Of a stretch of DNA of 64,000 nt, positions 1-64,000 are shown piece by piece. This DNA comes from Candidatus Hydrogenisulfobacillus filiaventi (lineage in GTDB: Bacteria; Bacillota; Sulfobacillia; Sulfobacillales; R501): contig LR778114.1 of assembly GCA_902809825.1 (NCBI GenBank), positions 806,001 through 870,000 of the forward strand. Reading direction: 5' to 3'. The notes beneath the pieces were generated by a model, which was not told the origin of the DNA, did no database searches, and saw nothing but the letters and a program-made list of their open reading frames with translations. The position numbers and the translations under genes were made by a program. Positions within the stretch are counted from its first letter, which is position 1; every line of letters starts with the position of its first letter.

Positions 1-2
1 AC

Positions 3-590
3 CGGGACTGGGATGCGGAACTGGTGGAGGTGAACCCGTTGGCCGTGACTCCGGAAGGGCTGGTGGCGGCCGACGCCCGCCTCAATCTCGACGACAGCGC
101 CCGTTTCCGCCATCCCGGGGTGGAGCCGGTGCCGGAGGGGACCCCGCTGGAACGGCGCATCCGGGAGCTGGGCCTGGCCTTTGTGGAGCTGGAGGGCGAC
201 ATCGCCGTGCTGGCCAACGGGGCGGGGATGGCCATGGCCACCATCGACACCCTGGCCCGCTTCGGCGGGCGGGCGGCCAATTTCCTGGATGCCGGCGGCG
301 GCGCCGGTCCCGAACCCATGGCGCAGGCGCTGGAGGCCCTGCTGACGTCCGGCCCCCGCGTCCTGTTTGTTAACATCTTCGGCGGTATCACCCGCTGCGA
401 TGAGGTGGCGGGGGCGGTCCTAGCGGCCCGGGAGCGCACCGGGTCGGCGGTACCCCTGGTGGTGCGTCTGGCCGGCACCCGCGCCCGGGAGGGAGCGGCG
501 CTGCTGGCCCGGGCCGGCCTGCCCGTGTTCGCGGACATGGAGACGGCGGCACGGCGGGCGGTGGCCCTGGCCCGGGGGGAGGAGGCGTAG
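3..590 (+). CDS. sucC: Succinyl-CoA ligase (ADP/GDP-forming) beta subunit, C-terminal part
   Basis: This is the 3' end of the beta subunit; the reading frame is open from the window edge, so the true start lies upstream and 195 codons remain. The enzyme interconverts succinyl-CoA and succinate with nucleotide phosphorylation in the citric acid cycle. The visible part holds the end of the ATP-grasp domain (ELVEVNPLAV, with acidic metal-ligand residues) and the C-terminal ligase domain, with the glycine-rich NFLDAGGGA and the FVNIFGGITRCDEVA stretch. The stop is followed two bases later by the sucD start, and a GGGGGAGGAGG ribosome site lies inside the end of sucC, so the two subunits are translationally linked. 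Confidence 0.93.
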   Translation, partial: RDWDAELVEVNPLAVTPEGLVAADARLNLDDSARFRHPGVEPVPEGTPLERRIRELGLAFVELEGDIAVLANGAGMAMATIDTLARFGGRAANFLDAGGGAGPEPMAQALEALLTSGPRVLFVNIFGGITRCDEVAGAVLAARERTGSAVPLVVRLAGTRAREGAALLARAGLPVFADMETAARRAVALARGEEA

Positions 591-592
591 GC

Positions 593-1456
593 ATGCTGCC
601 GGAGGCCGGCATGCGGGTCCTGGTGCAGGGCATCAGCGGGCGTCAGGGGCGCTTTCACGTGCGCACCATGCGCGAGTACGGCACCCCGGTGGTGGCGGGG
701 GTGGCGCCGGGTCACGGCGGCACCGTCATCGAAGGGGTGCCGGTGTTTAATACGGTGGCGGCGGCGGTGGCGGCCACCGGCGCCACCGCCTCGGTGGTGC
801 TGGTGCCGGCGGCAGCCACCCTGGACGCCGCCTTCGAGGCCATGGCCCATGGCATCCGCCTCCTGGTGCTCATTCCCGAGCACGTGCCGGTGCAGGACGC
901 CATCGCCATCCGGGAGCAGGCCCGCCGCCTGGGGGTGACGGTGCTGGGCCCCAACACCTTCGGGGTGATCCGCCCCGCCCTGCGCCTGAAGCTCGGCATC
1001 ATGCCGGCGGAGGTGTACCGCCCGGGGCCAGTGGCCATCGCTGCCCGCTCCGGCACCCTGAGCTACGAGATCGCCGACGCCCTCACCCGCGCCGGCCTTG
1101 GTCAGAGCATCGCCCTCGGCATCGGGGGCGATCCGGTGGTCGGCTTCGGCTTCACCGACGCCTTGGCGGCCTTCGCCCGCGACCCCGGGACGCAGGCGGT
1201 GGTGCTGGTGGGGGAAATCGGGGGGACCGCCGAGGAGGAGGCGGCCCGCCTGCTGCCCGACCTGGGCAAGCCGGTGGTGGCCTACCTGGCCGGGCGTTTC
1301 GCCCCGCCCGGCCGCCGCATGGGTCATGCCGGGGCCATCATCGAGCGCGGGCAGGGCACCCTGGCCTCCAAGGAAGCCGCCCTCAGCGCGGGCGGCGCCC
1401 GGGTGGTGGATACCCCCCAGGCGGTCGTGCGGGCCCTGGCCGGACTGATCCCCTAG
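593..1456 (+). CDS. sucD: Succinyl-CoA ligase alpha subunit
   Basis: The 287-aa protein matches the alpha subunit in length and layout: an N-terminal CoA-binding Rossmann domain (GISGRQGRFHVRTM near residue 13) and a C-terminal ligase domain. His245 in RRMGHAGAII sits where the phosphohistidine of the family lies. The IAARSGTLSYE and GIGGDPVVGFGF motifs are well kept. The ATG at 593 has a strong purine-rich ribosome site; an internal ATG at 611 is an alternative. The family motif GPNCPG reads GPNTFG here, so the cysteine and proline at a CoA-site loop are missing. Related CoA ligases such as malate-CoA ligase remain possible, but SucD is the simplest call. Confidence 0.92.
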   Translation: MLPEAGMRVLVQGISGRQGRFHVRTMREYGTPVVAGVAPGHGGTVIEGVPVFNTVAAAVAATGATASVVLVPAAATLDAAFEAMAHGIRLLVLIPEHVPVQDAIAIREQARRLGVTVLGPNTFGVIRPALRLKLGIMPAEVYRPGPVAIAARSGTLSYEIADALTRAGLGQSIALGIGGDPVVGFGFTDALAAFARDPGTQAVVLVGEIGGTAEEEAARLLPDLGKPVVAYLAGRFAPPGRRMGHAGAIIERGQGTLASKEAALSAGGARVVDTPQAVVRALAGLIP

Positions 1457-1504
1457 CCTATGTGACAAAGGCCCAAGCGGCCCATGAGGCGGTATGGGCG
1501 GGGA

Positions 1505-1513
1505 TGCTATCAT
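1505..1513 (+). promoter_or_regulatory. Extended -10 promoter element of the heme operon
   Basis: TGCTATCAT is an extended -10 (TGn plus TATCAT) in the gap after sucD; no good -35 is visible. Transcription would begin near 1520, downstream of the upstream-most in-frame ATG at 1494. This supports a hemA start further in, at 1593. Confidence 0.45.
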
Positions 1514-1592
1514 TCATGCTAGCAACACGAGGGGACGATCCCGGCGGGGTGCCTGGGATGCCCGGCCGGGAAACCGCAGGGGGGCGAAGCCA

Positions 1593-2918
1593 TTGCGGAT
1601 CCAGGTGGTGGGCCTGAACCACGAGACCGCACCGGTGGAGGTGCGGGAGGTGGCGGGCTTCACGCCCGACAGCCTGCGCGCCGGTCTGGCGACCATCGGC
1701 GGGCTGCCCGGTCTGGAAGGGGCGGTGGTGGTCTCCACCTGCAACCGCACCGAGGTCTATACAGCCGGGGAGGTCGCCCTGGCCGACATCCTCAGCTGGT
1801 GGGAACGGACCACCGGCACGCCGCGGGGCACCTTCAGCGACCACCTCTACTGGTACCGCGACACCGCTGCCATCGAACACCTCTTTCGCGTCGCCACCGG
1901 CCTCGACTCCATGGTGCTGGGTGAGACCCAGATCCTGGGCCAGGTGAAGGACGCCTACCAGGCGGCCCGGCTGGCCGGGGTGGCGGGCGGGCTGCACCGG
2001 GTCTTCCACCACGCCTTCGCGGTGGGCAAGCGCGCCCACACCGAGACCGGCATCAGCCAGAATGCCCTCTCGGTAGGGCATGCGGTGGTGGAGCTGGCGC
2101 GCAAGGTGTTCGGGGAGCTGACCGACACCGCGGTGCTGGTGGTAGGGGCCGGGGAGACGGGCCAGCTGGTCACCCGCCACCTGGTGGCCGCCGGCGCCCG
2201 CCGCATCACCATCGTCAACCGCACTGCCGCCAAGGCGCGCGAGCTGGCCGACGAGCTGGGTGCCCGGGCGGTGCCTTGGACGGCCCTGGGCGAGGCCCTG
2301 CGCGAGAGCGACATCGTCGTGAGCTCCACCAGCGCGCCGGAGCCCGTCATCACCCCCGCCCTGATGCGGGCGGCCACCCGGGGGCAGGAGGAACGGTTCC
2401 GGTTCCTGTTTGACCTGGCGGTGCCGCGGGACATCGACCCCGCGGTGGTCCGCCTCGGCCGCGGCATTTTCCTGTACGATATTGATGACCTTGACTCGGT
2501 GGTGGAAGCCAACCGCCAGTACCGGCGGAAGGAGGCGGTCAAGGTCGAGCGCATCATCCAGGAGGAGACAGCACGCTTGCAGGAGGAACTGGGTGCAGCG
2601 GAAGTGGCGCCCGTCATCCGCTCCCTGCGCGCCAAGGCGGAGAGCATCCGCCGGCAGGAACTCGACCGGGTGTACGCCAAGCTGCCCGGATTGGGGGAGC
2701 GGGAACGGGCGGTGGTGGATGAGGCCTTGCGGCTGGTGGTGAACAAGCTGCTCAACGACCCCATGGTGAGCCTGCGCCGGTGGGGGCAGAGCGAGGAAGG
2801 GGCCGTGTACCTGGCGGCGGTCAGCGAGCTGTTCCGCCTGCAGCCGGAGGACGGCAAGGCCGCGGCGGCGCGGCCGGAGGCGGCGGCCACGCTGGCGCCG
2901 GAAGGGGGGCGGCCGTAG
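1593..2918 (+). CDS. hemA: Glutamyl-tRNA reductase
   Basis: This enzyme reduces glutamyl-tRNA(Glu) with NADPH to glutamate-1-semialdehyde, the first step of C5 heme synthesis. From a TTG start at 1593 the protein is 441 aa. The catalytic cysteine in STCNRTE then falls at residue 50, exactly where the family has it, which decides the start against the ATG at 1494. Other hallmarks are GLNHETAPVEVRE at the N-terminus, the LGETQILGQVKDAY tRNA-recognition region, an NADPH Rossmann motif VVGAGETGQLV, and a C-terminal helical dimerisation domain. It heads the hemA-hemX-hemC-hemD-hemB run. A GGGGGG stretch at 1579-1584 serves as ribosome site. Confidence 0.93.
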   Translation: MRIQVVGLNHETAPVEVREVAGFTPDSLRAGLATIGGLPGLEGAVVVSTCNRTEVYTAGEVALADILSWWERTTGTPRGTFSDHLYWYRDTAAIEHLFRVATGLDSMVLGETQILGQVKDAYQAARLAGVAGGLHRVFHHAFAVGKRAHTETGISQNALSVGHAVVELARKVFGELTDTAVLVVGAGETGQLVTRHLVAAGARRITIVNRTAAKARELADELGARAVPWTALGEALRESDIVVSSTSAPEPVITPALMRAATRGQEERFRFLFDLAVPRDIDPAVVRLGRGIFLYDIDDLDSVVEANRQYRRKEAVKVERIIQEETARLQEELGAAEVAPVIRSLRAKAESIRRQELDRVYAKLPGLGERERAVVDEALRLVVNKLLNDPMVSLRRWGQSEEGAVYLAAVSELFRLQPEDGKAAAARPEAAATLAPEGGRP

Positions 2919-2952
2919 CCGGGCCCGAGGCCGAAGACGGGGCGGGGATGGG

Positions 2953-3795
2953 ATGGCCTTAACGGGCGTGGTGCTGATGGCCGCCACGCTCCTCGCCTAC
3001 AGCGTCGCATCCGTCTACTATGTGGGGGCGCTGTACGACCTCCGGCGGGCGGCGGGCGCGGAGCGGGCGACGGCGGCCGGATGGGCGGCCCAGACCTTAT
3101 GGCTGGGACACCGGGCGTGGGTGCTCCAGGGATTTCCGGCGGTCACCCTCTATGACTGGGTGACCTTTTTCACATGGTTGATGGTGGGCGGTTTTCTGGC
3201 CCTGGCGTGGGCGGGGCGGCGGGGGGACGCCTGGACCCCGCGCCGCAGCCACATCGGCAGCTTCCTGGTGCCGGTGCTGACCCTGCTGGAGCTGGCGGCC
3301 CAACTGCTGTTTACGGGGCCGGCCAGCCCGTTCCGCCGCTACCCGGCCTGGCTGCCCACCCACATCTTCCTGGTCACCCTGGGCGACGCGGCCTTTCTTC
3401 TGGCCGCGGTGGCCGGTACCATGTATGTGGAAAAGGAGCGGGAGCTCAAACACAAGCGCCTGCGCGTCTTCTATTACGAACTGCCCCCGCTGGAGGTGCT
3501 GGACGCCTGGGGGGCGCGGCTGGTGACGGCCGGGGTGGTGCTGTTCCTGGCCGGCATGGTGGTGGGGGCCATCGGCTCCAAGGCCGATTACGGCAGCTAC
3601 TGGAACTGGAACCCCAAGGAAACCTGGTCCCTGGTCAGCTGGAGCGCCTACCTGGCCTACCTGGGCCTGCGCCGGTTCGCCGGCTGGCGCGGCTACCGGC
3701 CGGCGGTGTGGTCGATGGTGGCCTTCCTGCTGGTGGTGGCCAACGTGTTCGCGGTGAGCCTCCTGTTCCCTGGGGACCACGCCTACAACATCTGA
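2953..3795 (+). CDS. hemX: HemX/CcsA-family cytochrome c assembly membrane protein
   Basis: A 280-aa polytopic membrane protein with about eight hydrophobic segments. It carries the tryptophan-rich heme-handling signature of the CcsA/CcmC family, YWNWNPKETWSL, near residue 217. In Bacillus the equivalent gene hemX sits between hemA and hemC and is reported to affect the HemA level, so position and family agree. Histidines on outer loops, such as HIGSF and HIFLV, could serve as heme ligands. Whether it acts in cytochrome c maturation or in HemA control cannot be decided from sequence. Confidence 0.8.
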   Translation: MALTGVVLMAATLLAYSVASVYYVGALYDLRRAAGAERATAAGWAAQTLWLGHRAWVLQGFPAVTLYDWVTFFTWLMVGGFLALAWAGRRGDAWTPRRSHIGSFLVPVLTLLELAAQLLFTGPASPFRRYPAWLPTHIFLVTLGDAAFLLAAVAGTMYVEKERELKHKRLRVFYYELPPLEVLDAWGARLVTAGVVLFLAGMVVGAIGSKADYGSYWNWNPKETWSLVSWSAYLAYLGLRRFAGWRGYRPAVWSMVAFLLVVANVFAVSLLFPGDHAYNI

Positions 3796-3814
3796 ACCGG
3801 AAGGGGGCCCCAAG

Positions 3815-4726
3815 GTGGCGGAGATGCTGGTCATCGGCAGCCGCGGCAGCCCCTTGGCCTTGAAGCAGACGGAGATGGTAGCGGCGGCGCTGGCCGCGGC
3901 GGGGGTGCCCACCCGGGTGGAGGTGGTGCACACCGAGGGGGACCGCGTGCTGGACCGCCCCTTGAGCGCCCTGGGCAGTGTGGGCGTGTTCGCCGGCGAG
4001 CTGGAGTCGGCCCTGGCGGCGGGGCGGGTGGACCTGGCGGTGCACTCCCTGAAGGATCTGCCCGCCCAGCTGGCTCCCGGCCTGATGCTGGGGGCGCTGC
4101 TGGAGCGGGAGGATCCCCGCGATGTGTTGCTGTCCCGGGTGGCGGACCTGGAGGACCTGCCCCCCGGCGCCCGGATCGGCACCTCCAGCCTGCGCCGCAC
4201 CGCCTTCCTCCGCCACCGGCGCCCCGACCTCGTGGTGGTGCCGGTGCGGGGCAACCTGGGCACCCGGCTGCGCAAGTGGCGGGAGGAGGGTTGGGAGGCC
4301 CTGACCCTGGCGGCGGCCGGGCTTTTGCGCATGGAACTGGGGGACCTCATCCGCCAGTACCTGGATCCCTGGTGGATGGTGCCCGCCCCCGGCCAGGGGG
4401 TGATCGCGGTCGAGGTGCGGGCGGCCGATACCCGGGTGCGGGAGCTGGTGGCGGGTCTGGACCATGCCCCCACCCGCCGGCAGGTGGAGGCGGAGCGGGC
4501 GGTACTGGCGGCGGTGGGGGCCGGCTGCCAGATGCCGCTCGGCGCCTATGCCCGCTGGCGGGAGGATGGGAGGCTGGAGGTGGCGGGGCAGGCGGCCTCC
4601 CCCGACGGTCGCCGGCTGCTGCGTGCGGAACGGGCCGGCCCGCCGGAGGCGGCGGCCGCCCTGGGGGAGGCAGTGGGCCGGGCCCTGCTGGATCAGGGGG
4701 CCCGGGACCTGCTGAATCCGGCATGA
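3815..4726 (+). CDS. hemC: Porphobilinogen deaminase (hydroxymethylbilane synthase)
   Basis: The enzyme joins four porphobilinogen units into hydroxymethylbilane. The 303-aa protein has the usual three-domain length. It shows the N-terminal IGSRGSPLALKQ, the SLKDLPAQL active-site stretch with its aspartate and lysine, the arginine-rich GTSSLRRTA, and the dipyrromethane-cofactor cysteine at residue 238 in VGAGCQMPLGA. Start is GTG, set by the GGAAGGGGG ribosome site about ten bases upstream. Its stop overlaps the hemD start (ATGA). Confidence 0.95.
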   Translation: MAEMLVIGSRGSPLALKQTEMVAAALAAAGVPTRVEVVHTEGDRVLDRPLSALGSVGVFAGELESALAAGRVDLAVHSLKDLPAQLAPGLMLGALLEREDPRDVLLSRVADLEDLPPGARIGTSSLRRTAFLRHRRPDLVVVPVRGNLGTRLRKWREEGWEALTLAAAGLLRMELGDLIRQYLDPWWMVPAPGQGVIAVEVRAADTRVRELVAGLDHAPTRRQVEAERAVLAAVGAGCQMPLGAYARWREDGRLEVAGQAASPDGRRLLRAERAGPPEAAAALGEAVGRALLDQGARDLLNPA

Positions 4727-6084
4727 CAGGGCGGCCGCAGCGGCGGGTGAGCTGGGTGGGCACCGGGCCCCTGCCCGGTTCGGTGGCCGCAGCCGGGGCC
4801 GCCCGCCTGGCGGAGGCCCGAAGCGTGCTGCCCTGGCCGGGCCTGGACCCCATCCCCTGGCTGAGTTGGGCGCCGGAGGCGGCTTGGCGGCTGCCGGAGG
4901 CCTGGGACCCAGAGGCCCCGGTGCCGGGGGTGCGGCTGGTGCCGTGGTGGGCGCCGGTGGCGGCCCTCCAGCGGGAATGGGCGGCGGCCCGGGTGGCGGG
5001 GGTGGAGCCGGAGTGGATTCCCGGCCCGGCCGTCTGGGCGGAGCTGGCGGCGGTGGCGGGCCCCGAGGCGCTGCCGGCGGTGACGGCGGAGGCAGGGGCC
5101 GGTCCGCTGCCCGGGCCCGGGGTGCCGGACCTGGGGATGACGGTGGAGGAGCCCGGGGCGGCCGCCCGTCTGCTGGCGGCGGGGTGGGCCCCCGGCACAC
5201 CGGTGACGGTCTACCAGGCCGACGGCCGCAGCCTCACCTGGACCCCGGCGGTGCTGGAGACGGTTGAGGCCCTGGGCACCCCGGCCGCCTGGCGGCTGGG
5301 CCGGGGGGCGGCTGCCGGCGGTCGGCGCTGGCCCCGCATCTGGTTCCTGCGCGAACCCCCCGCGCCGGCGGTGCTGGAGGCGGTCCGGGAGCGGGGGGTG
5401 GTGCCGGTGGTGGCGCCGGTGAGCGCCACCGCCCCCGCCCCCGACCCGGCGGCGGTGATGGCCATGGTGACGGAGCTGGACCGCTACGCCTGGGTGGTCT
5501 TCACCTCGCGGACGGCGGTGGAGGCCTTCGCGGCCGCCCTAAGCGGGGCGGGGGCGGACATCCGGCGCCTGACCGCGCGGGTGGCGGTGGTGGGCGCGGA
5601 AACCGCCCGTGCCCTGCGCACCCGCTTGCACCTGGAGCCGGACCTGGTGGCGACCGACCCCCGGCAGGAGGGGCTGGTGGCGGAGCTGGTGCCCCGGATC
5701 GGGGCGGGGGAGCGGGTGCTGCTGCCGGGCGGCGACCTCAACCGGCCCGGGCTGGCGGACGCGATCCGGGCCCGCGGGGGCCGGGCGGAACCGGTCGTGC
5801 TCTACCGCACCGTCCCCCGGCGGCTGCCCGCCCTGCTGGCCAAGGCCCTGGCCGAGGGCGGGGTGGACGGGCTGGTGGTGACCGCCCCCTCCAGCCTGCA
5901 GCATCTGCTGGAGGCCCTGGACGCCGACGGCCGGGCCGGCCTCGAGCAGGTGGCGATTGCCAGCATCGGGCCCACCACCACCCGGGCCCTGCTGGAGGCG
6001 GGGCTGCGGCCGGCGGTGGAGACGGCGCGCCCCTCGGTGGCGGCCCTGGCGGAGGCCCTGGCGGACCGGCTGGTGCGGGCTTAG
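4723..6084 (+). CDS. hemD: Uroporphyrinogen-III synthase fused to a degenerate SUMT-like N-terminal domain
   Basis: The ATG overlaps the hemC stop and gives a 453-aa protein, about 200 residues longer than a plain HemD. The C-terminal part (residues about 205-453) has the HemD layout: a two-domain fold with [21 protein letters not shown] and a final [17 protein letters not shown]...IGPTTTRAL. The N-terminal part begins [14 protein letters not shown] and contains EWIPGP and [11 protein letters not shown]. These resemble, in order, the start, the proline-rich middle and the late strand of uroporphyrinogen-III C-methyltransferase (CobA). CobA-HemD fusions are known in Bacillota, but here the SAM-binding glycine motif and the GDP loop are not recognisable. 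I infer that the methyltransferase half is decayed or repurposed. Confidence 0.82.
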
Positions 6085-6106
6085 GGCCCGGGAAAGGAGG
6101 ATGCCC

Positions 6107-7087
6107 ATGTTTCCGGTGGAACGCCCCCGCCGCCTGCGGCAGACGGAGGCCCTGCGGGCCATGGTGCGGGAGACGCACTTGGCCGTGGATCAGCTCATCT
6201 ACCCCCTGTTTGTGCGGCCCGGGCAGGGGGTGAAGCACCCGGTGACCTCCATGCCCGGGGTCTACCAGTGGTCGCCTGACACCCTGGTGGAGGAGGTGGG
6301 CCGGGCGCGGGAGGTGGGGGTCAACCGCTTCCTGCTGTTCGGGGTTCCCTCCCACAAGGATGCGGTGGGTTCGGAGGCCTACGACGAGAACGGCATTGTC
6401 CAGGTGGCCCTGCGCACCTTGAAGCGCGCCTACCCGGACGCCGTGCTCATCGCCGACCTCTGTCTGTGCGAATACACCGACCACGGCCACTGCGGGCTCA
6501 TCGACCCCGAGAGCCAGGAGGTGCTGAACGACCCGACCCTGGACCTGCTGGCGCGCACCGCGGTGGTGCAGGCGCAGGCGGGGGCGGACATCGTGGCCCC
6601 TTCCGACATGATGGACGGCCGGGTGGGGGCCATCCGCCGCGCCCTGGACGGGGCGGGTCTCAACCACACCCCCATCCTGTCCTACGCCGTCAAGTACGCC
6701 TCCGCCTTCTACGGGCCCTTCCGGGAGGCAGCGGAGAACGCCCCCCAGTTCGGGGACCGGCGCAGCTACCAGATGGACCCTGCCAACCGCCGCGAGGCGG
6801 CGCGGGAAGCGGGTCTGGATGTGGCGGAGGGGGCCGACCTGTTGCTGGTCAAGCCCGCCCTGCCCTACCTGGATGTGTTGGCCGACGTGGCCGCCGCCAG
6901 TCCGGTGCCGGTGGGTGCCTACCAAGTTTCGGGCGAATATGCCATGATCAAGGCGGCCAGCCTGAACGGGTGGCTGGATGAGGAGCGCACGATGATGGAA
7001 AGCCTGACCGCTATCCGCCGGGCCGGAGCCGCCTTTATCGTCACCTACTTCGCACCGGAGGTGGGGCGGCGGCTCCGGCTGGGGTAG
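6107..7087 (+). CDS. hemB: Delta-aminolevulinic acid dehydratase (porphobilinogen synthase)
   Basis: Condenses two aminolevulinate molecules into porphobilinogen. The 326-aa product carries both Schiff-base lysines: Lys196 in SYAVKYAS and Lys249 in LVKPALPY, close to the E. coli positions. The cysteine-rich metal loop [13 protein letters not shown] indicates the zinc-type enzyme. Two ATGs lie at 6101 and 6107; the AAAGGAGG at 6093-6100 abuts the first, so the second has the proper spacing and is chosen. It is the last recognised gene of the heme run; hemL and later steps are not in the window. Confidence 0.95.
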
Positions 7088-7112
7088 CGGCCATCCCGGA
7101 GGGGGTGGAGAA

Positions 7113-7292
7113 ATGCCCGACGTCACGCGTCCCTCCCGGTCCCGTGAGCCCGAGAACCTGTCGGTGGCGCTGTTTGAGATCAATGCCGACAGCGCCTTCC
7201 GGGACCACCGGCGGGAGGTGCTCGATTCCAGCCTGGGCCTGGTGGAGGAGGATGCCCCCCTGCATCCGCCCCGCCGGCGGCCCGTCCACTAG
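7113..7292 (+). CDS. Small hypothetical protein (59 aa)
   Basis: A short frame with a strong ribosome site (GGAGGGGGTGGAG) and an ATG 25 bases after hemB. The product is charged and proline/arginine-rich at both ends, with a more regular middle ([32 protein letters not shown]). No cysteines, signal or membrane segment. Third codon positions are strongly GC-rich as in the neighbours, which favours real coding. I do not recognise a family. It is probably cotranscribed with hemB and ends just before a long palindrome. Confidence 0.5.
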
Positions 7293-7316
7293 GGGAAGAA
7301 ACCGGCCCCTGCCGGC

Positions 7317-7342
7317 GGCCGCCCGTCCCGGGACGGGCGGCC
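7317..7342. repeat. 26-bp perfect palindrome before selA
   Basis: Bases 7317-7342 form an exact self-complementary sequence centred on CCCGGG between the 59-aa gene and selA. A perfect palindrome can act as a dimeric protein site or a strong RNA hairpin. No T-run follows, so a classical terminator is unlikely; it may be an RNA barrier or attenuator. Confidence 0.5.
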
Positions 7343-7371
7343 GTCCTGTGCCCGGGGCGGAGGAGGAGACC

Positions 7372-8787
7372 GTGGGGGAGATTGCGGAGCGCCGGCAGCT
7401 GCCGGCGGTGCAGCGGCTGATGGAGGCGGTGCAGCGGCAGGCGCCGGACCTGCCCCGGCACTGGGTGCACCGCGGGGTGGCGGAGACCCTGGAGGCGGCG
7501 CGGCGGCGGCTGGAGGCCGGCGGGCGGCTCACCGAGGAGGCCCTGGCCGCGGAGGCCGTAGGCCGGGCCCGGGCCCTGGACCGTCCCCACCTGCGGCCGG
7601 TGATCAACGCCACCGGCGTGCTCATCCATACCAACCTGGGCCGATCGCCCCTGCCGGCGGATATCATGGCCCACGTGGCGGCGGTGGCGGCGGGCTACTC
7701 CACCCTCGAGTTCGACCTCGAGGCCGGGCGGCGGGGCTCCCGTCATGACCATGTAGCGGGCCTGCTGGCGGAGGTGAGCGGGGCGGAGGCGGCGCTGGTG
7801 GTCAATAACAACGCCGCCGCCGTGCTGCTGGCCCTCTCCACCCTGGCGGCCGGGCGGGAGGTGGTGGTCTCGCGCGGGCAGCTGGTGGAGATCGGGGGCT
7901 CCTTCCGGGTGCCGGAGGTGATGGCGCAGTCGGGCGCCATCCTGCACGAGGTAGGGGCCACCAACAAGACCCACCTGGCGGATTACGAGCGGGGCATCAA
8001 CGAACGCACGGCCCTTCTGCTTAAGGTTCACACCTCCAACTTCCGCGTGCTGGGTTTCACCGCCCAGGTGCCGACCGCGCAGCTGGTGGGCCTGGCCCGC
8101 CGCCACGGGCTGCCGGTGATGGAGGACCTGGGCAGCGGCGTGCTGCTGCCTCTTACCCTGGATGGCTACACCGAGCCCCAGGTGCAAGAAGTGGTGGCGG
8201 CCGGGGTGGATGTGGTCACCTTCTCCGGGGACAAGCTCCTGGGCGGACCCCAGGCAGGGGCGGTGGTGGGCCGCCGGGATCTGATCGCGGCCATGAAACG
8301 CCATCCCCTGGCGCGCGCGGTGCGGGTGGACAAGATGACCCTGGCTGCGCTGGAGCTGGTCCTGCGCCGCTATGTGGAAGGACGGGCGGAGGAGCTGCCC
8401 CTCTGGCAGATGCTGCACGCCGATCCGGAAGGCCTGCGCCGGCGGGCGCGCCGGCTGGCCGCCCGCATCCGGGGGGTGACGGGCGCCGCCGCCCGGGTGG
8501 GTGTCGTGCCTGACCAGTCCCAGGTGGGCGGGGGATCCATGCCCGCCACCCGCCTGCCGACCTGGGTGGTGACGGTGGAACCGCTGGCGGCTTCCGCGGA
8601 GGCCTGGGAGGCGGCCCTGCGGGCGGGGGAACCGCCGGTGATCGCCCGGGTGCAGCATGGCGCCCTCCGCTTCGACCCCCGCACCCTGTTGCCCGGGCAG
8701 GACCGGCAGCTGCCGGCGGTGCTAGCCGCCGCCTGGGCGCCCTGGCTGACCCCGGGCATGGCCGACGGGGACGAGCATAAGGTGTAA
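7372..8787 (+). CDS. selA: L-seryl-tRNA(Sec) selenium transferase (selenocysteine synthase)
   Basis: Converts seryl-tRNA(Sec) to selenocysteinyl-tRNA(Sec) using selenophosphate. The 471-aa PLP enzyme has the family N-terminal helical region, [17 protein letters not shown], a glycine-rich PLP site and the cofactor lysine at residue 288 in [12 protein letters not shown]. The GTG at 7372 follows GGAGGAGG; an upstream in-frame GTG at 7348 is less well placed. The partners selB, selC and selD are not in this window. The gene implies that the organism makes selenoproteins. Confidence 0.92.
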
Positions 8788-8839
8788 CGGGCGGGGGTCC
8801 GGCACGGCCCGCCCCAGCACCCGGCGAGGGGGGAGTGCC

Positions 8840-9856
8840 GTGAAGCGGCCCGTGGGCACCCTGTTGTTGCTGATCCTGGTGGGCGCACGCCTGCTGCTGG
8901 CACCCGAACGGGGCGCAGGCACGGGAACGGGGGGCAACTGGGTCCGGCTGGATCCCCGGCCCGCCCGCCTGGTGGTGTCCGGCGGTCAGCCCTACCTGGT
9001 GCCGGGACCCGCCGGGGGAGCCCTGCGCCTGGTGCCCACTGCGGCCGTTATCCGCGCCCGCCCTGCTCCCGCGGCATCCCAGCTGCGGCCGATGCCCTCG
9101 GGTCGCGGTTACTGGGCGGTAACGGTGGCCAGCGGCGGGCGCCTGCTGGGCCCGGCGGCCGCCTGCCCCGGGCACAACCTGGTGGCGGTGGCCCCCCGCG
9201 GCGCGGGCAGCTGGTGGCTGGACCCCGGCACCGGACAGGTCTACCCGGGACGGGGCGTGGCCCCAGCGCCGGCTCCGCTGCCAGTCCGGGGCGTGAGCCG
9301 GGTGCAGTGGGCCCCGGACGGGCATGCGGCGGCGCTGGTGGGGCAGGGAACAGCCGGCTCCGGCGTCTACCTGTGGGACGGGGGCGGACGCCTGCGGCTG
9401 GTCCGTCCGCTGGCGGGGCGGGTCGGGGTACGCGGGCTCGGGTTCACCCGTGATGACGGGCTTCTGGTGGCGGGTGCCGACGGGCGGGTGTGGCGGCAGG
9501 GCCGTTCCCTGCCGCTGCCGGGCGGGGAGGCCGCCTGGGTGTCGCGGGCGGCGGACGCCGCCGCCGTACAGCGCGGGCAGCGCCTGTGGGTCTGGCAGGA
9601 TGGCCGCCGCTGGCAGGTGGGGCTGGCGCGCGGGTGGAAGCTCCAGGGCCCGGTGCGCTTCGGGCGTGGCCAGGCGCTGGCGGCCCTGGTGGTGGGCCCC
9701 GACCACCGCCTGCGGTTGTTGGTGGCGCAGGGCCCCAGCCGTTGGGAGGTAGGCCTGCCCGCCCGGGCGCAGGCCGAGGTCCTGGGCTGGATCGGGGGCC
9801 ATTGGGTCCTGGTGTCCACCGCCCGCGGCGTCTATGCGTGGTGGAGCGGGCAGTAG
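8840..9856 (+). CDS. Putative exported beta-propeller-like protein
   Basis: A 338-aa protein beginning with a short basic end and one hydrophobic segment (residues 6-22), which fits a signal anchor. The rest is made of repeating short strands rich in Gly, Trp and Asp, for example SRVQWAPDGHAAAL, GLGFTRDDGLLVAGADGRVW and HWVLVSTARGVYAW, suggesting a WD40- or YncE-like propeller. No catalytic motif is seen. GTG start with AGGGGGGAGT ribosome site. It stands alone between selA and the tRNA cluster; function unknown. Confidence 0.65.
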   Translation: MKRPVGTLLLLILVGARLLLAPERGAGTGTGGNWVRLDPRPARLVVSGGQPYLVPGPAGGALRLVPTAAVIRARPAPAASQLRPMPSGRGYWAVTVASGGRLLGPAAACPGHNLVAVAPRGAGSWWLDPGTGQVYPGRGVAPAPAPLPVRGVSRVQWAPDGHAAALVGQGTAGSGVYLWDGGGRLRLVRPLAGRVGVRGLGFTRDDGLLVAGADGRVWRQGRSLPLPGGEAAWVSRAADAAAVQRGQRLWVWQDGRRWQVGLARGWKLQGPVRFGRGQALAALVVGPDHRLRLLVAQGPSRWEVGLPARAQAEVLGWIGGHWVLVSTARGVYAWWSGQ

Positions 9857-9894
9857 GTGCCGGCTTTTTCCGGCCGGTAGCAGCGCGAAACCCA

Positions 9895-9924
9895 TTGACG
9901 GGAGTCCGGGCACGATGCTACAAT
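9895..9924 (+). promoter_or_regulatory. Promoter of tRNA cluster 1
   Basis: TTGACG at 9895-9900 and TACAAT at 9919-9924 are separated by 18 bp; the -10 is extended (TGCTACAAT). It lies 26 bp before tRNA-Val(UAC), fitting a strong stable-RNA promoter. Confidence 0.8.
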
Positions 9925-9950
9925 CACACTCGCGTCCACCGCAAGGCAGC

Positions 9951-10025
9951 GGGCGAATAGCTCAGCGGTAGAGCACCGCCCTTACAAGGCGGGGGTCACA
10001 GGTTCGAGCCCTGTTTCGCCCACCA
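9951..10025 (+). tRNA. tRNA-Val (anticodon UAC)
   Basis: Complete cloverleaf: acceptor GGGCGAA pairs with TTCGCCC, anticodon stem CCGCC/GGCGG encloses loop CTTACAA, and the T-loop GGTTCGAGCC is canonical. The CCA end is encoded. First of three tRNAs from one promoter. Confidence 0.97.
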
Positions 10026-10036
10026 GGGAGATTGTC

Positions 10037-10114
10037 GGAGGCGTGGTGTAGCCGGCCTAACACGCGTGCCCGTCACGCACGAGATCACGGGTTCGAATCC
10101 CGTCGCCTCCGCCA
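10037..10114 (+). tRNA. tRNA-Asp (anticodon GUC)
   Basis: Acceptor GGAGGCG pairs with CGCCTCC, the discriminator base is G as expected for Asp, and CCA is encoded. The anticodon stem CGTGC/GCACG encloses loop CCGTCAC, which gives anticodon GUC. Position 33, normally U, is C in this gene; the stem pairs leave no alternative register. Confidence 0.93.
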
Positions 10115-10122
10115 TTTTTTTC

Positions 10123-10198
10123 GCCGCGGTAGCTCAGCCGGTAGAGCAGAGGACTGAAAATCCTCGTGTCGGCGGTTCGAGTCCGCCCTGCGGCACCA
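10123..10198 (+). tRNA. tRNA-Phe (anticodon GAA)
   Basis: Acceptor GCCGCGG pairs with CTGCGGC (one G-T pair). Anticodon stem GAGGA/TCCTC encloses CTGAAAA. Discriminator A and encoded CCA. The A73 matches the variable base of the pheS T-box at 47835. Confidence 0.97.
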
Positions 10199-10202
10199 CG
10201 GG

Positions 10203-10232
10203 AACCCCGCAAGCGACCAGGCTTGCGGGGTT
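10203..10232 (+). terminator. Terminator of tRNA cluster 1
   Basis: A 12-bp perfect stem (AACCCCGCAAGC and its complement) with a 6-nt loop follows tRNA-Phe, then TTCATCAGTTTT. The stem closely resembles the terminator behind tRNA-Val(GAC) at 22884. Confidence 0.75.
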
Positions 10233-10472
10233 CATCAGTTTTGCGGGGCTGGGGTTCGGCGGGCCGCCCGGCTGGGAATCCGCGGGGCCGCCCGGTGGCC
10301 GGCCACGCCCCATCTCCTGTCAGGCAGCCGGCGCCGCGTCCGCGGCCGGCTGGTCCGGACGGCCGGGGGAGGGACCGGGCATCGGGTCCTTTCCCGGCAT
10401 TCGTCACCATCCGACAGACAACCTGTCGCTGCCGGGAGTACGGTGAGGAAAAAGCGCGGGCAGGGAACACCG

Positions 10473-12008
10473 ATGCAGGAACAGGAGCTGTGGGTAGCGC
10501 TCCGGGGAGCGGCCCGGCGGAGCGGGCCGGTCATCGTCCGGGCCCTGGCCCACCAGGTGGTGCTGGATACCTGGATGAACGGGGAGGTGGAGGAGGACGT
10601 CACCTTCGAGGCCGACGGGATCCTGACCGCGGCCACCGCCCGCTGGGCGCGGCGGGCGCAGGAGGCCGGCGCCGTCTTCCCCGGTTATCCCATGGCGGCG
10701 GCCTACGTGGAGGCGGTGTTTTCGGACCTTCTGACCGGGACGGCGCTGTATGCTGCCCAGCAGCGCAGCGGCCGGCCCAGGGTGACCGCCCGGGATGCCC
10801 AGGCGGCGGTCGAGCGGCTGACCGCCTGGCTGGAGGGGGAGGCGGAGGGACTGACCGCAGCCGGCCGCTATCATGGCGTCATCGCCCTGCACGAGGACCT
10901 CAACGCCCTGGCCTATTACGGCCGGGTGCCGCAGGAGGACTTCCTGCTCGGCACCCGTCACCGGCCATGGTCGGACCGGCTGTTGACCCCGGAGTTCGCG
11001 GTCTACCGGCAGGCCGGGCTGGTGGCCACAGTGGCCGACGGCAGCGGCGACTGGGTGGAGTTGACCGACCGGGGGCGGACGCTGCTGGCGGACCTGCGCT
11101 CGGTGCTGGAGGAAGCCGGCGAGTTCGCCTGGCGGGCCAACGCGCAGCGCTGGGTCATCTTCGGGGAGACGGACTATGACGCTGTGTACCATCGGGTGCT
11201 GCCCACCATCAACGCGGACACCCGGGCCTTCCTGGACAGCCTGCCGCTGACGGCAGGGGCCCAGGTGCTGGAAGTGGGGGCGGGCACGGGACGGGTGACC
11301 TTTGACTTGGGGCTGGCCGACCGGGTAGCGGCGGTGGGCGGGCGCCTGACGGTGGTGGAGCCCTCCGCGGCCCTCCTGCGGGTGCTGCGGCAGAAGCAGG
11401 CGGCCCACCCCCGTATGCCGGTGGCGCTGGTGCAGGGGGTGGCGGAGGCGCTGCCGTTTGCGGACGACAGCTTCGACCTGGTGATAGGGGTGGCCATGCT
11501 GCACTTCACCGAGGTCGAGCAGGCGCTCCGGGAGCTGGCCCGGGTGACGCGGCCGGGGGGATGGGTGGCGACCGCCAACTCCGACGGGCGCAACGACGTG
11601 CTCGCCATCCCGATGGTGGCCAGCTGGTTCCGCCCGCTCATCGATCTGGCGGCCAAACTGGGGGTGCCGCCCGGGGAGCGGCAGGGGGTGCCGCGGGAGC
11701 GGGTGGAGGCGGCTTACGCCGCGGCCGGCCTGGTGGACCTCACCACCACCGTCCGTGCCGGCTGGATGTCGGCCGAGGACCCCGACGCGTTCCTCGCGTT
11801 TGTGCTGCGGGGCGGTGCCTTCTTCCAGAATGTGCTGGCCCGGATTCCCTACCGCGAGCGCTGGGCGCTCCTGCAGCGGCTGGCCCGGGAGGGGCCGGCG
11901 TGGCGGGCCCGGACCCAGCCGGAGGAGCAGCGGGCGGCGGGGGCGGGCTATATCGTCCTGGGGCGCAAGCCAGCGGGCCGGACGTCCCTCCGCCGTTCAG
12001 TTGGTTGA
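10473..12008 (+). CDS. Two-domain SAM-dependent methyltransferase, paralogue 1
   Basis: The 511-aa product (ATG at 10473; an in-frame GTG at 10443 is possible) has a class I methyltransferase domain near residues 240-400. Its motif I is VLEVGAGTGRVTFD, the acidic end of strand 2 is LTVVEPSAA, and post-motif residues include LPFADDSFDLVIGVAMLHF and RVTRPGGWVATAN. The first 230 residues form a helical domain with HEDLNALAYYGR, HRPWS and YRQAGLV. It ends in a winged-helix-like stretch (VELTDRGRTLLADLRSVLEEAG). I do not recognise this domain. The next gene has the same architecture, so the pair arose by duplication. Substrate unknown. Confidence 0.75.
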   Translation: MQEQELWVALRGAARRSGPVIVRALAHQVVLDTWMNGEVEEDVTFEADGILTAATARWARRAQEAGAVFPGYPMAAAYVEAVFSDLLTGTALYAAQQRSGRPRVTARDAQAAVERLTAWLEGEAEGLTAAGRYHGVIALHEDLNALAYYGRVPQEDFLLGTRHRPWSDRLLTPEFAVYRQAGLVATVADGSGDWVELTDRGRTLLADLRSVLEEAGEFAWRANAQRWVIFGETDYDAVYHRVLPTINADTRAFLDSLPLTAGAQVLEVGAGTGRVTFDLGLADRVAAVGGRLTVVEPSAALLRVLRQKQAAHPRMPVALVQGVAEALPFADDSFDLVIGVAMLHFTEVEQALRELARVTRPGGWVATANSDGRNDVLAIPMVASWFRPLIDLAAKLGVPPGERQGVPRERVEAAYAAAGLVDLTTTVRAGWMSAEDPDAFLAFVLRGGAFFQNVLARIPYRERWALLQRLAREGPAWRARTQPEEQRAAGAGYIVLGRKPAGRTSLRRSVG

Positions 12009-12115
12009 TTCTCGGGAGGCGCCTTACTTTTCGCCCGCGTTCGACAGGACGGCGGCGCCGCTTGCACTATGCTCAGGCCGTAACCTATCCACCATGGTGT
12101 TACGGGCGGTGAGGC

Positions 12116-13612
12116 ATGGACGCAACCCGGGATGGCTACCGGCTGCTGCTGGAGGGCATGGAACGCGTCGGGCCCCTGATCCGGGAGGCCCTGGCCCGGG
12201 AGGTGGTCCTGGCAACGTGGGGGAGCGGGGAGCAGGAGGCGGTGATGACGGCCGCGGCAGGGGCTCAGCTGGCGGCCGCGGTGGCCGGCTGGTCCCGGGC
12301 GGTGACCGCAGCGCGGGTGGTGTTCCCGGGCGCGGTTCTGGGCGGGGACGATGTGCCGGCCATGCTGCGGGACCTCCTCACCGGCACCGCCCGCCAGCGC
12401 CTCGCCCGCCATCATGCCCCCCGGCAGGTGGAGCCCGGGCACATCCGGGAGGCGCTGGACCGGGTAGGGGGGTTTGTGGCCGAGCACGGCTGGACCGCGT
12501 TGGCCCGGTATTACCTCGTCATCAGCCTGCACGAGGACCTGAATGCCCTGGCCTATTACGGTCGCATGTCGGAGGCGGCGTTTCTTTGGGGCACCCTCCA
12601 CCGGCCGTGGTCGGCCCTCAACCTGGGTCCGCAGCTGCGGCGCTACCGGCAGGCGGGGCTGGTGCGCCGCGTGGCGGACGCCCCGGCCCCGGCGCTGGAG
12701 CTGACCTCCCGCGGGCATGTGGTGCTGGAACGCCTGCGGGCGGTGCTGGACGCGGCGGGGGAGACCGCATGGCGCGCCAACCTCCAGCGGGAGGTCCTGC
12801 TCGTGGACGGCACCGATTACGATCGGGCCCTGTATCGCGTGTTTCCGGAGAGCGACGCCTTCCTGGAGGCCTTCTGCCGGCAGCTGCCGCTGCCGGCGGG
12901 GGCGCAGGTGCTGGAGGTGGCGGCCGGCGCCGGGCGCCTCACTTTCGACGCCGGCCTGGCCGGGCGGGTCGCGGCCGCCGGCGGGCGGCTGGTGGCAGTG
13001 GAGTCCCTGGCCCCCCTACGCGAACGGCTGGAGGCCAAGCGGCGCATCCGGGGGGCGGCCGGGCTGGATGTAGTGGCGGGGGAGGCCGAGCGGCTGCCGT
13101 TTCCGGATGGCAGCTTCGACCTGGTAGTGTCGGCGGCGCCCCATGCCTTCGCAGACCTCGGGCGGGCGGTGGGGGAGATGGTGCGGGTCAGCCGGTCCGG
13201 CGGCAGCGTTCACCTGGCCAATCCCCAGGGGGATGCCGGGGCGGTGCCGTTGGTGGCCGTCTGGTTCCGTCCGCTGGCGCGCCTGGCTGAACGGGCCGGG
13301 AGCCCGGGCGCCGAACGGCCCGGGCTGCCCCCGGGCCGGCTGGCGGAGGCCTTGCGGCAGGCCGGTCTCCGGGCCGTGCGCGTCCGCACCGTGCCCGGAC
13401 GGGTGCGGGCGGCGGATGCGGCCGCCTTCCTCACCGTGGCGCTGCGCAGCGGGCACCTGACCCGCAGCCTGCTGGCCCGCATGCCGGTCCAGGAGCGCCA
13501 AGACCTGCTGCGGCGGCTGGTGGCGGAGGGCCGCCGGCTGGCGGCGGTGACCCCGGCGGCGGAGCAGGAGGCGGCAGTTGTGCGGGAAATGGTGTGCGGC
13601 CGGCGGCCCTGA
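12116..13612 (+). CDS. Two-domain SAM-dependent methyltransferase, paralogue 2
   Basis: A 498-aa paralogue of the preceding gene along its whole length. The shared N-terminal markers are DLLTGTA, SLHEDLNALAYYGR, HRPWSALN and YRQAGLV; the winged-helix-like segment reads LELTSRGHVVLERLRAVLDAAGE. In the methyltransferase domain motif I is VLEVAAGAGRLTFD and the post-motif is LPFPDGSFDLVVSAAPHAF. The first glycine of motif I has become alanine (GAGTG to AAGAG), and the second copy lacks the acidic residue before it, so its SAM binding may be altered. ATG start with GGTGAGG upstream. A weak promoter (TTGCAC, 18 bp, TATCCA) could lie at 12062-12091. Confidence 0.72.
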   Translation: MDATRDGYRLLLEGMERVGPLIREALAREVVLATWGSGEQEAVMTAAAGAQLAAAVAGWSRAVTAARVVFPGAVLGGDDVPAMLRDLLTGTARQRLARHHAPRQVEPGHIREALDRVGGFVAEHGWTALARYYLVISLHEDLNALAYYGRMSEAAFLWGTLHRPWSALNLGPQLRRYRQAGLVRRVADAPAPALELTSRGHVVLERLRAVLDAAGETAWRANLQREVLLVDGTDYDRALYRVFPESDAFLEAFCRQLPLPAGAQVLEVAAGAGRLTFDAGLAGRVAAAGGRLVAVESLAPLRERLEAKRRIRGAAGLDVVAGEAERLPFPDGSFDLVVSAAPHAFADLGRAVGEMVRVSRSGGSVHLANPQGDAGAVPLVAVWFRPLARLAERAGSPGAERPGLPPGRLAEALRQAGLRAVRVRTVPGRVRAADAAAFLTVALRSGHLTRSLLARMPVQERQDLLRRLVAEGRRLAAVTPAAEQEAAVVREMVCGRRP

Positions 13613-13645
13613 CGGGAGCCTGTCCGGCGGGAAGGATGGGGTGAT

Positions 13646-13972
13646 GTGGGGATGGGGACGCAGCAGACCGGTCACCGGCCGGCGGCGTGGAAGCTGCGGG
13701 TGAGCGCGGCCGGGACCATCCTGGCCCTGCTGACGGTGCTGGTGGCGTGGCAGGTCGCGCCGGGCCGCTACCTGGGCCAGCCCCTGCTGCCGGGCTGGCA
13801 CGGCTGGACCTGGAAGGGCGGGGTCACGGTCGCCTTCCTGGCCGCCTTCTGGCTGAGCCTCAGGGTGCCGGTGCGGGAACAGCCGCTCTGGCTGCGCCGG
13901 TTGCACCGCCTGGTGTGGTGGGCCATGCTGGGGGGGATGGTGACTTATCTGCTGCCCCCTCTGCTCCGATAG
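13646..13972 (+). CDS. Small integral membrane protein (108 aa)
   Basis: Three hydrophobic segments are visible, at about residues 19-40, 60-76 and 88-106, separated by short basic loops (RVPVREQPLWLRRLHR). GTG start at 13646, nine bases from GGGAAGGA; an ATG at 13652 is an alternative. It follows the methyltransferase pair closely and ends three bases from the converging quinone oxidoreductase stop. No family recognised. Confidence 0.6.
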   Translation: MGMGTQQTGHRPAAWKLRVSAAGTILALLTVLVAWQVAPGRYLGQPLLPGWHGWTWKGGVTVAFLAAFWLSLRVPVREQPLWLRRLHRLVWWAMLGGMVTYLLPPLLR

Positions 13973-13975
13973 GGA

Positions 13976-14971
13976 TCAGGCGGGCGGGGGCACGGCCAGG
14001 ACGACCTTGCCGGTATTGCGGTCCGCCTCCAGGTAGCGGTGGGCCGCAGCCGCCTCCGCCAGGGGGAAGACCCGGTCCACCACCGGCCGCACCCGGCCCG
14101 CAGCCAGGAGCGGCAGCCCGTGGCGCCGGAAGGCGGTGACCAGGGCGGCCTTCTCCTCCGGGCGCCGGGAGCGGAGCACGGTGCCGCGCACGGTGAGACG
14201 CCGGCGCAGCAGCAGGCCGAGGTCGATCCCGGCCCGGGTGCCGGACAGGGTGCCGATGATCACCAGGGTGCCGCCGGGGGCCAGGACCTCCAGGTTGCCG
14301 GCCAGGTAGTCCGCGCCCACGAAGTCCAGCACCGCTGCCACCCCTTCCCCGCCGCTCCAGGCGGCCACCGCCTCCGGGAACGTCTCCTCCCGGCGCAGGA
14401 TGACGCGATCGGCGCCCAGCTGCCGCACCGCCTCCGCCTTGGCCGGGGTGCCCACGGTGGCCGCCACCCGCATCCCGGCTGCCGCCGCCAGCTGCACGGC
14501 GGCGGTGCCGACCCCGGAAGCGGCAGCATGGATGAGCACGCGGTCGCCCAGCCCCGCCCCCGACAGGTGGAAGAGGGCGTCGAAGGCGGTCAGGAAGGCC
14601 TCGGGGATGCCGCCGGCCGCCAGCAGGTCCACCCCTTCCGGCACCGGCAGGACCATCCCTTCCGGCACCACCGCCCGCTGGGCGTAGCCGCCACCGGGCA
14701 GGAGCGCCATCACACGGTCGCCGGGGGACCACGCCGTCACCCCCGGCCCCACCGCCTCCACCACTCCGGCGCATTCCAGGCCGGGGACGGGATAGGCCGG
14801 CGGGGGCGCGGGCGGCGGGTAGCGGCCTGCCCGTTCCAGCAGGTCGGCACGGTTAACCCCGGCCGCCGCCACCCGGATTTGGATCTCCCCCGGTCCCGGC
14901 CGGGGATCGGGCACGGTGGCCAGGGACAGGACCTCGGGACCGCCTTGACCGGTCAGCACCACCGCCAGCAT
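13976..14971 (-). CDS. NADPH:quinone oxidoreductase, zinc-free MDR family
   Basis: A 331-aa member of the medium-chain dehydrogenase/reductase superfamily, quinone oxidoreductase (PIG3-like) branch. It has the GroES-like N-terminal domain with AAAGVNRADLLERAGRYPPP and PGLECAGVVEAVGPGV. The NADPH Rossmann fold carries HAAASGVGTAAVQLAAAAG. There are no zinc-ligand cysteines. ATG at 14971 with GGGAGGG upstream on the minus strand. It would reduce quinones or enones using NADPH; the physiological substrate is unknown. It converges on the 13646-13972 gene. Confidence 0.85.
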   Translation of the reverse strand: MLAVVLTGQGGPEVLSLATVPDPRPGPGEIQIRVAAAGVNRADLLERAGRYPPPAPPPAYPVPGLECAGVVEAVGPGVTAWSPGDRVMALLPGGGYAQRAVVPEGMVLPVPEGVDLLAAGGIPEAFLTAFDALFHLSGAGLGDRVLIHAAASGVGTAAVQLAAAAGMRVAATVGTPAKAEAVRQLGADRVILRREETFPEAVAAWSGGEGVAAVLDFVGADYLAGNLEVLAPGGTLVIIGTLSGTRAGIDLGLLLRRRLTVRGTVLRSRRPEEKAALVTAFRRHGLPLLAAGRVRPVVDRVFPLAEAAAAHRYLEADRNTGKVVLAVPPPA

Positions 14972-15112
14972 GAGCGCCCTCCCTCCCGGCCAGCAACGCA
15001 GCCGGCCTACCGTGTCCATTGTAGCCGGGCCGGCCGGGGGACGGAGGCTTGCGCCGGACCCGGTTTGGGCCGATACTGGGGCAGGCGAAGGCCGCCGGAG
15101 GGGAGCAGGGAC

Positions 15113-16078
15113 ATGCGGGTGCTCATCTGTCATCGCATCGCGCCCACGGTGGTGGAGGCCATCCGGCAGGCGGGCCACGAGGTGGTGCAGTGGACCGGAC
15201 CCGGCCCCATCCCCCCTGGGCGCCTGGCGGCCGAGCTCCGCCAGGCGGACGCCGCCCTCACCATGCTCACCGACCGCATCGACGGGCGGATGCTGGAGGG
15301 GGCGGAGCGGCTGCGGGTGGTGGCCAACGTGGCGGTGGGCTTTGACAACCTCGACCTGGCGGCCTTGGCCGCGCATGGGGGGGCGGCCACCAACACCCCC
15401 GACGTGCTGACCGAGGCCACGGCCGAACTGGCCCTGGCCTTGCTGCTGCTGGTGATGCGCGACCTGCCAGCGTCCATGGACGCCTTGCGCGGGGGCCGTT
15501 GGCAGGGCTGGGAGCCGGATGCCTTCCTGGGACGGGAGCTCGCCGGCAAGACGCTGGGCATCGTGGGATACGGCCGCATCGGCGCGGCGGTAGCCCGGCG
15601 GGCGGCGGCCTTCGGCATGCATATCCTGGCCGCCGGCCCCCACCCCCGGACCCTGGCGGAGGGACGCTGGGCGCCGCTGGAGGAGCTGCTGGCCGCCAGC
15701 GACGCCGTCAGCGTGCATACCCCCCTCACCCCGGCCACCTACCACCTGTTCAACCGGGACACCTTCGCCCGCATGCGCCCCGGGTCCTATTTCGTCAACA
15801 CCGCCCGCGGGGCGGTGGTGGACACCGGGGCCCTGCTGGAGGCCCTGGACAGCGGCCGTCTGGCCGGGGCGGCCCTGGACGTGTTCGAGGTGGAGCCGCT
15901 GCCGCCGGGACACCCGCTCCTGGCTCATCCGCGGGTGGTGCTCACCCCGCACGTGGGGTCGGCCACGGTCGAGACCCGCACCCGCATGGCCGAGCGCGCC
16001 TGGCGGAACGTGGAGGCGGTCTTCCGGGGGGAGGCGCCCCCCGACTGGCTCAATCCGCCGGAACGGTTTCCGGCATGA
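15113..16078 (+). CDS. D-isomer-specific 2-hydroxyacid dehydrogenase (glyoxylate/hydroxypyruvate reductase-like)
   Basis: A 321-aa protein with the family split-domain fold. The NAD-binding motif is GIVGYGRIGAAVARRAAAFG. The catalytic arginine is in VNTARGAVVD, the glutamate in LDVFEVEPLP and the histidine in LTPHVGSATVETR. ANVAVGFDNLDL and TNTPDVLTEATAELALALL are typical of the glycerate dehydrogenase / glyoxylate reductase branch. ATG start at 15113 with GGAGGGGAGCAGGG ahead. It is divergent from the quinone oxidoreductase across a 141-bp gap and is followed by fabI 23 bp later. Confidence 0.88.
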   Translation: MRVLICHRIAPTVVEAIRQAGHEVVQWTGPGPIPPGRLAAELRQADAALTMLTDRIDGRMLEGAERLRVVANVAVGFDNLDLAALAAHGGAATNTPDVLTEATAELALALLLLVMRDLPASMDALRGGRWQGWEPDAFLGRELAGKTLGIVGYGRIGAAVARRAAAFGMHILAAGPHPRTLAEGRWAPLEELLAASDAVSVHTPLTPATYHLFNRDTFARMRPGSYFVNTARGAVVDTGALLEALDSGRLAGAALDVFEVEPLPPGHPLLAHPRVVLTPHVGSATVETRTRMAERAWRNVEAVFRGEAPPDWLNPPERFPA

Positions 16079-16101
16079 GGGAATGACGAGGAGGCAACGC
16101 A

Positions 16102-16881
16102 ATGGGCCTTTTGGACGGCCGGCGCGCCGTGGTGACAGGCGTGGCCAATAAGCGCAGCATCGCCTGGGGGATCGCGAAGGCGTTGGACCGCGAAGGGGTG
16201 GACCTGATCCTGACTTATCAACTGGAGCGTTTCCGCGAGAATATCGAGGAGCTGGTCCCGGAGCTCAGCCGGCCGCCGGCAGCGGTGCTGCCGCTGGATG
16301 TGTCGGACGACGGCTCCCTTTCCGCCTTCGGGGACCACGTGCAGGCCCTCTGGAACCGGGTGGACGTGCTGGTGCATGCCATCGCCTACGCCCGCCGCGA
16401 GGACCTGGAAGGGCGCTACGTCGACGTCAGCCGGGACGGCTTTCGCCTGGCCCTCGAGGTCAGCGCCTTCTCCCTCACCGCCCTGGTGCGGGCCCTGCTG
16501 CCGCTGCTGGAACAGTCGGAGAGTGCCAGCGTCATGACCCTGACCTACAACGGGTCCGAACGGGTGATGCCCAGCTATAACATCATGGGGGTGGCCAAGG
16601 CCGCCCTGGAGTCCTCCGTCCGCTACCTGGCCTGGGACCTCGGCGCCAGCCGTATCCGCGTCAACGCCATTTCCGCCGGCCCCATCCGCACCCTGGCCTC
16701 CTCGGGGGTGAAGGGGCTGTCGGCCTTCCTCGGCACGATTCCTGAACGGGCCCCTCTGCACGAGAACATCACCGCCGACGATGTGGGCAATGCGGCGGTC
16801 TTCCTGGCCGGGGACTGGTCCCGGCACGTGACCGGCCAGATCCTGTTCGTGGATAGCGGCCTCAATATCATGGGGACGTAA
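16102..16881 (+). CDS. fabI: Enoyl-[acyl-carrier-protein] reductase (NADH)
   Basis: Catalyses the last reductive step of each fatty acid elongation cycle. The 259-aa protein has the atypical short-chain dehydrogenase layout of FabI: VVTGVANKRSIAWGIAKAL at the cofactor site, VLVHAIAYA, and the Tyr-X6-Lys catalytic pair Tyr159/Lys166 in YNIMGVAKAALE. ISAGPIRTLASSGV is the flexible substrate-binding loop region. The ribosome site GACGAGGAGG lies before the ATG. It is followed by a hairpin. Confidence 0.95.
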   Translation: MGLLDGRRAVVTGVANKRSIAWGIAKALDREGVDLILTYQLERFRENIEELVPELSRPPAAVLPLDVSDDGSLSAFGDHVQALWNRVDVLVHAIAYARREDLEGRYVDVSRDGFRLALEVSAFSLTALVRALLPLLEQSESASVMTLTYNGSERVMPSYNIMGVAKAALESSVRYLAWDLGASRIRVNAISAGPIRTLASSGVKGLSAFLGTIPERAPLHENITADDVGNAAVFLAGDWSRHVTGQILFVDSGLNIMGT

Positions 16882-16903
16882 AGGCCGCTTTCCCCCGAAC
16901 GCG

Positions 16904-16936
16904 CCGGCCGGGTGCCTCGAAAGGGCACCCGGCCGG
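16904..16936 (+). terminator. Hairpin downstream of fabI
   Basis: A 13-bp perfect stem with a 7-nt loop begins 22 bp after the fabI stop. There is no T-run, so it is at best a weak intrinsic terminator. It lies between fabI and the converging SPW gene. Confidence 0.55.
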
Positions 16937-16969
16937 TCGTGCACTAGAAGGATGATAGCGGGAATCGGC

Positions 16970-17323
16970 TTAGGCGGCGTTACGGCCGCTGGACGGCTTG
17001 CCGGTCGTGGCGGTTCCCACCTGCCAGAGGCCCAGCACCAGCGTCAGCGCACCCACCACCAGGGTGAACCACAGCACCGCGACGTGCGAGGACAGCCCGT
17101 ACAACCAGGGCGTGATGGCCATGTACAAGCCGAAGAGGCTAATCAGGTACATGCGCCAGGAGTGACCCTCCACGCTCATCAGGTCCCAGATGGCCCCGAT
17201 GAGGATCAGCGCGCCCAGCACGATGGCCGTCCACAGGAACGCCGGGGTGGTGGCGTGCAGCACGAAGGGAGAGACGATGAACCAGGCCCCGAACACCGCC
17301 AGCACGATGTTGCGCCAAGTCAT
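16970..17323 (-). CDS. SPW-repeat family membrane protein
   Basis: A 117-aa protein with four hydrophobic segments arranged as two repeats. Each has the SPW-type motif: FIVSPFVLH near residue 15 and AITPWLYGL near residue 70, followed by a second helix of the pair. The family is widespread and of unknown function. The ATG at 17323 has a very good ribosome site (AAGGGAGGCG). It converges with fabI. Confidence 0.8.
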   Translation of the reverse strand: MTWRNIVLAVFGAWFIVSPFVLHATTPAFLWTAIVLGALILIGAIWDLMSVEGHSWRMYLISLFGLYMAITPWLYGLSSHVAVLWFTLVVGALTLVLGLWQVGTATTGKPSSGRNAA

Positions 17324-17701
17324 TGGAAAACGCCTCCCTTGTTGACCCTCACACGCCGTTCCACCGGAAGGGGGATTGTGATCCCTGGCGGGAACCCCTT
17401 CCGACTACCGGCATACCACTCCCGGCCGACGGGGGGAAACCCGTGCACAGCGGTCCGTGGCCGTCTGCACCCGTCGGCACGGGTTGGAACGGTGGCAGAA
17501 CGCCCGTTCGCAGCCGGGCAGGATTTTTTGACGTCGTTCAAGTTCGTTTGCGCTGAACGGCCCGGACAGGCCGGTTCTTTCCGGTTGGACTTTTGTCCCC
17601 TTGCGCCCGGCGGGGGGGAGGACCGGGGTTCAAACCGCACCGGCCGGGGGGGCCCGGCATACGCTGCTCCTGTCCCGGGCTGGGGAGGGGAGGGGTGGGC
17701 C
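17324..17701. other. Intergenic region between divergent genes
   Basis: No convincing gene is seen in this 378-bp gap. It must hold the promoters of the SPW gene (leftward) and the glycosyltransferase gene (rightward), but I find no sequence close to a standard -35/-10 pair. A short inverted repeat GTTCA...TGAAC lies at about 17537-17559. Confidence 0.5.
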
Positions 17702-18523
17702 ATGCAGGTAGTGGTCCCGTCGCGGGTGTTCGAGGAGATGGGCCTGACCTTGAGGGGGGCCTTGCGTCGCCTGGGGTACCGCGCGGAGGCGGTGACGCGG
17801 CCGGTGGCGGGGGCCGGCCCGGCCCTGGTCCTGGGGGCGCAGCTGCTGGCACCGCCGGAATTGAGGGCGCTAGCCCCGGGTTCCGTGCTCTACAACCTGG
17901 AGCCGCTCGATCCGGCCGCCCCCTGGCTGACGCCACCGGTGCGGGCGGCCTTCCGGGAGCGGCCGGTCTGGGACTATAGCCGCCGCAACTGCCGGACCTG
18001 GGCCGGGTTGGGGGTGGCGGGCCCCCTGCGGGTGCCCGTGGGCTATGTCCCCGAGCTGACCCGCATCCCGCCGACGGGCGCCGAGGACATCGAGGTGCTG
18101 TTCTACGGCACCCCCAACCCCCGCCGTCTACAGGTGCTGGAGGCCCTGCGGGCCCGGGGGGTGCGGGTGGCGGCCGCCTTCGGGGTCTGGGGGCCGGCGC
18201 GGGATGCCCTCATCGCCCGCGCTCGTCTGGTGCTGAACATCCATTACCATCCGGTCCGCATCTTCGAGGTGGTGCGGGTCTCCTACCTGCTGGCCAACCG
18301 CAAGGCGGTGGTGACGGAGTGTGACCCCGACACCGAACTGGATGAGGACCTGCGGGGGGCGGTGCGGGCGGTTCCCTATGAAGGCCTGGTGGAGGCCTGC
18401 CGGGAGCTCCTGGCCAACCCCGCCGCCCGCCGCGAGCTGGGGGAGCGGGGGCTGGCCGCGATGGCGGCGCGGGACGAAACCGTCCTCCTGGCCCGGGCCC
18501 TGGCGGGCCGCGAGACGGACTAG
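17702..18523 (+). CDS. Glycosyltransferase-like protein (GT1/CgeB-like C-terminal domain)
   Basis: A 273-aa protein. Its second half resembles the donor-binding half of GT-B glycosyltransferases of the CgeB-like group: IEVLFYGTPNPRRLQVLEAL, then ARARLVLNIHYHPVRIFEVVRVSYLLANRKAVVTE and a C-terminal helix with ANPAARRELGERGL. The N-terminal half is short. The ATG at 17702 follows GGGGAGGGG. It faces a three-gene minus-strand glycosyltransferase group, so a shared role in decorating a surface or spore polymer is likely by context. Donor and acceptor are unknown. Confidence 0.72.
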   Translation: MQVVVPSRVFEEMGLTLRGALRRLGYRAEAVTRPVAGAGPALVLGAQLLAPPELRALAPGSVLYNLEPLDPAAPWLTPPVRAAFRERPVWDYSRRNCRTWAGLGVAGPLRVPVGYVPELTRIPPTGAEDIEVLFYGTPNPRRLQVLEALRARGVRVAAAFGVWGPARDALIARARLVLNIHYHPVRIFEVVRVSYLLANRKAVVTECDPDTELDEDLRGAVRAVPYEGLVEACRELLANPAARRELGERGLAAMAARDETVLLARALAGRETD

Positions 18524-18535
18524 AGGCGAGGCGGA

Positions 18536-19279
18536 CTAGACCCGTTCTGGGTCCTCCCCGGCCCCGGCCACTTTGGCCCGGAAGCGGCGGGCGGCTTCTG
18601 TGAAGGCGCGGGTGGTCTCGGCCGGGTTCTGCTGTTTCAGGGTGACGCTTCCGAAGTGGTGGAGGAAGGTGTTGCGGGCGATGAGGAGGCGGTAACCCGC
18701 CCGGCGCACCCGCCAGGAGTAGTCATTGTCATCGAAGAAGCCGAGGGCGAAGCGGGCCTCGTCCAGCAGGCCCACCTCCTGCACCACCCGGCGCTTCACC
18801 ACCAGGCAGAAGCCGAGCAGGAAGTCGGTCTCCTCCCAGCAGTCGGGCCCGGCATTATAGCGCGCGGCCCAGGCTGGCATGGCGGACAGATCCCGGTAAG
18901 GCACCTCCACCTGCTGGCGGGGGGCGAAGCTGTAGTTGGTGACCGGCCCCACCATGCCCACGTCCGGGGCGCTGCCCAGGGCCCGCAGCAGGTTGTCGAG
19001 CCAGCCGGCTGTAACCAGCACGTCATTGTTCAGCAGGACCAGCACCTCCCCCCGGCTGCGCTCGATGCCCCGGTTAGTGCCGCCGGCATGGCCCTGGTTG
19101 ACCGGGTTGGCCACCACCACCGCCCCGGGCAGGCTGCGGAAGTAGGCCAGGGTGCCGTCGGTGGAGGCGTTGTCCACCAGCACCAGTTCGTAGGGGGGCG
19201 GGGTATGGGCCCGGATGCTGGCAATGGCCTGGCGGGTATAGGCCAACTGGTTATAGGCAGGGATGATGATACTGACCAT
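18536..19279 (-). CDS. Family 2 glycosyltransferase
   Basis: A 247-aa GT-A glycosyltransferase. It has the opening strand VSIIIPAYNQLAYTRQAI, the nucleotide-binding ELVLVDNASTDGTLAYF, NQGHAGGTNRGIE, the DXD-like VLLNNDVLV, and FALGFFDDNDYSWRVRRAGYRLL near the acceptor site. ATG at 19279 preceded by GGGAGGACGCC on the minus strand. It is the last gene of the minus-strand set 21274 to 18536 and resembles rhamnosyl- or galactofuranosyl-transferases in layout; the sugar is not identifiable. Confidence 0.85.
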   Translation of the reverse strand: MVSIIIPAYNQLAYTRQAIASIRAHTPPPYELVLVDNASTDGTLAYFRSLPGAVVVANPVNQGHAGGTNRGIERSRGEVLVLLNNDVLVTAGWLDNLLRALGSAPDVGMVGPVTNYSFAPRQQVEVPYRDLSAMPAWAARYNAGPDCWEETDFLLGFCLVVKRRVVQEVGLLDEARFALGFFDDNDYSWRVRRAGYRLLIARNTFLHHFGSVTLKQQNPAETTRAFTEAARRFRAKVAGAGEDPERV

Positions 19280-19302
19280 GGCGTCCTCCCGGTCAGGGCG
19301 GT

Positions 19303-20664
19303 TTAGGGGACAGCGGGCAATGGCGGCTTGCGGGCGTCCAGCTTGAGCTGCCAGGCGGGGTAGGCTGGATCGCGGCGAATGGCGGCGAAGCCAGCCTGCT
19401 GCAGCACCACCGTCAGCGACACCGTGTCCCAAAGCGAGCGGTGAAGGTCGGGCGCGTCCTCGCCCGCGCCCAGCAGGTTGGCGGTGACCGCCCCCGCCGA
19501 CACCTGGCCGGCGGTATAGGCCCGGCAGGTATGGGCCAGGTCGGGGGTGATGACGGTGAGGACCCCGCCCGGTTTCAGCACCCGGCCCCATTCCTGCAGC
19601 ACCGCTGGCACCTCCGCCGGGGCGAAGTGCTCCAGGACATGGGAGGCCCGCACGACATCGGCGTGGTCATCGGGGAAGGGCAGGGCGCGCAGGTCGCACA
19701 CCACCTCCACACACGGCCCCAGGCGGCCGTCGCAGTGAATCCAGTCGGGGTTGCCGGCCCCCCCGGCCGGTTGGGTCCCCGAGCCCAGGTCCAGGCGGAT
19801 GCGCGGGGGCCGGGTGAGGGGGGCGTAGCCCCGCCGGTTGCGGAAGCGGCCGTCGTAGTGCCAACGGACCTCGTTGACGAACAGGGTCTCCCAGTCCACC
19901 CCCAGCCCCTGCCACTTGCGGTTGAAGTGGTCCCAGGCCTCCTGCGCCACCGCCGCCTCCGCCGCCGGGTTCAGGCGGGCGAAGGAGGCATGGCCGAAGT
20001 GGTGCACGAACACGTCTTCGGCCACGTACAGGCGGTAGCCGGCCAGGCGCAGCCGGAGGCTGAGGTCGGCATCATCCGCCCCCAGCCGGCAACCGGGGTC
20101 GAGGCCGCCCATCGCCCGCAGGAGGGCGGTGCGCATCAACAGGCAGGCGCCCGAGAGGCTTTTGGCCTCGGTGAAGGTGCCGGCCGCGGTTTCTGCCCAG
20201 GCGCGGGCAAAGGCCGTAAAAGCGGCCCCGTCGTTGCCGGGGTCCAAGTAGGGCAGCGGCCCGTAGGCCACCACGTAATCCTGTTTAGCCCCCAGGCCCG
20301 AACCGAGGGGTCCGACCGCCCCCGCATCCGGCAGGAGGTCGAGCTGCCGGTGCAGCCGGCTGAGCCAGCCCGGGGGCAGCAGGAGGTCGTTATTGAGCAG
20401 GCAGACCGTTTCGCCGCCGGCGGCCGCCAGCCCCTGGTTGACGGCGGGGGCGAAGCCCCGGTTTTCGGGGTTGGTCAGCAGCACCAGGCCCCGGCGCAGG
20501 CCCTGCGCCCGCGGCAGCGTCCGGACCCAGTCTACGGTGCCGTCCCCGGAGGCGTTATCCACCACGATCAGCTCATAGGGGGCGTCGGTGTGCGCCTCCA
20601 GCGCCGCCAGGCAGCGCCGGGTGTGAGCGAGGTTGTTCCAGGTGACCACAATGACGCTGGTCGT
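19303..20664 (-). CDS. Bifunctional family 2 glycosyltransferase / SAM methyltransferase with apparent ACG start
   Basis: From 20664 the product is 453 aa. Residues 1-270 form a GT2 domain: SVIVVTWNNLAHTRR, ELIVVDNASGDGTVDW, NRGFAPAVNQGL, VCLLNNDLLL and GCRLGADDADLSLRL. Residues 290-450 form a class I methyltransferase-like domain: IRLDLGSGTQPAGG, VVCDLRALPFPDDHADVVRASHVLEHF, RVLKPGGVLTVITPD. No ATG, GTG or TTG lies at the expected place. The strong AAAGGAGGGG is seven bases before ACG ACC AGC GTC, which fits MTSVIVVTWN. The next GTG (20649) would cut into the first strand. It sits between two other glycosyltransferase genes. Confidence 0.8.
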   Translation of the reverse strand, partial: TTSVIVVTWNNLAHTRRCLAALEAHTDAPYELIVVDNASGDGTVDWVRTLPRAQGLRRGLVLLTNPENRGFAPAVNQGLAAAGGETVCLLNNDLLLPPGWLSRLHRQLDLLPDAGAVGPLGSGLGAKQDYVVAYGPLPYLDPGNDGAAFTAFARAWAETAAGTFTEAKSLSGACLLMRTALLRAMGGLDPGCRLGADDADLSLRLRLAGYRLYVAEDVFVHHFGHASFARLNPAAEAAVAQEAWDHFNRKWQGLGVDWETLFVNEVRWHYDGRFRNRRGYAPLTRPPRIRLDLGSGTQPAGGAGNPDWIHCDGRLGPCVEVVCDLRALPFPDDHADVVRASHVLEHFAPAEVPAVLQEWGRVLKPGGVLTVITPDLAHTCRAYTAGQVSAGAVTANLLGAGEDAPDLHRSLWDTVSLTVVLQQAGFAAIRRDPAYPAWQLKLDARKPPLPAVP

Positions 20665-20704
20665 GGAGGCCCCTCCTTTCTCCCTGCCGGTGGCGGGAGG
20701 CGGA

Positions 20705-21274
20705 CTAGCCGGCGCTCCGGTAGGCCGGATGCTGGCCGACCCGGTAGTGGTACAGCACGGCCGGGATGCGGATCTGGGTGCTGACGTCCTTGTGCGCCCG
20801 TTCCGCCCATTCGGTGTCTTCGCCCCAGCTGGCATCGCGGTAGCGGTGGCGGCGGGCGATGCGGCGGGCATAGCACATCAGATGGTTCGGCTTGCGGTAA
20901 TAGAAGGCCGGGTCCTCCCCCAGCTCGAACTCCACCCCGTAACGGGCGATCTTGCTGAACTGCCCCCGGAAGTGCACCTCCACGTCGAACACGATGCAAT
21001 CCGCCTCCGGGTGCTCCCGGATGGCCCCGTACAGGAGGTCGACGTAGTCCGGGGCCACGGTATCGTCATCGTCGATGAAGACCACGAAGTCGCCCTGGGC
21101 CATGTCCAGGAGCGCGTTGCGTTTCTCACCGATGCTGCGCCGCCGGTTGTCCACCAGCACCAGCACCTCCACATCCTTGCCGGCCGCCTGGGCGGTTAGG
21201 GTCTCCAGGGTGGGCGTCAGCAGCGGCAAGCGTTCCGGCAGCGCGGGAATGAGGATGGACAGTTTACAGCTCAT
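20705..21274 (-). CDS. Family 2 glycosyltransferase (short)
   Basis: A 189-aa GT-A protein: KLSILIPALPERLPLL, DVEVLVLVDNRRRSIGEKRNALLDMA, the DXD-containing DFVVFIDDDDTVAPDYVDLL, and ASWGEDTEWAERAHK near the acceptor site. It is shorter than usual, ending soon after the catalytic fold. ATG at 21274 with GAGAGGAGGG upstream on the minus strand. First gene of the leftward glycosyltransferase group. Confidence 0.85.
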   Translation of the reverse strand: MSCKLSILIPALPERLPLLTPTLETLTAQAAGKDVEVLVLVDNRRRSIGEKRNALLDMAQGDFVVFIDDDDTVAPDYVDLLYGAIREHPEADCIVFDVEVHFRGQFSKIARYGVEFELGEDPAFYYRKPNHLMCYARRIARRHRYRDASWGEDTEWAERAHKDVSTQIRIPAVLYHYRVGQHPAYRSAG

Positions 21275-21937
21275 GGTCCGGCCCTCCTCTCCGGCGGGAT
21301 GCGGCGCTATCCGGGAGCGCTTGCCCATAGGCTATGCGCCCGGCCCGGGACGGGTGCGGGCGTCCGCCGCCGCTGGCCCGGATGCGGGCCGGGCAGCCAA
21401 GGACCGGAACCGGCAGGGGACGGATACCCGGTCCCCGGAATGCACCACCGGACATCTCCGCCAACGTCCTCGATGACCGGGTGCCGCCATCGCTGCCCGG
21501 ACGGGCGGCCGTCCCGGTGGGAGGGCGGGGGACGGCCCTGGCCCCACCCGCTGGAACCGGCGGGTGCAGGGACCGCGCACCGGCGGATGGCCCCCTTGCC
21601 TGGTAACAGCCGCGGGCGGGCTGCAGGGGGAGCCGTCGGATCGGGCCCGCACCGGCATGCGCGGGGGGACCAGCGGAGGACACCCCGGTCGGGGAGCCCG
21701 GGAACCCCGCCTACCCCGTACCGAAGGGCCAGCCTCCGGAGCCGCAGGGCCTGCAGCCCGGCGTCGGGGCCGCGGAAGCTGTCCTCCGGCACGATACGGC
21801 AGCCCCTCCGTGCGGAGCCGGCGCACCGGGATAGTCTGCGGCTCCCAGCCGGCCGGGGCGGGCCGGACGCGCCCCCACAACGCTTGCCAACCGGCCATCC
21901 GCCGGGTCCGGCGGTCGCGCCGCACCCCCCTGGCCGT
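21275..21937. other. Region without an intact gene
   Basis: The frames here overlap heavily and none has a good start, ribosome site and family match together. On the minus strand a piece around 21800-21900 (MAGWQALWGRVRPAPAGWEPQTI) and a shifted frame after it look vaguely coding, but I cannot assign them. Next to the two remnants at 21938-22407, I read it as decaying DNA. Confidence 0.45.
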
Positions 21938-22168
21938 TCAGCGTCCATCTTCCCCGGCCAGGAGCCGGGCCAGCACCGCCGCCACCTTCGGGCGCAGGCT
22001 GTGGGCGGGGGGTGCCTGTCCAGCCGCCAGGACGGCGGTGCCGGACACGGTCAGCCAGGCGGTGGGGTGGGGACAGGTGCGGGTGGAGGCCATCTCTTCG
22101 CAGAGGGGGCAGAACCCGACCGCAGCGAAGGCCCGGGGGGTGATGCCGATCTCGAAGGTGTAACGTTC
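21938..22168 (-). pseudogene. Sulfate adenylyltransferase C-terminal remnant
   Basis: This minus-strand frame has no start codon. Its 76 residues match the end of ATP sulfurylase: EIGITPRAFAAVGFCPLCEE, then MASTRTCPHP, LTVSGTAVLAAGQAPPAHSL and RPKVAAVLARLL before a TGA. In intact enzymes the corresponding stretch has the cysteine cluster, SGTKVREMLR and the RPEVAEIL ending. Here the KVREMLR helix is shortened to AVLAA. No upstream part of the enzyme is found, so only the last fifth survives. It abuts a TnpB remnant. Confidence 0.7.
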
Positions 22169-22190
22169 CCCCGGCGCCCGGGCGCCGGGG

Positions 22191-22407
22191 GGCCGCCTTC
22201 AATGGACGCGGGTGAGGGACCTGCTCCCCCGTCGAGAGGACGGTAATAGGTGCCGGAGCCCGGGGTCCACTCCCACCGCCGCCTCCGGGCGCCGGGGCGG
22301 GCCGGACCCCGCTCCACCTCGCAGGGCAAGTTCACGCACCACTGCCCGCCCTCGCGGGACACCGTGGCGTGCAGGATGCGGGCCGGGTCCGCCGTCAGCT
22401 GCGGAGG
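22191..22407 (-). pseudogene. TnpB-like (IS200/IS605 family) remnant
   Basis: Three neighbouring pieces in different minus-strand frames line up with the middle of TnpB proteins: ILHATVSREGGQWCVNLPCEVE, then VGVDPGLRHL with the first RuvC-type aspartate, then TVLSTGEQVPHPRPLKAA. Frame changes separate them and a double stop lies just upstream. There is no TnpA, no intact ends and no guide-RNA element that I can see. It is a broken insertion sequence piece. Confidence 0.6.
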
Positions 22408-22564
22408 TTATCATGGCGGGGTCGACCTCCCTATGCGACGAGGTTCGGGAGTGGCTGATAAAATCTCATTAGCTAACTCGTATCCTTCTCGGTGGATGCC
22501 GCCTGCAGGGCCGAAGTGCCCGACCGGAGGGCCAATTTTCGGGCGCTCACGGCTGCGGCCGGCC

Positions 22565-22593
22565 TTGACTCCCGCCCGGGGGCCTGTTAGAAT
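22565..22593 (+). promoter_or_regulatory. Promoter of tRNA cluster 2
   Basis: TTGACT (22565-22570) and TAGAAT (22588-22593) with an exact 17-bp spacer, 11 bp before tRNA-Gly. A close match to the vegetative consensus. Confidence 0.85.
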
Positions 22594-22604
22594 CCTTGGT
22601 GCGC

Positions 22605-22679
22605 GCGGAAGTAGCTCAGTGGTAGAGCATCGCCTTGCCATGGCGAGGGTCGCGGGTTCGAATCCCGTCTTCCGCTCCA
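22605..22679 (+). tRNA. tRNA-Gly (anticodon GCC)
   Basis: Acceptor GCGGAAG/CTTCCGC, anticodon stem TCGCC/GGCGA around loop TTGCCAT, discriminator U as expected for Gly, encoded CCA. Confidence 0.97.
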
Positions 22680-22689
22680 CTTTTTATCT

Positions 22690-22764
<75 letters not shown>

Positions 22765-22794
22765 TTCTGATAGCCGGCACACGGCTGGGAGTGC

Positions 22795-22872
22795 GGGTGG
22801 TTAGCTCAGTTGGTTAGAGCGCTCGCTTGACATGCGAGAGGTTCAGAGGTTCGAGTCCTCTACCGCCCACCA
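22795..22872 (+). tRNA. tRNA-Val (anticodon GAC), integration target
   Basis: Acceptor GGGTGGT/ACCGCCC with one G-T pair, anticodon stem CTCGC/GCGAG around TTGACAT, encoded CCA. Its last 47 bases plus the following terminator recur exactly at 29818, marking it as the attachment site of the element. The gene remains complete because the element brings its own copy of the 3' half. Confidence 0.97.
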
Positions 22873-22902
22873 CACATTTGAAGCCCCGCAAGGCTTGCGG
22901 GG
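22826..22902 (+). repeat. Left attachment repeat (attL)
   Basis: 77 bp identical to 29818-29894, running from the anticodon loop of tRNA-Val(GAC) through its end into the terminator stem. Weaker similarity continues for about 55 bp after both copies (both end near GCGTCACCAT-AGGCGTCACC). Confidence 0.92.
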
Positions 22903-22911
22903 TTTGTTTTT
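22884..22911 (+). terminator. Terminator of tRNA cluster 2
   Basis: CCCCGCAA, a three-base loop and TTGCGGGG form a stem, followed by TTTGTTTTT. It is part of the duplicated att segment; the displaced chromosomal copy lies at 29876-29902. Confidence 0.85.
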
Positions 22912-22998
22912 GCCATCAACTGGGTTTGCGCCCCCCGGCGTCACCATGAGGCGTCACCACGAGAGAAAGCGAAAAAACGTCCCGCGGATAAACACCTA

Positions 22999-23544
22999 TC
23001 ATCGCCCCCGATCGGCCCGGCGTACGGCGTCCTCGATGGCATCGAGAATGACATCGCTACCCAATAAAATTCTTTCGGCAAGCCCGCGGCGCCGAGTATC
23101 TGTTAGCAACGCCAAGGATAGGGCTAACGGTAGCGGCGCATCCGTTCCCGCCGCTTGCGCCGCGGACCACATGGCCCGAAACGCGGCTTCGGATGGTTCA
23201 AGCCCGAACCGGACCGCCAGCGACACGTAGTGTTTCAAAGCGTTGGGCCAGTCAGGCGGCAATGACGGGATCGAGAGCCCCCACATCGATTGTAGCGATT
23301 CAGCCGGCCATTCCTCTGACGACGGCGCTGCGGCGGCCATAGGCTCTACTCCAGTCGCCAGCCATTCCGGACGCACCCCAAAAAAATGTGCGATCTTGAT
23401 GAGGGACCGTTCGCTGACGGCGGCGGTGCCCACCTCCCAATTTGCCAGGGTGCCAGGAGCAACTTTTAAGAAACGAGCCAGCGAGCGTTGCGTCAATCCG
23501 GCATGTCGCCGGAGCTGACGAATGCGTGCGCCTACATCATTCAT
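22999..23544 (-). CDS. XRE-family transcriptional repressor of the element
   Basis: A 181-aa protein. Residues 5-62 form a Cro/cI-type helix-turn-helix: IRQLRRHAGLTQRSLARFLKVAPGTLANWE, then RSLIKIAHFFGVRPEWLATG. The C-terminal 110 residues are helical and not recognised; I see no LexA-like protease serine-lysine pair. The ATG at 23544 has AAAGGAGGG. It is transcribed leftward from a promoter that overlaps that of the opposite excisionase-like gene, and operator palindromes lie over both promoters. This is the standard layout of an element-maintenance switch, so it likely represses both genes. Confidence 0.85.
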   Translation of the reverse strand: MNDVGARIRQLRRHAGLTQRSLARFLKVAPGTLANWEVGTAAVSERSLIKIAHFFGVRPEWLATGVEPMAAAAPSSEEWPAESLQSMWGLSIPSLPPDWPNALKHYVSLAVRFGLEPSEAAFRAMWSAAQAAGTDAPLPLALSLALLTDTRRRGLAERILLGSDVILDAIEDAVRRADRGR

Positions 23545-23569
23545 CGAATGCCCTCCTTTTTCTCGTTAC

Positions 23570-23635
23570 ATGCTTGCCTTAAAAGCATACCTGATTTATA
23601 CTGTCAATGCAAAGGTTTGCTTGAAAAGCAAGCAA
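23570..23635. promoter_or_regulatory. Overlapping divergent promoters with two operator palindromes
   Basis: Rightward promoter: TTGCCT (23574-23579), 17 bp, TATACT (23597-23602). Leftward promoter on the minus strand: TTGACA (23607-23602), 17 bp, TTTTAA (23584-23579). Two palindromes with 6-bp arms and a 7-bp centre lie at 23570-23588 (ATGCTT/AAGCAT) and 23617-23635 (TTGCTT/AAGCAA). The first covers the leftward -10 and the rightward -35. The second lies just before the excisionase-like gene's ribosome site. They are the likely binding sites of the XRE repressor. Confidence 0.75.
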
Positions 23636-23650
23636 AGGAGGATGGGCACG

Positions 23651-23824
23651 ATGACTACGATGACGATAGATCGGCGCTATTACTCCCCCAAGGAAATTAG
23701 TGCCATAACCGGACTGTCGATCGCGACCATTTCGCGGCGTATCAAAGACGGAACGATCCCCGCTGTGCGCATTGGACACCGGCTTTTGATCCCGGCATCT
23801 TGGGACCCCCAAAAACAGACATAA
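23651..23824 (+). CDS. Excisionase-like helix-turn-helix protein
   Basis: A 57-aa MerR-like winged-helix protein (HTH_17/excisionase group): YYSPKEISAITGLSIATISRRIKDGTIPAVRIGHRLLIP. It is almost only the DNA-binding domain. The AAAGGAGG at 23634-23641 abuts the ATG at 23642, so the ATG at 23651 is the better start. It would direct excision or activate early genes. It is divergent from the repressor. Confidence 0.8.
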   Translation: MTTMTIDRRYYSPKEISAITGLSIATISRRIKDGTIPAVRIGHRLLIPASWDPQKQT

Positions 23825-23860
23825 CGATAAAAACTCCGGGCCGGCTGGACCCCGGTCCGG

Positions 23861-23909
23861 ACAACCCCTCGTGGGGAATTCGTTACAACCCCTCATTGGG
23901 AAACAACCC
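23861..23909 (+). repeat. Direct repeats upstream of the rep-like gene
   Basis: ACAACCCCTC followed by a GGGGAA/GGGAA end occurs at 23861-23878 and 23885-23902 (24 bp apart), with a partial third ACAACCC at 23903. They directly precede the replication-like gene and could be iterons or binding sites; the number is small for an origin. Confidence 0.45.
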
Positions 23910-23926
23910 GCTTAGGAGGCAGGTTT

Positions 23927-24616
23927 ATGCTCAATATATTATCACAAGAATCCCAAGTCGCGGAAGCCCGCGCGTTTCTGACAGCGTTGGGCCCCGATGT
24001 ACGCTGGCGGCTCATCCGGGCCGATGGGCCAGAAGGCTATTGGTCTGAGCGGAAAGACGATCCCGGCCAACCGCCCGACCGGCTGCCCCTCGACCGAATG
24101 GACGCAATCCACAACTGGCACGTGCGGCCCATGCCGTTAACCGGCCCTTTTGTGTTGACGATGCTAGATGATACCACCCCCGCCGCTCTGGACCGGATGA
24201 CCTCCGACGGCCTATCACCGACCGCTGTCGTTGCGACCAGCCCGGGCCGTTACGAAATATGGCACCGCTGGCCGTGGGCGATGCCCAAAGCGAAAGCCGG
24301 GCAGCTCATCCGGCACCTCCAGCAGATATACCACACTGACCCCGGCGCCAACGCACCGGGCCGTCCGGGCCGCCTCTCCGGCAGTTGCAATCGGAAACCG
24401 GGTCGAAACGGATGCCCGGTGCGGCTGGTATCCACGGGGGCGGCGTTAACCGATACCCAAGCCCGCACTTGGCTCCGGCGGTTCCCGGTGCCGACGGAAC
24501 CACAGGTACGTCTAATTATCGGGATTGACCTAATTTGGAGGAAAATGATTTATGAGCAGTCGAATAGATGGTTATCATTATCTCTTTGTCGGCAGAGTGA
24601 TTCCTTACGAGCATAG
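23927..24616 (+). CDS. RepB-primase-like replication protein, probably 3'-truncated
   Basis: A 229-aa product with CTTAGGAGG before the ATG. Residues 70-165 resemble the primase-like domain of plasmid RepB proteins: FVLTMLDDTTPAALDRM, PTAVVATSPGRYEIWHRW, and GRPGRLSGSCNRKPGR. From about residue 193 (24505) base composition drops to AT-rich and the tail no longer looks like the family. I infer that the original 3' end was replaced by the cassette carrying the next gene, whose start it overlaps. Confidence 0.65.
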   Translation: MLNILSQESQVAEARAFLTALGPDVRWRLIRADGPEGYWSERKDDPGQPPDRLPLDRMDAIHNWHVRPMPLTGPFVLTMLDDTTPAALDRMTSDGLSPTAVVATSPGRYEIWHRWPWAMPKAKAGQLIRHLQQIYHTDPGANAPGRPGRLSGSCNRKPGRNGCPVRLVSTGAALTDTQARTWLRRFPVPTEPQVRLIIGIDLIWRKMIYEQSNRWLSLSLCRQSDSLRA

Positions 24617-25349
24617 GACCTCGATAATGCCTATCACGTTTGCAGTTAATGTCGATAATGGCAAAAGGTTTTCAGGGACTATTGCTATCGAGCACTCGAA
24701 GTTTGTTATCAAAGGTACTTGCCCAGACCCCATCCAAGATCTTGTAACTACCAAAAACATATTAAGGCGAGTAGCCCTTAATTTAGTATCAGCGATAGGA
24801 TTTCCTTTTGGCATAGGCCTTGATGTAGAGATTGAAGCTGAGGTTGCGAATTCGGCTTCACCATACATGTTTGGAGCGGATTTTCCCCAAATAGCATCCA
24901 AAAGTAGGGGGGAAGAAGTGGCTTATCTTTTCCGCTTGATGGCGAGTCCGGATTCTGAACTTTTTCGTTCAGCACTCATAGATTACGTTCGTGCTATTCG
25001 CGAACCTGAAGATACTGATATGCTATGTTTTCGTGCTATCGAGAGCATTCTGCTAGATTCCGGTTCCGACCATGACTCTAAGAGCTGGCAAAAGTTCCGA
25101 AATGCCCTTAGAATAGCAAAATCGTATTTATCCCCGTTAACTAAGCGAGCCCAGGATCGACGCCATGGACGATTGGCCTCGGGATCCGACCGTGCGGCGG
25201 CTCTTCAAACTGCTAAAAGAAATACTTCTCCGCTATGCGGCGTACTTGGAACGAGGACGGTCGCCCTTGCCAACGGAAGAAGTTCTTGTCCTCGAAACGA
25301 GCCCATTTGGATCGGCCGAACAGGGCAGGGGAAACCCAGAGGGGGATGA
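24552..25349 (+). CDS. Hypothetical protein in an AT-rich cassette, frameshifted near its end
   Basis: The frame encodes 265 aa from an ATG with TTGGAGGAAAA ahead. The first 205 residues are coherent: IMPITFAVNVDNGKRFSGTIAIEHSKFVIKG, then GIGLDVEIEAEV, and CFRAIESILLDSG...SWQKFRNALRIAKSYL ending in RRHG. This looks like a family of hypothetical proteins I cannot name. AT content is far above the surroundings until about 25150. After RRHG the frame reads low-complexity sequence, while the frame one base over (25165) reads a sensible amphipathic helix. So the natural C-terminus appears to lie in the other frame. Confidence 0.6.
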   Translation: MSSRIDGYHYLFVGRVIPYEHRTSIMPITFAVNVDNGKRFSGTIAIEHSKFVIKGTCPDPIQDLVTTKNILRRVALNLVSAIGFPFGIGLDVEIEAEVANSASPYMFGADFPQIASKSRGEEVAYLFRLMASPDSELFRSALIDYVRAIREPEDTDMLCFRAIESILLDSGSDHDSKSWQKFRNALRIAKSYLSPLTKRAQDRRHGRLASGSDRAAALQTAKRNTSPLCGVLGTRTVALANGRSSCPRNEPIWIGRTGQGKPRGG

Positions 25350-25362
25350 AGAACGTGCCTAA
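25165..25362 (+). CDS. 65-aa frame, probable displaced C-terminus of the preceding gene
   Basis: The frame reads DDWPRDPTVRRLFKLLKEIL, then LRYAAYLERG and an acidic tail. It starts directly where the preceding protein reaches RRHG, and together they make a plausible continuous end. It has no ribosome site of its own at the ATG. Either the gene is frameshifted by one base near 25160, or the AT-rich gene was fused here onto the tail of a GC-rich relative. It overlaps the integrase start. Confidence 0.5.
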   Translation: MDDWPRDPTVRRLFKLLKEILLRYAAYLERGRSPLPTEEVLVLETSPFGSAEQGRGNPEGDEERA

Positions 25363-26727
25363 CCGCCCCCGCAACCCGACTGGCTTTGTCTGGTCGCACC
25401 CGGATACGCAAACCAAGCGCTGGCAAGGCGTCGTCAAATACCCGGATCCCGACAAACCCGGCCAGTGGAAAACCCGGTCGAAGACGTTCGAGCGGAAAGC
25501 GGACGCCCAGCGGTGGGTCGACGAAGCGCTAGCCGAACATCGGAAGAACCCGCAGTATCGGCCGCCGAGCGAGGAAGCGTTCGGGGTGTACCTTTCGCGG
25601 TGGTTAACGGACGTGGCACGAGCGCGGGTTCGCGACACCACATGGCGCGCGTATGCGCACGCGGCGCACCCTCTCATCGACCGTCTGGGGGCGAAGCCCC
25701 TCAAGGCGGTGACCCCGTTGGACATCCAAGCCGTCTACACCGCGTTGCTCTCGGAAGGCCGGTTTCAACCGGCCACCATCCGGATTACCCACAATGTCTG
25801 TCGGCAAGCGTTGGATGATGCCGTAGACTGGGGCCTGATCCCGGCCAATTCCGGCGCTCAGGGCGAAACCGCCCCGCGTGCCTCGGCCCGTCATTCATCC
25901 GCCTACCCCGGTCCAAGCCCAAGCATTCGCCTACCCCGGTCCAAGCCCAAGCATTGCTGAAAGCGGCGGACGGCCATTTATGGCGGGTGTTATGGTACAC
26001 CATTGCCCTGACGGGCTGTCGCCGCGGGGAAGCGCTGGGCCTTCAGTGGGCTGACATTGACAGAGAGCGCCATACGATCACGATTCAGCGCACGTTAACC
26101 GGAAAGGCCGCCCGGCGGCAAGTGCACGAGCCGAAAACGGCCAGCGGTCGCCGCGTGGTGGCCGCCACGCGGTTTTTGATGGATTTGCTCAAAGAGCATC
26201 AACATCAGCAAAAGCTCGCCCAATTGGCCGCAGGGCCGGACTGGGTGGAGACGGGCTTTGTGTTCACCACCCGCACCGGCAAACCCTTGGACGGCGACAA
26301 CGTCCGTCGAGCCTTCAAAAAGCTCCTCAAAGCCGCCGGCTTGCCGCCGGAAACGCGCATCCACGATTTGCGTCATGCCATGGCGACGTGGTGGTTATCG
26401 CAGGGCGTGCCGGTCAAAGTCGTGAGCGAACGGCTGGGTCACACCAGCATTGCCATCACGTTACAGTTGTATGGGCATGTCTTGTCGAACATGCGAGCCG
26501 AGGCGGCCGAACAGATGGACGCGTGGCTGCTCGGAGAGGAGCGCGCGTCACCACGGCGTCACAAGACTTCCCTCGTCTTCCCCGGCCAAACAAGTTCAAC
26601 GTCCGGCGCCTCATCAAAGAAAAGCGCTTTATACTTCGTCGGCAATGGTTCACCCCGATCAATCAATGATTTTAAATATACCTTTTCTTGTTCACTAAGG
26701 CTCACGCCCACCCGAATACCTCCTTGA
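25355..26727 (+). pseudogene. int: Tyrosine recombinase (integrase), broken by two frame lesions
   Basis: The GTG at 25355 (or ATG 25346) follows AGAGGGGG. The N-terminal part to 25850 has an arm-binding domain (WQGVVKYPDPDKPGQWKTRSKTF) and a SAM-like core-binding domain. The catalytic part from 25954 holds Arg in GCRRGEALGLQW, HDLRHAMATWW, LGHTSIAITLQLYGH with the nucleophile tyrosine. In between, one extra base near 25850 shifts the frame: LIPAN should continue as PALRAKPPRVPRP. A 28-bp tandem duplication at 25900-25955 then shifts it again. The net shift of 29 bases leaves no continuous frame. The last about 60 residues after EERAS are not family-like. Confidence 0.88.
25900..25955 (+). 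repeat. 28-bp tandem duplication inside the integrase gene
   Basis: 25900-25927 and 25928-25955 are identical. One copy read in the frame of the upstream RAKPPRVPRPV peptide gives HPPTPVQAQALLKAAD, the normal linker. The extra copy breaks the frame, as 28 is not divisible by three. Confidence 0.95.
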
Positions 26728-26741
26728 CACATCTCGGTGTC

Positions 26742-26993
26742 CTAACCTACCGCTCGAATCGCTTCTTCGACCTCGCGCGTAATGCCGCCTACGTCAATGA
26801 GAAATTGACCAGGCCGTTTCAATAAACTAACGGCGAGCTGATCATCACGTACCAACACGATATCATCGCCGTTAATGGCCAAGATACTGGCCGACAAAGG
26901 CTCTTGTTCTATGGTTCGCAGCGGTGACCCAGTGGATTGCGTTCTATAACCAGCACCGAGTTCACGGAGCCTTAGGTTATCGGTCCCCCGCAC
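26742..26993 (-). pseudogene. Unidentified C-terminal gene fragment
   Basis: Residues 28-83 of this minus-strand frame look like a genuine protein end: EPLSASILAINGDDIVLVRDDQLAV, then FLIDVGGITREVEEAIRAVG. The beginning overlaps an opposite-strand transposase tail and is probably not its own sequence. No family recognised. It seems to be a 3' fragment left by insertion of the transposon whose tail starts at 26921. Confidence 0.4.
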
Positions 26994-27049
26994 AAATGCG
27001 GCAAGCCGTGGCGGAAGGCAAAGCTCAGTGGACCCCGTTGTGTGCGTAA
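26921..27049 (+). pseudogene. Transposase C-terminal remnant (rve/DDE integrase-core type)
   Basis: 42 codons ending in TAA: AVTQWIAFYNQHRVHGALGY, then RSPAQMRQAVAEGK. The WI-FYN--R-HGALGYRSP pattern is the usual end of IS3/IS481-type transposases. Nothing upstream of it belongs to the enzyme, so only the tail survives. Confidence 0.75.
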
Positions 27050-27144
27050 CGGCCCCAAAACGGGAGCCAGTGCCTCAGAGAGAACGCTGGTGTCAAAAAA
27101 ACGGGGGCCAATCCGAACAAGAGTCATCGAGGGCGGCCACCCTC

Positions 27145-27689
27145 TCAGCATTTAAGGGTCTTGTCGCGGCGGTTTCCCTCTGGAACGGTCCCGACGACCG
27201 GGATCCCCTCCCGGGTCCCTAAGAGCGTCAAAATCATTTGGCGGAGATCGGGCCGATGATCCTGGGAGTGCCCATAGGCCGGAGTGACCCCTGACCCGAA
27301 GCCCGCCTCCGGATACGTGCCATGCACCGATCGCGTCGTCCTATCCCAGTGGACAAACAGGGGGCCGTCGGGATGCCAGACCCGGTCATGCAGTAAGGCA
27401 CGTGTCGCCACCGCACTAAAGAGGGTGGCCCCACCCGCGGCCGCGATTTTGTCGAGGGCCCGGCCGAGCGCATCATCGGTTAAGTCGGTGGCGGTAATCC
27501 CGCTCCTAACCGCAGGGGCGTATCGGGGAGCGCCAATGGCTCATGCACCCGGTATAAGGGCTGCCGAGCGGTCAGGACATTGAGGACTAAGGCTAAGATC
27601 CGCGCTCCGGGGGAGCGGTGACAGTCAATGGCGGCCACGAGGCCGATCTCTTCGCACGGATCCCCAAGTCCTTTGCCTCGGGGCTGCAA
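27145..27689 (-). pseudogene. IS1634-like transposase fragment, frameshifted and truncated
   Basis: Two minus-strand frames match consecutive parts of DUF4277/IS1634 transposases. First comes EEIGLVAAIDCHRSPGARIL, then ALVLNVLTARQPLYRVHEPL. After a shift near 27500 the match continues as TDDALGRALDKIAAAGGATL, FVHWDRTTRSVHG, YGHSQDHRPDLRQMILTLLG and GTVPEGNRRDKT. The catalytic core that should follow is missing; the frame stops at 27145. Non-functional. Confidence 0.78.
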
Positions 27690-28072
27690 AAAATTATTTT
27701 TTTTGTCAAGCGACGTGCGGAAGATGTGATCCGACCGCTCCTGCGTCCACTTATCGTGTCAAATTCGGACCGGATTGAGACAAACTTGAGACGCTCTCCC
27801 CCCTGCCGCTCGCGTCGCAGATAGCCTAATCCGCCCAGATTAGTCCGCCCCGGTCAGGTCAGGATCAGGACCGTCCGCAGTCACAGCTGACGGCCTCGGG
27901 CTCAGTTAGCCTAAAACCCCCGACAGAGCGCAAAGCAAAAAGGGCTCGCGGGCTTGCATTGACCGTGATGCGACTCAAAAAATAGGCAATCCCCACAACA
28001 GTCGCGCTGCCGTCGGGATTGCGGGAAGGATAACATGATGGCCGGGTATTTTGAGCGTGTGGCTCCGGCTTT
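27690..28072. other. Non-coding stretch between remnants
   Basis: No gene is supported in this 383-bp gap. It contains a T/A-rich spot at 27690-27710 next to the transposase fragment start and short repeats such as CTCAGTTAGCC. It may include insertion-sequence ends, but I cannot pair an inverted repeat with the IS1634-like fragment. Confidence 0.4.
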
Positions 28073-28657
28073 TTAGGGCTTGGCGTGAAGCATGGTCGCC
28101 GGAATCCAGTGGGCGAAGTCCAAAAGATGTCCCCATTCCGCTTCGTAACCGATAGCCACGAAGACGATGGCGGAAATTCCCAGCGCCACCGCCGCTACTA
28201 TAGACAGCCACCGAGTGTTCCGCCAATTTAATGCCGGCAAGGTGAATAGCCCTCCGATACCGGCGGTCAGATAACCCAACGTGGCTAGCGCCGGGCTTTG
28301 GGTCATGTGTAGGTCCAACAACCGAATACCAATGACGATGGCCATCAATCCGCCAAATGCGCCATAAATTGCCGGGATTAAGGGTTCCCACTCAAAGGTC
28401 AGGGTCACCGCCGCTGCCAAAAACGCGGTACTGAGAAATAGTCCGGGTTCGCCAAACGCGACATTGTATGAACCTGGCAACGGCCACACCACATCCATGG
28501 TAAAAGACGTGGCAAATCCGAGCACACCAACCGCAAAAAATCCCGACGCCCAACTGCGTCGAGTGTCCGGACTCGGATTCATATATAAATAGTGAGCTAA
28601 AAGAGCCAGCCCAGCTGCTAAGTTAATCAGCATCACGCCTACATAATCGACAAACAT
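28073..28657 (-). CDS. DUF981-family membrane protein
   Basis: A 194-aa protein with about seven hydrophobic segments, starting MFVDYVGVMLINLAAGLALLA, and ending HWIPATMLHAKP. The start and the conserved SFTMDVVWPLPGSYNVAFGEP stretch fit the DUF981 family of archaeal and acidophile membrane proteins (family assignment from memory). The ATG at 28657 has an excellent ribosome site, AAAGGAGGTG, favouring it over the upstream in-frame start at 28723. It is the only gene in the right half of the element that looks intact; cargo gene of unknown function. Confidence 0.7.
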   Translation of the reverse strand: MFVDYVGVMLINLAAGLALLAHYLYMNPSPDTRRSWASGFFAVGVLGFATSFTMDVVWPLPGSYNVAFGEPGLFLSTAFLAAAVTLTFEWEPLIPAIYGAFGGLMAIVIGIRLLDLHMTQSPALATLGYLTAGIGGLFTLPALNWRNTRWLSIVAAVALGISAIVFVAIGYEAEWGHLLDFAHWIPATMLHAKP

Positions 28658-29190
28658 GGAAGAACACCTCCTTTGACTGATTCCGTCATAATCATTGTAG
28701 CAGGTTGGGTCTTCCACATTCATGGTCTAATGGCGGCAATCCTGGCGTCTACGGGCTTCTTTACGCTGCCGTTGGACTCAAACACGCGTCCGAACGAGCG
28801 TGCCCCTCACCCCAAAAGGCCTTCGGGCCGATGGCTCTTTTGGATAGTTCGCTCGCTGCCGGGATGCATCTGAGGACTGAGACCGTTTGCCGGCCCACCC
28901 ACGACAAGTTTCCACGGCCCCCGAAGGTTGGCAGAGTGAGCGCGGCGACCCCTGGGCGTGCCGTCGGCTCCTTGTGGTCGCCGGTGCAGCCGGTTCCATA
29001 TTCCCCAACAATCAGGGGCAGCGGGGCAAATTCTTTGCCTAAACCAAAGCGGTAGGCCCGCAGCAATATCCGCCGCATCTTCCGGGCAACATCTGACCCA
29101 CCCATCAAACGCGTTCGTACCGCCAAACCACTGCGGTACGAACGCCGTATCCGAGCCCGTCTTCGGTTTCCCAAGGGCTGCCGAATGGGA
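28658..29190. other. Region without a supported gene
   Basis: The frames on either strand lack a ribosome site and a recognisable family. The minus-strand frame 29174-28761 (RRSYRSGLAVRTRLMGGSDV, then ARKMRRILLRAYRFGLGKEF) has some protein character but I cannot name it. A strong hairpin lies at 29111-29145. Probably decayed element DNA. Confidence 0.4.
29111..29145. repeat. 13-bp inverted repeat with 9-nt loop
   Basis: GCGTTCGTACCGC and its exact complement flank CAAACCACT. No T-run on either side. It lies between the oxidoreductase fragment and the unassigned region; it could be an old transposon end or a processing hairpin. Confidence 0.6.
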
Positions 29191-29817
29191 TTACACGCTG
29201 TTCCAGGCCAACGTGTTCAGTATTTCAAATTGAGTTGGATGGGGAAAGGTCATCAAGCTAACGTCTTGCAAGGTCAAGCCGTAACGGACAATCAGATGCC
29301 CTACAGTCGACAAGCTCACCGCGTCGATGCCCACGGCATGCACCCCAATCACGCGGCCGGTACCTTTAGCGACGACAAACTTGACCAGCCCCTCTGGCTC
29401 ACCCATAATCAGCGCGCGGTCTTCCCAGCGCATCTGCCGGCGCTCCTCGCTGACCTTAATGCCTTGCGCCTGAGCGGCTTCGGTACTCAAACCCACCGAC
29501 ATCAGCGCCGGGCGAGTAAAGACCGTCATCGGCATTTCAGTCGCGCGAAACGGCTCGGGCGTGTATCCGCGCAAGATCAAGTCCGTCACTAGGCGGTTTT
29601 GCCGTTCGGCTGCGTGCAACAGCATACTTTTCCCGTTGACGTCGCCCACCGCGTAAATGTGTCCAATGTTCGTCCGACACCAATCGTCGGCCACGATGCC
29701 GCCCGCGCTATACGCGATGCCGGCGCGCTCTAACCCCAACGAGGCCGACACATGGGGCACGCGCCCGAGCGCCTGCACCACCTGCTCCGCTCGCCAGGTG
29801 AAATGCCGCGCCGCCCC
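29191..29817 (-). pseudogene. Pyridine nucleotide-disulfide oxidoreductase, C-terminal fragment cut at attR
   Basis: About 208 residues of the NAD-binding end and dimerisation domain of the dihydrolipoamide dehydrogenase/mercuric reductase family: VVQALGRVPHVSASLGLE, DDWCRTNIGHIYAVGDVNG, PALMSVGLSTEAAQAQGIKV, and the C-terminal TVGHLIVRYGLTLQD...FPHPTQFEIL with the catalytic-base HPT motif. The FAD-binding N-terminus with the redox cysteines is absent. The similarity begins immediately after the attR repeat, so the gene was cut there. No start signal belongs to it. Confidence 0.8.
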
Positions 29818-29894
29818 CTTGACATGCGAGAGGTTCAGAGGTTCGAGTCCTCTACCGCCCACCACACATTTGAAGCCCCGCAAGGCTTGCGGGG
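29818..29894 (+). repeat. Right attachment repeat (attR)
   Basis: Exact 77-bp copy of 22826-22902. It represents the displaced 3' half of tRNA-Val(GAC) and terminator; the rest of the terminator T-run (CTTGTTTTTT) follows in chromosomal DNA. Confidence 0.92.
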
Positions 29895-29943
29895 CTTGTT
29901 TTTTCCAATTGCTGGGTGTGGGAGACCGAGCGTCACCATAAGG

Positions 29944-29974
29944 CGTCACCCGGAGACGGCGTCTCCGGGTGACG
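29944..29974. terminator. 14-bp perfect inverted repeat outside attR
   Basis: Arms 29944-29957 and 29961-29974 are exact complements around GGC. It lies between the element end and the converging methyltransferase operon and may end that leftward transcript, though no T-run follows. The arm includes the CGTCACC motif seen near both att sites. Confidence 0.45.
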
Positions 29975-30039
29975 GAATGTTGCCGCCGGGAGTGGCCCGC
30001 CAGGCGGTGGCGCTGGTGGCCGCCAGCGGCGGGTTGGCT

Positions 30040-30795
30040 TCACCGCTCCGCCATTGGCGGTCGCGCGGCGCCCCGCGGCCGTCCGGCCGGGGCCGCCCGC
30101 ACCAGCCGCACGGCGGCCCAGTCCGGCCACAGCTCCTGCTCGATCTCCCAGCCGCCGGCCCGCAGCCAGGCATTCAGCTCCCGTCCCCGTCCCCAGCCTT
30201 TCTGGGAGGCCGATAGCCACTCATAGGGACCCGGGCCCTGGGACCGATCCCAATCCGCGGCCAGGCGGGTCCGGCCCCACCACGGTAGCCACCGATGGAA
30301 GTAGAGGTCGAAGCCCACCCCGGGCAGCCCCTGGGGCCGCGCCGTCTCCAGGATGAGGAGGTGGCCGTCGGCGCCGGTCAGCCGGCCAAGGTCGGCCAGG
30401 AAGCCGGAGCGGTCGGCTTGGTCGCGGAGCACGAAGCTTGCCACCGCTACGTCGTATTCCCCGGCGTGGTCGCGGGCAAAGGCCTCCAGCGGGCCGTGGA
30501 AGCGTTCCACGCCCGGCGGCAGGTGGCGCAGGGCCCGGCGGGAGAGGTCCACCCCGGTCAGGCGCAGGTCCGGCCGGCGGCGGGCCAGCAGGCTCAGCAG
30601 GTAGCCGGGTCCGCAGCCGACGTCGACCACGGCGGCCGGATCCAGGTCCAGGATCTCCCGGGCCAGGCGCTCCATCCAGTCCCGGTATTGCCCCCGTGAC
30701 ACCCGCTGGGTCTGGTCGACGTAGCGGTCGGCCATCCAGTCGAAGGTCCGCTCCAGGTAGGCGTAGGGGGCGTCCCTGTCCCTATCCGCCGCCAT
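30040..30795 (-). CDS. Class I SAM-dependent methyltransferase
   Basis: A 251-aa protein with motif I VVDVGCGPGYLLSLLA, acidic LTGVDLSRRAL, and DVAVASFVLRDQ, followed by GHLLILETARP. It belongs to the UbiE/small-molecule methyltransferase group. The ATG at 30795 is preceded by AAAGGCGGGGG; a GTG at 30801 is also possible. The start overlaps the end of the glutamate-synthase-like gene, so it is the fifth gene of the germination operon by position. Substrate unknown. Confidence 0.8.
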   Translation of the reverse strand: MAADRDRDAPYAYLERTFDWMADRYVDQTQRVSRGQYRDWMERLAREILDLDPAAVVDVGCGPGYLLSLLARRRPDLRLTGVDLSRRALRHLPPGVERFHGPLEAFARDHAGEYDVAVASFVLRDQADRSGFLADLGRLTGADGHLLILETARPQGLPGVGFDLYFHRWLPWWGRTRLAADWDRSQGPGPYEWLSASQKGWGRGRELNAWLRAGGWEIEQELWPDWAAVRLVRAAPAGRPRGAARPPMAER

Positions 30796-32290
30796 ACTCA
30801 CCCCCGCCTTTCGCAGGCGGCCGCAGGCCCAGCCCGCGGCCGATGCCGTCCAGGATCTGTTCCAACCGGCGATAGCCTGCAGCCAGGGCGGTCAGGTTAT
30901 GCGCCCAGGCCGCTGGCGGCCGGCCGGGCGGGGCTCCGGCGTAGGGGATGCCGAACAGGCGGGCCGCCTCCTCGCTGCGGGCCACCAGCTGCGAGGGATT
31001 GAGGGCCCTCAGCGACGGGACCCCCAGCGCCTGGGCGATCAGCACCAGTTCCTCGCGGGTGGCGGCGAACCAGCGGGCCAGGTGCTCGGCCGCATCCCCC
31101 ACCTTCAGGCCGCCGCCGGGGATGCGGGGGGCCGCCAGCACCAGCGCCGCCGGGCCGGCGGCCGGGACCACCCGGTGCACCTGACCGTGGCTCATGGCCA
31201 GCAGCAGGCTGGTGCCGACCGCTACCGCGTCCGCCCCCAGGGCCAGCAGCTTGGCGATGTCCGCCGCGCCCCGCGCCCCGCCCGAGGCTACCAGGCTGAC
31301 GCGGTCCCGCAGCCCCTGGGCGACCAGCCAGCGGTGGGCGCGGGCCACCGCCACGGCCGTGGGCAGGCCGAAGTGGTCGCTGATGACAGCGGGGCTGTTG
31401 GCGCTGGCCGCCTCCGCCCCGTCCAGGGTGATGACGTCCACTCCCGCCTCCAGCAGCCGGGCCAAATCGGCCTCCAGGTGGGCGGAGGCCGGCAGCTTGA
31501 CCCCCACCGGCACCGCCGGATTGGCCCGGTGAATGGCCCGTATCCAGGCGGCCAGGCTGCGGGGGGGCCGGGCGTGGATGCGGATGGGGGTCCGGGGATG
31601 ATCGGAGGCGTGACGCAGGCGCCGGGGCAGGTGGCGGGGCCCCTTGGCGATGCCGATGGCCGCCTCCGCCCCCTGCCCGATCTGAATCTCCACCATGTCC
31701 GCCAGGGCCACCACTGCCCGCTGGTGGGCCCAGCCGGCGCGGCTGGCCTGCAGAATCCAGCGGTGGGCCCAGGCCCGCTCCTCGGGCAGGTACGGCCCTT
31801 CGCCGCTGGCGGCGGCCGTGCCGGAGACGGTGGCGGCCTGGGCCAGGGCCACCTTGGCGGCGTCGGTCACGCCCACCCCGTAGCCCATGGGTGCCGGCAG
31901 CACGGGCAGGGCCAGCTCCAGCGGCCGGGCAGCCCGCGGACCCAGGCGGACGCGGGTGTCCACCACCCGCCGCCGGGGCAGGGGGGGCGGGCTGATGGTG
32001 GCCGGGTCCCAGGCCAGGTGGTCCAGCCATTGCACCAGGGGGGCCGAGCCCATGGGGTGCTCCGCCACTCGGCCCTGGGCCGCACGCAGGGCGGTCAGGA
32101 CCACTTCCGCCGGGGTGGTGGCGCGCAGGCTGAAGAGCAGTTCGGTGGGGGACTGGCGGGGATCGGCCCCCAACTCCTGCTCCCAGCGGGCCCGGGCCCG
32201 CTGCCAGCCCACCTGGAGGGCGACGAGCAGGCCGAGGCCGGCCAGGGCCAACACCCCGAGGTCGACTAGCGCCACCTGCCAGAGAGTCAT
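30782..32290 (-). CDS. FMN-binding glutamate-synthase-like protein (cysteine-free, membrane-anchored)
   Basis: A 502-aa protein with one N-terminal membrane segment (residues 7-27). Its core resembles the FMN/TIM-barrel domain of glutamate synthase large subunits: PAPMGYGVGVTDAAKVALAQ, MVEIQIGQGAEAAIG, VPVGVKLPASAHLEADLARL, DVITLDGAEAASANSP, SLVASGGARGAADIAKLLAL and GADAVAVGTSLLL. In true enzymes the segment after GT contains the three cysteines of a 3Fe-4S cluster; here it reads LAMSHGQVHRVV, and the whole protein has no cysteine. It resembles the YerD-like stand-alone family. The start overlaps the permease stop (ATGA), so it belongs to the spore germination operon. Confidence 0.78.
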   Translation of the reverse strand: MTLWQVALVDLGVLALAGLGLLVALQVGWQRARARWEQELGADPRQSPTELLFSLRATTPAEVVLTALRAAQGRVAEHPMGSAPLVQWLDHLAWDPATISPPPLPRRRVVDTRVRLGPRAARPLELALPVLPAPMGYGVGVTDAAKVALAQAATVSGTAAASGEGPYLPEERAWAHRWILQASRAGWAHQRAVVALADMVEIQIGQGAEAAIGIAKGPRHLPRRLRHASDHPRTPIRIHARPPRSLAAWIRAIHRANPAVPVGVKLPASAHLEADLARLLEAGVDVITLDGAEAASANSPAVISDHFGLPTAVAVARAHRWLVAQGLRDRVSLVASGGARGAADIAKLLALGADAVAVGTSLLLAMSHGQVHRVVPAAGPAALVLAAPRIPGGGLKVGDAAEHLARWFAATREELVLIAQALGVPSLRALNPSQLVARSEEAARLFGIPYAGAPPGRPPAAWAHNLTALAAGYRRLEQILDGIGRGLGLRPPAKGGGEYGGG

Positions 32291-33420
32291 GCCGGTACTG
32301 CCCACCGACGGGCGCGCCAGGCGGTGCGCAGGAGCGAGGCCGGGACCAGGAGGCCGGTCATGACCAGGCAAAGGGGGCTTACTACCCGCGTGAGCAGGAG
32401 CACCACCAGATGATCGCGGTCCAGAAGCACCGCAGCGGCCAGGAGCGCTGCCCCCAGCCCTCCGGTCAGCACCCGCCGGCCGTGGTTGTCGAGGCCCAGC
32501 TGCAGCTGCCAGTGCCATCCGAACAGGAAGAGGTACATAGCCAGGAAGGTCACCATCGACACCACCCAGGCGAAGAGCACAAACACCCCCACCCGGGTGA
32601 TTAAGAAGGTATGGATGGTCAGGTTGGAAAACAGGTACACCGTGGGCCAGCGCAGGGCGCGGGCGGCCTGGGGGCCGAGGTCCCCCAACACCGAGGCCAG
32701 CAGGAGTCCCAGCAGGAGTCCCTCGAACAGCTCGCTGCCGATCGCCAGCCACCGTAGGCGGGCCAGGGACGCTCCCCGCACATGGGGGACCAGCGCCGCC
32801 GACACCTCGCATTGCATCCAGAGGAACCAGGTCCAGGCCACCCCGGTCAGCACGGGTTCCGTCCCCGGCGGCCAAGCGGGGGCCAGGGCGGCGGTGTCCT
32901 GCACGTTGCGGGCCGCCAGGATAATCAGGAACAGGGCGGATCCCATCACCAGCGGTAGCCAGAAGGTGACATTGCGGGCCATGACCGCCAGACTCTGGCG
33001 GCTCAGCAAGTAGGCTTCCCCCAGCGTGACGCCTTCCAGCACCCCGATGGGGGTGAGGGGGTAGAAAAAGGTCTGCAGCATCTGCCCGAAGAGGGCCAGC
33101 AGCATGGCGGCCGAGGCCAGGGCTACCACCGTAATCCCGGTCAGCAGCACCCAGGTGAGGGCCCGGCCCCAGGTGCGCATGAGGAGGTCAGGCAAAGAGG
33201 CGGACCGGAGGTAGCCGATCCAGGCGAAGCGGAGGTAGGTTACGCCCGCTACACCCAACACGGTGACCAGAAACGCCCACCAAGCATCGGGGCCCGCTGC
33301 CGCCAGCAAGGGGCCGGGCCAGAGGTAGACCCCGCCCCCTACCATGCTGGCGGCGTGCAGCCAGAAGAACTGCCCGGGCCCAATCGGTTCCGCCGGGTGC
33401 GACTCGGCCATGGTCCTCAT
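32287..33420 (-). CDS. Spore germination permease, GerAB/GerKB family
   Basis: A 377-aa integral membrane protein with about ten hydrophobic segments. It belongs to the APC-superfamily GerAB group, the subunit that senses nutrient germinants in the inner spore membrane. Features include the opening GPGQFFWLHAASMVGGGVYL and the conserved middle helix run around EVSAALVPHVRG. ATG at 33420 overlaps the GerAC stop; a second ATG at 33411 is possible. Part of the A-C-B gene set. Confidence 0.85.
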   Translation of the reverse strand: MRTMAESHPAEPIGPGQFFWLHAASMVGGGVYLWPGPLLAAAGPDAWWAFLVTVLGVAGVTYLRFAWIGYLRSASLPDLLMRTWGRALTWVLLTGITVVALASAAMLLALFGQMLQTFFYPLTPIGVLEGVTLGEAYLLSRQSLAVMARNVTFWLPLVMGSALFLIILAARNVQDTAALAPAWPPGTEPVLTGVAWTWFLWMQCEVSAALVPHVRGASLARLRWLAIGSELFEGLLLGLLLASVLGDLGPQAARALRWPTVYLFSNLTIHTFLITRVGVFVLFAWVVSMVTFLAMYLFLFGWHWQLQLGLDNHGRRVLTGGLGAALLAAAVLLDRDHLVVLLLTRVVSPLCLVMTGLLVPASLLRTAWRARRWAVPA

Positions 33421-34520
33421 TGCTCTTGCATCCCTTCCCGTTTGAGCATGACCTGTACCGTGATGCGGGCCCTCAGCGGGGCTGTTGTTAGGCGCTGGGC
33501 CGGCAGGCCGGCGGCGGCCGGGTCATGCAGCCAGTCCAGGCGGCGCCCGTAACCGAAAGGATCAGTGTGGGTGCGGTTGGCGAATGCCACCGCTGCTTGG
33601 CATTCGTGTAGGATGCGGCGGGCTGCCAGCCGTTCCACCGCCGCGATGGCGGCCCCCTTGGGCATTGCCCCTGGCGGGGCCTGGGCCAGATAGGCACTGA
33701 CGGTGATGTGGGTATCCACCTGCTTGACGCCCCGGTGCCAGCGTACCCGCCGGGTGACCCGGTCGCGAATGCGGGCGAGGGAATACTGGCCGGCGCGGTA
33801 GCGGAGGTCGAGGCTTTCCCGGCGGACCCGCCCGGTGAGGTAGGCCCAGCCTTGGGTGGCAGGCTCGTTCATGACCGCGGCCGGCTGTCCGGGCCGGAAG
33901 ACCGCCACCCGGTCAACGACCATCCCCTGCCGGGTGCTTTCCGCCAGGGGCAGCACCGGGCTGATACCGGGGGTACGGGTTGCGGCCCACAGCTGCCAGC
34001 CATACAGACCGGCGTAGAAGGATTGGCAGCCGAAACAGTTGAAAAACTTGGCCAGGGGATACTCGGGCACCACCGTCTCAGGGCCGGTGCGGGCGCTGAG
34101 CGCCAAGGGTCCCGCCGCGGCCCAGAAGGACTTGCGGATAGTGCCGACATTGTTGAAGCCGTTGGTCACAGCGGCCAGCTGGCCGGCAGTGAGGCCGGGG
34201 GAGAAGAGCACCACCTCGATATGGCCGCTATACACCTCCCGCGACAGCCGCTGGCGGGCCAGGGCCAGGGCCCGGCCCAAGGTGGGGGCCTGCACGTTTA
34301 GCCGGTAGTAGGCGGCCTGGGGGCTGATCCCGGACAGGCTGGAGATGGTGGTGACCACATTGGGGAACACCAGCGACCACTGCAGGCGGCCCTGGCTGCC
34401 GGGGGCCACCGCGACCGCCAGCATAATGGCGCGGTCGTTAATGGCGCGGGCGTCCCAGCAGCCGCCCAGGGCCAGGGCTCCCAGAGCAGCGGCCAGGGGG
34501 AGCAGCCGCCGGGCCGTCAT
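33417..34520 (-). CDS. Spore germination lipoprotein, Ger(x)C family
   Basis: A 367-aa protein with a lipoprotein signal ending LGALALGGCWDARAINDRAI; the lipobox cysteine is at about residue 21. CWDARAIND and the following A-A-VAPG region are typical of GerAC/GerKC proteins. The usual C-terminal domain (TVQVMLKREG) is present. It is anchored on the outer face of the inner spore membrane with the A and B subunits. The ATG overlaps the gerA-type A gene end. Confidence 0.88.
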   Translation of the reverse strand: MTARRLLPLAAALGALALGGCWDARAINDRAIMLAVAVAPGSQGRLQWSLVFPNVVTTISSLSGISPQAAYYRLNVQAPTLGRALALARQRLSREVYSGHIEVVLFSPGLTAGQLAAVTNGFNNVGTIRKSFWAAAGPLALSARTGPETVVPEYPLAKFFNCFGCQSFYAGLYGWQLWAATRTPGISPVLPLAESTRQGMVVDRVAVFRPGQPAAVMNEPATQGWAYLTGRVRRESLDLRYRAGQYSLARIRDRVTRRVRWHRGVKQVDTHITVSAYLAQAPPGAMPKGAAIAAVERLAARRILHECQAAVAFANRTHTDPFGYGRRLDWLHDPAAAGLPAQRLTTAPLRARITVQVMLKREGMQEQ

Positions 34521-36094
34521 GGCCGCCGTTCCCGGCGGAGGTGCGGGCGCGCCGCCGGTGCCCGGCCGCGAGAGAGAACTACCCGACGGGGACGGCTGGC
34601 GGTGGGACGGGTGCGGAGGGAGGACCAGGGCACCCGCCACAGGACATCCAGCCAGTCCCGACCCCGGAAGGGGGCCCAGGGTTCAAAGTAGGGGACCCCG
34701 AACGAGGTCATCCCGCTGATGACGCCGATAAAGGCCATCGTAAACAGTACCATGCCCAGAATGCCCAGGAAGGCCGCTGCCCCCAGCATGCCGAACCCGA
34801 TGAGGCGCCAAGTGCCGGTCAATTCATAGAGGGGAGCGGAGAAGAAGCTGAGGGCGGTGAGGGTCATGATCACGATCACCTGCGGGCTGACGTAGGCGGC
34901 CTTCACAACGGCAGTGCCCACCACGATGGCCCCTACCGTGCCGATGGTGGTGGAGAGCGGTTGGGGCAGGCGCAGGGCTGCCTCCCGCAGCACCTCGAGG
35001 ATGAACACCATGAACACCACCTGCCCGAGCGGCGGCAAGGACAGACCCACGTTGTTGCCGGCGGTGAGCACAAACAGCGAGGTGGAGACCAGACTGGGGT
35101 TGACCTCGGTCAAGGCCACATAGAGCGCGGGCAGGTAGACCCCGATCGCCCAGCCGCCCAGCCGGATGATGCGTACCACCGCCGTGTCGGCCCAGGTGCT
35201 GGCGTAATCCATGGCTGTGCGGTAGAAGTCGGCTAGGGGAGCGGGGGCGATGAGCACGAACGGGTCCCCGTCCACCAGGATGACCACCTTCCCCTCCAGC
35301 AGCCGGCGGACAGCGATGTCCACCCGTTCGGTCGCGCGGATGGTGGGGAAGATGGAGCGGGGGTGGTCGCGGATGAGGCCTGCGATCTGGGTGGCGTCGG
35401 CATGGCCGGCGATATCCACCGCCCGCAGCCGGGTGAGCACTGTCCGCACCAGGGCGGGGTTGGTGAGCCCCTCGAGGTACGCCACCGCTACCTGGGTATG
35501 TTGCAGGCGCCCGATGCGGACGGGGCTGAAGCGCAGGCGGGGTTCATGCAGCCGCTGGCGGATTTGGTTCATCTGGGACAGGAGCACCTCGTTGAAGCTG
35601 TCCTCAGGGCCCCGCACGCTGTGTTCGGTCAGTGGGCGCTGCACACTCCGCTGCCGGTAGCGGCCGGTGTCTACCACCCAAACGAAGGGCAGGTCGGGGG
35701 CCATCACCAGGGTGTTGCCGGCGGCCAGGGCCTGCAGGATGGCGGACCAGTGCGCCATTCGCCGGATGTGGGAGGGCGTGAATACCGCCTCCCCCCAGGC
35801 CGCCGGCGGCTGGTGCGTGACCAGCAGCGGGGCGGCGATGTCCTGGTCCACCATCCGCGTATCGACCAGCCCGTCAATGCAGACCAGCAGGGCGTAATCC
35901 GGCGCTACCGCCGGCACTGCTAGCCGGCGGATGAGCACATCGGGGCTGCGGCCGATGCCCCGGCGCAGCCGGGTCTCCACCTCCCTGAGGTCGGGCCGGT
36001 AGCGGTCCCCCAGCGTTGCCAGTAGGCGGTCGAGGGCAGCCACGAGTTTCTGGCTCTCCTCGCTCCAGGTGCCTCCACGGCGGGGCGCGGCCAT
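34517..36094 (-). CDS. Spore germination protein, GerAA/GerKA family
   Basis: A 525-aa protein. A soluble N-terminal part (residues 1-280) contains the family stretches DYALLVCIDGLVDTRMVDQD, SVRGPEDSFNEVLLSQMNQI and GRLQHTQVAVAYLEGLTNP. About five membrane helices follow, with EVNPSLVSTSLFVLTAGNN, LLEVLREAALRLPQPL-like ILEVLREAALRLPQPL, and IGTVGAIVVGTAVVKA. It ends in a basic tail. First gene of the five-gene operon. It forms the nutrient-gated channel with the B and C subunits, as known for GerA receptors. Confidence 0.9.
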   Translation of the reverse strand: MAAPRRGGTWSEESQKLVAALDRLLATLGDRYRPDLREVETRLRRGIGRSPDVLIRRLAVPAVAPDYALLVCIDGLVDTRMVDQDIAAPLLVTHQPPAAWGEAVFTPSHIRRMAHWSAILQALAAGNTLVMAPDLPFVWVVDTGRYRQRSVQRPLTEHSVRGPEDSFNEVLLSQMNQIRQRLHEPRLRFSPVRIGRLQHTQVAVAYLEGLTNPALVRTVLTRLRAVDIAGHADATQIAGLIRDHPRSIFPTIRATERVDIAVRRLLEGKVVILVDGDPFVLIAPAPLADFYRTAMDYASTWADTAVVRIIRLGGWAIGVYLPALYVALTEVNPSLVSTSLFVLTAGNNVGLSLPPLGQVVFMVFILEVLREAALRLPQPLSTTIGTVGAIVVGTAVVKAAYVSPQVIVIMTLTALSFFSAPLYELTGTWRLIGFGMLGAAAFLGILGMVLFTMAFIGVISGMTSFGVPYFEPWAPFRGRDWLDVLWRVPWSSLRTRPTASRPRRVVLSRGRAPAARPHLRRERRP

Positions 36095-36127
36095 GGTTCC
36101 TCCTCCCCCGGTTTGCCAGGCTGCGCC

Positions 36128-36157
36128 TAGGGTGACCGGCTGCTGGGCCGGTTATTC
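36128..36157 (-). promoter_or_regulatory. Possible forespore sigma-G-type promoter of the germination operon
   Basis: On the minus strand GAATA (36157-36153) is followed after 18 bp by CACCCTA (36134-36128). This resembles the sigma-G pattern (GnATR, 17-18 bp, CATnnTA) with one mismatch in the -10. It lies 34 bp before the GerAA-type start. Suggestive only. Confidence 0.35.
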
Positions 36158-36210
36158 GGAAGGGGTACCCGGACCGAAAACCGGCCAAGCTACAGACGGG
36201 AGGTGTGATG

Positions 36211-37578
36211 ATGCCCCAGGTTATCCTGGCGCGCTGGCAATTCGGGATTACGACTGTGTACCATTTCCTGTTCGTCCCCCTGACGATAGGGCTGGCCTTT
36301 CTGCTGGCCGTGATCGAGTCCTACTACGTGGCGACGGGCAACGAGGAGTACCGTCGGGCGGCGCAGTTCTGGGGGCGGTTGTTCCTTATCAACTTCGCCC
36401 TGGGGGTGGTGACCGGCATCCTGCAGGAGTTCCAGTTCGGCATGAACTGGGCCTCTTATTCCCGCTTCGTGGGTGACATCTTCGGCGCCCCCCTGGCCAT
36501 CGAGGGCCTACTCTCCTTTTTCCTGGAATCGACCTTCCTCGGCATCTGGATGTTCGGCTGGGACCGGCTCCCGCGGGGGCTGCATCTGTTCGCCATTTGG
36601 ATGGTGGCGGTGGGCACCACCACTTCCGCCCTCTGGATCCTGACCGCCAACTCCTTCATGCAGGAACCGGTGGGCTTCAAGCTGGTGCACGGCCGGGCGG
36701 AGATGAACAACTTCTGGGCCCTGCTCGGCAACCCCCAGCTGTGGGTGGAGTTCCCGCACACCGTGCTGGGGGCCTTCTCCACCGGCGCCTTCTTCATGAT
36801 AGGGGTGAGCGCCTGGTGGCTGTTGCGGCGCGGCCGGCAGCCCGAGTTCCTGCATTCCATCCGCATCGGGCTGACGGTGGCGGCCCTGGCCAGCATCCTG
36901 ACCGTGGTGGTGGGGCACGACCAGGCCCAGCACCTGGTCACGGCCCAGCCCATGAAGCTGGCGGCGGCGGAGGCGCTTTGGGACTCGAGCCCGCAGCACG
37001 CCCCCTGGGCGGTGGTGGGGTGGGTCACCCCCGCCACCCATACCACCGAGTTCGCCCTCCGCATTCCCGACCTGCTGACTATCCTGGCCTATAACCGCCT
37101 CAGCGGGAGCGTGACGGGCATGAACGTGATCCAGGCCCGCTACGTGCACCGCTACGGGCCGGGCAACTACATGCCGCCGGTGCGGCCGGTGTTCTACAGC
37201 TTCCGGGTCATGATCCTGGCCGGCACCCTCATGGTGCTGCTCTCCTGGCTGGGGGTGTACTGGGTGATCAAAAACCGCTTGCTCCTCCACCGCCGCTACC
37301 TCAAGGTGATGGTCTGGGCCATCGGCCTGCCCTACCTGGCCAACATCGCCGGCTGGCTGATGACCGAGATCGGGCGCCAGCCCTGGATCGTGTTCGGGCT
37401 GCTGCTGACCGACAAGGGGGTGTCGCCCACCGTGGGAGCGGGGGAGATCTGGACCACCCTGGTGGGCTTCACTGCCGTCTACGCCATCCTGGCCGCGGCG
37501 GATGTCTACCTGCTGGTGAAATTCATCAAGGCCGGGCTGGCCAGCGAACAGCTGACCGGCGAGGCCAGGACCGCCTGA
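36211..37578 (+). CDS. cydA: Cytochrome bd quinol oxidase subunit I
   Basis: A 455-aa membrane protein carrying the hemes and the quinol site. His18 (VYHFLFVPLTIG) matches the high-spin heme ligand His19 of E. coli. GHDQAQHLVTAQPMKLAAAE, the His/Met ligand region and EIGRQPWIVFG are all present. The Q-loop is short, as in the Bacillus-type enzymes. Three in-frame starts lie at 36205 (GTG), 36208 and 36211; spacing from GGGAGG favours 36211. It couples quinol oxidation to oxygen reduction at high affinity and is followed by cydB 22 bp later. Confidence 0.95.
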   Translation: MPQVILARWQFGITTVYHFLFVPLTIGLAFLLAVIESYYVATGNEEYRRAAQFWGRLFLINFALGVVTGILQEFQFGMNWASYSRFVGDIFGAPLAIEGLLSFFLESTFLGIWMFGWDRLPRGLHLFAIWMVAVGTTTSALWILTANSFMQEPVGFKLVHGRAEMNNFWALLGNPQLWVEFPHTVLGAFSTGAFFMIGVSAWWLLRRGRQPEFLHSIRIGLTVAALASILTVVVGHDQAQHLVTAQPMKLAAAEALWDSSPQHAPWAVVGWVTPATHTTEFALRIPDLLTILAYNRLSGSVTGMNVIQARYVHRYGPGNYMPPVRPVFYSFRVMILAGTLMVLLSWLGVYWVIKNRLLLHRRYLKVMVWAIGLPYLANIAGWLMTEIGRQPWIVFGLLLTDKGVSPTVGAGEIWTTLVGFTAVYAILAAADVYLLVKFIKAGLASEQLTGEARTA

Positions 37579-37599
37579 AGCCGGAAGGAGGGAAGACGC

Positions 37600-38613
37600 A
37601 TGGCGCTCAATGTGGTCTGGTTTGTCCTGATTGCGGTGCTGTTCACCGGCTATTTCTTTCTCGAGGGGTTCGACTACGGGGTGGGGATCCTGCTGCCCTT
37701 CCTCGGCCGCAACGACCAGGAGCGGCGGGTGATGGCCAACGCCATCGGCCCGGTGTGGGATGCCAACGAGGTGTGGCTGATCGTGGCGGGCGGGGCGATG
37801 TTCGCAGCTTTCCCCCAGTGGTACGCTACCCTCTTCAGCGGCTTTTACCTGGCCCTCTTCCTCCTGCTGGTGGCGCTCATCGTGCGGGGGGTGGGCATCG
37901 AGTTCCGCAGCCGGGACGAGCGCCCCGGCTGGCGGCAGACCTGGGACTGGCTCTTCTTCTTCGGCAGTTTGGTGCCGGCGGTGGTGTGGGGGGTGGCCAT
38001 GACCGACCTGGTGCAGGGGCTGCCTATCGACGGGCATATGAACTATGTGGGCACCTTCCTCGACCTCTTTACCCCCTTCTCGCTGGTGGGGGGCGCCGTT
38101 TCGGGCCTGCTCTTCACCCTGCACGGGGCCCTGTTCCTGGCCTTGAAGACCGGGGAGCCGCTGGCGGCCCGCGCCATGGGCACCGCCCGCCGCCTGGCCC
38201 CCCTGGCGGTGCTGGCGGTGGCGGTCTACATCCTCATGGGTTACATGGTGGTGCCGGTGCTCCACCGGCTGGGACCCGATCCCGGCTCCATCCCCGTGCT
38301 GGCCGCCTTGAGCCTTGTCGCCGCCTGGGCGCTGACGGTGCAGGAGCGGCCGGGGTGGGCCTTTGCCGCCAATGGCGTCACCATCGTGCTCACCACCATC
38401 ACCCTGTTCCTGCTGCTGTATCCGCGGGTGATGGTCTCCAGCCTCAACCCGGCCTGGAGCCTGACCATCTATAACGCCGCCTCCAACCCCTATTCGCTCA
38501 AGGTGATGTCGATCGTGGCCATCACCCTGGTGCCGGTGGTGCTGGCCTACCAGGCCTGGACCTATTGGATGTTCCGCAAGCGGGTGCGCCTGCACGACGA
38601 GCTGCACTACTGA
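37600..38613 (+). CDS. cydB: Cytochrome bd quinol oxidase subunit II
   Basis: A 337-aa protein with about eight to nine membrane segments. The family opening GYFFLEGFDYGVGILLPFLG, GPVWDANEVWLIVAGGAMFA and ASNPYSLKVMSIVAITLVPVVLAYQAWTYW are all present. AAGGAGGGAAG ribosome site. It forms the heterodimeric oxidase with the preceding subunit. cydCD are not in the window. Confidence 0.95.
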   Translation: MALNVVWFVLIAVLFTGYFFLEGFDYGVGILLPFLGRNDQERRVMANAIGPVWDANEVWLIVAGGAMFAAFPQWYATLFSGFYLALFLLLVALIVRGVGIEFRSRDERPGWRQTWDWLFFFGSLVPAVVWGVAMTDLVQGLPIDGHMNYVGTFLDLFTPFSLVGGAVSGLLFTLHGALFLALKTGEPLAARAMGTARRLAPLAVLAVAVYILMGYMVVPVLHRLGPDPGSIPVLAALSLVAAWALTVQERPGWAFAANGVTIVLTTITLFLLLYPRVMVSSLNPAWSLTIYNAASNPYSLKVMSIVAITLVPVVLAYQAWTYWMFRKRVRLHDELHY

Positions 38614-38627
38614 GGAAGGGTTACGGC

Positions 38628-38650
38628 GGGCGGGCCGCGGGGGCCCGCCC
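38628..38650. terminator. Shared terminator hairpin between cydB and the converging oxidoreductase
   Basis: A 9-bp perfect GC stem (GGGCGGGCC and its complement) with a 5-nt loop, ending exactly at the stop of the minus-strand gene. Short T content only; likely bidirectional. Confidence 0.55.
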
Positions 38651-39841
38651 TTAGGGCATCCAGGGCAGGTGGCCGCCCAGGGCCAGGTAGGTGATAACGA
38701 AGAGGTCCTTGGCCCAGGCCACCGGCCGTCCCCACCAGGCCCATTCCCGCAGACCGCCGTCGGGGGCCGGGGCCACGTAATCCAAGAGGGCCCGGCCGTC
38801 ACCGGTTTCCAGGGCCCAGAGCGCCCAGGGCCGGTAGGGGGCGGGCGGGGTACGGCCGTGCAGGGTGGCCCACAGGTGGGTGACCGCCACCCGCGCCTGA
38901 ATGAGCGCCTGGTGACCGTGTTTCGGCACCGTCAGGCGTCCGATGTCCCCGACGGCATAGATGGACGGCCATTCCGGGTGCCGCAGGTAGCCGTCGGTGG
39001 GGATCCAGCCGTAGCCGTCGTCGATGCCGCTGGCCCGGGCCAGCTGGGAGCCGGCATAGGGCGGGGTCCAGATGGTGCGGTCGTAGGGGACATCCTCCCC
39101 GTCCTCGAGCCGGATGTGGCCCGGCTCCACCGCCCGGTAACGGGCGCCCAGGGTGACGGCGATGCCGCGCTGCTCCAGCAGCGCCGTCAGCCGGCGGCGG
39201 CCGGCGGGGCCGGCCCCTTCCGCCGCGACCGGCGCCGGGGTGACGATGCGGATGTGGTGGCGGTCGCGGCGCCGGCGGCGGCGCAGGGCCCCGTCCCACA
39301 ACAGGGCGGACTCGAACAGCGGCATGTCGAACCCGGCCGTGAGGTGGGGGGAGGCGGGGTCCCCGGACCAGGGGCCGGCGGCCAGCACCAGGCGGGCGGG
39401 CGGGTGGCCGGCCAGGTCGACGGCGGTGTGCCGGGCCAGGTGAGCCTCGCAGATGCCGCCCGCCTCCGGGCCGAGGCCGGGGATGCGCTCCCAGGCGGGA
39501 TCCACCCCGGTGGCCACAAACAGGACGTCGTAGGCGAGGGGCGCCCCGGCCGCCAGGTGGACCCGCCGGGCGCGGGGGTCGATGCGCACGGCGGTGTCGT
39601 GCACCCAGCGCGCCTGGTAGACCCGGCGCACCGCCCGTTCCGTATTCAGGGTCAGATGGTCCACGAAGCCGGGCGCGCGGTCGAGGGCATGCACCAGCTC
39701 GGGCCGGAACACGCCCGTGGCCCAGCGTTCCACCACCGTCACCCGGATCGCGCGGGCCGGGAAGCGGTGGCGGAGCCAGTACAGCACCGCCAGCCCCCCG
39801 ATGCGGGCCCCCAGCACCACGACCTCCAGCGGGGCCGCCAT
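38651..39841 (-). CDS. FAD-dependent oxidoreductase (NDH-2/sulfide-quinone reductase-like)
   Basis: A 396-aa two-dinucleotide-fold protein. The FAD motif is VVLGARIGGLAVLYWL, the second conserved region DVLFVATGVDP, the late FAD-contact SIYAVGDIGRLTVPKHGHQA, and there is a C-terminal amphipathic tail (WAKDLFVITYLALGGHLP) typical of membrane-associated NDH-2/SQR proteins. Only one cysteine is seen in the core (GGICEAH), so the cysteine pair needed by classical sulfide:quinone reductases is absent. A quinone-reducing role is likely but the donor is unknown. ATG at 39841 with AAAGGGGGCGACGGG ahead. Confidence 0.78.
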   Translation of the reverse strand: MAAPLEVVVLGARIGGLAVLYWLRHRFPARAIRVTVVERWATGVFRPELVHALDRAPGFVDHLTLNTERAVRRVYQARWVHDTAVRIDPRARRVHLAAGAPLAYDVLFVATGVDPAWERIPGLGPEAGGICEAHLARHTAVDLAGHPPARLVLAAGPWSGDPASPHLTAGFDMPLFESALLWDGALRRRRRRDRHHIRIVTPAPVAAEGAGPAGRRRLTALLEQRGIAVTLGARYRAVEPGHIRLEDGEDVPYDRTIWTPPYAGSQLARASGIDDGYGWIPTDGYLRHPEWPSIYAVGDIGRLTVPKHGHQALIQARVAVTHLWATLHGRTPPAPYRPWALWALETGDGRALLDYVAPAPDGGLREWAWWGRPVAWAKDLFVITYLALGGHLPWMP

Positions 39842-40059
39842 CCCGTCGCCCCCTTTCCCGGGGGCAGTCTGCCTCCCGGGCGGGGACTTCATACCCCGGA
39901 TTTAACATGCTTGTAGTGTAAATTAAACCCGCATGAATTACAGGCTGTGACAATGTCGTATATAAAAATTTTTTAACCCGGCTTCAGTTCATTTTTATCT
40001 CCACCGTCCCTGCTAGGAATACAATCAAAGCGGAGTTCACCCGCTGGAGATGAGCAGCG
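39842..40059. promoter_or_regulatory. AT-rich divergent promoter region
   Basis: A locally AT-rich gap between divergent genes. Candidates are TACAAT at 40020-40025 for the rightward gene and TTGTCA (minus strand, 39951-39946) for the leftward gene, but neither has a good partner element at standard spacing. Confidence 0.4.
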
Positions 40060-41271
40060 ATGTACGGCGTCCCCATGCTGGACAACCTGCTGCAGGCCCG
40101 CGCCGGCAGCAGCGCCCCGTTCCTCATCACCGACCCCGAGGGACCTGTCCTGACCTACGCCTGGCTGGCGGCAGGGGTGGAGGACTGGGGCCGGGCGCTG
40201 GCTGCCGCCGGGCTGGGGGCGGGCAGCCGCCTGGCCCTGGTGCTGGGGCCGGGCCCCGCCTGGGCGGCGGCCTATCTGGCCGCGCTGCGGGGCGACTTGC
40301 TGGTGGCAGCCCTGGACCCTGCCGCTCCGGCCGGCATTCTGCGCGAATGGTTGAACCGCCTGCAGCCCGACCTGGTGGTGGCGCAGCCGGGAGCCCCGGT
40401 AGGGCGGGGCTGGCCGCGGGTGCTGCTCTCCCCCGGGGCTCTGTTGCCTCCGCGCCTGCCGGCAGCGGGGGACCGGACCCGCCCGGGACCCGAGGCCGAC
40501 GGGGCCCTGGTCTGCGCCGAGCCGGACGGCCCCTGGCGCCCGGTGAGGCTCTCCCGCCCCCAGCTGCTGTATGTGGCGGCCAAGGTAGCCCGCCACCTCC
40601 ACCTGGGGCCGGGCGACGTGGGCCTCTCCGGTTACCCCCTCAGCGACCTGGAGGGGCAGGTGACCGGGCTCCTGGCCACCCTGGTGGCGGGGTCGGCCCT
40701 ACTGGCCGGGGCAGCCGCCCAGCGCTCGGGATCGGCGCTGCGGCCCACCTGGGCCAACCTGCCGCCTGCCCGGGCGGGTGCCCGGCCGCTGCCGGGTCTG
40801 CGCCTGGTGCGGGTGCCCTGGCGTCCGGGTGAGGTGCGGCCGGAAGCGGAGTGGGAGGCGCGCTGGGGCTGTCCGGTGCTCACGGCTTATGACGTGGCGG
40901 AGGCGGGCGGCCAGGTGGCAGCGGAGGCGCCGCCGCCTGCCCCCCGCCGGCCCGGGTCGGTGGGACGGCCGCTGGGGGTGGCGGTCAGCGTACACGATGC
41001 CGAAGGTTGGGACCTGCCACCGGGGGTGGAGGGGGAGGTGTGGATCAAGGGGCCGGGGGTCATCCACGCCTATTGGGGTCAGACCTACGGCCGCCGGTTC
41101 CGGCAGGGCTGGTTCCGCACCGGTGACCTCGGCTACCTGGACCCGGACGGCTACCTGTACCTGACCGGCCGCCTGGGTGCAGACCTGCCGGCCTGGCTGC
41201 GCCGGGCACCCGCTGCGGCCCGTCCTTCCCCGGTGCGTTGGGGTCCGGGGCTGGTACCGGGCTGGTACTGA
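40060..41271 (+). CDS. Truncated, degenerate acyl-adenylate-forming enzyme homologue
   Basis: A 403-aa homologue of the ANL superfamily (acyl-CoA synthetases). Its body is recognisable: LTYAWLAAGVEDWGRALAAA, GSVGRPLGVAVSVHD, GEVWIKGPGVIHAYW, and the ribose-binding aspartate in WFRTGDLGYLDPDGYLYLTGR. The ATP P-loop (usually TSGTTGxPKG) reads EPDGPWRPVRLS. The C-terminal domain with the catalytic lysine is missing, since the protein ends 37 residues after the hinge GRLG. I infer that it cannot adenylate by the usual mechanism. ATG with CTGGAGATG upstream; an overlapping ATG at 40050 is out of frame. Confidence 0.72.
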   Translation: MYGVPMLDNLLQARAGSSAPFLITDPEGPVLTYAWLAAGVEDWGRALAAAGLGAGSRLALVLGPGPAWAAAYLAALRGDLLVAALDPAAPAGILREWLNRLQPDLVVAQPGAPVGRGWPRVLLSPGALLPPRLPAAGDRTRPGPEADGALVCAEPDGPWRPVRLSRPQLLYVAAKVARHLHLGPGDVGLSGYPLSDLEGQVTGLLATLVAGSALLAGAAAQRSGSALRPTWANLPPARAGARPLPGLRLVRVPWRPGEVRPEAEWEARWGCPVLTAYDVAEAGGQVAAEAPPPAPRRPGSVGRPLGVAVSVHDAEGWDLPPGVEGEVWIKGPGVIHAYWGQTYGRRFRQGWFRTGDLGYLDPDGYLYLTGRLGADLPAWLRRAPAAARPSPVRWGPGLVPGWY

Positions 41272-41274
41272 CCC

Positions 41275-41451
41275 CTACAAGTGGAAGAACTGCCAGGCCC
41301 AGAGGGCCAGCAGCACCACCACCGCCAGCTTGATGGCCGCGGTGGCCAGGCGGGTGAGGAGGGCGCCGCCGAGGACCACCACCGCCGCCGCCAGCAGGGC
41401 ACGGGTGGCCAGCGGCAGGTGATGCAGGGCGGGGATGAGGCCGTGATGCAT
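41275..41451 (-). CDS. Small membrane protein (58 aa)
   Basis: Starts ATG at 41451 behind a strong ribosome site (AAGGAGGCG), two bases after the stop of the YigZ-like gene, so the two are cotranscribed. The sequence has one or two hydrophobic segments (TRALLAAAVVVLGGALL, then AIKLAVVVLLALWAWQFF) with a single arginine between. No family recognised. Confidence 0.65.
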   Translation of the reverse strand: MHHGLIPALHHLPLATRALLAAAVVVLGGALLTRLATAAIKLAVVVLLALWAWQFFHL

Positions 41452-41453
41452 GG

Positions 41454-42101
41454 TCAGTCGCCTCCTTGGGGATGAGGGGAGGGGGCGGCGAAGGCATGCC
41501 AGCCTTCCGCTGTCACCCGGCAGCCGGGATCGGCCGCGGTCAGCACCGCCTGCCAGGCGCCGGCTTCCTCCGCCGGCACCCACAGGCGGAGGGCCACCGC
41601 CGCCCCGAACTCCACCTCCGGCTCCAGCCCGGCCGCGGCCAGACGGCGCTCCAGGGCCGGCCAGGCGGGGTAAGGGACAACGCAGCCCAGGCACCGGGCG
41701 GGCCGCCAGCCGGCCAGGGGCGCAGCGGTGAGGGCGGCCTCGCCCGCCTCCCGGTAGGCACGGGCCAGCCCGCCCCGGCCCAACTTGATGCCACCGAAGT
41801 AGCGCACCACCACCAGCCCGCTGAACACCAGCTCCCGCTCTCGCAGCAGCTCCAGCAGGGGCGCCCCCGCCGTCCCGGCCGGTTCATGGTCGTCGGTGGC
41901 GCGTTCCTGCCCGGGGTCCAGGCGATAGGCCCAGACGTAGTGGCGGGCGTGCGGCCAAGTGGCCCGCCGCTCGGCCAGCCACGCCGCCAGGTCCCCGGGC
42001 GCGGTCAGGTGGCGGGCAGCGGCGATGAAGCGGGAACGGGAGACCTCCAGCCGGGCCTCCGGACCCGGCCGCGCCGGGTCCACCGTCCAGGCCACCCCCA
42101 T
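41454..42101 (-). CDS. YigZ/IMPACT family protein
   Basis: A 215-aa protein with the family signature: SRSRFIAAARH, HYVWAYRL, DDHEPAGTAGAPLLELL and VVVRYFGGIKLGRGGLARAY, then a C-terminal ferredoxin-like domain of the DUF1949 type. The family is linked to ribosome or translation regulation; the exact role is unsettled. It is transcribed away from thrS and is followed by the 58-aa membrane gene. Confidence 0.9.
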   Translation of the reverse strand: MGVAWTVDPARPGPEARLEVSRSRFIAAARHLTAPGDLAAWLAERRATWPHARHYVWAYRLDPGQERATDDHEPAGTAGAPLLELLRERELVFSGLVVVRYFGGIKLGRGGLARAYREAGEAALTAAPLAGWRPARCLGCVVPYPAWPALERRLAAAGLEPEVEFGAAVALRLWVPAEEAGAWQAVLTAADPGCRVTAEGWHAFAAPSPHPQGGD

Positions 42102-42151
42102 CCCCCCTTCCGGATGCCCCCATTCTAACAGAGCCGCGCTGGCGCCGGCGG

Positions 42152-42180
42152 TTGAGCGGGCGGGGGGCCGGTGCTACAAT
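42152..42180 (+). promoter_or_regulatory. Promoter of thrS
   Basis: TTGAGC (42152-42157), 17 bp, TACAAT (42175-42180), with TGC before the -10 (extended). Transcription would begin about 42187, directly at the T-box RNA. Confidence 0.85.
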
Positions 42181-42186
42181 AAGCCG

Positions 42187-42455
42187 CGAGGTGAAGCCGG
42201 CGGCTGCCGCCGGCTGGGAAGGCCGCGCGAGGAAAGGGACCCGGACGTCATCCGGCCGGCACAGAGAGATCCCGCCCCGGCTGTAAGCGGGGTTGCCGGC
42301 CCGGCGTTCGCACCAGCCCTGGAGCGCGCACCGGCGGGCCCAAGCCCGCGGCGGCCGCCGCCGTTATCCGGCAGGGAGGGATCCCCGCAGGTGCGGGGAT
42401 CCGAATGGTGGTGGAACCACGGGCGTGGCCCGTCCCCCTGAGGGACGGGCTTTTC
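42187..42455 (+). promoter_or_regulatory. T-box riboswitch (threonine) controlling thrS
   Basis: The leader has the T-box order: a long Stem I region with the AGAGAG element (42264-42270), then the T-box sequence GGTGGAACCACGGG around 42407-42423, and a terminator with 9-bp stem (42428-42436/42442-42450) followed by TTTT. The variable T-box base is A (TGGA), which pairs with U73 of an uncharged tRNA-Thr. A candidate ACC specifier codon is at 42239-42241, but I could not fold Stem I rigorously. Uncharged tRNA-Thr should favour antitermination. Confidence 0.88.
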
Positions 42456-42487
42456 TTCTGGCGGGGCGGGCCCATGCAGAAAGGGGA

Positions 42488-44416
42488 ATGGACGTGCATC
42501 CCATGGATGTGGAGGAGCGGCAGCAGATTTCGGTGGTGGTGGACGGCGAGCCCTACCGTGTGGCCAAGGGCACCCCCGCCCGGGAGGTGGTGCCCAACCT
42601 GCCTGACGACGTGATCGCAGCGGTGTTCAACGGGCGGCCCATCGACCTCGGGCGTCCCCTGGAGGAGGATGGGGAGCTGCAGCTCCTGACCTTCGGGTCG
42701 GAGACCGGCCGGCGGGTCTTCCGCCATTCCAGCGCCCACCTGCTGGCGCAGGCGGTCAAGCGCCTGTGGCCGGAGGCGGAACTGGGCACCGGGCCGGCGC
42801 TGGAGGACGGCTTCTACTACGACATCCGCTTCCCGGGACCGGTCTCGGAGCAGGACCTGGCCCGCATCGAGGAGGCCATGCGCGCCATCGCGGCCGAGAA
42901 CCTGCCCATCGAGCGCCTGGAGCTGTCGCGGGATGAGGCCCTGCGGCTGTTCGAGGAGCGCCATGAGCCCTTCAAGGTGGATATCATCCGGCGCATCCCG
43001 GAAGGGACCCCCATCACCGCCTACCGGCAGGGCGAATTCGTCGACCTCTGTGCGGGGCCCCACCTGCCCAGCACCGGCCGCATCGGGGCCCTGCGCCTGA
43101 CCGGGTTGTCTGGCGCCTACTGGCGGGGCGAGGAAGGCAACCCCATGATGACCCGCATCTATGGCACCTCCTTCCCCGACCGGGAGTCGCTGGAGGCCTA
43201 TTTCTACCGGCTGGAGGAGGCTAAACGGCGCGACCACCGCAAGCTTGGGCCGCAGCTGGATCTGTTCAGCTTCCGGGAGGAGGCGCCCGGCTTCGTCTTC
43301 TGGCACCCTCGCGGCCACCGCATCTACCGCACCCTCGAGGCCTTCTCCCGGGCTCTGCAGGAGCCCCGGGGCTACCAGGAGGTCGCCACCCCCTGGATCT
43401 ACCGGGTGGGGCTCTGGCAGCAGAGCGGGCACTGGGACCACTACCGGGACAACATGTTTGTGATGGAGCGGGACGAGGAGGTGCTGGGGGTCAAGCCCAT
43501 GAACTGCCCCGGGCACTGCCTGCTCTTCAAGGAGGGGGTGCGTTCCTATCGTGACCTGCCCCTCCGGCTGGCGGAGTACGGTCCGCTCTCCCGCTACGAG
43601 CGGTCCGGGACCCTGCACGGCCTGTTGCGGGTGCGCGGCATGCACCAGGATGACGCCCATCTCTTCTGCCGGGAGGACCAGATCGGGGCGGAGATGAACG
43701 GGGTGCTGGAGCTGGTGGACATCGTCTACCGGGCGTTCGGCATGCCGTATGAGGTGGTGCTCTCCACCCGGCCGGACGATTACATGGGCGACCTGGCCCT
43801 GTGGAACAAGGCGGAGGCCCAGCTGGCGGCGGTGCTGGAGGAACGGGGCCTGCCGTACCAGCTGAATCCCAAGGACGGGGCCTTCTACGGGCCCAAGCTC
43901 GACTTTTACGCCGTGGACGCCCTCGGCCGGCGTTGGCAGTGTGCCACCGCCCAGCTGGATTTCCAGCTGCCGGTGCAGTTCGACCTCACCTATGTGGATC
44001 AGAACGGGGAGCCGCGGCGGCCGGTCATGATCCACCGGGCCATCATGGGCACCCTGGAGCGCTTCATCGGCATCCTGCTTGAGCATTACGCCGGGGCCTT
44101 TCCCATGTGGCTGGCGCCGGAGCAGGTGCGGGTCATCCCCATTACCGACGCCCAACACGAATATGCCCGGCGGGTGGTACAAGACCTGGTTGCGGCCGGG
44201 GTGCGGGCGGAAGGGGACTTCCGCAACGAGAAGATGGGCTACAAGATCCGGGAGGCGCAGGTGATGAAGGTGCCCCGCATGCTGGTGGTGGGGGCGAAGG
44301 AGGTAGAGTCGGGCACCGTGGCCGTGCGCTCGCGCGAGGACGGCGACCTCGGGCGTTTCGCCTGGCCGGACTACCGGGAGGTGCTGGTGCAGGAGGGACG
44401 CATGCCGCTGGAATAA
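42488..44416 (+). CDS. thrS: Threonyl-tRNA synthetase
   Basis: A 642-aa class II synthetase. An N-terminal TGS domain (ISVVVDGEPYRVAKGTPARE) is followed by the editing domain with HSSAHLLAQAVKRLWP and DLCAGPHLPSTG. The catalytic core has the zinc-ligand cysteine motif MNCPGHCLLFK and GTLHGLLRVRGMHQDDAH, and the C-terminal anticodon-binding domain follows (QVRVIPITDAQHEYARRV). Three in-frame starts compete: ATG 42488, GTG 42494, ATG 42503. The AAAGGGG at 42480-42486 best spaces the GTG, so the start is uncertain by a few residues. Controlled by the T-box upstream. Confidence 0.95.
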   Translation: MDVHPMDVEERQQISVVVDGEPYRVAKGTPAREVVPNLPDDVIAAVFNGRPIDLGRPLEEDGELQLLTFGSETGRRVFRHSSAHLLAQAVKRLWPEAELGTGPALEDGFYYDIRFPGPVSEQDLARIEEAMRAIAAENLPIERLELSRDEALRLFEERHEPFKVDIIRRIPEGTPITAYRQGEFVDLCAGPHLPSTGRIGALRLTGLSGAYWRGEEGNPMMTRIYGTSFPDRESLEAYFYRLEEAKRRDHRKLGPQLDLFSFREEAPGFVFWHPRGHRIYRTLEAFSRALQEPRGYQEVATPWIYRVGLWQQSGHWDHYRDNMFVMERDEEVLGVKPMNCPGHCLLFKEGVRSYRDLPLRLAEYGPLSRYERSGTLHGLLRVRGMHQDDAHLFCREDQIGAEMNGVLELVDIVYRAFGMPYEVVLSTRPDDYMGDLALWNKAEAQLAAVLEERGLPYQLNPKDGAFYGPKLDFYAVDALGRRWQCATAQLDFQLPVQFDLTYVDQNGEPRRPVMIHRAIMGTLERFIGILLEHYAGAFPMWLAPEQVRVIPITDAQHEYARRVVQDLVAAGVRAEGDFRNEKMGYKIREAQVMKVPRMLVVGAKEVESGTVAVRSREDGDLGRFAWPDYREVLVQEGRMPLE

Positions 44417-44439
44417 GGCGCATAGCAGCCGACAAGGGG

Positions 44440-44461
44440 AGCCCCGGCCTTGACCGGGGCT
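44440..44461 (+). terminator. Hairpin after thrS
   Basis: AGCCCCGG/CCGGGGCT stem with a CCTTGA loop, extended by an outer ACAAGG/CCTTGT pairing across a GG/GG bulge. No clear T-run. Likely the end of the thrS transcript. Confidence 0.55.
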
Positions 44462-44559
44462 GGCCTTGTTCGAGTAGTCCCCTTGGGGCGGCTCCTTGTC
44501 GGCAGTCGGCCGGGGGATGGGGGACCTCGCGCCCGGCGGAAGCCGGGGTCCCGAGGTGC

Positions 44560-44838
44560 AATTGGATGGCTGCCATGCGCCGGAAGTTGGCCGGCGTCCA
44601 AAAGTTTCGGAGGTGCCTCAAGGTTTAGAGCACGACGATGGTCTGATCGCTGCACGCACGGCCCACGTGGACCTTGGGTCGATAGATCTTGGATGTTGGA
44701 TTTGAGGGTGTCATTGCCGGTATCGAAACGGATATGCGTCACGCCCGGCAAGAGGAGGAAAGTGAGCACGCCGAGCACGAGTGCCACCCGGTAAGGACGC
44801 CGTCGCACCAGGGCGGCTAGCCGGTCCCCAGCATTCAT
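44560..44838 (-). pseudogene. MMPL/RND-family transporter N-terminal remnant
   Basis: The ATG at 44838 overlaps the preceding stop (ATGA). The frame reads LAALVRRRPYRVALVLGVL, then PGVTHIRFDTGNDTL, the first membrane helix and the FDT--DTL start typical of HAE3/MMPL exporters. It loses the family pattern near 44690. In other frames it resumes briefly as SDQTIVVL and TPANFRRMAAIQ before vanishing. Only the first tenth of such a protein remains. Confidence 0.6.
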
Positions 44839-45300
44839 CGAAGGCCCCCCTGCTGCGGTCCCGGTTCGGTCAGGAGGGAACGCACGAAGGACAGCATGGT
44901 GTTGCACGCTTCTGTTTCCAGCGCCGCTGACGCGCCTCCGGCCGCATGATCCAGCGGAGTAACAGGCCCCGGATCCTGCGCACCAGCGTCCGCCTGCCGG
45001 TCGAGGTCATCCCCACCCCATTCCGGCGTGAGTCGAGTACGCGCATAATGCGGGCGATAGGGTCGAGCCCGGCTAGATCGGGCTGCTTCGGCACCTCGCA
45101 CATCAGCAGGGCGATCAGTCCCCGGTACTCGTGCACGAACCGGACCCGCTCCTACACGAATGCCTGTAGCCAGTGGTAGAGGTCCACATCCGCTGGGGAA
45201 TGGGCGGCGGCGGACGGCGCCTGATATGCCCCGCGGATGGACTGCACGCGTGCCGCCACCACGATGTGCCGATGGGTGTCCCCAAAGGACATCTGCATCC
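44835..45300 (-). pseudogene. Decayed TetR-like regulator
   Basis: Pieces in changing frames look like the ligand-binding part of a TetR-family regulator: VDLYHWLQAFV, an in-frame TAG at 45152-45154, then ERVRFVHEYRGLIALLMCEV, and after a shift near 45030 AACNT-like EACNTMLSFVRSLL to the stop at 44835. The stop overlaps the MMPL remnant start, as in a normal regulator-exporter operon. No DNA-binding domain is recognisable upstream. Family assignment is tentative. Confidence 0.42.
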
Positions 45301-45465
45301 TCCCGGTTTGGGTTACCGCGTCGGATGCGGCAAGTCTCCTGCGCGGGGCCCCCATCCTCGAGGCGGATGGCGCCGGTGCTTTGGGCTGGTACCGGGGGAC
45401 CACTCGGGGCAGGGGGCTGGGGAGGTTGCGCTTCGGGAAGACCGTGCGCCGCCGGGCTCCGTGCG
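45301..45465. other. No gene seen between the TetR-like remnant and the infC promoter
   Basis: Frames here do not match a family and have no ribosome sites. It probably contains the decayed 5' part of the TetR-like gene. Confidence 0.35.
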
Positions 45466-45495
45466 TTGACGGACTTTTTTGCGCTATGGTAGGAT
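45466..45495 (+). promoter_or_regulatory. Promoter of the infC operon
   Basis: TTGACG (45466-45471), 18 bp, TAGGAT (45490-45495), with a T-run in the spacer. It begins a leader of about 185 bases before infC. Confidence 0.75.
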
Positions 45496-45596
45496 GAAGC
45501 GGGTCAACGCGAGCTAAGCAGAAGCCGTACCGGCGCTTCTCACCCCGAGGCCAGGCCGCCAAACGGGTTATCGTGGCGTGAAGGATGTCAGTCCGG

Positions 45597-45620
45597 GCGG
45601 GGGCGACCCCGCGGTTTTTG
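45597..45620 (+). terminator. Leader attenuator hairpin before infC
   Basis: GCGGGG, a GCGA tetraloop and CCCCGC are followed by GGTTTTTGTTT. An intrinsic terminator inside the leader fits the known L20-mediated control of infC-rpmI-rplT operons in Bacillota, in which excess L20 promotes termination. The L20-binding structure itself was not worked out. Confidence 0.7.
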
Positions 45621-45687
45621 TTTCCGGCCAGTCTCCGGCCTCCGGGGACGGGCAGGTGCTCCGGCCACAGCAAGGAGGGGATGGTCC

Positions 45688-46200
45688 ATAAAGGATCTCA
45701 GGGTCAACGAGCAAATCCGTGCCCGAGAGGTCAGACTGGTGGGGGAAGGCGGCGAACAGCTCGGCATCGTTCCCCTGCGGGATGCGCTCAACCTGGCGGC
45801 GGAGCGGCGGCTGGACCTGGTGGAAGTATCGCCCACCGCCCATCCGCCGGTATGCAGGCTGATGGACTACGGGAAGTTCAAGTACGAGCAGGCCAAGCGC
45901 GAACGGGAGTCCCGCAAGAAACAGAAGGTTGTCAACATCAAGGAACTCAAGATGCGGCCCTCGATTGAGGAGCACGACTTCGAGGTCAAGGTTCAGAGCG
46001 CCAAGCGCTTTTTGACCGATGGCGACAAGGTCAAGTGCACCATGGTCTTCCGCGGACGGGAAATCGTGCATGCCAACCTGGCTCAGGAGACCCTGGAACG
46101 GCTGGCGCAGCTGGTGGGCGACGTCGGGGTCATGGAACGTCCGCCCAAGGTCGAGGGCCGCACCATGGTCATGATCCTGACCCCCAAGAAGGGAGCCTGA
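45688..46200 (+). CDS. infC: Translation initiation factor IF-3 (apparent ATA start)
   Basis: From an ATA at 45688 the product is 170 aa and begins KDLRVNEQIRAREVRLVGE, the canonical IF-3 start. AAGGAGGGG lies eight bases before the ATA. The nearest normal start, GTG at 45739, would remove the conserved N-terminal strand. The two domains are visible: N-terminal LGIVPLRDALNLAAERRLDLVEVSP and YGKFKYEQAKRER, linker, and C-terminal HDFEVKVQSAKRFL and RPPKVEGRTMVMILTPKK. IF-3 rejects non-AUG initiation, so a rare start codon gives feedback control, as known for AUU in E. coli. Confidence 0.92.
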   Translation: MKDLRVNEQIRAREVRLVGEGGEQLGIVPLRDALNLAAERRLDLVEVSPTAHPPVCRLMDYGKFKYEQAKRERESRKKQKVVNIKELKMRPSIEEHDFEVKVQSAKRFLTDGDKVKCTMVFRGREIVHANLAQETLERLAQLVGDVGVMERPPKVEGRTMVMILTPKKGA

Positions 46201-46203
46201 GCA

Positions 46204-46410
46204 ATGCCGAAGGGTCCGAAGATGAAAACCCACCGCGGGGCCAAGAAGCGGCTGCTGGTGACCCAGTCGGGCCGCATCACCCATGTACGGGCCAACCGCA
46301 GCCACCTGGCGGAGCACAAGACCGCCAAGCGCAAGCGGCAGCTGCGGCGGAGCGGGGTGTTGTCCGCCGCCGACCGGCGCCGGGTGCGGCGGCTCCTGCC
46401 CTACGCCTGA
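46204..46410 (+). CDS. rpmI: Ribosomal protein bL35
   Basis: A 68-aa basic protein (KMKTHRGAKKRLLVTQSGRI, HLAEHKTAKRKRQLRRSGVL) of the large subunit, starting three bases after the infC stop. Length and sequence are typical. Confidence 0.96.
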   Translation: MPKGPKMKTHRGAKKRLLVTQSGRITHVRANRSHLAEHKTAKRKRQLRRSGVLSAADRRRVRRLLPYA

Positions 46411-46440
46411 CGCCGATTACCCAGGAGAGGACGGAGGAGC

Positions 46441-46803
46441 ATGGCTCGGGTTAAAAGCGGAGTGGTCCGGCGGCGCCGGCACAAGAAGATCCTGAAGCTG
46501 GCGCGCGGGTTCAAGGGCGCCCGGTCCCGGCACTTCAAGGCCGCCAACGAGGCGGTGATGCACGCCCTCATGTACGCCTACCGGGACCGGCGGCTCAAGA
46601 AGCGCAACTTCCGCCGGCTCTGGATCCAGCGCATCAACGCGGCCGCCCGGCTGCACGGCCTGTCCTACAACCGCTTCATGAACGGTCTCAAGCTGGCCGG
46701 CATCGGGCTGGACCGGAAGATCCTGGCCGACATGGCGGTGCGGGACGACGCCGCCTTCGCCGCCCTGGTGGAGAAGGCCAAGGAACAGCTGGTCCGGTCC
46801 TGA
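46441..46803 (+). CDS. rplT: Ribosomal protein bL20
   Basis: A 120-aa basic protein: [59 protein letters not shown]. It assembles early on 23S rRNA and is the likely repressor of its own operon through the leader. AGGAGAGGACGGAGG ribosome site. Confidence 0.97.
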
Positions 46804-46844
46804 GGGGGGCGGCGGGCACGGAGCACGATCCCGGCCGGGTATGG

Positions 46845-47663
46845 GTGGAGCCGCTGGCGGATGCCCGCGGCAACAAGCTCCTGCGGCGGGTGCGCCGGCT
46901 GCTGGCCAACCGCCAGGCACGGGAGAAGTGGGGTCAGACCGTGCTGGAGGGGGTGCGGCTGGTCGAGGACGCCTGGCGGGGCGGTCTGGTGCTGGAGGCG
47001 GTCATCTACAGCCCTCGCCTGGTGCAGACCGCGCGCGGTCAGGGCCTGCTGATGGCGCTGCAGAGCGGGCGCACCCGCACCCTGTACGTGACCGACGCCG
47101 TGCTGGCCGAGTTGGCGGATGTGGAGACCCATCAGGGCATCCTGGCGGTGGTGGAGGCGCGTCTGCCGCGCCTGGCCTCCGCCCTGCCCCCGCCCGGTGG
47201 CATGGGGGTGGTGCTGGTAGGCGTGCAGGACCCCGGCAACGCGGGCACCCTCATCCGCTCGGCGGCGGCCGCCGGCGTCGACCTGGTGGGGATCGGGGCC
47301 GGTACCGTGGACCCGTTTAATCCCAAGGCGGTGCGGGCCTCGGCCGGCGCCGTCTTCCGCACCCGCGTGGGCTGGCTGGAGCCGGGCTGGGAACAGAGCC
47401 TGGGCGGGGGCGGGGCCCGCTGGTATGCCGCCGAGGCCCGGGGCGGACGCCCCTACGGTGAGGTGGACTGGAGCGGCACGGTGGTCCTGCTCCTCGGTAA
47501 CGAAGGGGCGGGGCTGCCGGCGGCCGTCCGCGAACGGGCGCAGGCGGTCTCCATCCCCATGGAGGGCGGGGTGGAGAGCCTCAACGTCGGGGTGGCCGGG
47601 AGCGTGCTGCTGTTTCATGCCGCCCGGGAACGGGCGCGGATGCGGATGCAGGTAAAGCGATGA
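46845..47663 (+). CDS. TrmH/SpoU-family RNA 2'-O-methyltransferase
   Basis: A 272-aa SPOUT methyltransferase with an N-terminal substrate-binding domain (RVRRLLANRQAREKWGQTVLEGVRLVEDAW) and the trefoil-knot catalytic domain. The conserved motifs are VGVQDPGNAGTLIRSAAAAG with the catalytic Asn/Arg region, VVLLLGNEGAGL and SIPMEGGVESLNVGVAGSVLLF. RlmB-like and TsnR-like members look alike, so the RNA target is uncertain. The GTG at 46845 has no strong ribosome site, and the start could lie slightly upstream. The place between rplT and pheS is common in Bacillota. Confidence 0.88.
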   Translation: MEPLADARGNKLLRRVRRLLANRQAREKWGQTVLEGVRLVEDAWRGGLVLEAVIYSPRLVQTARGQGLLMALQSGRTRTLYVTDAVLAELADVETHQGILAVVEARLPRLASALPPPGGMGVVLVGVQDPGNAGTLIRSAAAAGVDLVGIGAGTVDPFNPKAVRASAGAVFRTRVGWLEPGWEQSLGGGGARWYAAEARGGRPYGEVDWSGTVVLLLGNEGAGLPAAVRERAQAVSIPMEGGVESLNVGVAGSVLLFHAARERARMRMQVKR

Positions 47664-47885
47664 GGCAGACGGCTCCGTCCGGTGCCGCCGGTGCAGGGAG
47701 GCGCCCCCGCGACTGCAAGGGGCGCCCCGGTGGCGGGCGGGGATTCCCTGCCGAGCGTCGTCCCCAAACCGGAAGGGAGTAGGGCGGCCGTCCGCCGCGT
47801 TAAGGCGTAGAGCGGGCCCGGTAACAGCCGGGTCAAGCAGGGTGGTACCACGGGCAGGCCCGTCCTTGAGAGGACGGGCCTTTGG
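47664..47885 (+). promoter_or_regulatory. T-box riboswitch (phenylalanine) controlling pheST
   Basis: The T-box AGGGTGGTACCACGG (47839-47853) is canonical. Its variable base T pairs with the A73 seen in tRNA-Phe at 10123-10198. A TTC at 47744-47746 in the 3' side of Stem I is the likely specifier. A terminator with an 11-bp stem (47856-47866/47871-47881) and a TGAG loop follows. No promoter was found between the methyltransferase gene and this leader, so it may attenuate read-through from the infC operon. Confidence 0.9.
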
Positions 47886-47925
47886 CATGGTCCGGGCGCT
47901 GGCCCGGGCCGGGAAGGGGAGCAGG

Positions 47926-48993
47926 ATGGACGAGGTATGGGACCCGGCGGCGGACGCCGCCGGCTGGGTGGAGGAGGCGGAGGCCGAGATCCAGGCGGCG
48001 ACGGACCCCGCCGCGCTGGCGGCGGTGCGTACCCGCTGGCTGGGCCGCCGGGGCCGGCTGACCGAGGCCCTGCGCGGGCTGGGGGAGCTGGCCCCTGCTG
48101 CGCGGCGGGAACGCGGGCAGGTTCTCAACCGGGTGCGGGAGGCGGTGGAGCAGGCCCTGGCCGCCCGGGAGGCGGCCTTGGAAGCGACCGCGCGGGCGGC
48201 GGCTTACGCCCGCGAACGCCTGGACATGACCCTGCCAGGCATCCGCCCGGCGGTGGGGCAGCTGCACCCCCTGACGCGCCTGCGGCGCGAGCTGGAGGAC
48301 CTCTTCACCCGCCTCGGGTTCAGCGTCGCTCTGGGCCCTGAGGTGGAGAGCGAGTGGTACAATTTCGAGGCCCTTAACATGCCCGCCAACCATCCGGCGC
48401 GGGACATGCAGGACAGCTTCTTCGTGGATGTGCCCGGGTTTCTCCTCCGTACCCATACCTCGCCGGTGCAGATCCGGGCCATGCACGCCCGGGGCGGGGC
48501 GCTGCCGGTCAAGGTCATCGCTCCCGGGCACGTCTACCGGCGCGACGACGATGCCACCCACTCCCCCATGTTCACCCAGTTGGAGGGGCTGATGGTGGAC
48601 CGCGGCATCTCCCTGGCCGACCTCAAGGGGGTGCTGCTGACCCTGGTGCGGGCCCTGTTCGGCCCCGGTACCGCCATCCGCCTGCGGCCCAGCTATTTCC
48701 CCTTCACCGAGCCCTCGGTGGAGGTGGACATCTCCTGCACCGTGTGCGGGGGGAGCGGCTGCGCCACCTGTAAGCACAGCGGGTGGCTTGAGATTCTAGG
48801 CGCGGGCATGGTGCATCCCCTGGTGCTGGCCAACGGCGGCTACGACCCGGACAGCGTGAGCGGCTTCGCCTTCGGCCTGGGGCTGGAACGGGTGCTCCTG
48901 TTGCGTTACGGCTTTGACGACCTGCGCCCCTTCTACCAGAACGACCTGCGGTTCCTGCAACAGTTTGCGCGCGGAAGCGAGGGACAGGCATGA
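47926..48993 (+). CDS. pheS: Phenylalanyl-tRNA synthetase alpha subunit
   Basis: A 355-aa class II catalytic subunit. It has an N-terminal coiled-coil (residues 10-85), HPLTRLRRELEDLFTRLGFS, motif 2 region HPARDMQDSFFVD and TSPVQIRAM, GHVYRRDDDATHSPMFTQLEG, and the cysteine-rich SCTVCGGSGCATCKHSGWLEILG. Motif 3 is FAFGLGLERVLLLRYG. The ATG at 47926 follows AAGGGGAGCAGG; the earlier in-frame ATG at 47887 lies against the T-box terminator without a ribosome site. Confidence 0.95.
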   Translation: MDEVWDPAADAAGWVEEAEAEIQAATDPAALAAVRTRWLGRRGRLTEALRGLGELAPAARRERGQVLNRVREAVEQALAAREAALEATARAAAYARERLDMTLPGIRPAVGQLHPLTRLRRELEDLFTRLGFSVALGPEVESEWYNFEALNMPANHPARDMQDSFFVDVPGFLLRTHTSPVQIRAMHARGGALPVKVIAPGHVYRRDDDATHSPMFTQLEGLMVDRGISLADLKGVLLTLVRALFGPGTAIRLRPSYFPFTEPSVEVDISCTVCGGSGCATCKHSGWLEILGAGMVHPLVLANGGYDPDSVSGFAFGLGLERVLLLRYGFDDLRPFYQNDLRFLQQFARGSEGQA

Positions 48994-51338
48994 AGCTGAG
49001 CTACCGGTGGCTGGCCCGCCATCTGCCCGACCTGCCGGCCCCGGAGGTGCTGGCCGGGGACCTCACCCGCCTGGGTCTGGAGGTGGACCGCTACGGCACC
49101 TGGGGCGAGGAGCTGGGTAGCATCCGTCTGGTGGAGGTGCTGGCCCGGCGCCCGCATCCCGGGGCCGACCATCTGGCGGTGGTGACGGTGGACGACGGCC
49201 GCAACCGGGTGGAGGTGGTCACCGGGGCCCGCGACGGGCTGCCCGGCCAGCGGGTGTGGTGGGCGCCGCCGGGCACCCGCCTGCCCGACGGGCGCACCAT
49301 CGGACCGGCCACCCTGCGGGGGGTGGTGTCCCAGGGGATGCTGCTGTCGGCGGCGGAGGCCGGATTCCAGGCGCCGGGGGAGCTCTGGGTGCATGCCGGC
49401 CCGGAGCCGCCCGGCACCACCCTGCTGGAGCTGTTGGGCGGACCCGACACCGTCTATGAACTGGAACTCACCCCCAACCTGGCCGCCTACGCGCAGAGCG
49501 TGCAGGGGGTGGCCCGGGAGCTGGCCGCCCTCTACGGCCGGCCGTTGCCGCCGGAGCCCCCGGCCTTCCCCGGCTGGGGCGAGGGCGGGCCGCTGGCGGT
49601 GGAGGTGGAGGACCCGACCGCCTGTCCCCTGTACACCCTGGTGGAATGGCGGGTGGCGGGGGAGGACCCGGCCCCGCTCTGGATGCAGGCCCTGCTGCGC
49701 GCGGTGGGTCAACGGCCGTTGGGCGGGGTGGTGGACCTCACCAACTTTGTCCTCTTCGGCTGGGGTCAGCCCCTGCATGCCTTCGACGCGGATGCCGTGG
49801 AGCTCCCGGTGCGGGTGTGCCGCGCCCGGCCGGGCGAGCGGCTGGTCACCCTGGACGGCGTGGAGCGGGTCCTGGACCCGGCCGACCTGGTCATCGCCGA
49901 CGCCGGACGGGTCCTGGGCCTGGCGGGGGTGATGGGCGGGCTGGACTCGGGCGTGCGCCCCGGTACCCGCCGCATCTATCTGGAATCGGCCCATTTTGCC
50001 GCCCCGGTGGTCTTCCGCACCTTGAAGCGCCATGACCTGGCCAGCGAGGCGGCCCTGCGCTTCGGAAAGGGCAGCGATCCCGCGCTGGCCCCGGCCGGGC
50101 CCGCGCTGGTGGCGGCCTACGCCGGCGGGCTGCTGGAGCCTACCGGGCGGAGCGCCCGCGTAGGCCGGGTGCCGGAGCCGCCGGCGGTGCCCTGGCATCC
50201 CGGCCGCATCCGGGCGCTGCTGGGGGTGAACTGGGACGACCGCCGCCTGGAGGAGGCCCTGGGCCGCCTGGGCTTCCGCGTGAGCGGGGGGATGGTGCAT
50301 GCCCCCTCCTGGCGGCGGGAGGTGACCGGCAGCCATGACCTGGCCGAGGACGTGGCGCGCCTGGAGGGGTATGAGGCGGTGGGCGAGCGCCTGCCGGTGG
50401 GACCCACCGTGCTGGGGGCCCGGGACGCCGCCTGGGTGCGGGCGGACCGGGTGCGCGACCTGGCGGCGGCCGCCGGTTATCAGGAGCTGCTGACGCCCTC
50501 CTACACCGGGCCCGACGCTCCGGCCGACCCGGTCGGGGGGCCGGAGGCGCTGGCCCCCATCCGCATCGTCAATCCGCTGCGCGACCGGGAAAGCTGGCTG
50601 CGGACGGGCCTGTTGGCCACCCTGCGCGAGGCTTGGCTCTACAACCGCGACCGCGACGTGGAGCCGCAGCCGGTGTTCGAGGTGGCCCCCGTCTACGGTC
50701 GTCCCGGCGGGGGGGAGGCGGTGGCGGAACCCCTGACGCTGGCCGCCCTGCTGCCGTTGGCGGCGCCGGAAGCCTGGCCGGGGACCGGGAGCCTGTATCA
50801 GCTCAAGGGGCTGGTGGAGCTGGTGGCCGAACGCCTGGGCTGGGCGGTGGCGTTCGGGCCGCTGGAGGCGGAGCATCCCTGGTTCCATCCGGGCCGTTCC
50901 CTGGCCATCCTGGGGCCGGACGGCCGCCGGCAGGGGCTGCTCGGCGAGCTGCGGGCGGAGTTCTGGGCTCCGGCGCGGATGCGGGGGCGGGTGGCAGGCC
51001 TGGAGTGGCGGCTGCCGCTGGCCGTCGAGCCGGCCCTGCCCGTCATCCGCCACGCCCCCCGCTTCCCGGCGGTGGTGCGCGACCTGTCCTTTGTGGTGCC
51101 GGAGGAGTCTGGGTGGGCGGAGTGGGAGGCAGTGCTGGCGGCCGCCCGGCCGCCGCGACTGGAGGCCTGGCGGCTCATGGACCGCTTCCGGGGCGGATTC
51201 GGGCTGTCCTTTACGGTGCGCTTCACCTTCCGCGCCCCCGACCGCACCCTCACCGACGCGGAGGTGGATGGCGATATGGCCCGCCTGATGGCAGCCCTGG
51301 AGGTGCGAGGCGCCCGGGTGCGGGGGGCCTCGACCTAG
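48990..51338 (+). CDS. pheT: Phenylalanyl-tRNA synthetase beta subunit
   Basis: A 782-aa protein with start overlapping the pheS stop (ATGA). Domains in order: OB-fold tRNA-binding region (residues 40-150, LARRPHPGADHLAVVTVDDG), B3/B4 editing region, B5 DNA-binding-like domain, catalytic-like core, and the C-terminal FDX-anticodon-binding domain (FPAVVRDLSFVVPEESGW...FRFRGGFG-like DRFRGGFGLSFTVRFTF). The heterotetramer charges tRNA-Phe; the beta subunit also edits Tyr-tRNA-Phe. Confidence 0.95.
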   Translation: MKLSYRWLARHLPDLPAPEVLAGDLTRLGLEVDRYGTWGEELGSIRLVEVLARRPHPGADHLAVVTVDDGRNRVEVVTGARDGLPGQRVWWAPPGTRLPDGRTIGPATLRGVVSQGMLLSAAEAGFQAPGELWVHAGPEPPGTTLLELLGGPDTVYELELTPNLAAYAQSVQGVARELAALYGRPLPPEPPAFPGWGEGGPLAVEVEDPTACPLYTLVEWRVAGEDPAPLWMQALLRAVGQRPLGGVVDLTNFVLFGWGQPLHAFDADAVELPVRVCRARPGERLVTLDGVERVLDPADLVIADAGRVLGLAGVMGGLDSGVRPGTRRIYLESAHFAAPVVFRTLKRHDLASEAALRFGKGSDPALAPAGPALVAAYAGGLLEPTGRSARVGRVPEPPAVPWHPGRIRALLGVNWDDRRLEEALGRLGFRVSGGMVHAPSWRREVTGSHDLAEDVARLEGYEAVGERLPVGPTVLGARDAAWVRADRVRDLAAAAGYQELLTPSYTGPDAPADPVGGPEALAPIRIVNPLRDRESWLRTGLLATLREAWLYNRDRDVEPQPVFEVAPVYGRPGGGEAVAEPLTLAALLPLAAPEAWPGTGSLYQLKGLVELVAERLGWAVAFGPLEAEHPWFHPGRSLAILGPDGRRQGLLGELRAEFWAPARMRGRVAGLEWRLPLAVEPALPVIRHAPRFPAVVRDLSFVVPEESGWAEWEAVLAAARPPRLEAWRLMDRFRGGFGLSFTVRFTFRAPDRTLTDAEVDGDMARLMAALEVRGARVRGAST

Positions 51339-51426
51339 TTCCGGCGCATTCCCTGCCCCCGCGGGCAGGAATTTGCCCCCGCCGTCGAGAATGGGGGAAC
51401 AAACGGCTTGGGGGGGCGTGCAGGCG

Positions 51427-51711
51427 ATGGAGGACGGGCAGACCCGGACCACGGTGTCGATCTACGGGGAGGATTACGCCATCCGCTCCGACCTGCCGCC
51501 GGAAACGGTGGAGGAGCTGGCCCGCTACGTGGACACCCGCATGCGGGTGCTGGCGGCGCGCAATCCCCACGTGCCGGCGGGACGCCTGGCCATTCTGGTG
51601 GCCCTCAACTGCGCCGAGGAGGTCCTGCGGCTGGAGGCCAAGACCGAGGAGCTGACCGCCGCCCTGCAGCAGCGCTGGCGCAGCCGGCAGGTGCACAAGA
51701 AGGGGTCGTAA
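51427..51711 (+). CDS. zapA: Cell division protein ZapA
   Basis: A 94-aa protein with the ZapA pattern: TTVSIYGEDYAIRSDLPPETVEELARYVDTRM and a C-terminal coiled-coil helix (LNCAEEVLRLEAKTEELTAALQQ). It bundles FtsZ filaments. ATG at 51427; an in-frame GTG at 51418 is possible. Position between pheT and mutS2 is common in Bacillota. Confidence 0.88.
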   Translation: MEDGQTRTTVSIYGEDYAIRSDLPPETVEELARYVDTRMRVLAARNPHVPAGRLAILVALNCAEEVLRLEAKTEELTAALQQRWRSRQVHKKGS

Positions 51712-51715
51712 GGCC

Positions 51716-52429
51716 GTGCCCGGTCTGGTGTGGTGGATCGGGTACGGGCCACGGCCGCCGGCCGGGCAGGCCGGCGGCTTTCTTGATGCCGGCCTGGGGC
51801 TGCGGGGCGCTCCGCTGCGGGAGACGGTCCTCTCCGCCCTGGCGACCGGGGCCAATCCTGCGCCGGTGACTGGGCCGGCGCACCGGCGGGGCCGCCCCGA
51901 CCCGGCCTGGGCGGCGTGGCTCCGGCAGTGCGGCCTCGGTTCCCGGCTGGCGGCGGCGGGCCGGCCGGTGCGGGGGGTCACCGCCTGGCCCCCGGCCGCC
52001 TTCCGGGGTAGCCCCGCGGTGGAGATGCTGCTGGCTCCCGACCCGCCCGCAACCCTGGGGGACCTGCGCCGGGGGCTGGCGCTGGCGCCGGACGTGACGG
52101 GGACCGCGCTGGCTGCCCGCGGCCACCACGGCCTGCCCCTGCGGGATGCGCCGGCGGCGGCCGCCCTCCTGGCGGGCCTTCTGCAACGGTATGCTATGCT
52201 GATCTTCGTGGCTGCACGGGCCGTGGATGCGGACCTGGCCGGGGCGGTGCTGGCGGGGGTGACGGCCGCGGGCGGCCAGTGGCTAGCGGTGGCCGTGCCC
52301 GATCGGCCGGCAGACGCGGGGGTGGCCTGGGCGGCGGGCCGTGACCCCGGCGGGCCCCGGCCCCGGGGCGTCACCGACCTGGCGGCCTACCTGATACGGA
52401 TGATGGAGGAGGGGCCGGAAGGGGCGTGA
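51716..52429 (+). CDS. Hypothetical protein between zapA and mutS2
   Basis: A 237-aa protein rich in Ala, Pro, Gly and Arg, with alternating predicted strands and helices (YAMLIFVAARAVDADLAGAVLAG, GQWLAVAVPDRPADAGVAW, GVTDLAAYLIRMM). No membrane segment or clear motif. GTG start at 51716 with AAGGGG ahead; its stop overlaps the mutS2 start. The late GQWLAVAVPDR / GVTDLAAYLI order is vaguely like the end of the alkaline-phosphatase superfamily, but I see no metal ligands. Unassigned. Confidence 0.6.
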   Translation: MPGLVWWIGYGPRPPAGQAGGFLDAGLGLRGAPLRETVLSALATGANPAPVTGPAHRRGRPDPAWAAWLRQCGLGSRLAAAGRPVRGVTAWPPAAFRGSPAVEMLLAPDPPATLGDLRRGLALAPDVTGTALAARGHHGLPLRDAPAAAALLAGLLQRYAMLIFVAARAVDADLAGAVLAGVTAAGGQWLAVAVPDRPADAGVAWAAGRDPGGPRPRGVTDLAAYLIRMMEEGPEGA

Positions 52430-54762
52430 CCACCACGCAAGGCGCAGGGGGAGACTGGCTGCGCAACGCCCTCGACCTGGAGCGGGTGCTGGCCCGCATC
52501 CGGGAGCAGGCCGAGACCCCCATGGGAGCCGACCGCGTTGCCGCCCTGGCGCCGCCGCTGCCGGACCCGGTCTCCGCCCAGGCCCTGGGCCGCGAAGCCG
52601 AGACCCTACTGGCGCTGGGGGCCGGGCTGGCGGGGGCGGTGCGGGTGGGCCGCCTAGCCCGGCGCGCCGCCCGGGGCGGCGTGCTCGACGCCGGGGAACT
52701 GGCGGGGGTGGCCCGGACCCTGGCGCGGACGGAGACGGTGCGGGCCAAGGCCGAGCCCGGCCTCACCCCCGGCTGGGCCGCCCGCCTGGGCGCGCTGGCC
52801 CTGCCGGGGGCCCTGCGGGAGGCCGTGGAACGGGTGGTGGCGCCCGACGGGTCGGTGCGGGACACCGCCAGCCCGCTGCTGGCCGACCTGCGCGCCCGCC
52901 AGCGCCGGTTGTGGGAGGAGATCGACGGCATCCTGGCCGGCATCCTGCATTCGCCCCACTGGGCGCCCTACCTGCAGGAGCCGGTGGTCACGGAACGGGC
53001 CGGCCGGCGGGTGGTGCCGGTCAAGGTGGGGTTCCGCAACAAGGTGGCCGGCATCGTCCACGACCAGTCGGCCAGCGGCCAGACGGTGTTCGTGGAGCCG
53101 ATGGCGGTGGTGGACCGCCACAACCGCATTGCCCTCCTGCTGCGGGAGGAGACGGCGGAGATTGAGCGCCTGCTGACCGAGCTGTCGCGGGCGGTGGGGG
53201 CGGAGGCGCCCGCTCTGGAGGCGGTGGAAGAGGTGCTGGCCGACCTCGACGTGGCCCTGGCCGGGGTCCGCTACGGACAGGGGCTGGACGGCCGCTGGCC
53301 GCGCCTGGGCGGGCAGCGCTTCCTCATCCGGTCCGGACGCCACCCCCTCCTTCAGGACCCTGTGCCCCTGGACCTGGCAGTGGAGGACCGGCGGCCGGTG
53401 CTGGTCATCACCGGGCCCAACACCGGGGGCAAGACGGTGGCCTTGAAAACCGCCGGGCTGGTCGCGGCCCTGGCCCTGCTGGGGATGATGGTGCCGGCGG
53501 CGGAGGGGACCGAGGTCCCGCTGTATACCGCTATCCTGGCCGACATCGGGGACGAGCAGAGCCTGGAACAGAACCTGTCCACCTTTGCCAGTCACATCGC
53601 CCGCCTGGTGCCGCTGGTGCGGCTGGCGGATGCAGGGGCGCGGCCGCTGTTGGCCCTCATCGACGAGATCGGGGCCGGCACCGACCCGGATGAAGGCGCG
53701 GCCTTGGCCCAGGCCCTGGTGGAGCGACTGGCGGCAGCCGGGGTGCACACCCTGGTCAGCACCCACTTCGGGCGCCTCAAGCTGTTGGCGTACGAGGACC
53801 CGCGCATCCAGAACGCGCGGGTCGAATTCGACCGCGAAACCCTGGCCCCCACCTACCGCCTGGTGCTGGGGCAGCCGGGCAGCTCCCACGCCCTCTACAT
53901 CGCGGCCCGGCTGGGGCTGGATGCGGCCCTGGTGCAGCGGGCGCGGGAGCTGATCGGCGAGCGGGGGCAGGCCCTGGAGGGGGCCATTGAAGCGGTGGGC
54001 ACCCTGACCCGCCGGCTGGAGGAGACGGAACGGGAGCTGGAGGCACGCCGGCGCGACCTGGAGGCGGAGGAGGCTGCCCTGCGGGCCCGCATCACCCGCT
54101 GGGAGGAGCGGCGCCAGGCGGAGGAGGAGCGCCTGCGCGTGCAGTGGCAGGCGGAGCTCCGGCGCCTGCGTGAGGAGGTGCGGCGGCTGGCGGCCCAGGT
54201 CGAAGCCAGCGAGGGCAAGGCCCGCTTTCAGGCCCTGGAGGAGCTGCGGCGGACCCTGCGCGAGGCGGCCCCGCCGCCCCCGGTGGCGGGGCCACCGGGG
54301 CCGGCTCCTGCCCTGACGGTGGGGGTGCGCGTCCGTATCCGCGGGTTTGAGGATCCCGGGGTGGTGCAGGAGCTGGCGGGACGCACCGCCACCGTGGAGG
54401 TGGGGGGCATGCGCATCAAGCTGCCGGTGGAGGAGCTGGAGCTGGCGGAAGCCCCGGCGGCGGCCCGTCCGCGCGGGGGCGGGCGCACCCCCGCCACCGC
54501 CGCCCGCATGGCCCGCGTCTCCCCCGAGGAGGATGTGCGCGGGCTGACGGTGGACGATGCCCTGGCGGTGGTGGACAAGTTCCTAGACAACGCCCTGCTG
54601 CTGGGACTGGACACGGTGCGTATCATCCACGGCAAGGGCACCGGCACCCTGCGCCGGGCCTTGAACGCCTGGCTGGCCCATGATCCCCGCGTGGCGGAGC
54701 GGCGGCTGGGGGGGCCGGCCGAGGGCGGCGACGGGGTCACGGTGGTACGGCTCAAGGGCTGA
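52426..54762 (+). CDS. mutS2: Endonuclease MutS2
   Basis: A 778-aa MutS2. There is no mismatch-recognition domain. It has the clamp/lever region, then the ATPase with Walker A ITGPNTGGKTVALKTAGL, ADIGDEQSLEQNLSTFASH, Walker B LIDEIGAGTDPDEGAALAQAL and STHFGRLKLLAYED. A long coiled coil follows (residues 515-610), then a KOW-like linker and a C-terminal Smr nuclease domain (DVRGLTVDDALAVVDKFLDN, IIHGKGTGTLRRAL). Family roles are limiting recombination and ribosome rescue by splitting collided ribosomes. GTG start overlaps the previous stop (GTGA). Confidence 0.94.
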   Translation: MTTTQGAGGDWLRNALDLERVLARIREQAETPMGADRVAALAPPLPDPVSAQALGREAETLLALGAGLAGAVRVGRLARRAARGGVLDAGELAGVARTLARTETVRAKAEPGLTPGWAARLGALALPGALREAVERVVAPDGSVRDTASPLLADLRARQRRLWEEIDGILAGILHSPHWAPYLQEPVVTERAGRRVVPVKVGFRNKVAGIVHDQSASGQTVFVEPMAVVDRHNRIALLLREETAEIERLLTELSRAVGAEAPALEAVEEVLADLDVALAGVRYGQGLDGRWPRLGGQRFLIRSGRHPLLQDPVPLDLAVEDRRPVLVITGPNTGGKTVALKTAGLVAALALLGMMVPAAEGTEVPLYTAILADIGDEQSLEQNLSTFASHIARLVPLVRLADAGARPLLALIDEIGAGTDPDEGAALAQALVERLAAAGVHTLVSTHFGRLKLLAYEDPRIQNARVEFDRETLAPTYRLVLGQPGSSHALYIAARLGLDAALVQRARELIGERGQALEGAIEAVGTLTRRLEETERELEARRRDLEAEEAALRARITRWEERRQAEEERLRVQWQAELRRLREEVRRLAAQVEASEGKARFQALEELRRTLREAAPPPPVAGPPGPAPALTVGVRVRIRGFEDPGVVQELAGRTATVEVGGMRIKLPVEELELAEAPAAARPRGGGRTPATAARMARVSPEEDVRGLTVDDALAVVDKFLDNALLLGLDTVRIIHGKGTGTLRRALNAWLAHDPRVAERRLGGPAEGGDGVTVVRLKG

Positions 54763-54771
54763 GGAGCCCTA

Positions 54772-54780
54772 TGCTATGAT
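54772..54780 (+). promoter_or_regulatory. Extended -10 promoter before tyrS
   Basis: TGCTATGAT lies in the 71-bp gap between mutS2 and tyrS. No clear -35. No T-box is present, unlike thrS and pheS here. Confidence 0.5.
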
Positions 54781-54833
54781 GAGGGCGGATACGGCCCCGC
54801 CGGCGGCGCATTCCCAGGGAAGGCAGGATCGGG

Positions 54834-56048
54834 TTGAACACCATTATGGACGGTAGCATTGCCAAAACGGTCGATTACCTGGTGCGGGGCTGCGAGGATG
54901 TGGTCAGCCCCGACCTCCTGGCCCGCAAGCTGGAGCAGGTGCCGGTGCGGGGCCCCCTCACGGTCAAGCTGGGGGTCGACCCCACCGCGCCTGACCTGCA
55001 CCTGGGGCACACGGTAGTGATGGAGAAGCTGCGCCAGTTCCAGGACCTGGGCCACCGGGTGGTGCTCCTGATCGGGGACATGACCGGACGGGTGGGGGAT
55101 CCCACCGAGAAGGCCAGCACCCGCAAGCAGCTGAGCGCGGAGGAGGTGGCGGCCTTTGCCCGCACCTACGTGGAGCAGGCGGGCAAGGTGCTGGATGTCG
55201 AGCGGCTCACCGTCCGCTACAACAGCGAATGGCTGGAAGCGCTGCAGTTCGCGGACGTGGTGGAGCTGCTCTCGCGCATGACGGTGGCCCGGGTGCTGGA
55301 GCGGGACGATTTCGCCCGCCGTTTCGCCGCCCACGTGCCCATCCACCTGCATGAGCTGCTCTATCCGCTCATGCAGGGATATGATTCCGTAGCCCTGCGG
55401 GCGGATGTGGAACTGGGTGGCACCGACCAGCGCTTTAACATCATGACCGCCCGGCAGATCCAGGAAGCGTACGGGCAGGAGCCGGAGGTGGGCATGTTCC
55501 TGCCGATCCTGGAAGGTACCGACGGCGTCCGCCGGATGGGCAAGAGCCTCGGCAACTACATCGGGATCAGCGAACCGCCGGAGGAGATCTACGGCAAGAC
55601 CATGTCCATCCCCGATAGCCTGATAGAGCGGTGGGGTGTGCTACTCTTAGGCTGGGATGCGGCGGAGGTCCGGGCCCGCCTGGCAGCGGGCACCAATCCG
55701 CGCGACCTGAAGGCGGAGTTGGCCCGTGCCCTGGTGGCGCGGTTCTGGAATCCGGCCGCGGCGGAGGCAGCGGAAGCGGCCTTCAACCGCACCTTCCGGG
55801 AACGCCAGGTGCCGGAGGACGCCCCCCGGGTGCCGCTGCCGTCCGACCCCTGGCAGGGGCCGGCCCTGGATCTGGTGGCGCGTCTGCCCGGTATCCCCAG
55901 CCGCAGCGAGGCGCGGCGCCTGCTGCAGCAGGGGGCGGTGGTGGTGGATGGCGAACGCCTGGGGGACGGGGCGACGGTCACGGTGCGGGCAGGCAGCTGG
56001 GTGCGGGTGGGTAAGCGGCGGTTTTTCCGGCTGGAGGCCGGCGGCTAG
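54834..56048 (+). CDS. tyrS: Tyrosyl-tRNA synthetase
   Basis: A 404-aa class I synthetase from TTG at 54834 (ATG at 54846 is an alternative). The HIGH motif is PDLHLGHTVVM, the signature loop is RRMGKSLGNYIG (KMSKS equivalent), and GGTDQRFNIMTARQIQ contacts tyrosine. The C-terminal S4 domain ends RSEARRLLQQGAVVVDGERL. The layout resembles the TyrZ-type enzyme rather than the longer-insert TyrS of Bacillus. Confidence 0.93.
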   Translation: MNTIMDGSIAKTVDYLVRGCEDVVSPDLLARKLEQVPVRGPLTVKLGVDPTAPDLHLGHTVVMEKLRQFQDLGHRVVLLIGDMTGRVGDPTEKASTRKQLSAEEVAAFARTYVEQAGKVLDVERLTVRYNSEWLEALQFADVVELLSRMTVARVLERDDFARRFAAHVPIHLHELLYPLMQGYDSVALRADVELGGTDQRFNIMTARQIQEAYGQEPEVGMFLPILEGTDGVRRMGKSLGNYIGISEPPEEIYGKTMSIPDSLIERWGVLLLGWDAAEVRARLAAGTNPRDLKAELARALVARFWNPAAAEAAEAAFNRTFRERQVPEDAPRVPLPSDPWQGPALDLVARLPGIPSRSEARRLLQQGAVVVDGERLGDGATVTVRAGSWVRVGKRRFFRLEAGG

Positions 56049-56078
56049 ACTGCCGGGGTGACGGGAAAGGGGTCGGCG

Positions 56079-56810
56079 GTGGCGGCGCAGGAGGAAGAGG
56101 CGCAGGGCTGGCAGGACATCGCCCAGGGGGAACTGGAGGCGGCGGAGCGGCATTTCCGCCGGGCACTGGAGCTGGACCCCTCGCGGGCGGACGCGCTGAA
56201 CGGCCTGGGCACGGTGTATCTGTCGTGGGGAGACCTGGAGGAGGCCGCGGAGCTCTTCCGCATGGCCATCCTGCAGGCGGAGCAGGACCTGCCCCGCCGC
56301 AAGCGGCGGACGGGCTGGCAGGATGCGCAGGTGCGGCCGTATGTGCGGGGACTGTATCATTTGAGCCTCACCCAGATCCGGCGGGGGCTCTGGGATGAGG
56401 CCATCGACCTTTTGCGGGAGCTCATCGCCTGGGACAGCGGCGGCATGGACGGGGAGGCACATTACCTGCTGGGCCAGATGCAGCAGCGCCACGGGCGGCT
56501 GGAGGAGGCGGCCGCCGCCTATACGGCCGCCAGCGCCCATCTGGACGAGGCCTGGTATGCGCTGGGGCTGGTGCGCTTCCTGGAAGGGCGGGAGCGGGAG
56601 GCGCGGGCGGCCTGGCGGGAGGCCCTGGGGCGGCTGCCGGGGGTGGTGCCCTTCCTGCTGTATTATCCCCGGCTGGTGCCCATCCCCGCCCCCCGCATCG
56701 AGGACACCCCCTTCCTCATCCTGCGCCGCTACGTAATCGACAACGCCGACCTCTGGACCTCCGCCGCGCGGGCGGCGCTGGAGGAACTGGCCCGGGAGCA
56801 GTCGGAGTAG
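56079..56810 (+). CDS. Tetratricopeptide repeat protein
   Basis: A 243-aa protein with TPR units: GELEAAERHFRRALELDPSR, ADALNGLGTVYLSWGDLEEA, YHLSLTQIRRGLWDEAIDLL, AHYLLGQMQQRHGRLEEAAA, YALGLVRFLEGREREARAAW. No signal peptide; cytoplasmic scaffold. The GTG at 56079 is six bases from AAAGGGG and is preferred over GTG 56058. It lies between tyrS and the ThiF-like genes with short gaps, and may be in their operon. Confidence 0.75.
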   Translation: MAAQEEEAQGWQDIAQGELEAAERHFRRALELDPSRADALNGLGTVYLSWGDLEEAAELFRMAILQAEQDLPRRKRRTGWQDAQVRPYVRGLYHLSLTQIRRGLWDEAIDLLRELIAWDSGGMDGEAHYLLGQMQQRHGRLEEAAAAYTAASAHLDEAWYALGLVRFLEGREREARAAWREALGRLPGVVPFLLYYPRLVPIPAPRIEDTPFLILRRYVIDNADLWTSAARAALEELAREQSE

Positions 56811-56822
56811 GGGGCGGGGCTG

Positions 56823-57467
56823 GTGCAGGTGGCGCTGGTGGGAGCGGGGGCGCTGGGGTCGCCCTTGGCCTGGGCGCTGGTCCGCCTGCCCGCGGTTACC
56901 CGCCTCACGGTGGTGGACGGCGACCGGGTGGCGCTTTCCAACCTGCCCCGCCAGCCCTGGTACGGTCCGGATGACCTGGGCCGGCCCAAGGCGGCCCTGC
57001 TGGCGGAACGGGTGGCGGCGGCCGGGGGCCCGGCGGTGGAGGCTCGGATTGAGATGGTGACCGCCGCCAACGCCGGCCGTCTGCTGGCAGATGCGGAACT
57101 GGTGGTCGACGGCAGCGACAACTGGGCGGCGCGCCGTACCATCGAGGCCTTCGCTGCCGCGCGGGGCATCCCCTGGATCTACGCCGCCGCGCTGGGGTGG
57201 GACGGCCTGACCGCCTGGATGGCCCCCGACGGCCCCTGCCTGCGCTGCTGGTTCGGGGAGCCGGGCGGCGACGGGCCTCGCTGCTTTGAAGCGGGGGCGG
57301 TGGGCGCGGTGACCCTGGCGGTGGCGGGCGTGGCGGTGGCGGAACTGGAACGGCGGCTGGCGGGGGAGGATCCCCCGCCCCGCCTATGGCTGGTGGACGG
57401 CCGCCGGGGACGGGTGACGGCCCTGGGCGGGCCGCCGGCGCCCTGCCCCCACCGGCGTCCGGCCTGA
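56823..57467 (+). CDS. ThiF/MoeB-family E1-like adenylyltransferase (short)
   Basis: A 214-aa protein starting directly with the nucleotide motif VALVGAGALGSPLAWALVRL, followed by LTVVDGDRVALSNLPRQPWYGPDDLGRPKAALLAERV, with the arginine and the aspartates that bind ATP-Mg. VVDGSDNWAARRTIEAFA and the cysteine pair in GPCLRCWFGEPG follow, with PRCFEAGAVGAV after it. This is the ThiF/MoeB fold that adenylates the C-terminus of a small sulfur-carrier protein. It lacks the usual N-terminal helix, which appears instead in the next gene. No ThiS/MoaD-like carrier is seen nearby. Confidence 0.82.
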   Translation: MQVALVGAGALGSPLAWALVRLPAVTRLTVVDGDRVALSNLPRQPWYGPDDLGRPKAALLAERVAAAGGPAVEARIEMVTAANAGRLLADAELVVDGSDNWAARRTIEAFAAARGIPWIYAAALGWDGLTAWMAPDGPCLRCWFGEPGGDGPRCFEAGAVGAVTLAVAGVAVAELERRLAGEDPPPRLWLVDGRRGRVTALGGPPAPCPHRRPA

Positions 57468-57481
57468 AGGAGGGCGGGGCC

Positions 57482-57850
57482 ATGGCGGCGGAGCCTTGGG
57501 AGGAGCGCTTTGCCCGGCAGATGCTGGTGGACGGCATCGGCTACGACGGGCAGCGGCGCATCCTCGCCACCCGGGTCACCGTGGTGGGGCCGGAGCCGTG
57601 GGTCTCCCTGGCTTTCCGCTACCTGGCGGCCGCCGGGTTCCAGGCGGAGGCGGTGCCCGCCCCCGCCGGACCTCTACGGGTGCGGGTGGGGGCGGCGGAG
57701 ACGGTCCTGGCACCGGCCTCGGGGGTGGGAGGCGGCATGCTGACAGCGGCCCGGGTGGTGCTGGCGGCCCTCGAGGCGGCCCTGGAGCCGGGATCGGAGG
57801 AGGAGCACGGTGCAGGACCGGGTGCGGGTGGTGCTGGCGCAACTGAATAG
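57482..57850 (+). CDS. ThiF-like N-terminal half protein (122 aa)
   Basis: The ATG at 57482 has AAGGAGGG. The first part, WEERFARQMLVDGIGYDGQRRILATRVTVVG, copies the conserved N-terminus of MoeB/ThiF proteins (R-RQ---GIG-EGQ--L-----VVG). After that the ATP-binding glycines are absent (PEPWVSLAFRYLAAAGFQ) and the chain soon ends. It could be an inactive partner of the preceding E1-like protein, completing a heterodimer as in some split or pseudo-E1 pairs. It overlaps nadE by 41 bases. Confidence 0.65.
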   Translation: MAAEPWEERFARQMLVDGIGYDGQRRILATRVTVVGPEPWVSLAFRYLAAAGFQAEAVPAPAGPLRVRVGAAETVLAPASGVGGGMLTAARVVLAALEAALEPGSEEEHGAGPGAGGAGATE

Positions 57851-59558
57851 CCTGGTGGGGGACGTGGCCGGCAACCTGCGCCGGGTGCGGGAGGCGGTGG
57901 CCCGCGCCCGCGAGTGGGGAGCCGACTTGGTGGTGTTCCCGGAGATGATGCTGGGGGGCTACCCCGCCGAGGACCTCTGGTTCCACCGCGGGCTGGTGGC
58001 GGAGATGCGGGCGGCGGTGGAGGCGCTGGCGCCTGAAAGCCGCGACCTGCTGCTGGTGGTGGGCTACGCCCGCGATGCCGGCGCCCTCGAAAACGCGGCA
58101 GCGGTACTGGCCGGGGGCCGCCTGGCGGGCACGGTGGCCAAGCGCCATCTGCCCAACTACGGGGTGTTCGATGAGGCCCGCTACTTCCGGCCCGGCCGCG
58201 GCACCACCGTCTGGCAATGGGGACCGTGGCGGCTCGGCATCAGCATCTGTGAGGACATCTGGTACCCTGACGGGCCGTATCTGGACCAGGTGCGGGCGGG
58301 GGCGGACCTCCTCATCAACATCAGTGCCTCCCCCTACCACCGCGGTAAGGGGGAAAGCCGGGAGCGGATGCTGGCCACGCGGGCCCAGGACACCGCCGCC
58401 TGGCTGCTGTGGTGCAACCTGGTGGGCGGCCAGGACGAACTGGTGTTTGACGGGACGTCGGCTGTCTTCGCCCCGGACGGGCGGGTGGTGGCCCGGGCCC
58501 CCGCCTTTGCCGAGGACTTGGTGGTCTACGACCTGCCGGCCGGACCCGGGCGGCACCAGCGGTGGGTGGATCCCCGCTGGCGGCTGGGGCCGCCTCCCGA
58601 ACCGGGCACGGTCCGTCACCGGCGCCTGCCGCCGCCGGTTCCGGGAACGCCCCGCCTGCCCGCGCCCGGGATCGTGCATCCCCGCCCCGGTCCCGAAGAG
58701 GAACTGTTCGGGGCCCTGGTCACGGGTGTGCGGGACTACATTGCCAAGAACGGCTTCGGGGACGTGGTCATCGGCCTGTCCGGCGGCATCGACTCCTCCC
58801 TGACCGCCGTGGTGGCGGTGGAGGCGCTGGGGCCGCGGCGGGTGCACGGGGTGCTGCTGCCATCGCCCATTACCTCCTCTGCCAGCCGGGAGGACGCCCT
58901 GGCGGTGGCCCACAACCTGGGCATCCCCGTGTTGGAGATCCCGCTGGCGGCGGCCATGCAGGCGGTCGGCGACACCCTGGCCCCCATCTTTGCCGGCCTG
59001 GAGCCGGATGTGACCGAGGAAAACATCCAGGCCCGCCTGCGCGGGCTGTATCTCATGGCTCTGTCCAACAAGTTCGGGTGGCTGGTGCTGACCACCGGCA
59101 ACAAGAGCGAGATGGCCACCGGCTACAGCACCCTGTACGGGGATATGGCCGGCGGCTTCGCGGTGCTGAAGGATGTGCTCAAGACCGATGTCTACCGTCT
59201 GGCGGCCTGGGTCAACCGGCAACCGCCGGCACCCCGCATCCCGGAGCGGGTGCTGACTAAACCGCCTTCGGCGGAGCTGCGGCCGGGGCAGAAGGATGAG
59301 GACAGCCTGCCCCCCTATCCGGTGCTGGACCGCATCCTGGCCGGGTACGTGGAGGAGGATCGGGAGGCGGCGGACCTGGTGGCGGAAGGGCTGCCGGAAG
59401 CGGAGGTCGTCCGGGCCATCGAGCTGGTCAACCGCAACGAATACAAACGGCGCCAGGCGCCGGTCGGCATCAAGGTCACCCCCCGCGCCTTCGGCCGCGA
59501 CCGGCGGATGCCGATCACGGGCCGCTACCCCCTGGTACGGCCCCGGGAGGAGGAATAA
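57810..59558 (+). CDS. nadE: NAD+ synthetase (glutamine-hydrolysing)
   Basis: A 582-aa protein with an N-terminal nitrilase-type amidase and a C-terminal synthetase. The amidase Glu-Lys-Cys triad lies in DLVVFPEMMLGG, AKRHLPNYGVFDE and GISICEDIWYPDG. The ATP pyrophosphatase loop is VIGLSGGIDSSLTAVVAVEA, and TTGNKSEMATGYSTLYGDMAG is the NaAD/ATP site. Ammonia from glutamine is channelled to convert deamido-NAD to NAD. GTG start with GGAGGAGGAGCACG. Confidence 0.95.
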   Translation: MQDRVRVVLAQLNSLVGDVAGNLRRVREAVARAREWGADLVVFPEMMLGGYPAEDLWFHRGLVAEMRAAVEALAPESRDLLLVVGYARDAGALENAAAVLAGGRLAGTVAKRHLPNYGVFDEARYFRPGRGTTVWQWGPWRLGISICEDIWYPDGPYLDQVRAGADLLINISASPYHRGKGESRERMLATRAQDTAAWLLWCNLVGGQDELVFDGTSAVFAPDGRVVARAPAFAEDLVVYDLPAGPGRHQRWVDPRWRLGPPPEPGTVRHRRLPPPVPGTPRLPAPGIVHPRPGPEEELFGALVTGVRDYIAKNGFGDVVIGLSGGIDSSLTAVVAVEALGPRRVHGVLLPSPITSSASREDALAVAHNLGIPVLEIPLAAAMQAVGDTLAPIFAGLEPDVTEENIQARLRGLYLMALSNKFGWLVLTTGNKSEMATGYSTLYGDMAGGFAVLKDVLKTDVYRLAAWVNRQPPAPRIPERVLTKPPSAELRPGQKDEDSLPPYPVLDRILAGYVEEDREAADLVAEGLPEAEVVRAIELVNRNEYKRRQAPVGIKVTPRAFGRDRRMPITGRYPLVRPREEE

Positions 59559-59561
59559 GCC

Positions 59562-60317
59562 ATGTCGGGTCACTCCAAGTGGGCCAACATCAAGCGCAAG
59601 AAGGCCAAGGTGGATGCCGTCAAGGGCACGGTGTTCTCGCGGCTGATCAAGGAGGTGATGGCCGCCGCCAAGCAGGGCGGGGGCAACCCCGACAACAACC
59701 TGCGCCTGCGGGTTGCCATTGCCAAGGCCAAGGAGAACAATGTCCCCCAGGCCAACATTGAACGGGCTATCCGCCGGGCTACCGGCCAGGAGGCCGGGGT
59801 GCACTATGAGGAGGCGGTCTACGAGGGCTACGGGCCCGGGGGCACCGCCCTCTACATGCAGATCCTGACCGACAACCGCAACCGGACCGCGGGCGAGATC
59901 CGGCACCTGCTGTCCCGCCATGGCGGCAGCCTGGGGGAGAGCGGGTGCGTGGCCTGGATGTTCGAGCCGCGGGGGCAGCTGACAGTGGCGCGGGATGCGG
60001 TACCGGGGCTGACCGAGGAGCGGGTGCTCGACCTGGCCATCGAGGCCGGGGCCGACGACGTCCGCACGGAGGAGGACGCCTACCTGGTCCTGACCGCGCC
60101 CGAAGCCCTGGAGGGGGTGCGGGCCGCCTTTGAGGCCGCCCGCATCCCGGTGGCAGAGACGGAATGGGTGATGTGGCCTAAGACCACGGTGACGGTGGAG
60201 GGCGAGGACGCCCGCAAGCTCTACACCCTGCTCGAGCTGCTGGAGGATCACGACGACGTTTCCCGCGTCTTCACCAACGCCGATTTCGGGGAGGACTTCG
60301 AGCCTGAGGAGGGCTAG
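59562..60317 (+). CDS. yebC: YebC/PmpR (TACO1) family protein
   Basis: A 251-aa protein: MSGHSKWANIKRKKAKVDA, KGTVFSRLIKEVMAAAKQGG, NPDNNLRLRVAIAKAKENN, and EGYGPGGTALYMQILTDNRN. Family members act as regulators; recent work on related proteins ties them to translation of proline-rich stretches. Its stop TAG overlaps the opposite stop of the converging methyltransferase (CTAG at 60314-60317). It starts four bases after nadE. Confidence 0.93.
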   Translation: MSGHSKWANIKRKKAKVDAVKGTVFSRLIKEVMAAAKQGGGNPDNNLRLRVAIAKAKENNVPQANIERAIRRATGQEAGVHYEEAVYEGYGPGGTALYMQILTDNRNRTAGEIRHLLSRHGGSLGESGCVAWMFEPRGQLTVARDAVPGLTEERVLDLAIEAGADDVRTEEDAYLVLTAPEALEGVRAAFEAARIPVAETEWVMWPKTTVTVEGEDARKLYTLLELLEDHDDVSRVFTNADFGEDFEPEEG

Positions 60318-60937
60318 ACCGGGCGGGGCGGCCGCGCCCGGCCCGCCACCACCGGGGTGAGGAGGTCGCGCCGGCGCACGGCCGCTTCCTCCACCCGGAA
60401 GCCGGCGGCGCGGATGGCGGCCACGGTGTCCCGGTTGAGATGGCAACCGCCCGCGACCCGGCTCCAGAGCGGGGTGAGGCCGTCCTGCACCGCCCGGGCC
60501 CAGGCCCGGGGGGCGGCCACGTGCTCGAGGAAGAGTAGCTGGCCGTCCGGTTCCAGCACCCGTGCCACCTCCGCCAGCCCGGCCGCCACGTCCGGCACCG
60601 TGCAGAGCACCAGGTCCGCCACCACGGTCCGGAAGCGGCGGTCGGGGAAGGGCAGGGCCTCTATGGGCGCCTGCACAGCGGTGATCGGGAAGGGCCAGGC
60701 CCGGGCGGCCAGGGTCCGCTCCAGGCGGCGGAACATAAAGGGATCCGGCTCGCTGGCCACCACCTCCGGCAGCCCGGCGGGTAGCGCCGGCAGGTCGAGC
60801 CCGGTGCCGGCCCCCACCACGAGGGTGGGACCGGAGGCGGCGGTGAGGTGCTGGACGCGGATGCGGCCGATCCAGCGTTCCACGGCCCATTGGCTGCCGG
60901 CATAGAGGCGGGCGAACCAGGGATGTCCGGCGGGCAT
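60314..60937 (-). CDS. Class I SAM-dependent methyltransferase
   Basis: A 207-aa protein with motif I PTLVVGAGTGLDLPALPAG, acidic VVASEPDPFMFRRLER, LPFPDRRFRTVVADLVLCTV, ARVLEPDGQLLFLEHV, and the late GCHLNRDTVAAIRAAGFRVE. This order matches small UbiE/phospholipid-methyltransferase-like proteins. ATG at 60937 preceded by GAGGAGG on the minus strand; the upstream in-frame start at 60961 is less likely. Substrate unknown. Confidence 0.83.
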   Translation of the reverse strand: MPAGHPWFARLYAGSQWAVERWIGRIRVQHLTAASGPTLVVGAGTGLDLPALPAGLPEVVASEPDPFMFRRLERTLAARAWPFPITAVQAPIEALPFPDRRFRTVVADLVLCTVPDVAAGLAEVARVLEPDGQLLFLEHVAAPRAWARAVQDGLTPLWSRVAGGCHLNRDTVAAIRAAGFRVEEAAVRRRDLLTPVVAGRARPPRPV

Positions 60938-60986
60938 GGCGGCGAGCCTCCTCGGGTGCACGACGCGGAGTGGTGTTCCAGTTCCG

Positions 60987-60992
60987 ATTATA
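60987..60992 (-). promoter_or_regulatory. -10 element of the methyltransferase gene
   Basis: A perfect TATAAT on the minus strand 50 bp before the ATG, without a convincing -35. Confidence 0.4.
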
Positions 60993-61057
60993 GAGCAGGG
61001 GGCGGCGACAGGAGATGGCCGCCCCGGCGTCGAATGACAAGCCGGGAGGTCGGCCTG

Positions 61058-61549
61058 ATGCGGGTGATAGGGGTAGACCCCGGGACCGCCATCTGCGGCT
61101 GGGGGGTGGTGGACGGGGGTCCGGGCGGCGCCCTCACCGCCCTGGCCTACGGCGCGGTGCGGACCCCCGCCGGCCGCGATCCCGGCGCCCGGCTGACGGC
61201 GGTTTATGACGGGATCCGGGCGGTGATCGCCCGCTGGCGGCCGGAGCGGGCGGTGGTGGAGAAGCTGTTTTTCGGGACCAATGCCACCAGCGCCCTGGCG
61301 GTGGGTCAGGCCCGAGGGGTGGTCCTGCTGGCCCTGGCCCAGGCGGGGGTGCCGGTACTGGAACTGAGCCCGGCGGAGGTGAAGCAGGCCCTCACCGGCT
61401 ACGGCCGCGCCGGCAAGGCCCAGATGCAGGCCATGGTGGGGCGGGTGCTGGGCCTGGCGGAGGTCCCGCGCCCCGATGACGCCGCCGATGCCCTGGCCAT
61501 GGCGGTCACCGGGGTGCAGGTGGCCCGCTTCGAGGAGATGACCCCGTGA
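61058..61549 (+). CDS. ruvC: Crossover junction endodeoxyribonuclease RuvC
   Basis: Resolves Holliday junctions. The 163-aa protein has the catalytic acids: Asp7 in VIGVDPG, Glu in AVVEKLFFG, and the Asp pair in RPDDAADALAMA. ATG at 61058 with GGGAGG. First of ruvC-ruvA-ruvB; its stop overlaps ruvA. Confidence 0.96.
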   Translation: MRVIGVDPGTAICGWGVVDGGPGGALTALAYGAVRTPAGRDPGARLTAVYDGIRAVIARWRPERAVVEKLFFGTNATSALAVGQARGVVLLALAQAGVPVLELSPAEVKQALTGYGRAGKAQMQAMVGRVLGLAEVPRPDDAADALAMAVTGVQVARFEEMTP

Positions 61550-62157
61550 TCGTCGAGCTATGGGGCACCCTGCGCCGGCGGGGGGCAGGGGAGGTGGTGG
61601 TGGAGGCGGGCGGGGTGGGCTACGGCGTGCACGTCAGCGAACGCACCCTGGCCGCTCTGCCCGAGCCCGGTCAGCCCGTTCACCTCTTCACCCACCTGCT
61701 GGTGCGCGAGGACGGCTGGGTGCTGGCCGGCTTCGCCAGCGAGGACGAGCGCCGCTGTTTCCTGGACCTGCTGGCGGTAAGCGGGGTGGGGCTGCGCATG
61801 GCTCTGGCCGTGCTCTCCCGGTTCGACCCGGCGGGGCTGGAGGCAACGGTGCGGGAAGGGGACTGGAAACGGCTCACCCAGGTGCCGGGGGTGGGTCCCA
61901 AGACCGCCCGCCGCCTGCAGCTGGAGCTGGCCGGGCGCTGGCGCCTGAATCCCGCGGCCGCCCCGGCTGCGGGCGGGGAGGGGCCGGCCCCGGAGAGCGA
62001 TGAGGTGGTGGCAGGCCTGATGGCCCTCGGCTATGAACTGGCCGAGGCCCAGGCCGCCGCCCGGGACCTGCCGGCGGAGTGGCCGGCCGAGGAACGGATG
62101 CGGGAGGCCCTGCGGCGGCTGGACCGGGGGCTGCCGGGTCCCGGGACGCGGGCGTAG
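61546..62157 (+). CDS. ruvA: Holliday junction branch migration protein RuvA
   Basis: A 203-aa protein: OB-fold start [13 protein letters not shown], two helix-hairpin-helix motifs ([19 protein letters not shown] and [19 protein letters not shown]) and the C-terminal RuvB-contact domain ([20 protein letters not shown]). GTG start overlaps the ruvC stop (GTGA). Confidence 0.96.
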
Positions 62158-62174
62158 GGAGGAGGACGCCGTCC

Positions 62175-63206
62175 ATGGCGGAGGAACGGATTGTGGCCGG
62201 AACGCTGCACGGGGACCAGGAGTTCGAGGCGGGCCTGCGGCCCCGGCGGCTGGCAGAATACATCGGGCAGGAGGCGCTCAAGACCCGCATCGCCATTTTC
62301 ATCCAGGCCGCCCTGGCCCGCAACGACGTCCTGGACCACGTGCTGCTGTACGGGCCGCCGGGTCTGGGCAAGACCACCATGGCCCATGTCATCGCCCATG
62401 AACTCGGCACCCCCATCCGCTTCACCTCCGGACCCGCCATCGAGCGGCCGGGGGACCTGGCCTCCATCCTTACCAACCTGGGCGACCGCGAGGTGCTCTT
62501 CATCGACGAGATTCACCGTCTCAACCGCCAGGTGGAGGAGGTCCTCTACCCGGCCATGGAGGACTTCGCCCTCGACTTGGTGCTGGGCAAGGGGCCCAGC
62601 GCGCGCAGCCTGCGTCTGGACCTGCCCCGTTTCACCCTCATTGGGGCCACCACCCGCATCGGCCTCCTGACCGCGCCCCTGCGGGACCGCTTCGGCGTCA
62701 TCGCCCACCTCGACTACTACACCCCGGCCGAACTAGCGCGGGTGGTGCTGCGGTCGGCCGCCATCCTGGGCACTCCCATCAGCCCGGAGGCGGCGCAGGA
62801 GATCGCACGCCGCAGCCGCGGGACCCCGCGGGTGGCCAACCGCCTCCTGCGCCGGGTGCGGGACTTCGCCCAGGTGGCGGGGGAAGGGGTGCTGGACCTG
62901 GAGACCGTGCGGCGGGGACTGGAGCTGCTGGAGGTAGACGGGCAGGGGCTGGACCTCACCGACCGCCGCCTGCTGGAACACCTGGCTCGGCGGTGGGGCG
63001 GCGGGCCGGTGGGCCTGGAGTCGCTAGCGGCCGCCATCGGGGAGGAGGCCGATACGGTGGCCGATGTCTATGAACCCTACCTCCTGCAGCAGGGCTTCCT
63101 CCAGCGCACCCCCCGGGGCCGGATGCTGACCCCGCGCGCCTACGCCCACCTGGGGCTGGTGCCGCCGCCCGGGCTGTTGCCGGGGGAGGGGGAGCCGCGG
63201 GCCTGA
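62175..63206 (+). CDS. ruvB: Holliday junction branch migration ATPase RuvB
   Basis: A 343-aa AAA+ motor: [16 protein letters not shown], Walker [17 protein letters not shown], Walker [21 protein letters not shown], sensor [19 protein letters not shown], and a C-terminal winged helix ([20 protein letters not shown]). ATG at 62175 with GGGAGGAGGACGCC. queA and tgt, often next in Bacillota, are not between it and yajC. Confidence 0.97.
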
Positions 63207-63288
63207 CCCCTTTTGGGGCCGGCGCCGGGCGGATATGCTGTCGGAGGGGCGGCCGCGGCGGCCCCATCACGGGGATGGAGGGAACAGC

Positions 63289-63675
63289 ATGCACACCAGC
63301 AGCGCTTCGGCATCGGGGACCATCCTGTATTACGGCATCTTTGCCCTTTTTATCGTCATGATCGTGTGGATGTTCTGGCAGCAGAGCCGGCAGCAGAAGG
63401 AGAAGCAGAAGTTCCAAGCCGGCCTGCGCCGGGGCGACCGGGTGGTCACCCAGGGGGGCCTCATTGGGACCGTGCGGGACATCCGCGGCGACCGGGCGGT
63501 GCTGGAGGTGGGGGAGCACCTGCGGGTGGAGGTGCTGCTGTCCGCGGTGAGCCAGCGCTACGAACCGGCGGGCGGGGCGGGGGGCGCACCGGCCGGCAAG
63601 GAGGCCCGGCCGGCAGAAGCCCCTAAGGACGGCAAGGCGCCCGCGGGGAGCGGCAAGGGCAAGCGCGGCCGCTAG
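63289..63675 (+). CDS. yajC: Preprotein translocase accessory subunit YajC
   Basis: A 128-aa protein with one membrane helix (residues 11-30, ILYYGIFALFIVMIVWMFW), then the YajC core QQSRQQKEKQKFQAGLRRGD, RVVTQGGLIGTVRDIRGD, and a low-complexity Lys/Ala/Gly tail. ATG at 63289 with GATGGAGGGAA. It assists SecDF at the Sec translocase. Confidence 0.92.
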   Translation: MHTSSASASGTILYYGIFALFIVMIVWMFWQQSRQQKEKQKFQAGLRRGDRVVTQGGLIGTVRDIRGDRAVLEVGEHLRVEVLLSAVSQRYEPAGGAGGAPAGKEARPAEAPKDGKAPAGSGKGKRGR

Positions 63676-63707
63676 TGCGCTGCCGTCCGGGGCCGCCGCG
63701 GGCGGCA

Positions 63708-63716
63708 TGCTATAAT
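63708..63716 (+). promoter_or_regulatory. Extended -10 promoter before the dehydrogenase gene
   Basis: TGCTATAAT is a perfect extended -10 starting 59 bp before the ATG at 63775. The -35 is poor, as is usual with extended -10 promoters. Confidence 0.7.
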
Positions 63717-63774
63717 AGCGGCCGAGATCCCGCCCCGGGGGCCGAGGGGCCCGGGCGGGCATGAGGAGGCGGGC

Positions 63775-64000
63775 ATGGCCGAGGCGGACGGCTCCCTCAA
63801 TCCCTACCTGCGGGCCCGGGAGGCCTTCCGGGACGCGGTGGAGCGGCTGGGGCTGGAGCCGGCGGTGTATGAAATCCTGAAGCAGCCGCTGCGCTTTCTG
63901 GAGGTGGCGGTGCCGGTGGTGCGGGATGACGGCAGCCTGGCCGTCTTCACCGGCTACCGCTCCCAGCACAACGACGCCCTGGGTCCGACCAAGGGCGGCC
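63775..64000 (+). CDS. Glutamate dehydrogenase family protein, N-terminal part
   Basis: The gene starts at ATG 63775 with ATGAGGAGGCGGGC ahead and runs off the window after 75 codons. The visible part is the substrate-domain start of Glu/Leu/Phe/Val dehydrogenases: LNPYLRAREAFRDAVERLGL, LKQPLRFLEVAVPVVRDDGS and FTGYRSQHNDALGPTKGG, the latter including the glutamate-site lysine region. It fits a glutamate dehydrogenase, which converts glutamate to 2-oxoglutarate and ammonia; coenzyme choice is not visible. Confidence 0.9.
   Translation, partial: MAEADGSLNPYLRAREAFRDAVERLGLEPAVYEILKQPLRFLEVAVPVVRDDGSLAVFTGYRSQHNDALGPTKGG

Follow-up and report, generated by a model that had tools for sequence, protein, structure and literature searches.

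Two adjacent genes of the hydrogen-oxidising bacterium Candidatus Hydrogenisulfobacillus filiaventi encode members of a methyltransferase (MTase) family in which an apparently undescribed N-terminal domain, defined by an invariant HRPW signature, is fused to a class I SAM-dependent core and a conserved C-terminal extension. The domain is real and conserved, and it is almost always fused to the methyltransferase. Tentatively, the family is regarded as a group of stand-alone enzymes that would methylate small molecules.

The Gene Pair and Its Domain Architecture

The pair is located in the window, i.e., the whole stretch of 64,000 nucleotides that was analysed, which belongs to a genome of 2,570,337 bases in one contig. 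Both genes open with ATG and lie on the same strand, 107 bases apart. The relevant features of the window are as follows.

593-8784, + strand: sucD, then hemA-ccsB-hemC-hemD-hemB, then selA (E 2.9e-171)
8840-9856, + strand: ORF of 338 amino acids before the tRNA cluster, without Pfam match
9951-10198, + strand: cluster of tRNA-Val, tRNA-Asp and tRNA-Phe
10202-10233, + strand: terminator-like hairpin of 13 pairs between the tRNA cluster and copy 1
10473-12008, + strand: copy 1, 511 amino acids, N-terminal domain, class I methyltransferase and C-terminal extension (ORF, Pfam, alignment of 28 homologues)
10473-10847, + strand: copy 1, helical part of the N-terminal domain, residues 1-125, four long helices predicted, no fold match (domain model, fold search)
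10851-11117, + strand: copy 1, predicted winged helix of MarR-like fold, residues 127-215 (model, fold search)
10890-10925, + strand: copy 1, HEDLNALAYYGR, residues 140-151, end of helix 1 of the winged helix and start of its first strand (alignments, model)
10959-10970, + strand: copy 1, HRPW, residues 163-166, loop between helices 2 and 3 (46 of 47 sequences; model)
11250-11582, + strand: copy 1, class I methyltransferase core, residues 260-370 (Pfam)
11589-11972, + strand: copy 1, conserved C-terminal extension, residues 373-500, with WFRPL, P459 and R463 (alignments)
12116-13612, + strand: copy 2, paralogue of 498 amino acids with the most departed methyltransferase core of the near family (ORF, comparison with copy 1, count of conserved positions)
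12530-12565, + strand: copy 2, HEDLNALAYYGR, residues 139-150 (translation, alignment with copy 1)
12599-12610, + strand: copy 2, HRPW, residues 162-165 (translation, 47-sequence alignment)
12893-13225, + strand: copy 2, methyltransferase core, residues 260-370 (Pfam, alignments)

In a full-length alignment, the two proteins are 47% identical across 486 residues (E 2e-115), which is far above chance. The original prediction of tandem methyltransferase paralogues stands in this respect, albeit not as a pair of sister copies, because in the tree copy 1 groups with another copy of the genome. The fusion of the N-terminal domain to a class I methyltransferase, predicted likewise, is borne out by matches to Methyltransf_11 at residues ~260-370 (E 1.4e-19 in copy 1, 1.2e-12 in copy 2).

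The N-Terminal Domain

Residues 1-~240 gave no credible family match in any of the libraries Pfam, NCBIfam, PHROGs, and PADLOC; for Pfam and PADLOC, this includes scans member by member (26 and 30 members, respectively). The weak top Pfam hints among members include two winged-helix models, HTH_45 (E 0.02) and an ArnR1-like one (0.046). Searched as a profile against PDB sequences, the domain produced chance-level matches only, and literature searches returned no described family. Thus, the profile search of this domain of ~230 residues alone agrees with the earlier view of it as unrecognised, and the family together with its HRPW domain appears to be undescribed.

AlphaFold models were obtained from a three-row alignment of the window's two proteins and the homologue L009. 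The model of the N-terminal domain is good (pLDDT 83.5, pTM 0.82) and that of the full-length protein is poor (pTM 0.50), being limited by the restriction of the alignment to three rows. In the domain model, long helices at residues 3-26, 45-64, 76-99, and 106-122 are followed by a winged helix at residues 127-214. The first ~125 residues had no match in the fold search, and the viral fold library returned no significant match. For the winged helix, nearly all fold matches are winged-helix proteins, mostly of the MarR type, which cover ~100 residues with probabilities near 1, yet with a best E of 0.03. Model and fold matches concur with the predicted winged-helix-like end of the domain. According to the model, HRPW would lie within a stretch of 12 residues joining helix 2 (154-159) to helix 3 (172-180), a position occupied by a short turn in the helix-turn-helix of DNA-reading proteins. 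The N-terminal domain may accordingly be pictured as a helical segment leading to a winged helix of MarR-like fold, whose helix-turn-helix has an overlong loop that carries HRPW.

HRPW is found in 46 out of 47 aligned sequences, the remaining one reading HRPG, and the invariant positions of the broad domain alignment are G160, H163, R164, P165, and G201. It is this motif, and not HEDLNALAYYGR, that is invariant; the latter, originally proposed as an invariant functional site, is common to the pair but varies in the family, where relatives carry FEDLNALRYFRR, YENYGALAHYGR, and others in its place and where E141 of the region is not kept in 7 of the 47 sequences. The median pI of the domain over these 47 sequences is 5.4, and the net charge of helix 3 is -1.

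Methyltransferase Core and C-Terminal Extension

In most members of the family, the core displays motif I as E-x-G-x-G-T-G and an acidic residue at position 296. Profile, motif I, and the acidic residue after strand 2 all place copy 1 in the class I SAM-dependent methyltransferase superfamily; copy 2 is placed there by its profile, with motif I altered by G269A and both acidic residues kept. By sequence, the best solved relatives of the core are mostly small-molecule methyltransferases (RebM, AtmM, TleD, MitM), and the fold search concurs. All NCBIfam equivalog scores are far below cut-off. Methyltransferases of the UbiE/RebM type (Methyltransf_11/25; RebM 3bus, AtmM 6uv6, TleD 5gm1) are alike in core and usual motifs but lack an N-terminal domain of this kind. 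When the full-length protein was used, the fold search also yielded the winged-helix two-domain methyltransferases Rv2258c, MfnG, DsyB, and DnrK, in alignments of 326-361 columns with low TM-scores of 0.23-0.27 on the query.

Two-domain O/S-methyltransferases of the latter kind (Methyltransf_2, PF00891) exhibit the same order of winged helix and class I methyltransferase, and in the model of the present family the winged helix likewise directly precedes the methyltransferase in the chain. In contrast to them, family members have neither a PF00891 nor a dimerisation-domain match (Pfam, E ≤ 1), and they possess an extra helical part of ~125 residues, HRPW, and a long C-terminal extension. No PF00891 match was present in the own genome at E ≤ 1e-15; a search for PF21320 was without matches there and in the control genomes alike and hence carries no weight. 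Comparison of the N-terminal domain with the N-terminal domains of 11 Bacillota O-methyltransferases from one subgroup gave an hhalign probability of 0.2%, and membership in the O-methyltransferases was rejected on this profile comparison with one Bacillota subgroup. The best reading is that the family would be analogous to the two-domain O-methyltransferases rather than one of their members. Several Bacillota O-methyltransferases (PF00891) among L102-L113 continue at their C-terminus into a long fused part rich in Cys, GCxxYGKPHCPPN ... WAGPCxLC.

Divergence of Copy 2

Positions conserved in ≥90% of the near-family sequences are changed in copy 2 at 9 of 36 sites of the methyltransferase core, 3 of 26 of the N-terminal domain, and 2 of 17 of the C-terminal part; the corresponding numbers for copy 1 are 1, 0, and 1. 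The core substitutions include, in copy 1 numbering, G269A, T272A, P297S, H344A, T346A, and P361S, and motif I is changed from EVGAGTG to EVAAGAG. The loss of a glycine from motif I had been predicted correctly (G269), but the acidic residue that was supposed to be lost with it is retained (E267), as is E296 after strand 2. Copy 2 is further set apart by an end branch of 0.94, compared to 0.32-0.62 in its sister copies, by an aberrant letter make-up, and by a pI of the N-terminal domain of 9.7 versus the acidic family median; its winged helix is basic (pI 10.1), with a net charge of +3 on helix 3. Its core is 50-61% identical to the paralogues and therefore does not look like that of a decaying gene. 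Copy 2 probably represents a divergent paralogue, with SAM binding perhaps preserved and catalytic activity uncertain.

The six intact copies of the genome form one clade (support 100/99), within which copy 1 pairs with the 2,115 kb copy (99/96), the copy at 156 kb coming next, while copy 2 sits at the base without a settled position. Therefore, the tandem pair is not a fresh duplication. Among the family contexts read there was no further tandem pair, which makes a dedicated pair unlikely as a family trait.

Distribution and Amplification of the Family

The genome contains seven family copies, i.e., the six intact ones and one at 1,106 kb that is broken by frame changes. In this pseudogene (1106257-1107600 of the genome; L014:7129-8601), HEDLNALGYYGS and HRPW are still legible. 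In a sample that covered the phylum, the family is patchy within the class and rare outside it, with the scan of the genome collection being based on a single query sequence that detects close relatives only. At E ≤ 1e-60 it is present in 12 of 61 genomes, including the own one, and the profile of the N-terminal domain matches 30 of the 154 genomes of the class, some of them with 4-7 copies. Three other classes, each searched around a known match, contributed one genome out of 83, 20, and 63, respectively; horizontal transfer would be the simplest explanation for these isolated members. Plasmid and phage records were without a match to the N-terminal domain, and the idea of a mobile-element origin was dropped on that ground.

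Separate amplifications are evident in the tree, where the four G057 copies group together (84/92) and the four of G033 lie inside a tight clade. In the sets amplified lineage by lineage, copies are 46-62% identical, and over 1081 pairs of sequences the identities of the N-terminal domain and of the methyltransferase are correlated with r = 0.76. Divergent members repeat the order of N-terminal domain, methyltransferase core, and C-terminal extension; exceptions are L072, a copy split over two frames, and L099, a partial frame in G057. The latter (L099:1336-2040, 235 amino acids) matches positions 5-125 only, i.e., the helical part, and would be a domain occurring alone or else a remnant. In L101:2-3316, an open frame of 1105 amino acids, the family occupies residues 614-1105; the preceding 613 residues may be genuinely fused to it or may just reflect an open frame in the surrounding DNA.

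In five divergent sequences from two clades (L058/L063 and L059/L069/L070), no usable motif I is present, and the second clade is also devoid of the acidic residue after strand 2; HRPW is kept in all five. Since motif I is lost in 5 of 47 sequences while HRPW persists, the function of some members is not methylation. Within these clades the methyltransferase-like domain, with identities of 55-69%, is conserved no less than the N-terminal domain with 48-61%, which points to changed function rather than decay. The five proteins are likely pseudoenzymes.

Genomic Surroundings

The position of the pair right after a tRNA cluster had been taken as a hint at RNA. The adjacency is incidental; the hairpin at 10202-10233, the strong one of two terminator-like sites found in the region versus 1.0 expected, intervenes, and a tRNA gene is near 1 of 23 other family contexts and absent from the other 22. 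The link to tRNA or RNA was dropped for these reasons. Genes in 23 family contexts were called from G+C content by codon position, a simple criterion that performs poorly in genomes of low G+C and by which certain frames were overlooked or joined (e.g., the L012 copy). No neighbour gene family is shared by more than two or three of these contexts, and the recurring neighbours looked at are common domains. A conserved neighbourhood was rejected, since the neighbour shared by L010 and L082 is a chemotaxis-signalling domain only, in proteins that are otherwise different.

Elsewhere in the window, selA suggests selenocysteine use in the genome. An ORF of 522 amino acids at 19306-20871 on the minus strand combines a family 2 glycosyltransferase with a methyltransferase domain of which just the C-terminal half is present (Pfam positions 47-94), and a second glycosyltransferase follows it at 18539-19591.

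Proposed Function and Alternatives

In two-domain O-methyltransferases, the winged-helix domain serves dimerisation, forms a wall of the substrate site, or does both. By analogy, SAM would be bound in the Rossmann core by motif I and the acidic residue 296, the C-terminal extension would close over the pocket, and the winged-helix module with its invariant HRPW loop would provide for dimerisation and/or one wall of the substrate site, with diverged copies acting on different substrates. Such methylation of small molecules is favoured, if tentatively, because of the nearest relatives of the core, the two-domain methyltransferase matches, and the mostly acidic N-terminal domain, in which the 12-residue loop replaces the short turn; core motifs are moreover intact in most members, the genes stand alone with no recurrent neighbours, and lineage-by-lineage amplification at the identities given above would be expected from substrate diversification. 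Set against this are the lack of a substrate and of pathway neighbours in the 23 contexts, domain profiles unlike those of O-methyltransferases, the low TM-scores of the two-domain matches, the loss of motif I in five sequences, and the poor full-length model, which does not fix where HRPW would sit with respect to the pocket. The acidic domains together with the overlong turn argue against DNA reading, and hence a transcription regulator, whose MarR-like winged helix would bind DNA and whose methyltransferase-like domain would sense SAM/SAH or another ligand, is held to be improbable. It would account for the invariant N-terminal domain and for clades that retain its invariants where the SAM motif is gone, and the MarR-type fold matches and the basic winged helix of copy 2 are in its favour. 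However, the likeness to MarR, PcaV, and TubR is one of predicted fold only, the methyltransferase fusion sets the family apart from them, no regulator family in Pfam is matched, and recurrent target genes were not found nearby in the 23 contexts. Rather unlikely, though a little less so, is that the HRPW domain would be a new ligand- or partner-binding module of constant function, to which the methyltransferase is attached as an effector that became non-methylating on two or more occasions and is undergoing remodelling in copy 2; the family would then be a scaffold from which repeated amplification within single lineages produces both enzymes and pseudoenzymes.

A large dedicated N-terminal domain carrying an invariant motif could also recognise a protein, RNA, or DNA target for methylation, and the core has a single weak match to a phage tRNA-methyltransferase (E 2.5e-6). 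A macromolecular substrate is nevertheless doubtful, with the core closest to small-molecule enzymes, the tRNA proximity dismissed above, and the occurrence of 1-7 diverged copies in 30 of 154 genomes a misfit with a housekeeping RNA target. The original suggestion of copy 2 as a regulatory or inactive partner, taken here as an inactive regulatory one that would form a heterodimer with copy 1, draws on the adjacency of the genes, the long branch, and the excess of changed core positions; it is given an equally small chance in view of the retained E267 and E296, the level of identity to the paralogues, the non-sister relationship, and the absence of further tandem pairs from the contexts read, and active methyltransferases with Ala for the first Gly of motif I also occur. 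That the family is Mad2 of the methylation-associated defence system (MADS) is hardly credible. The PADLOC mad2 model matches both proteins at residues ~235-440 (E 3e-14), but this is the generic methyltransferase part and not a specific match over the protein, the N-terminal domains are without a mad2 match, and no recurrent partner genes that would make up a multi-gene MADS locus were found in the 23 contexts. The identity was rejected on the promiscuity of the model, which also matches 314 of 398 Bacillota genomes. Calls resting on this model (PDLC04134) alone are unreliable, as 13 of 14 control genomes match.

Implications

Without a substrate, the advance stays at the level of annotation. 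It nevertheless comprises an apparently undescribed domain defined by its HRPW signature and a family that fills six intact genes of a 2.57 Mb genome and was independently amplified elsewhere in the class. As the SAM motif has been lost in two clades with the domain conserved, the family offers a test case for how an enzyme turns into a pseudoenzyme while its architecture stays fixed.
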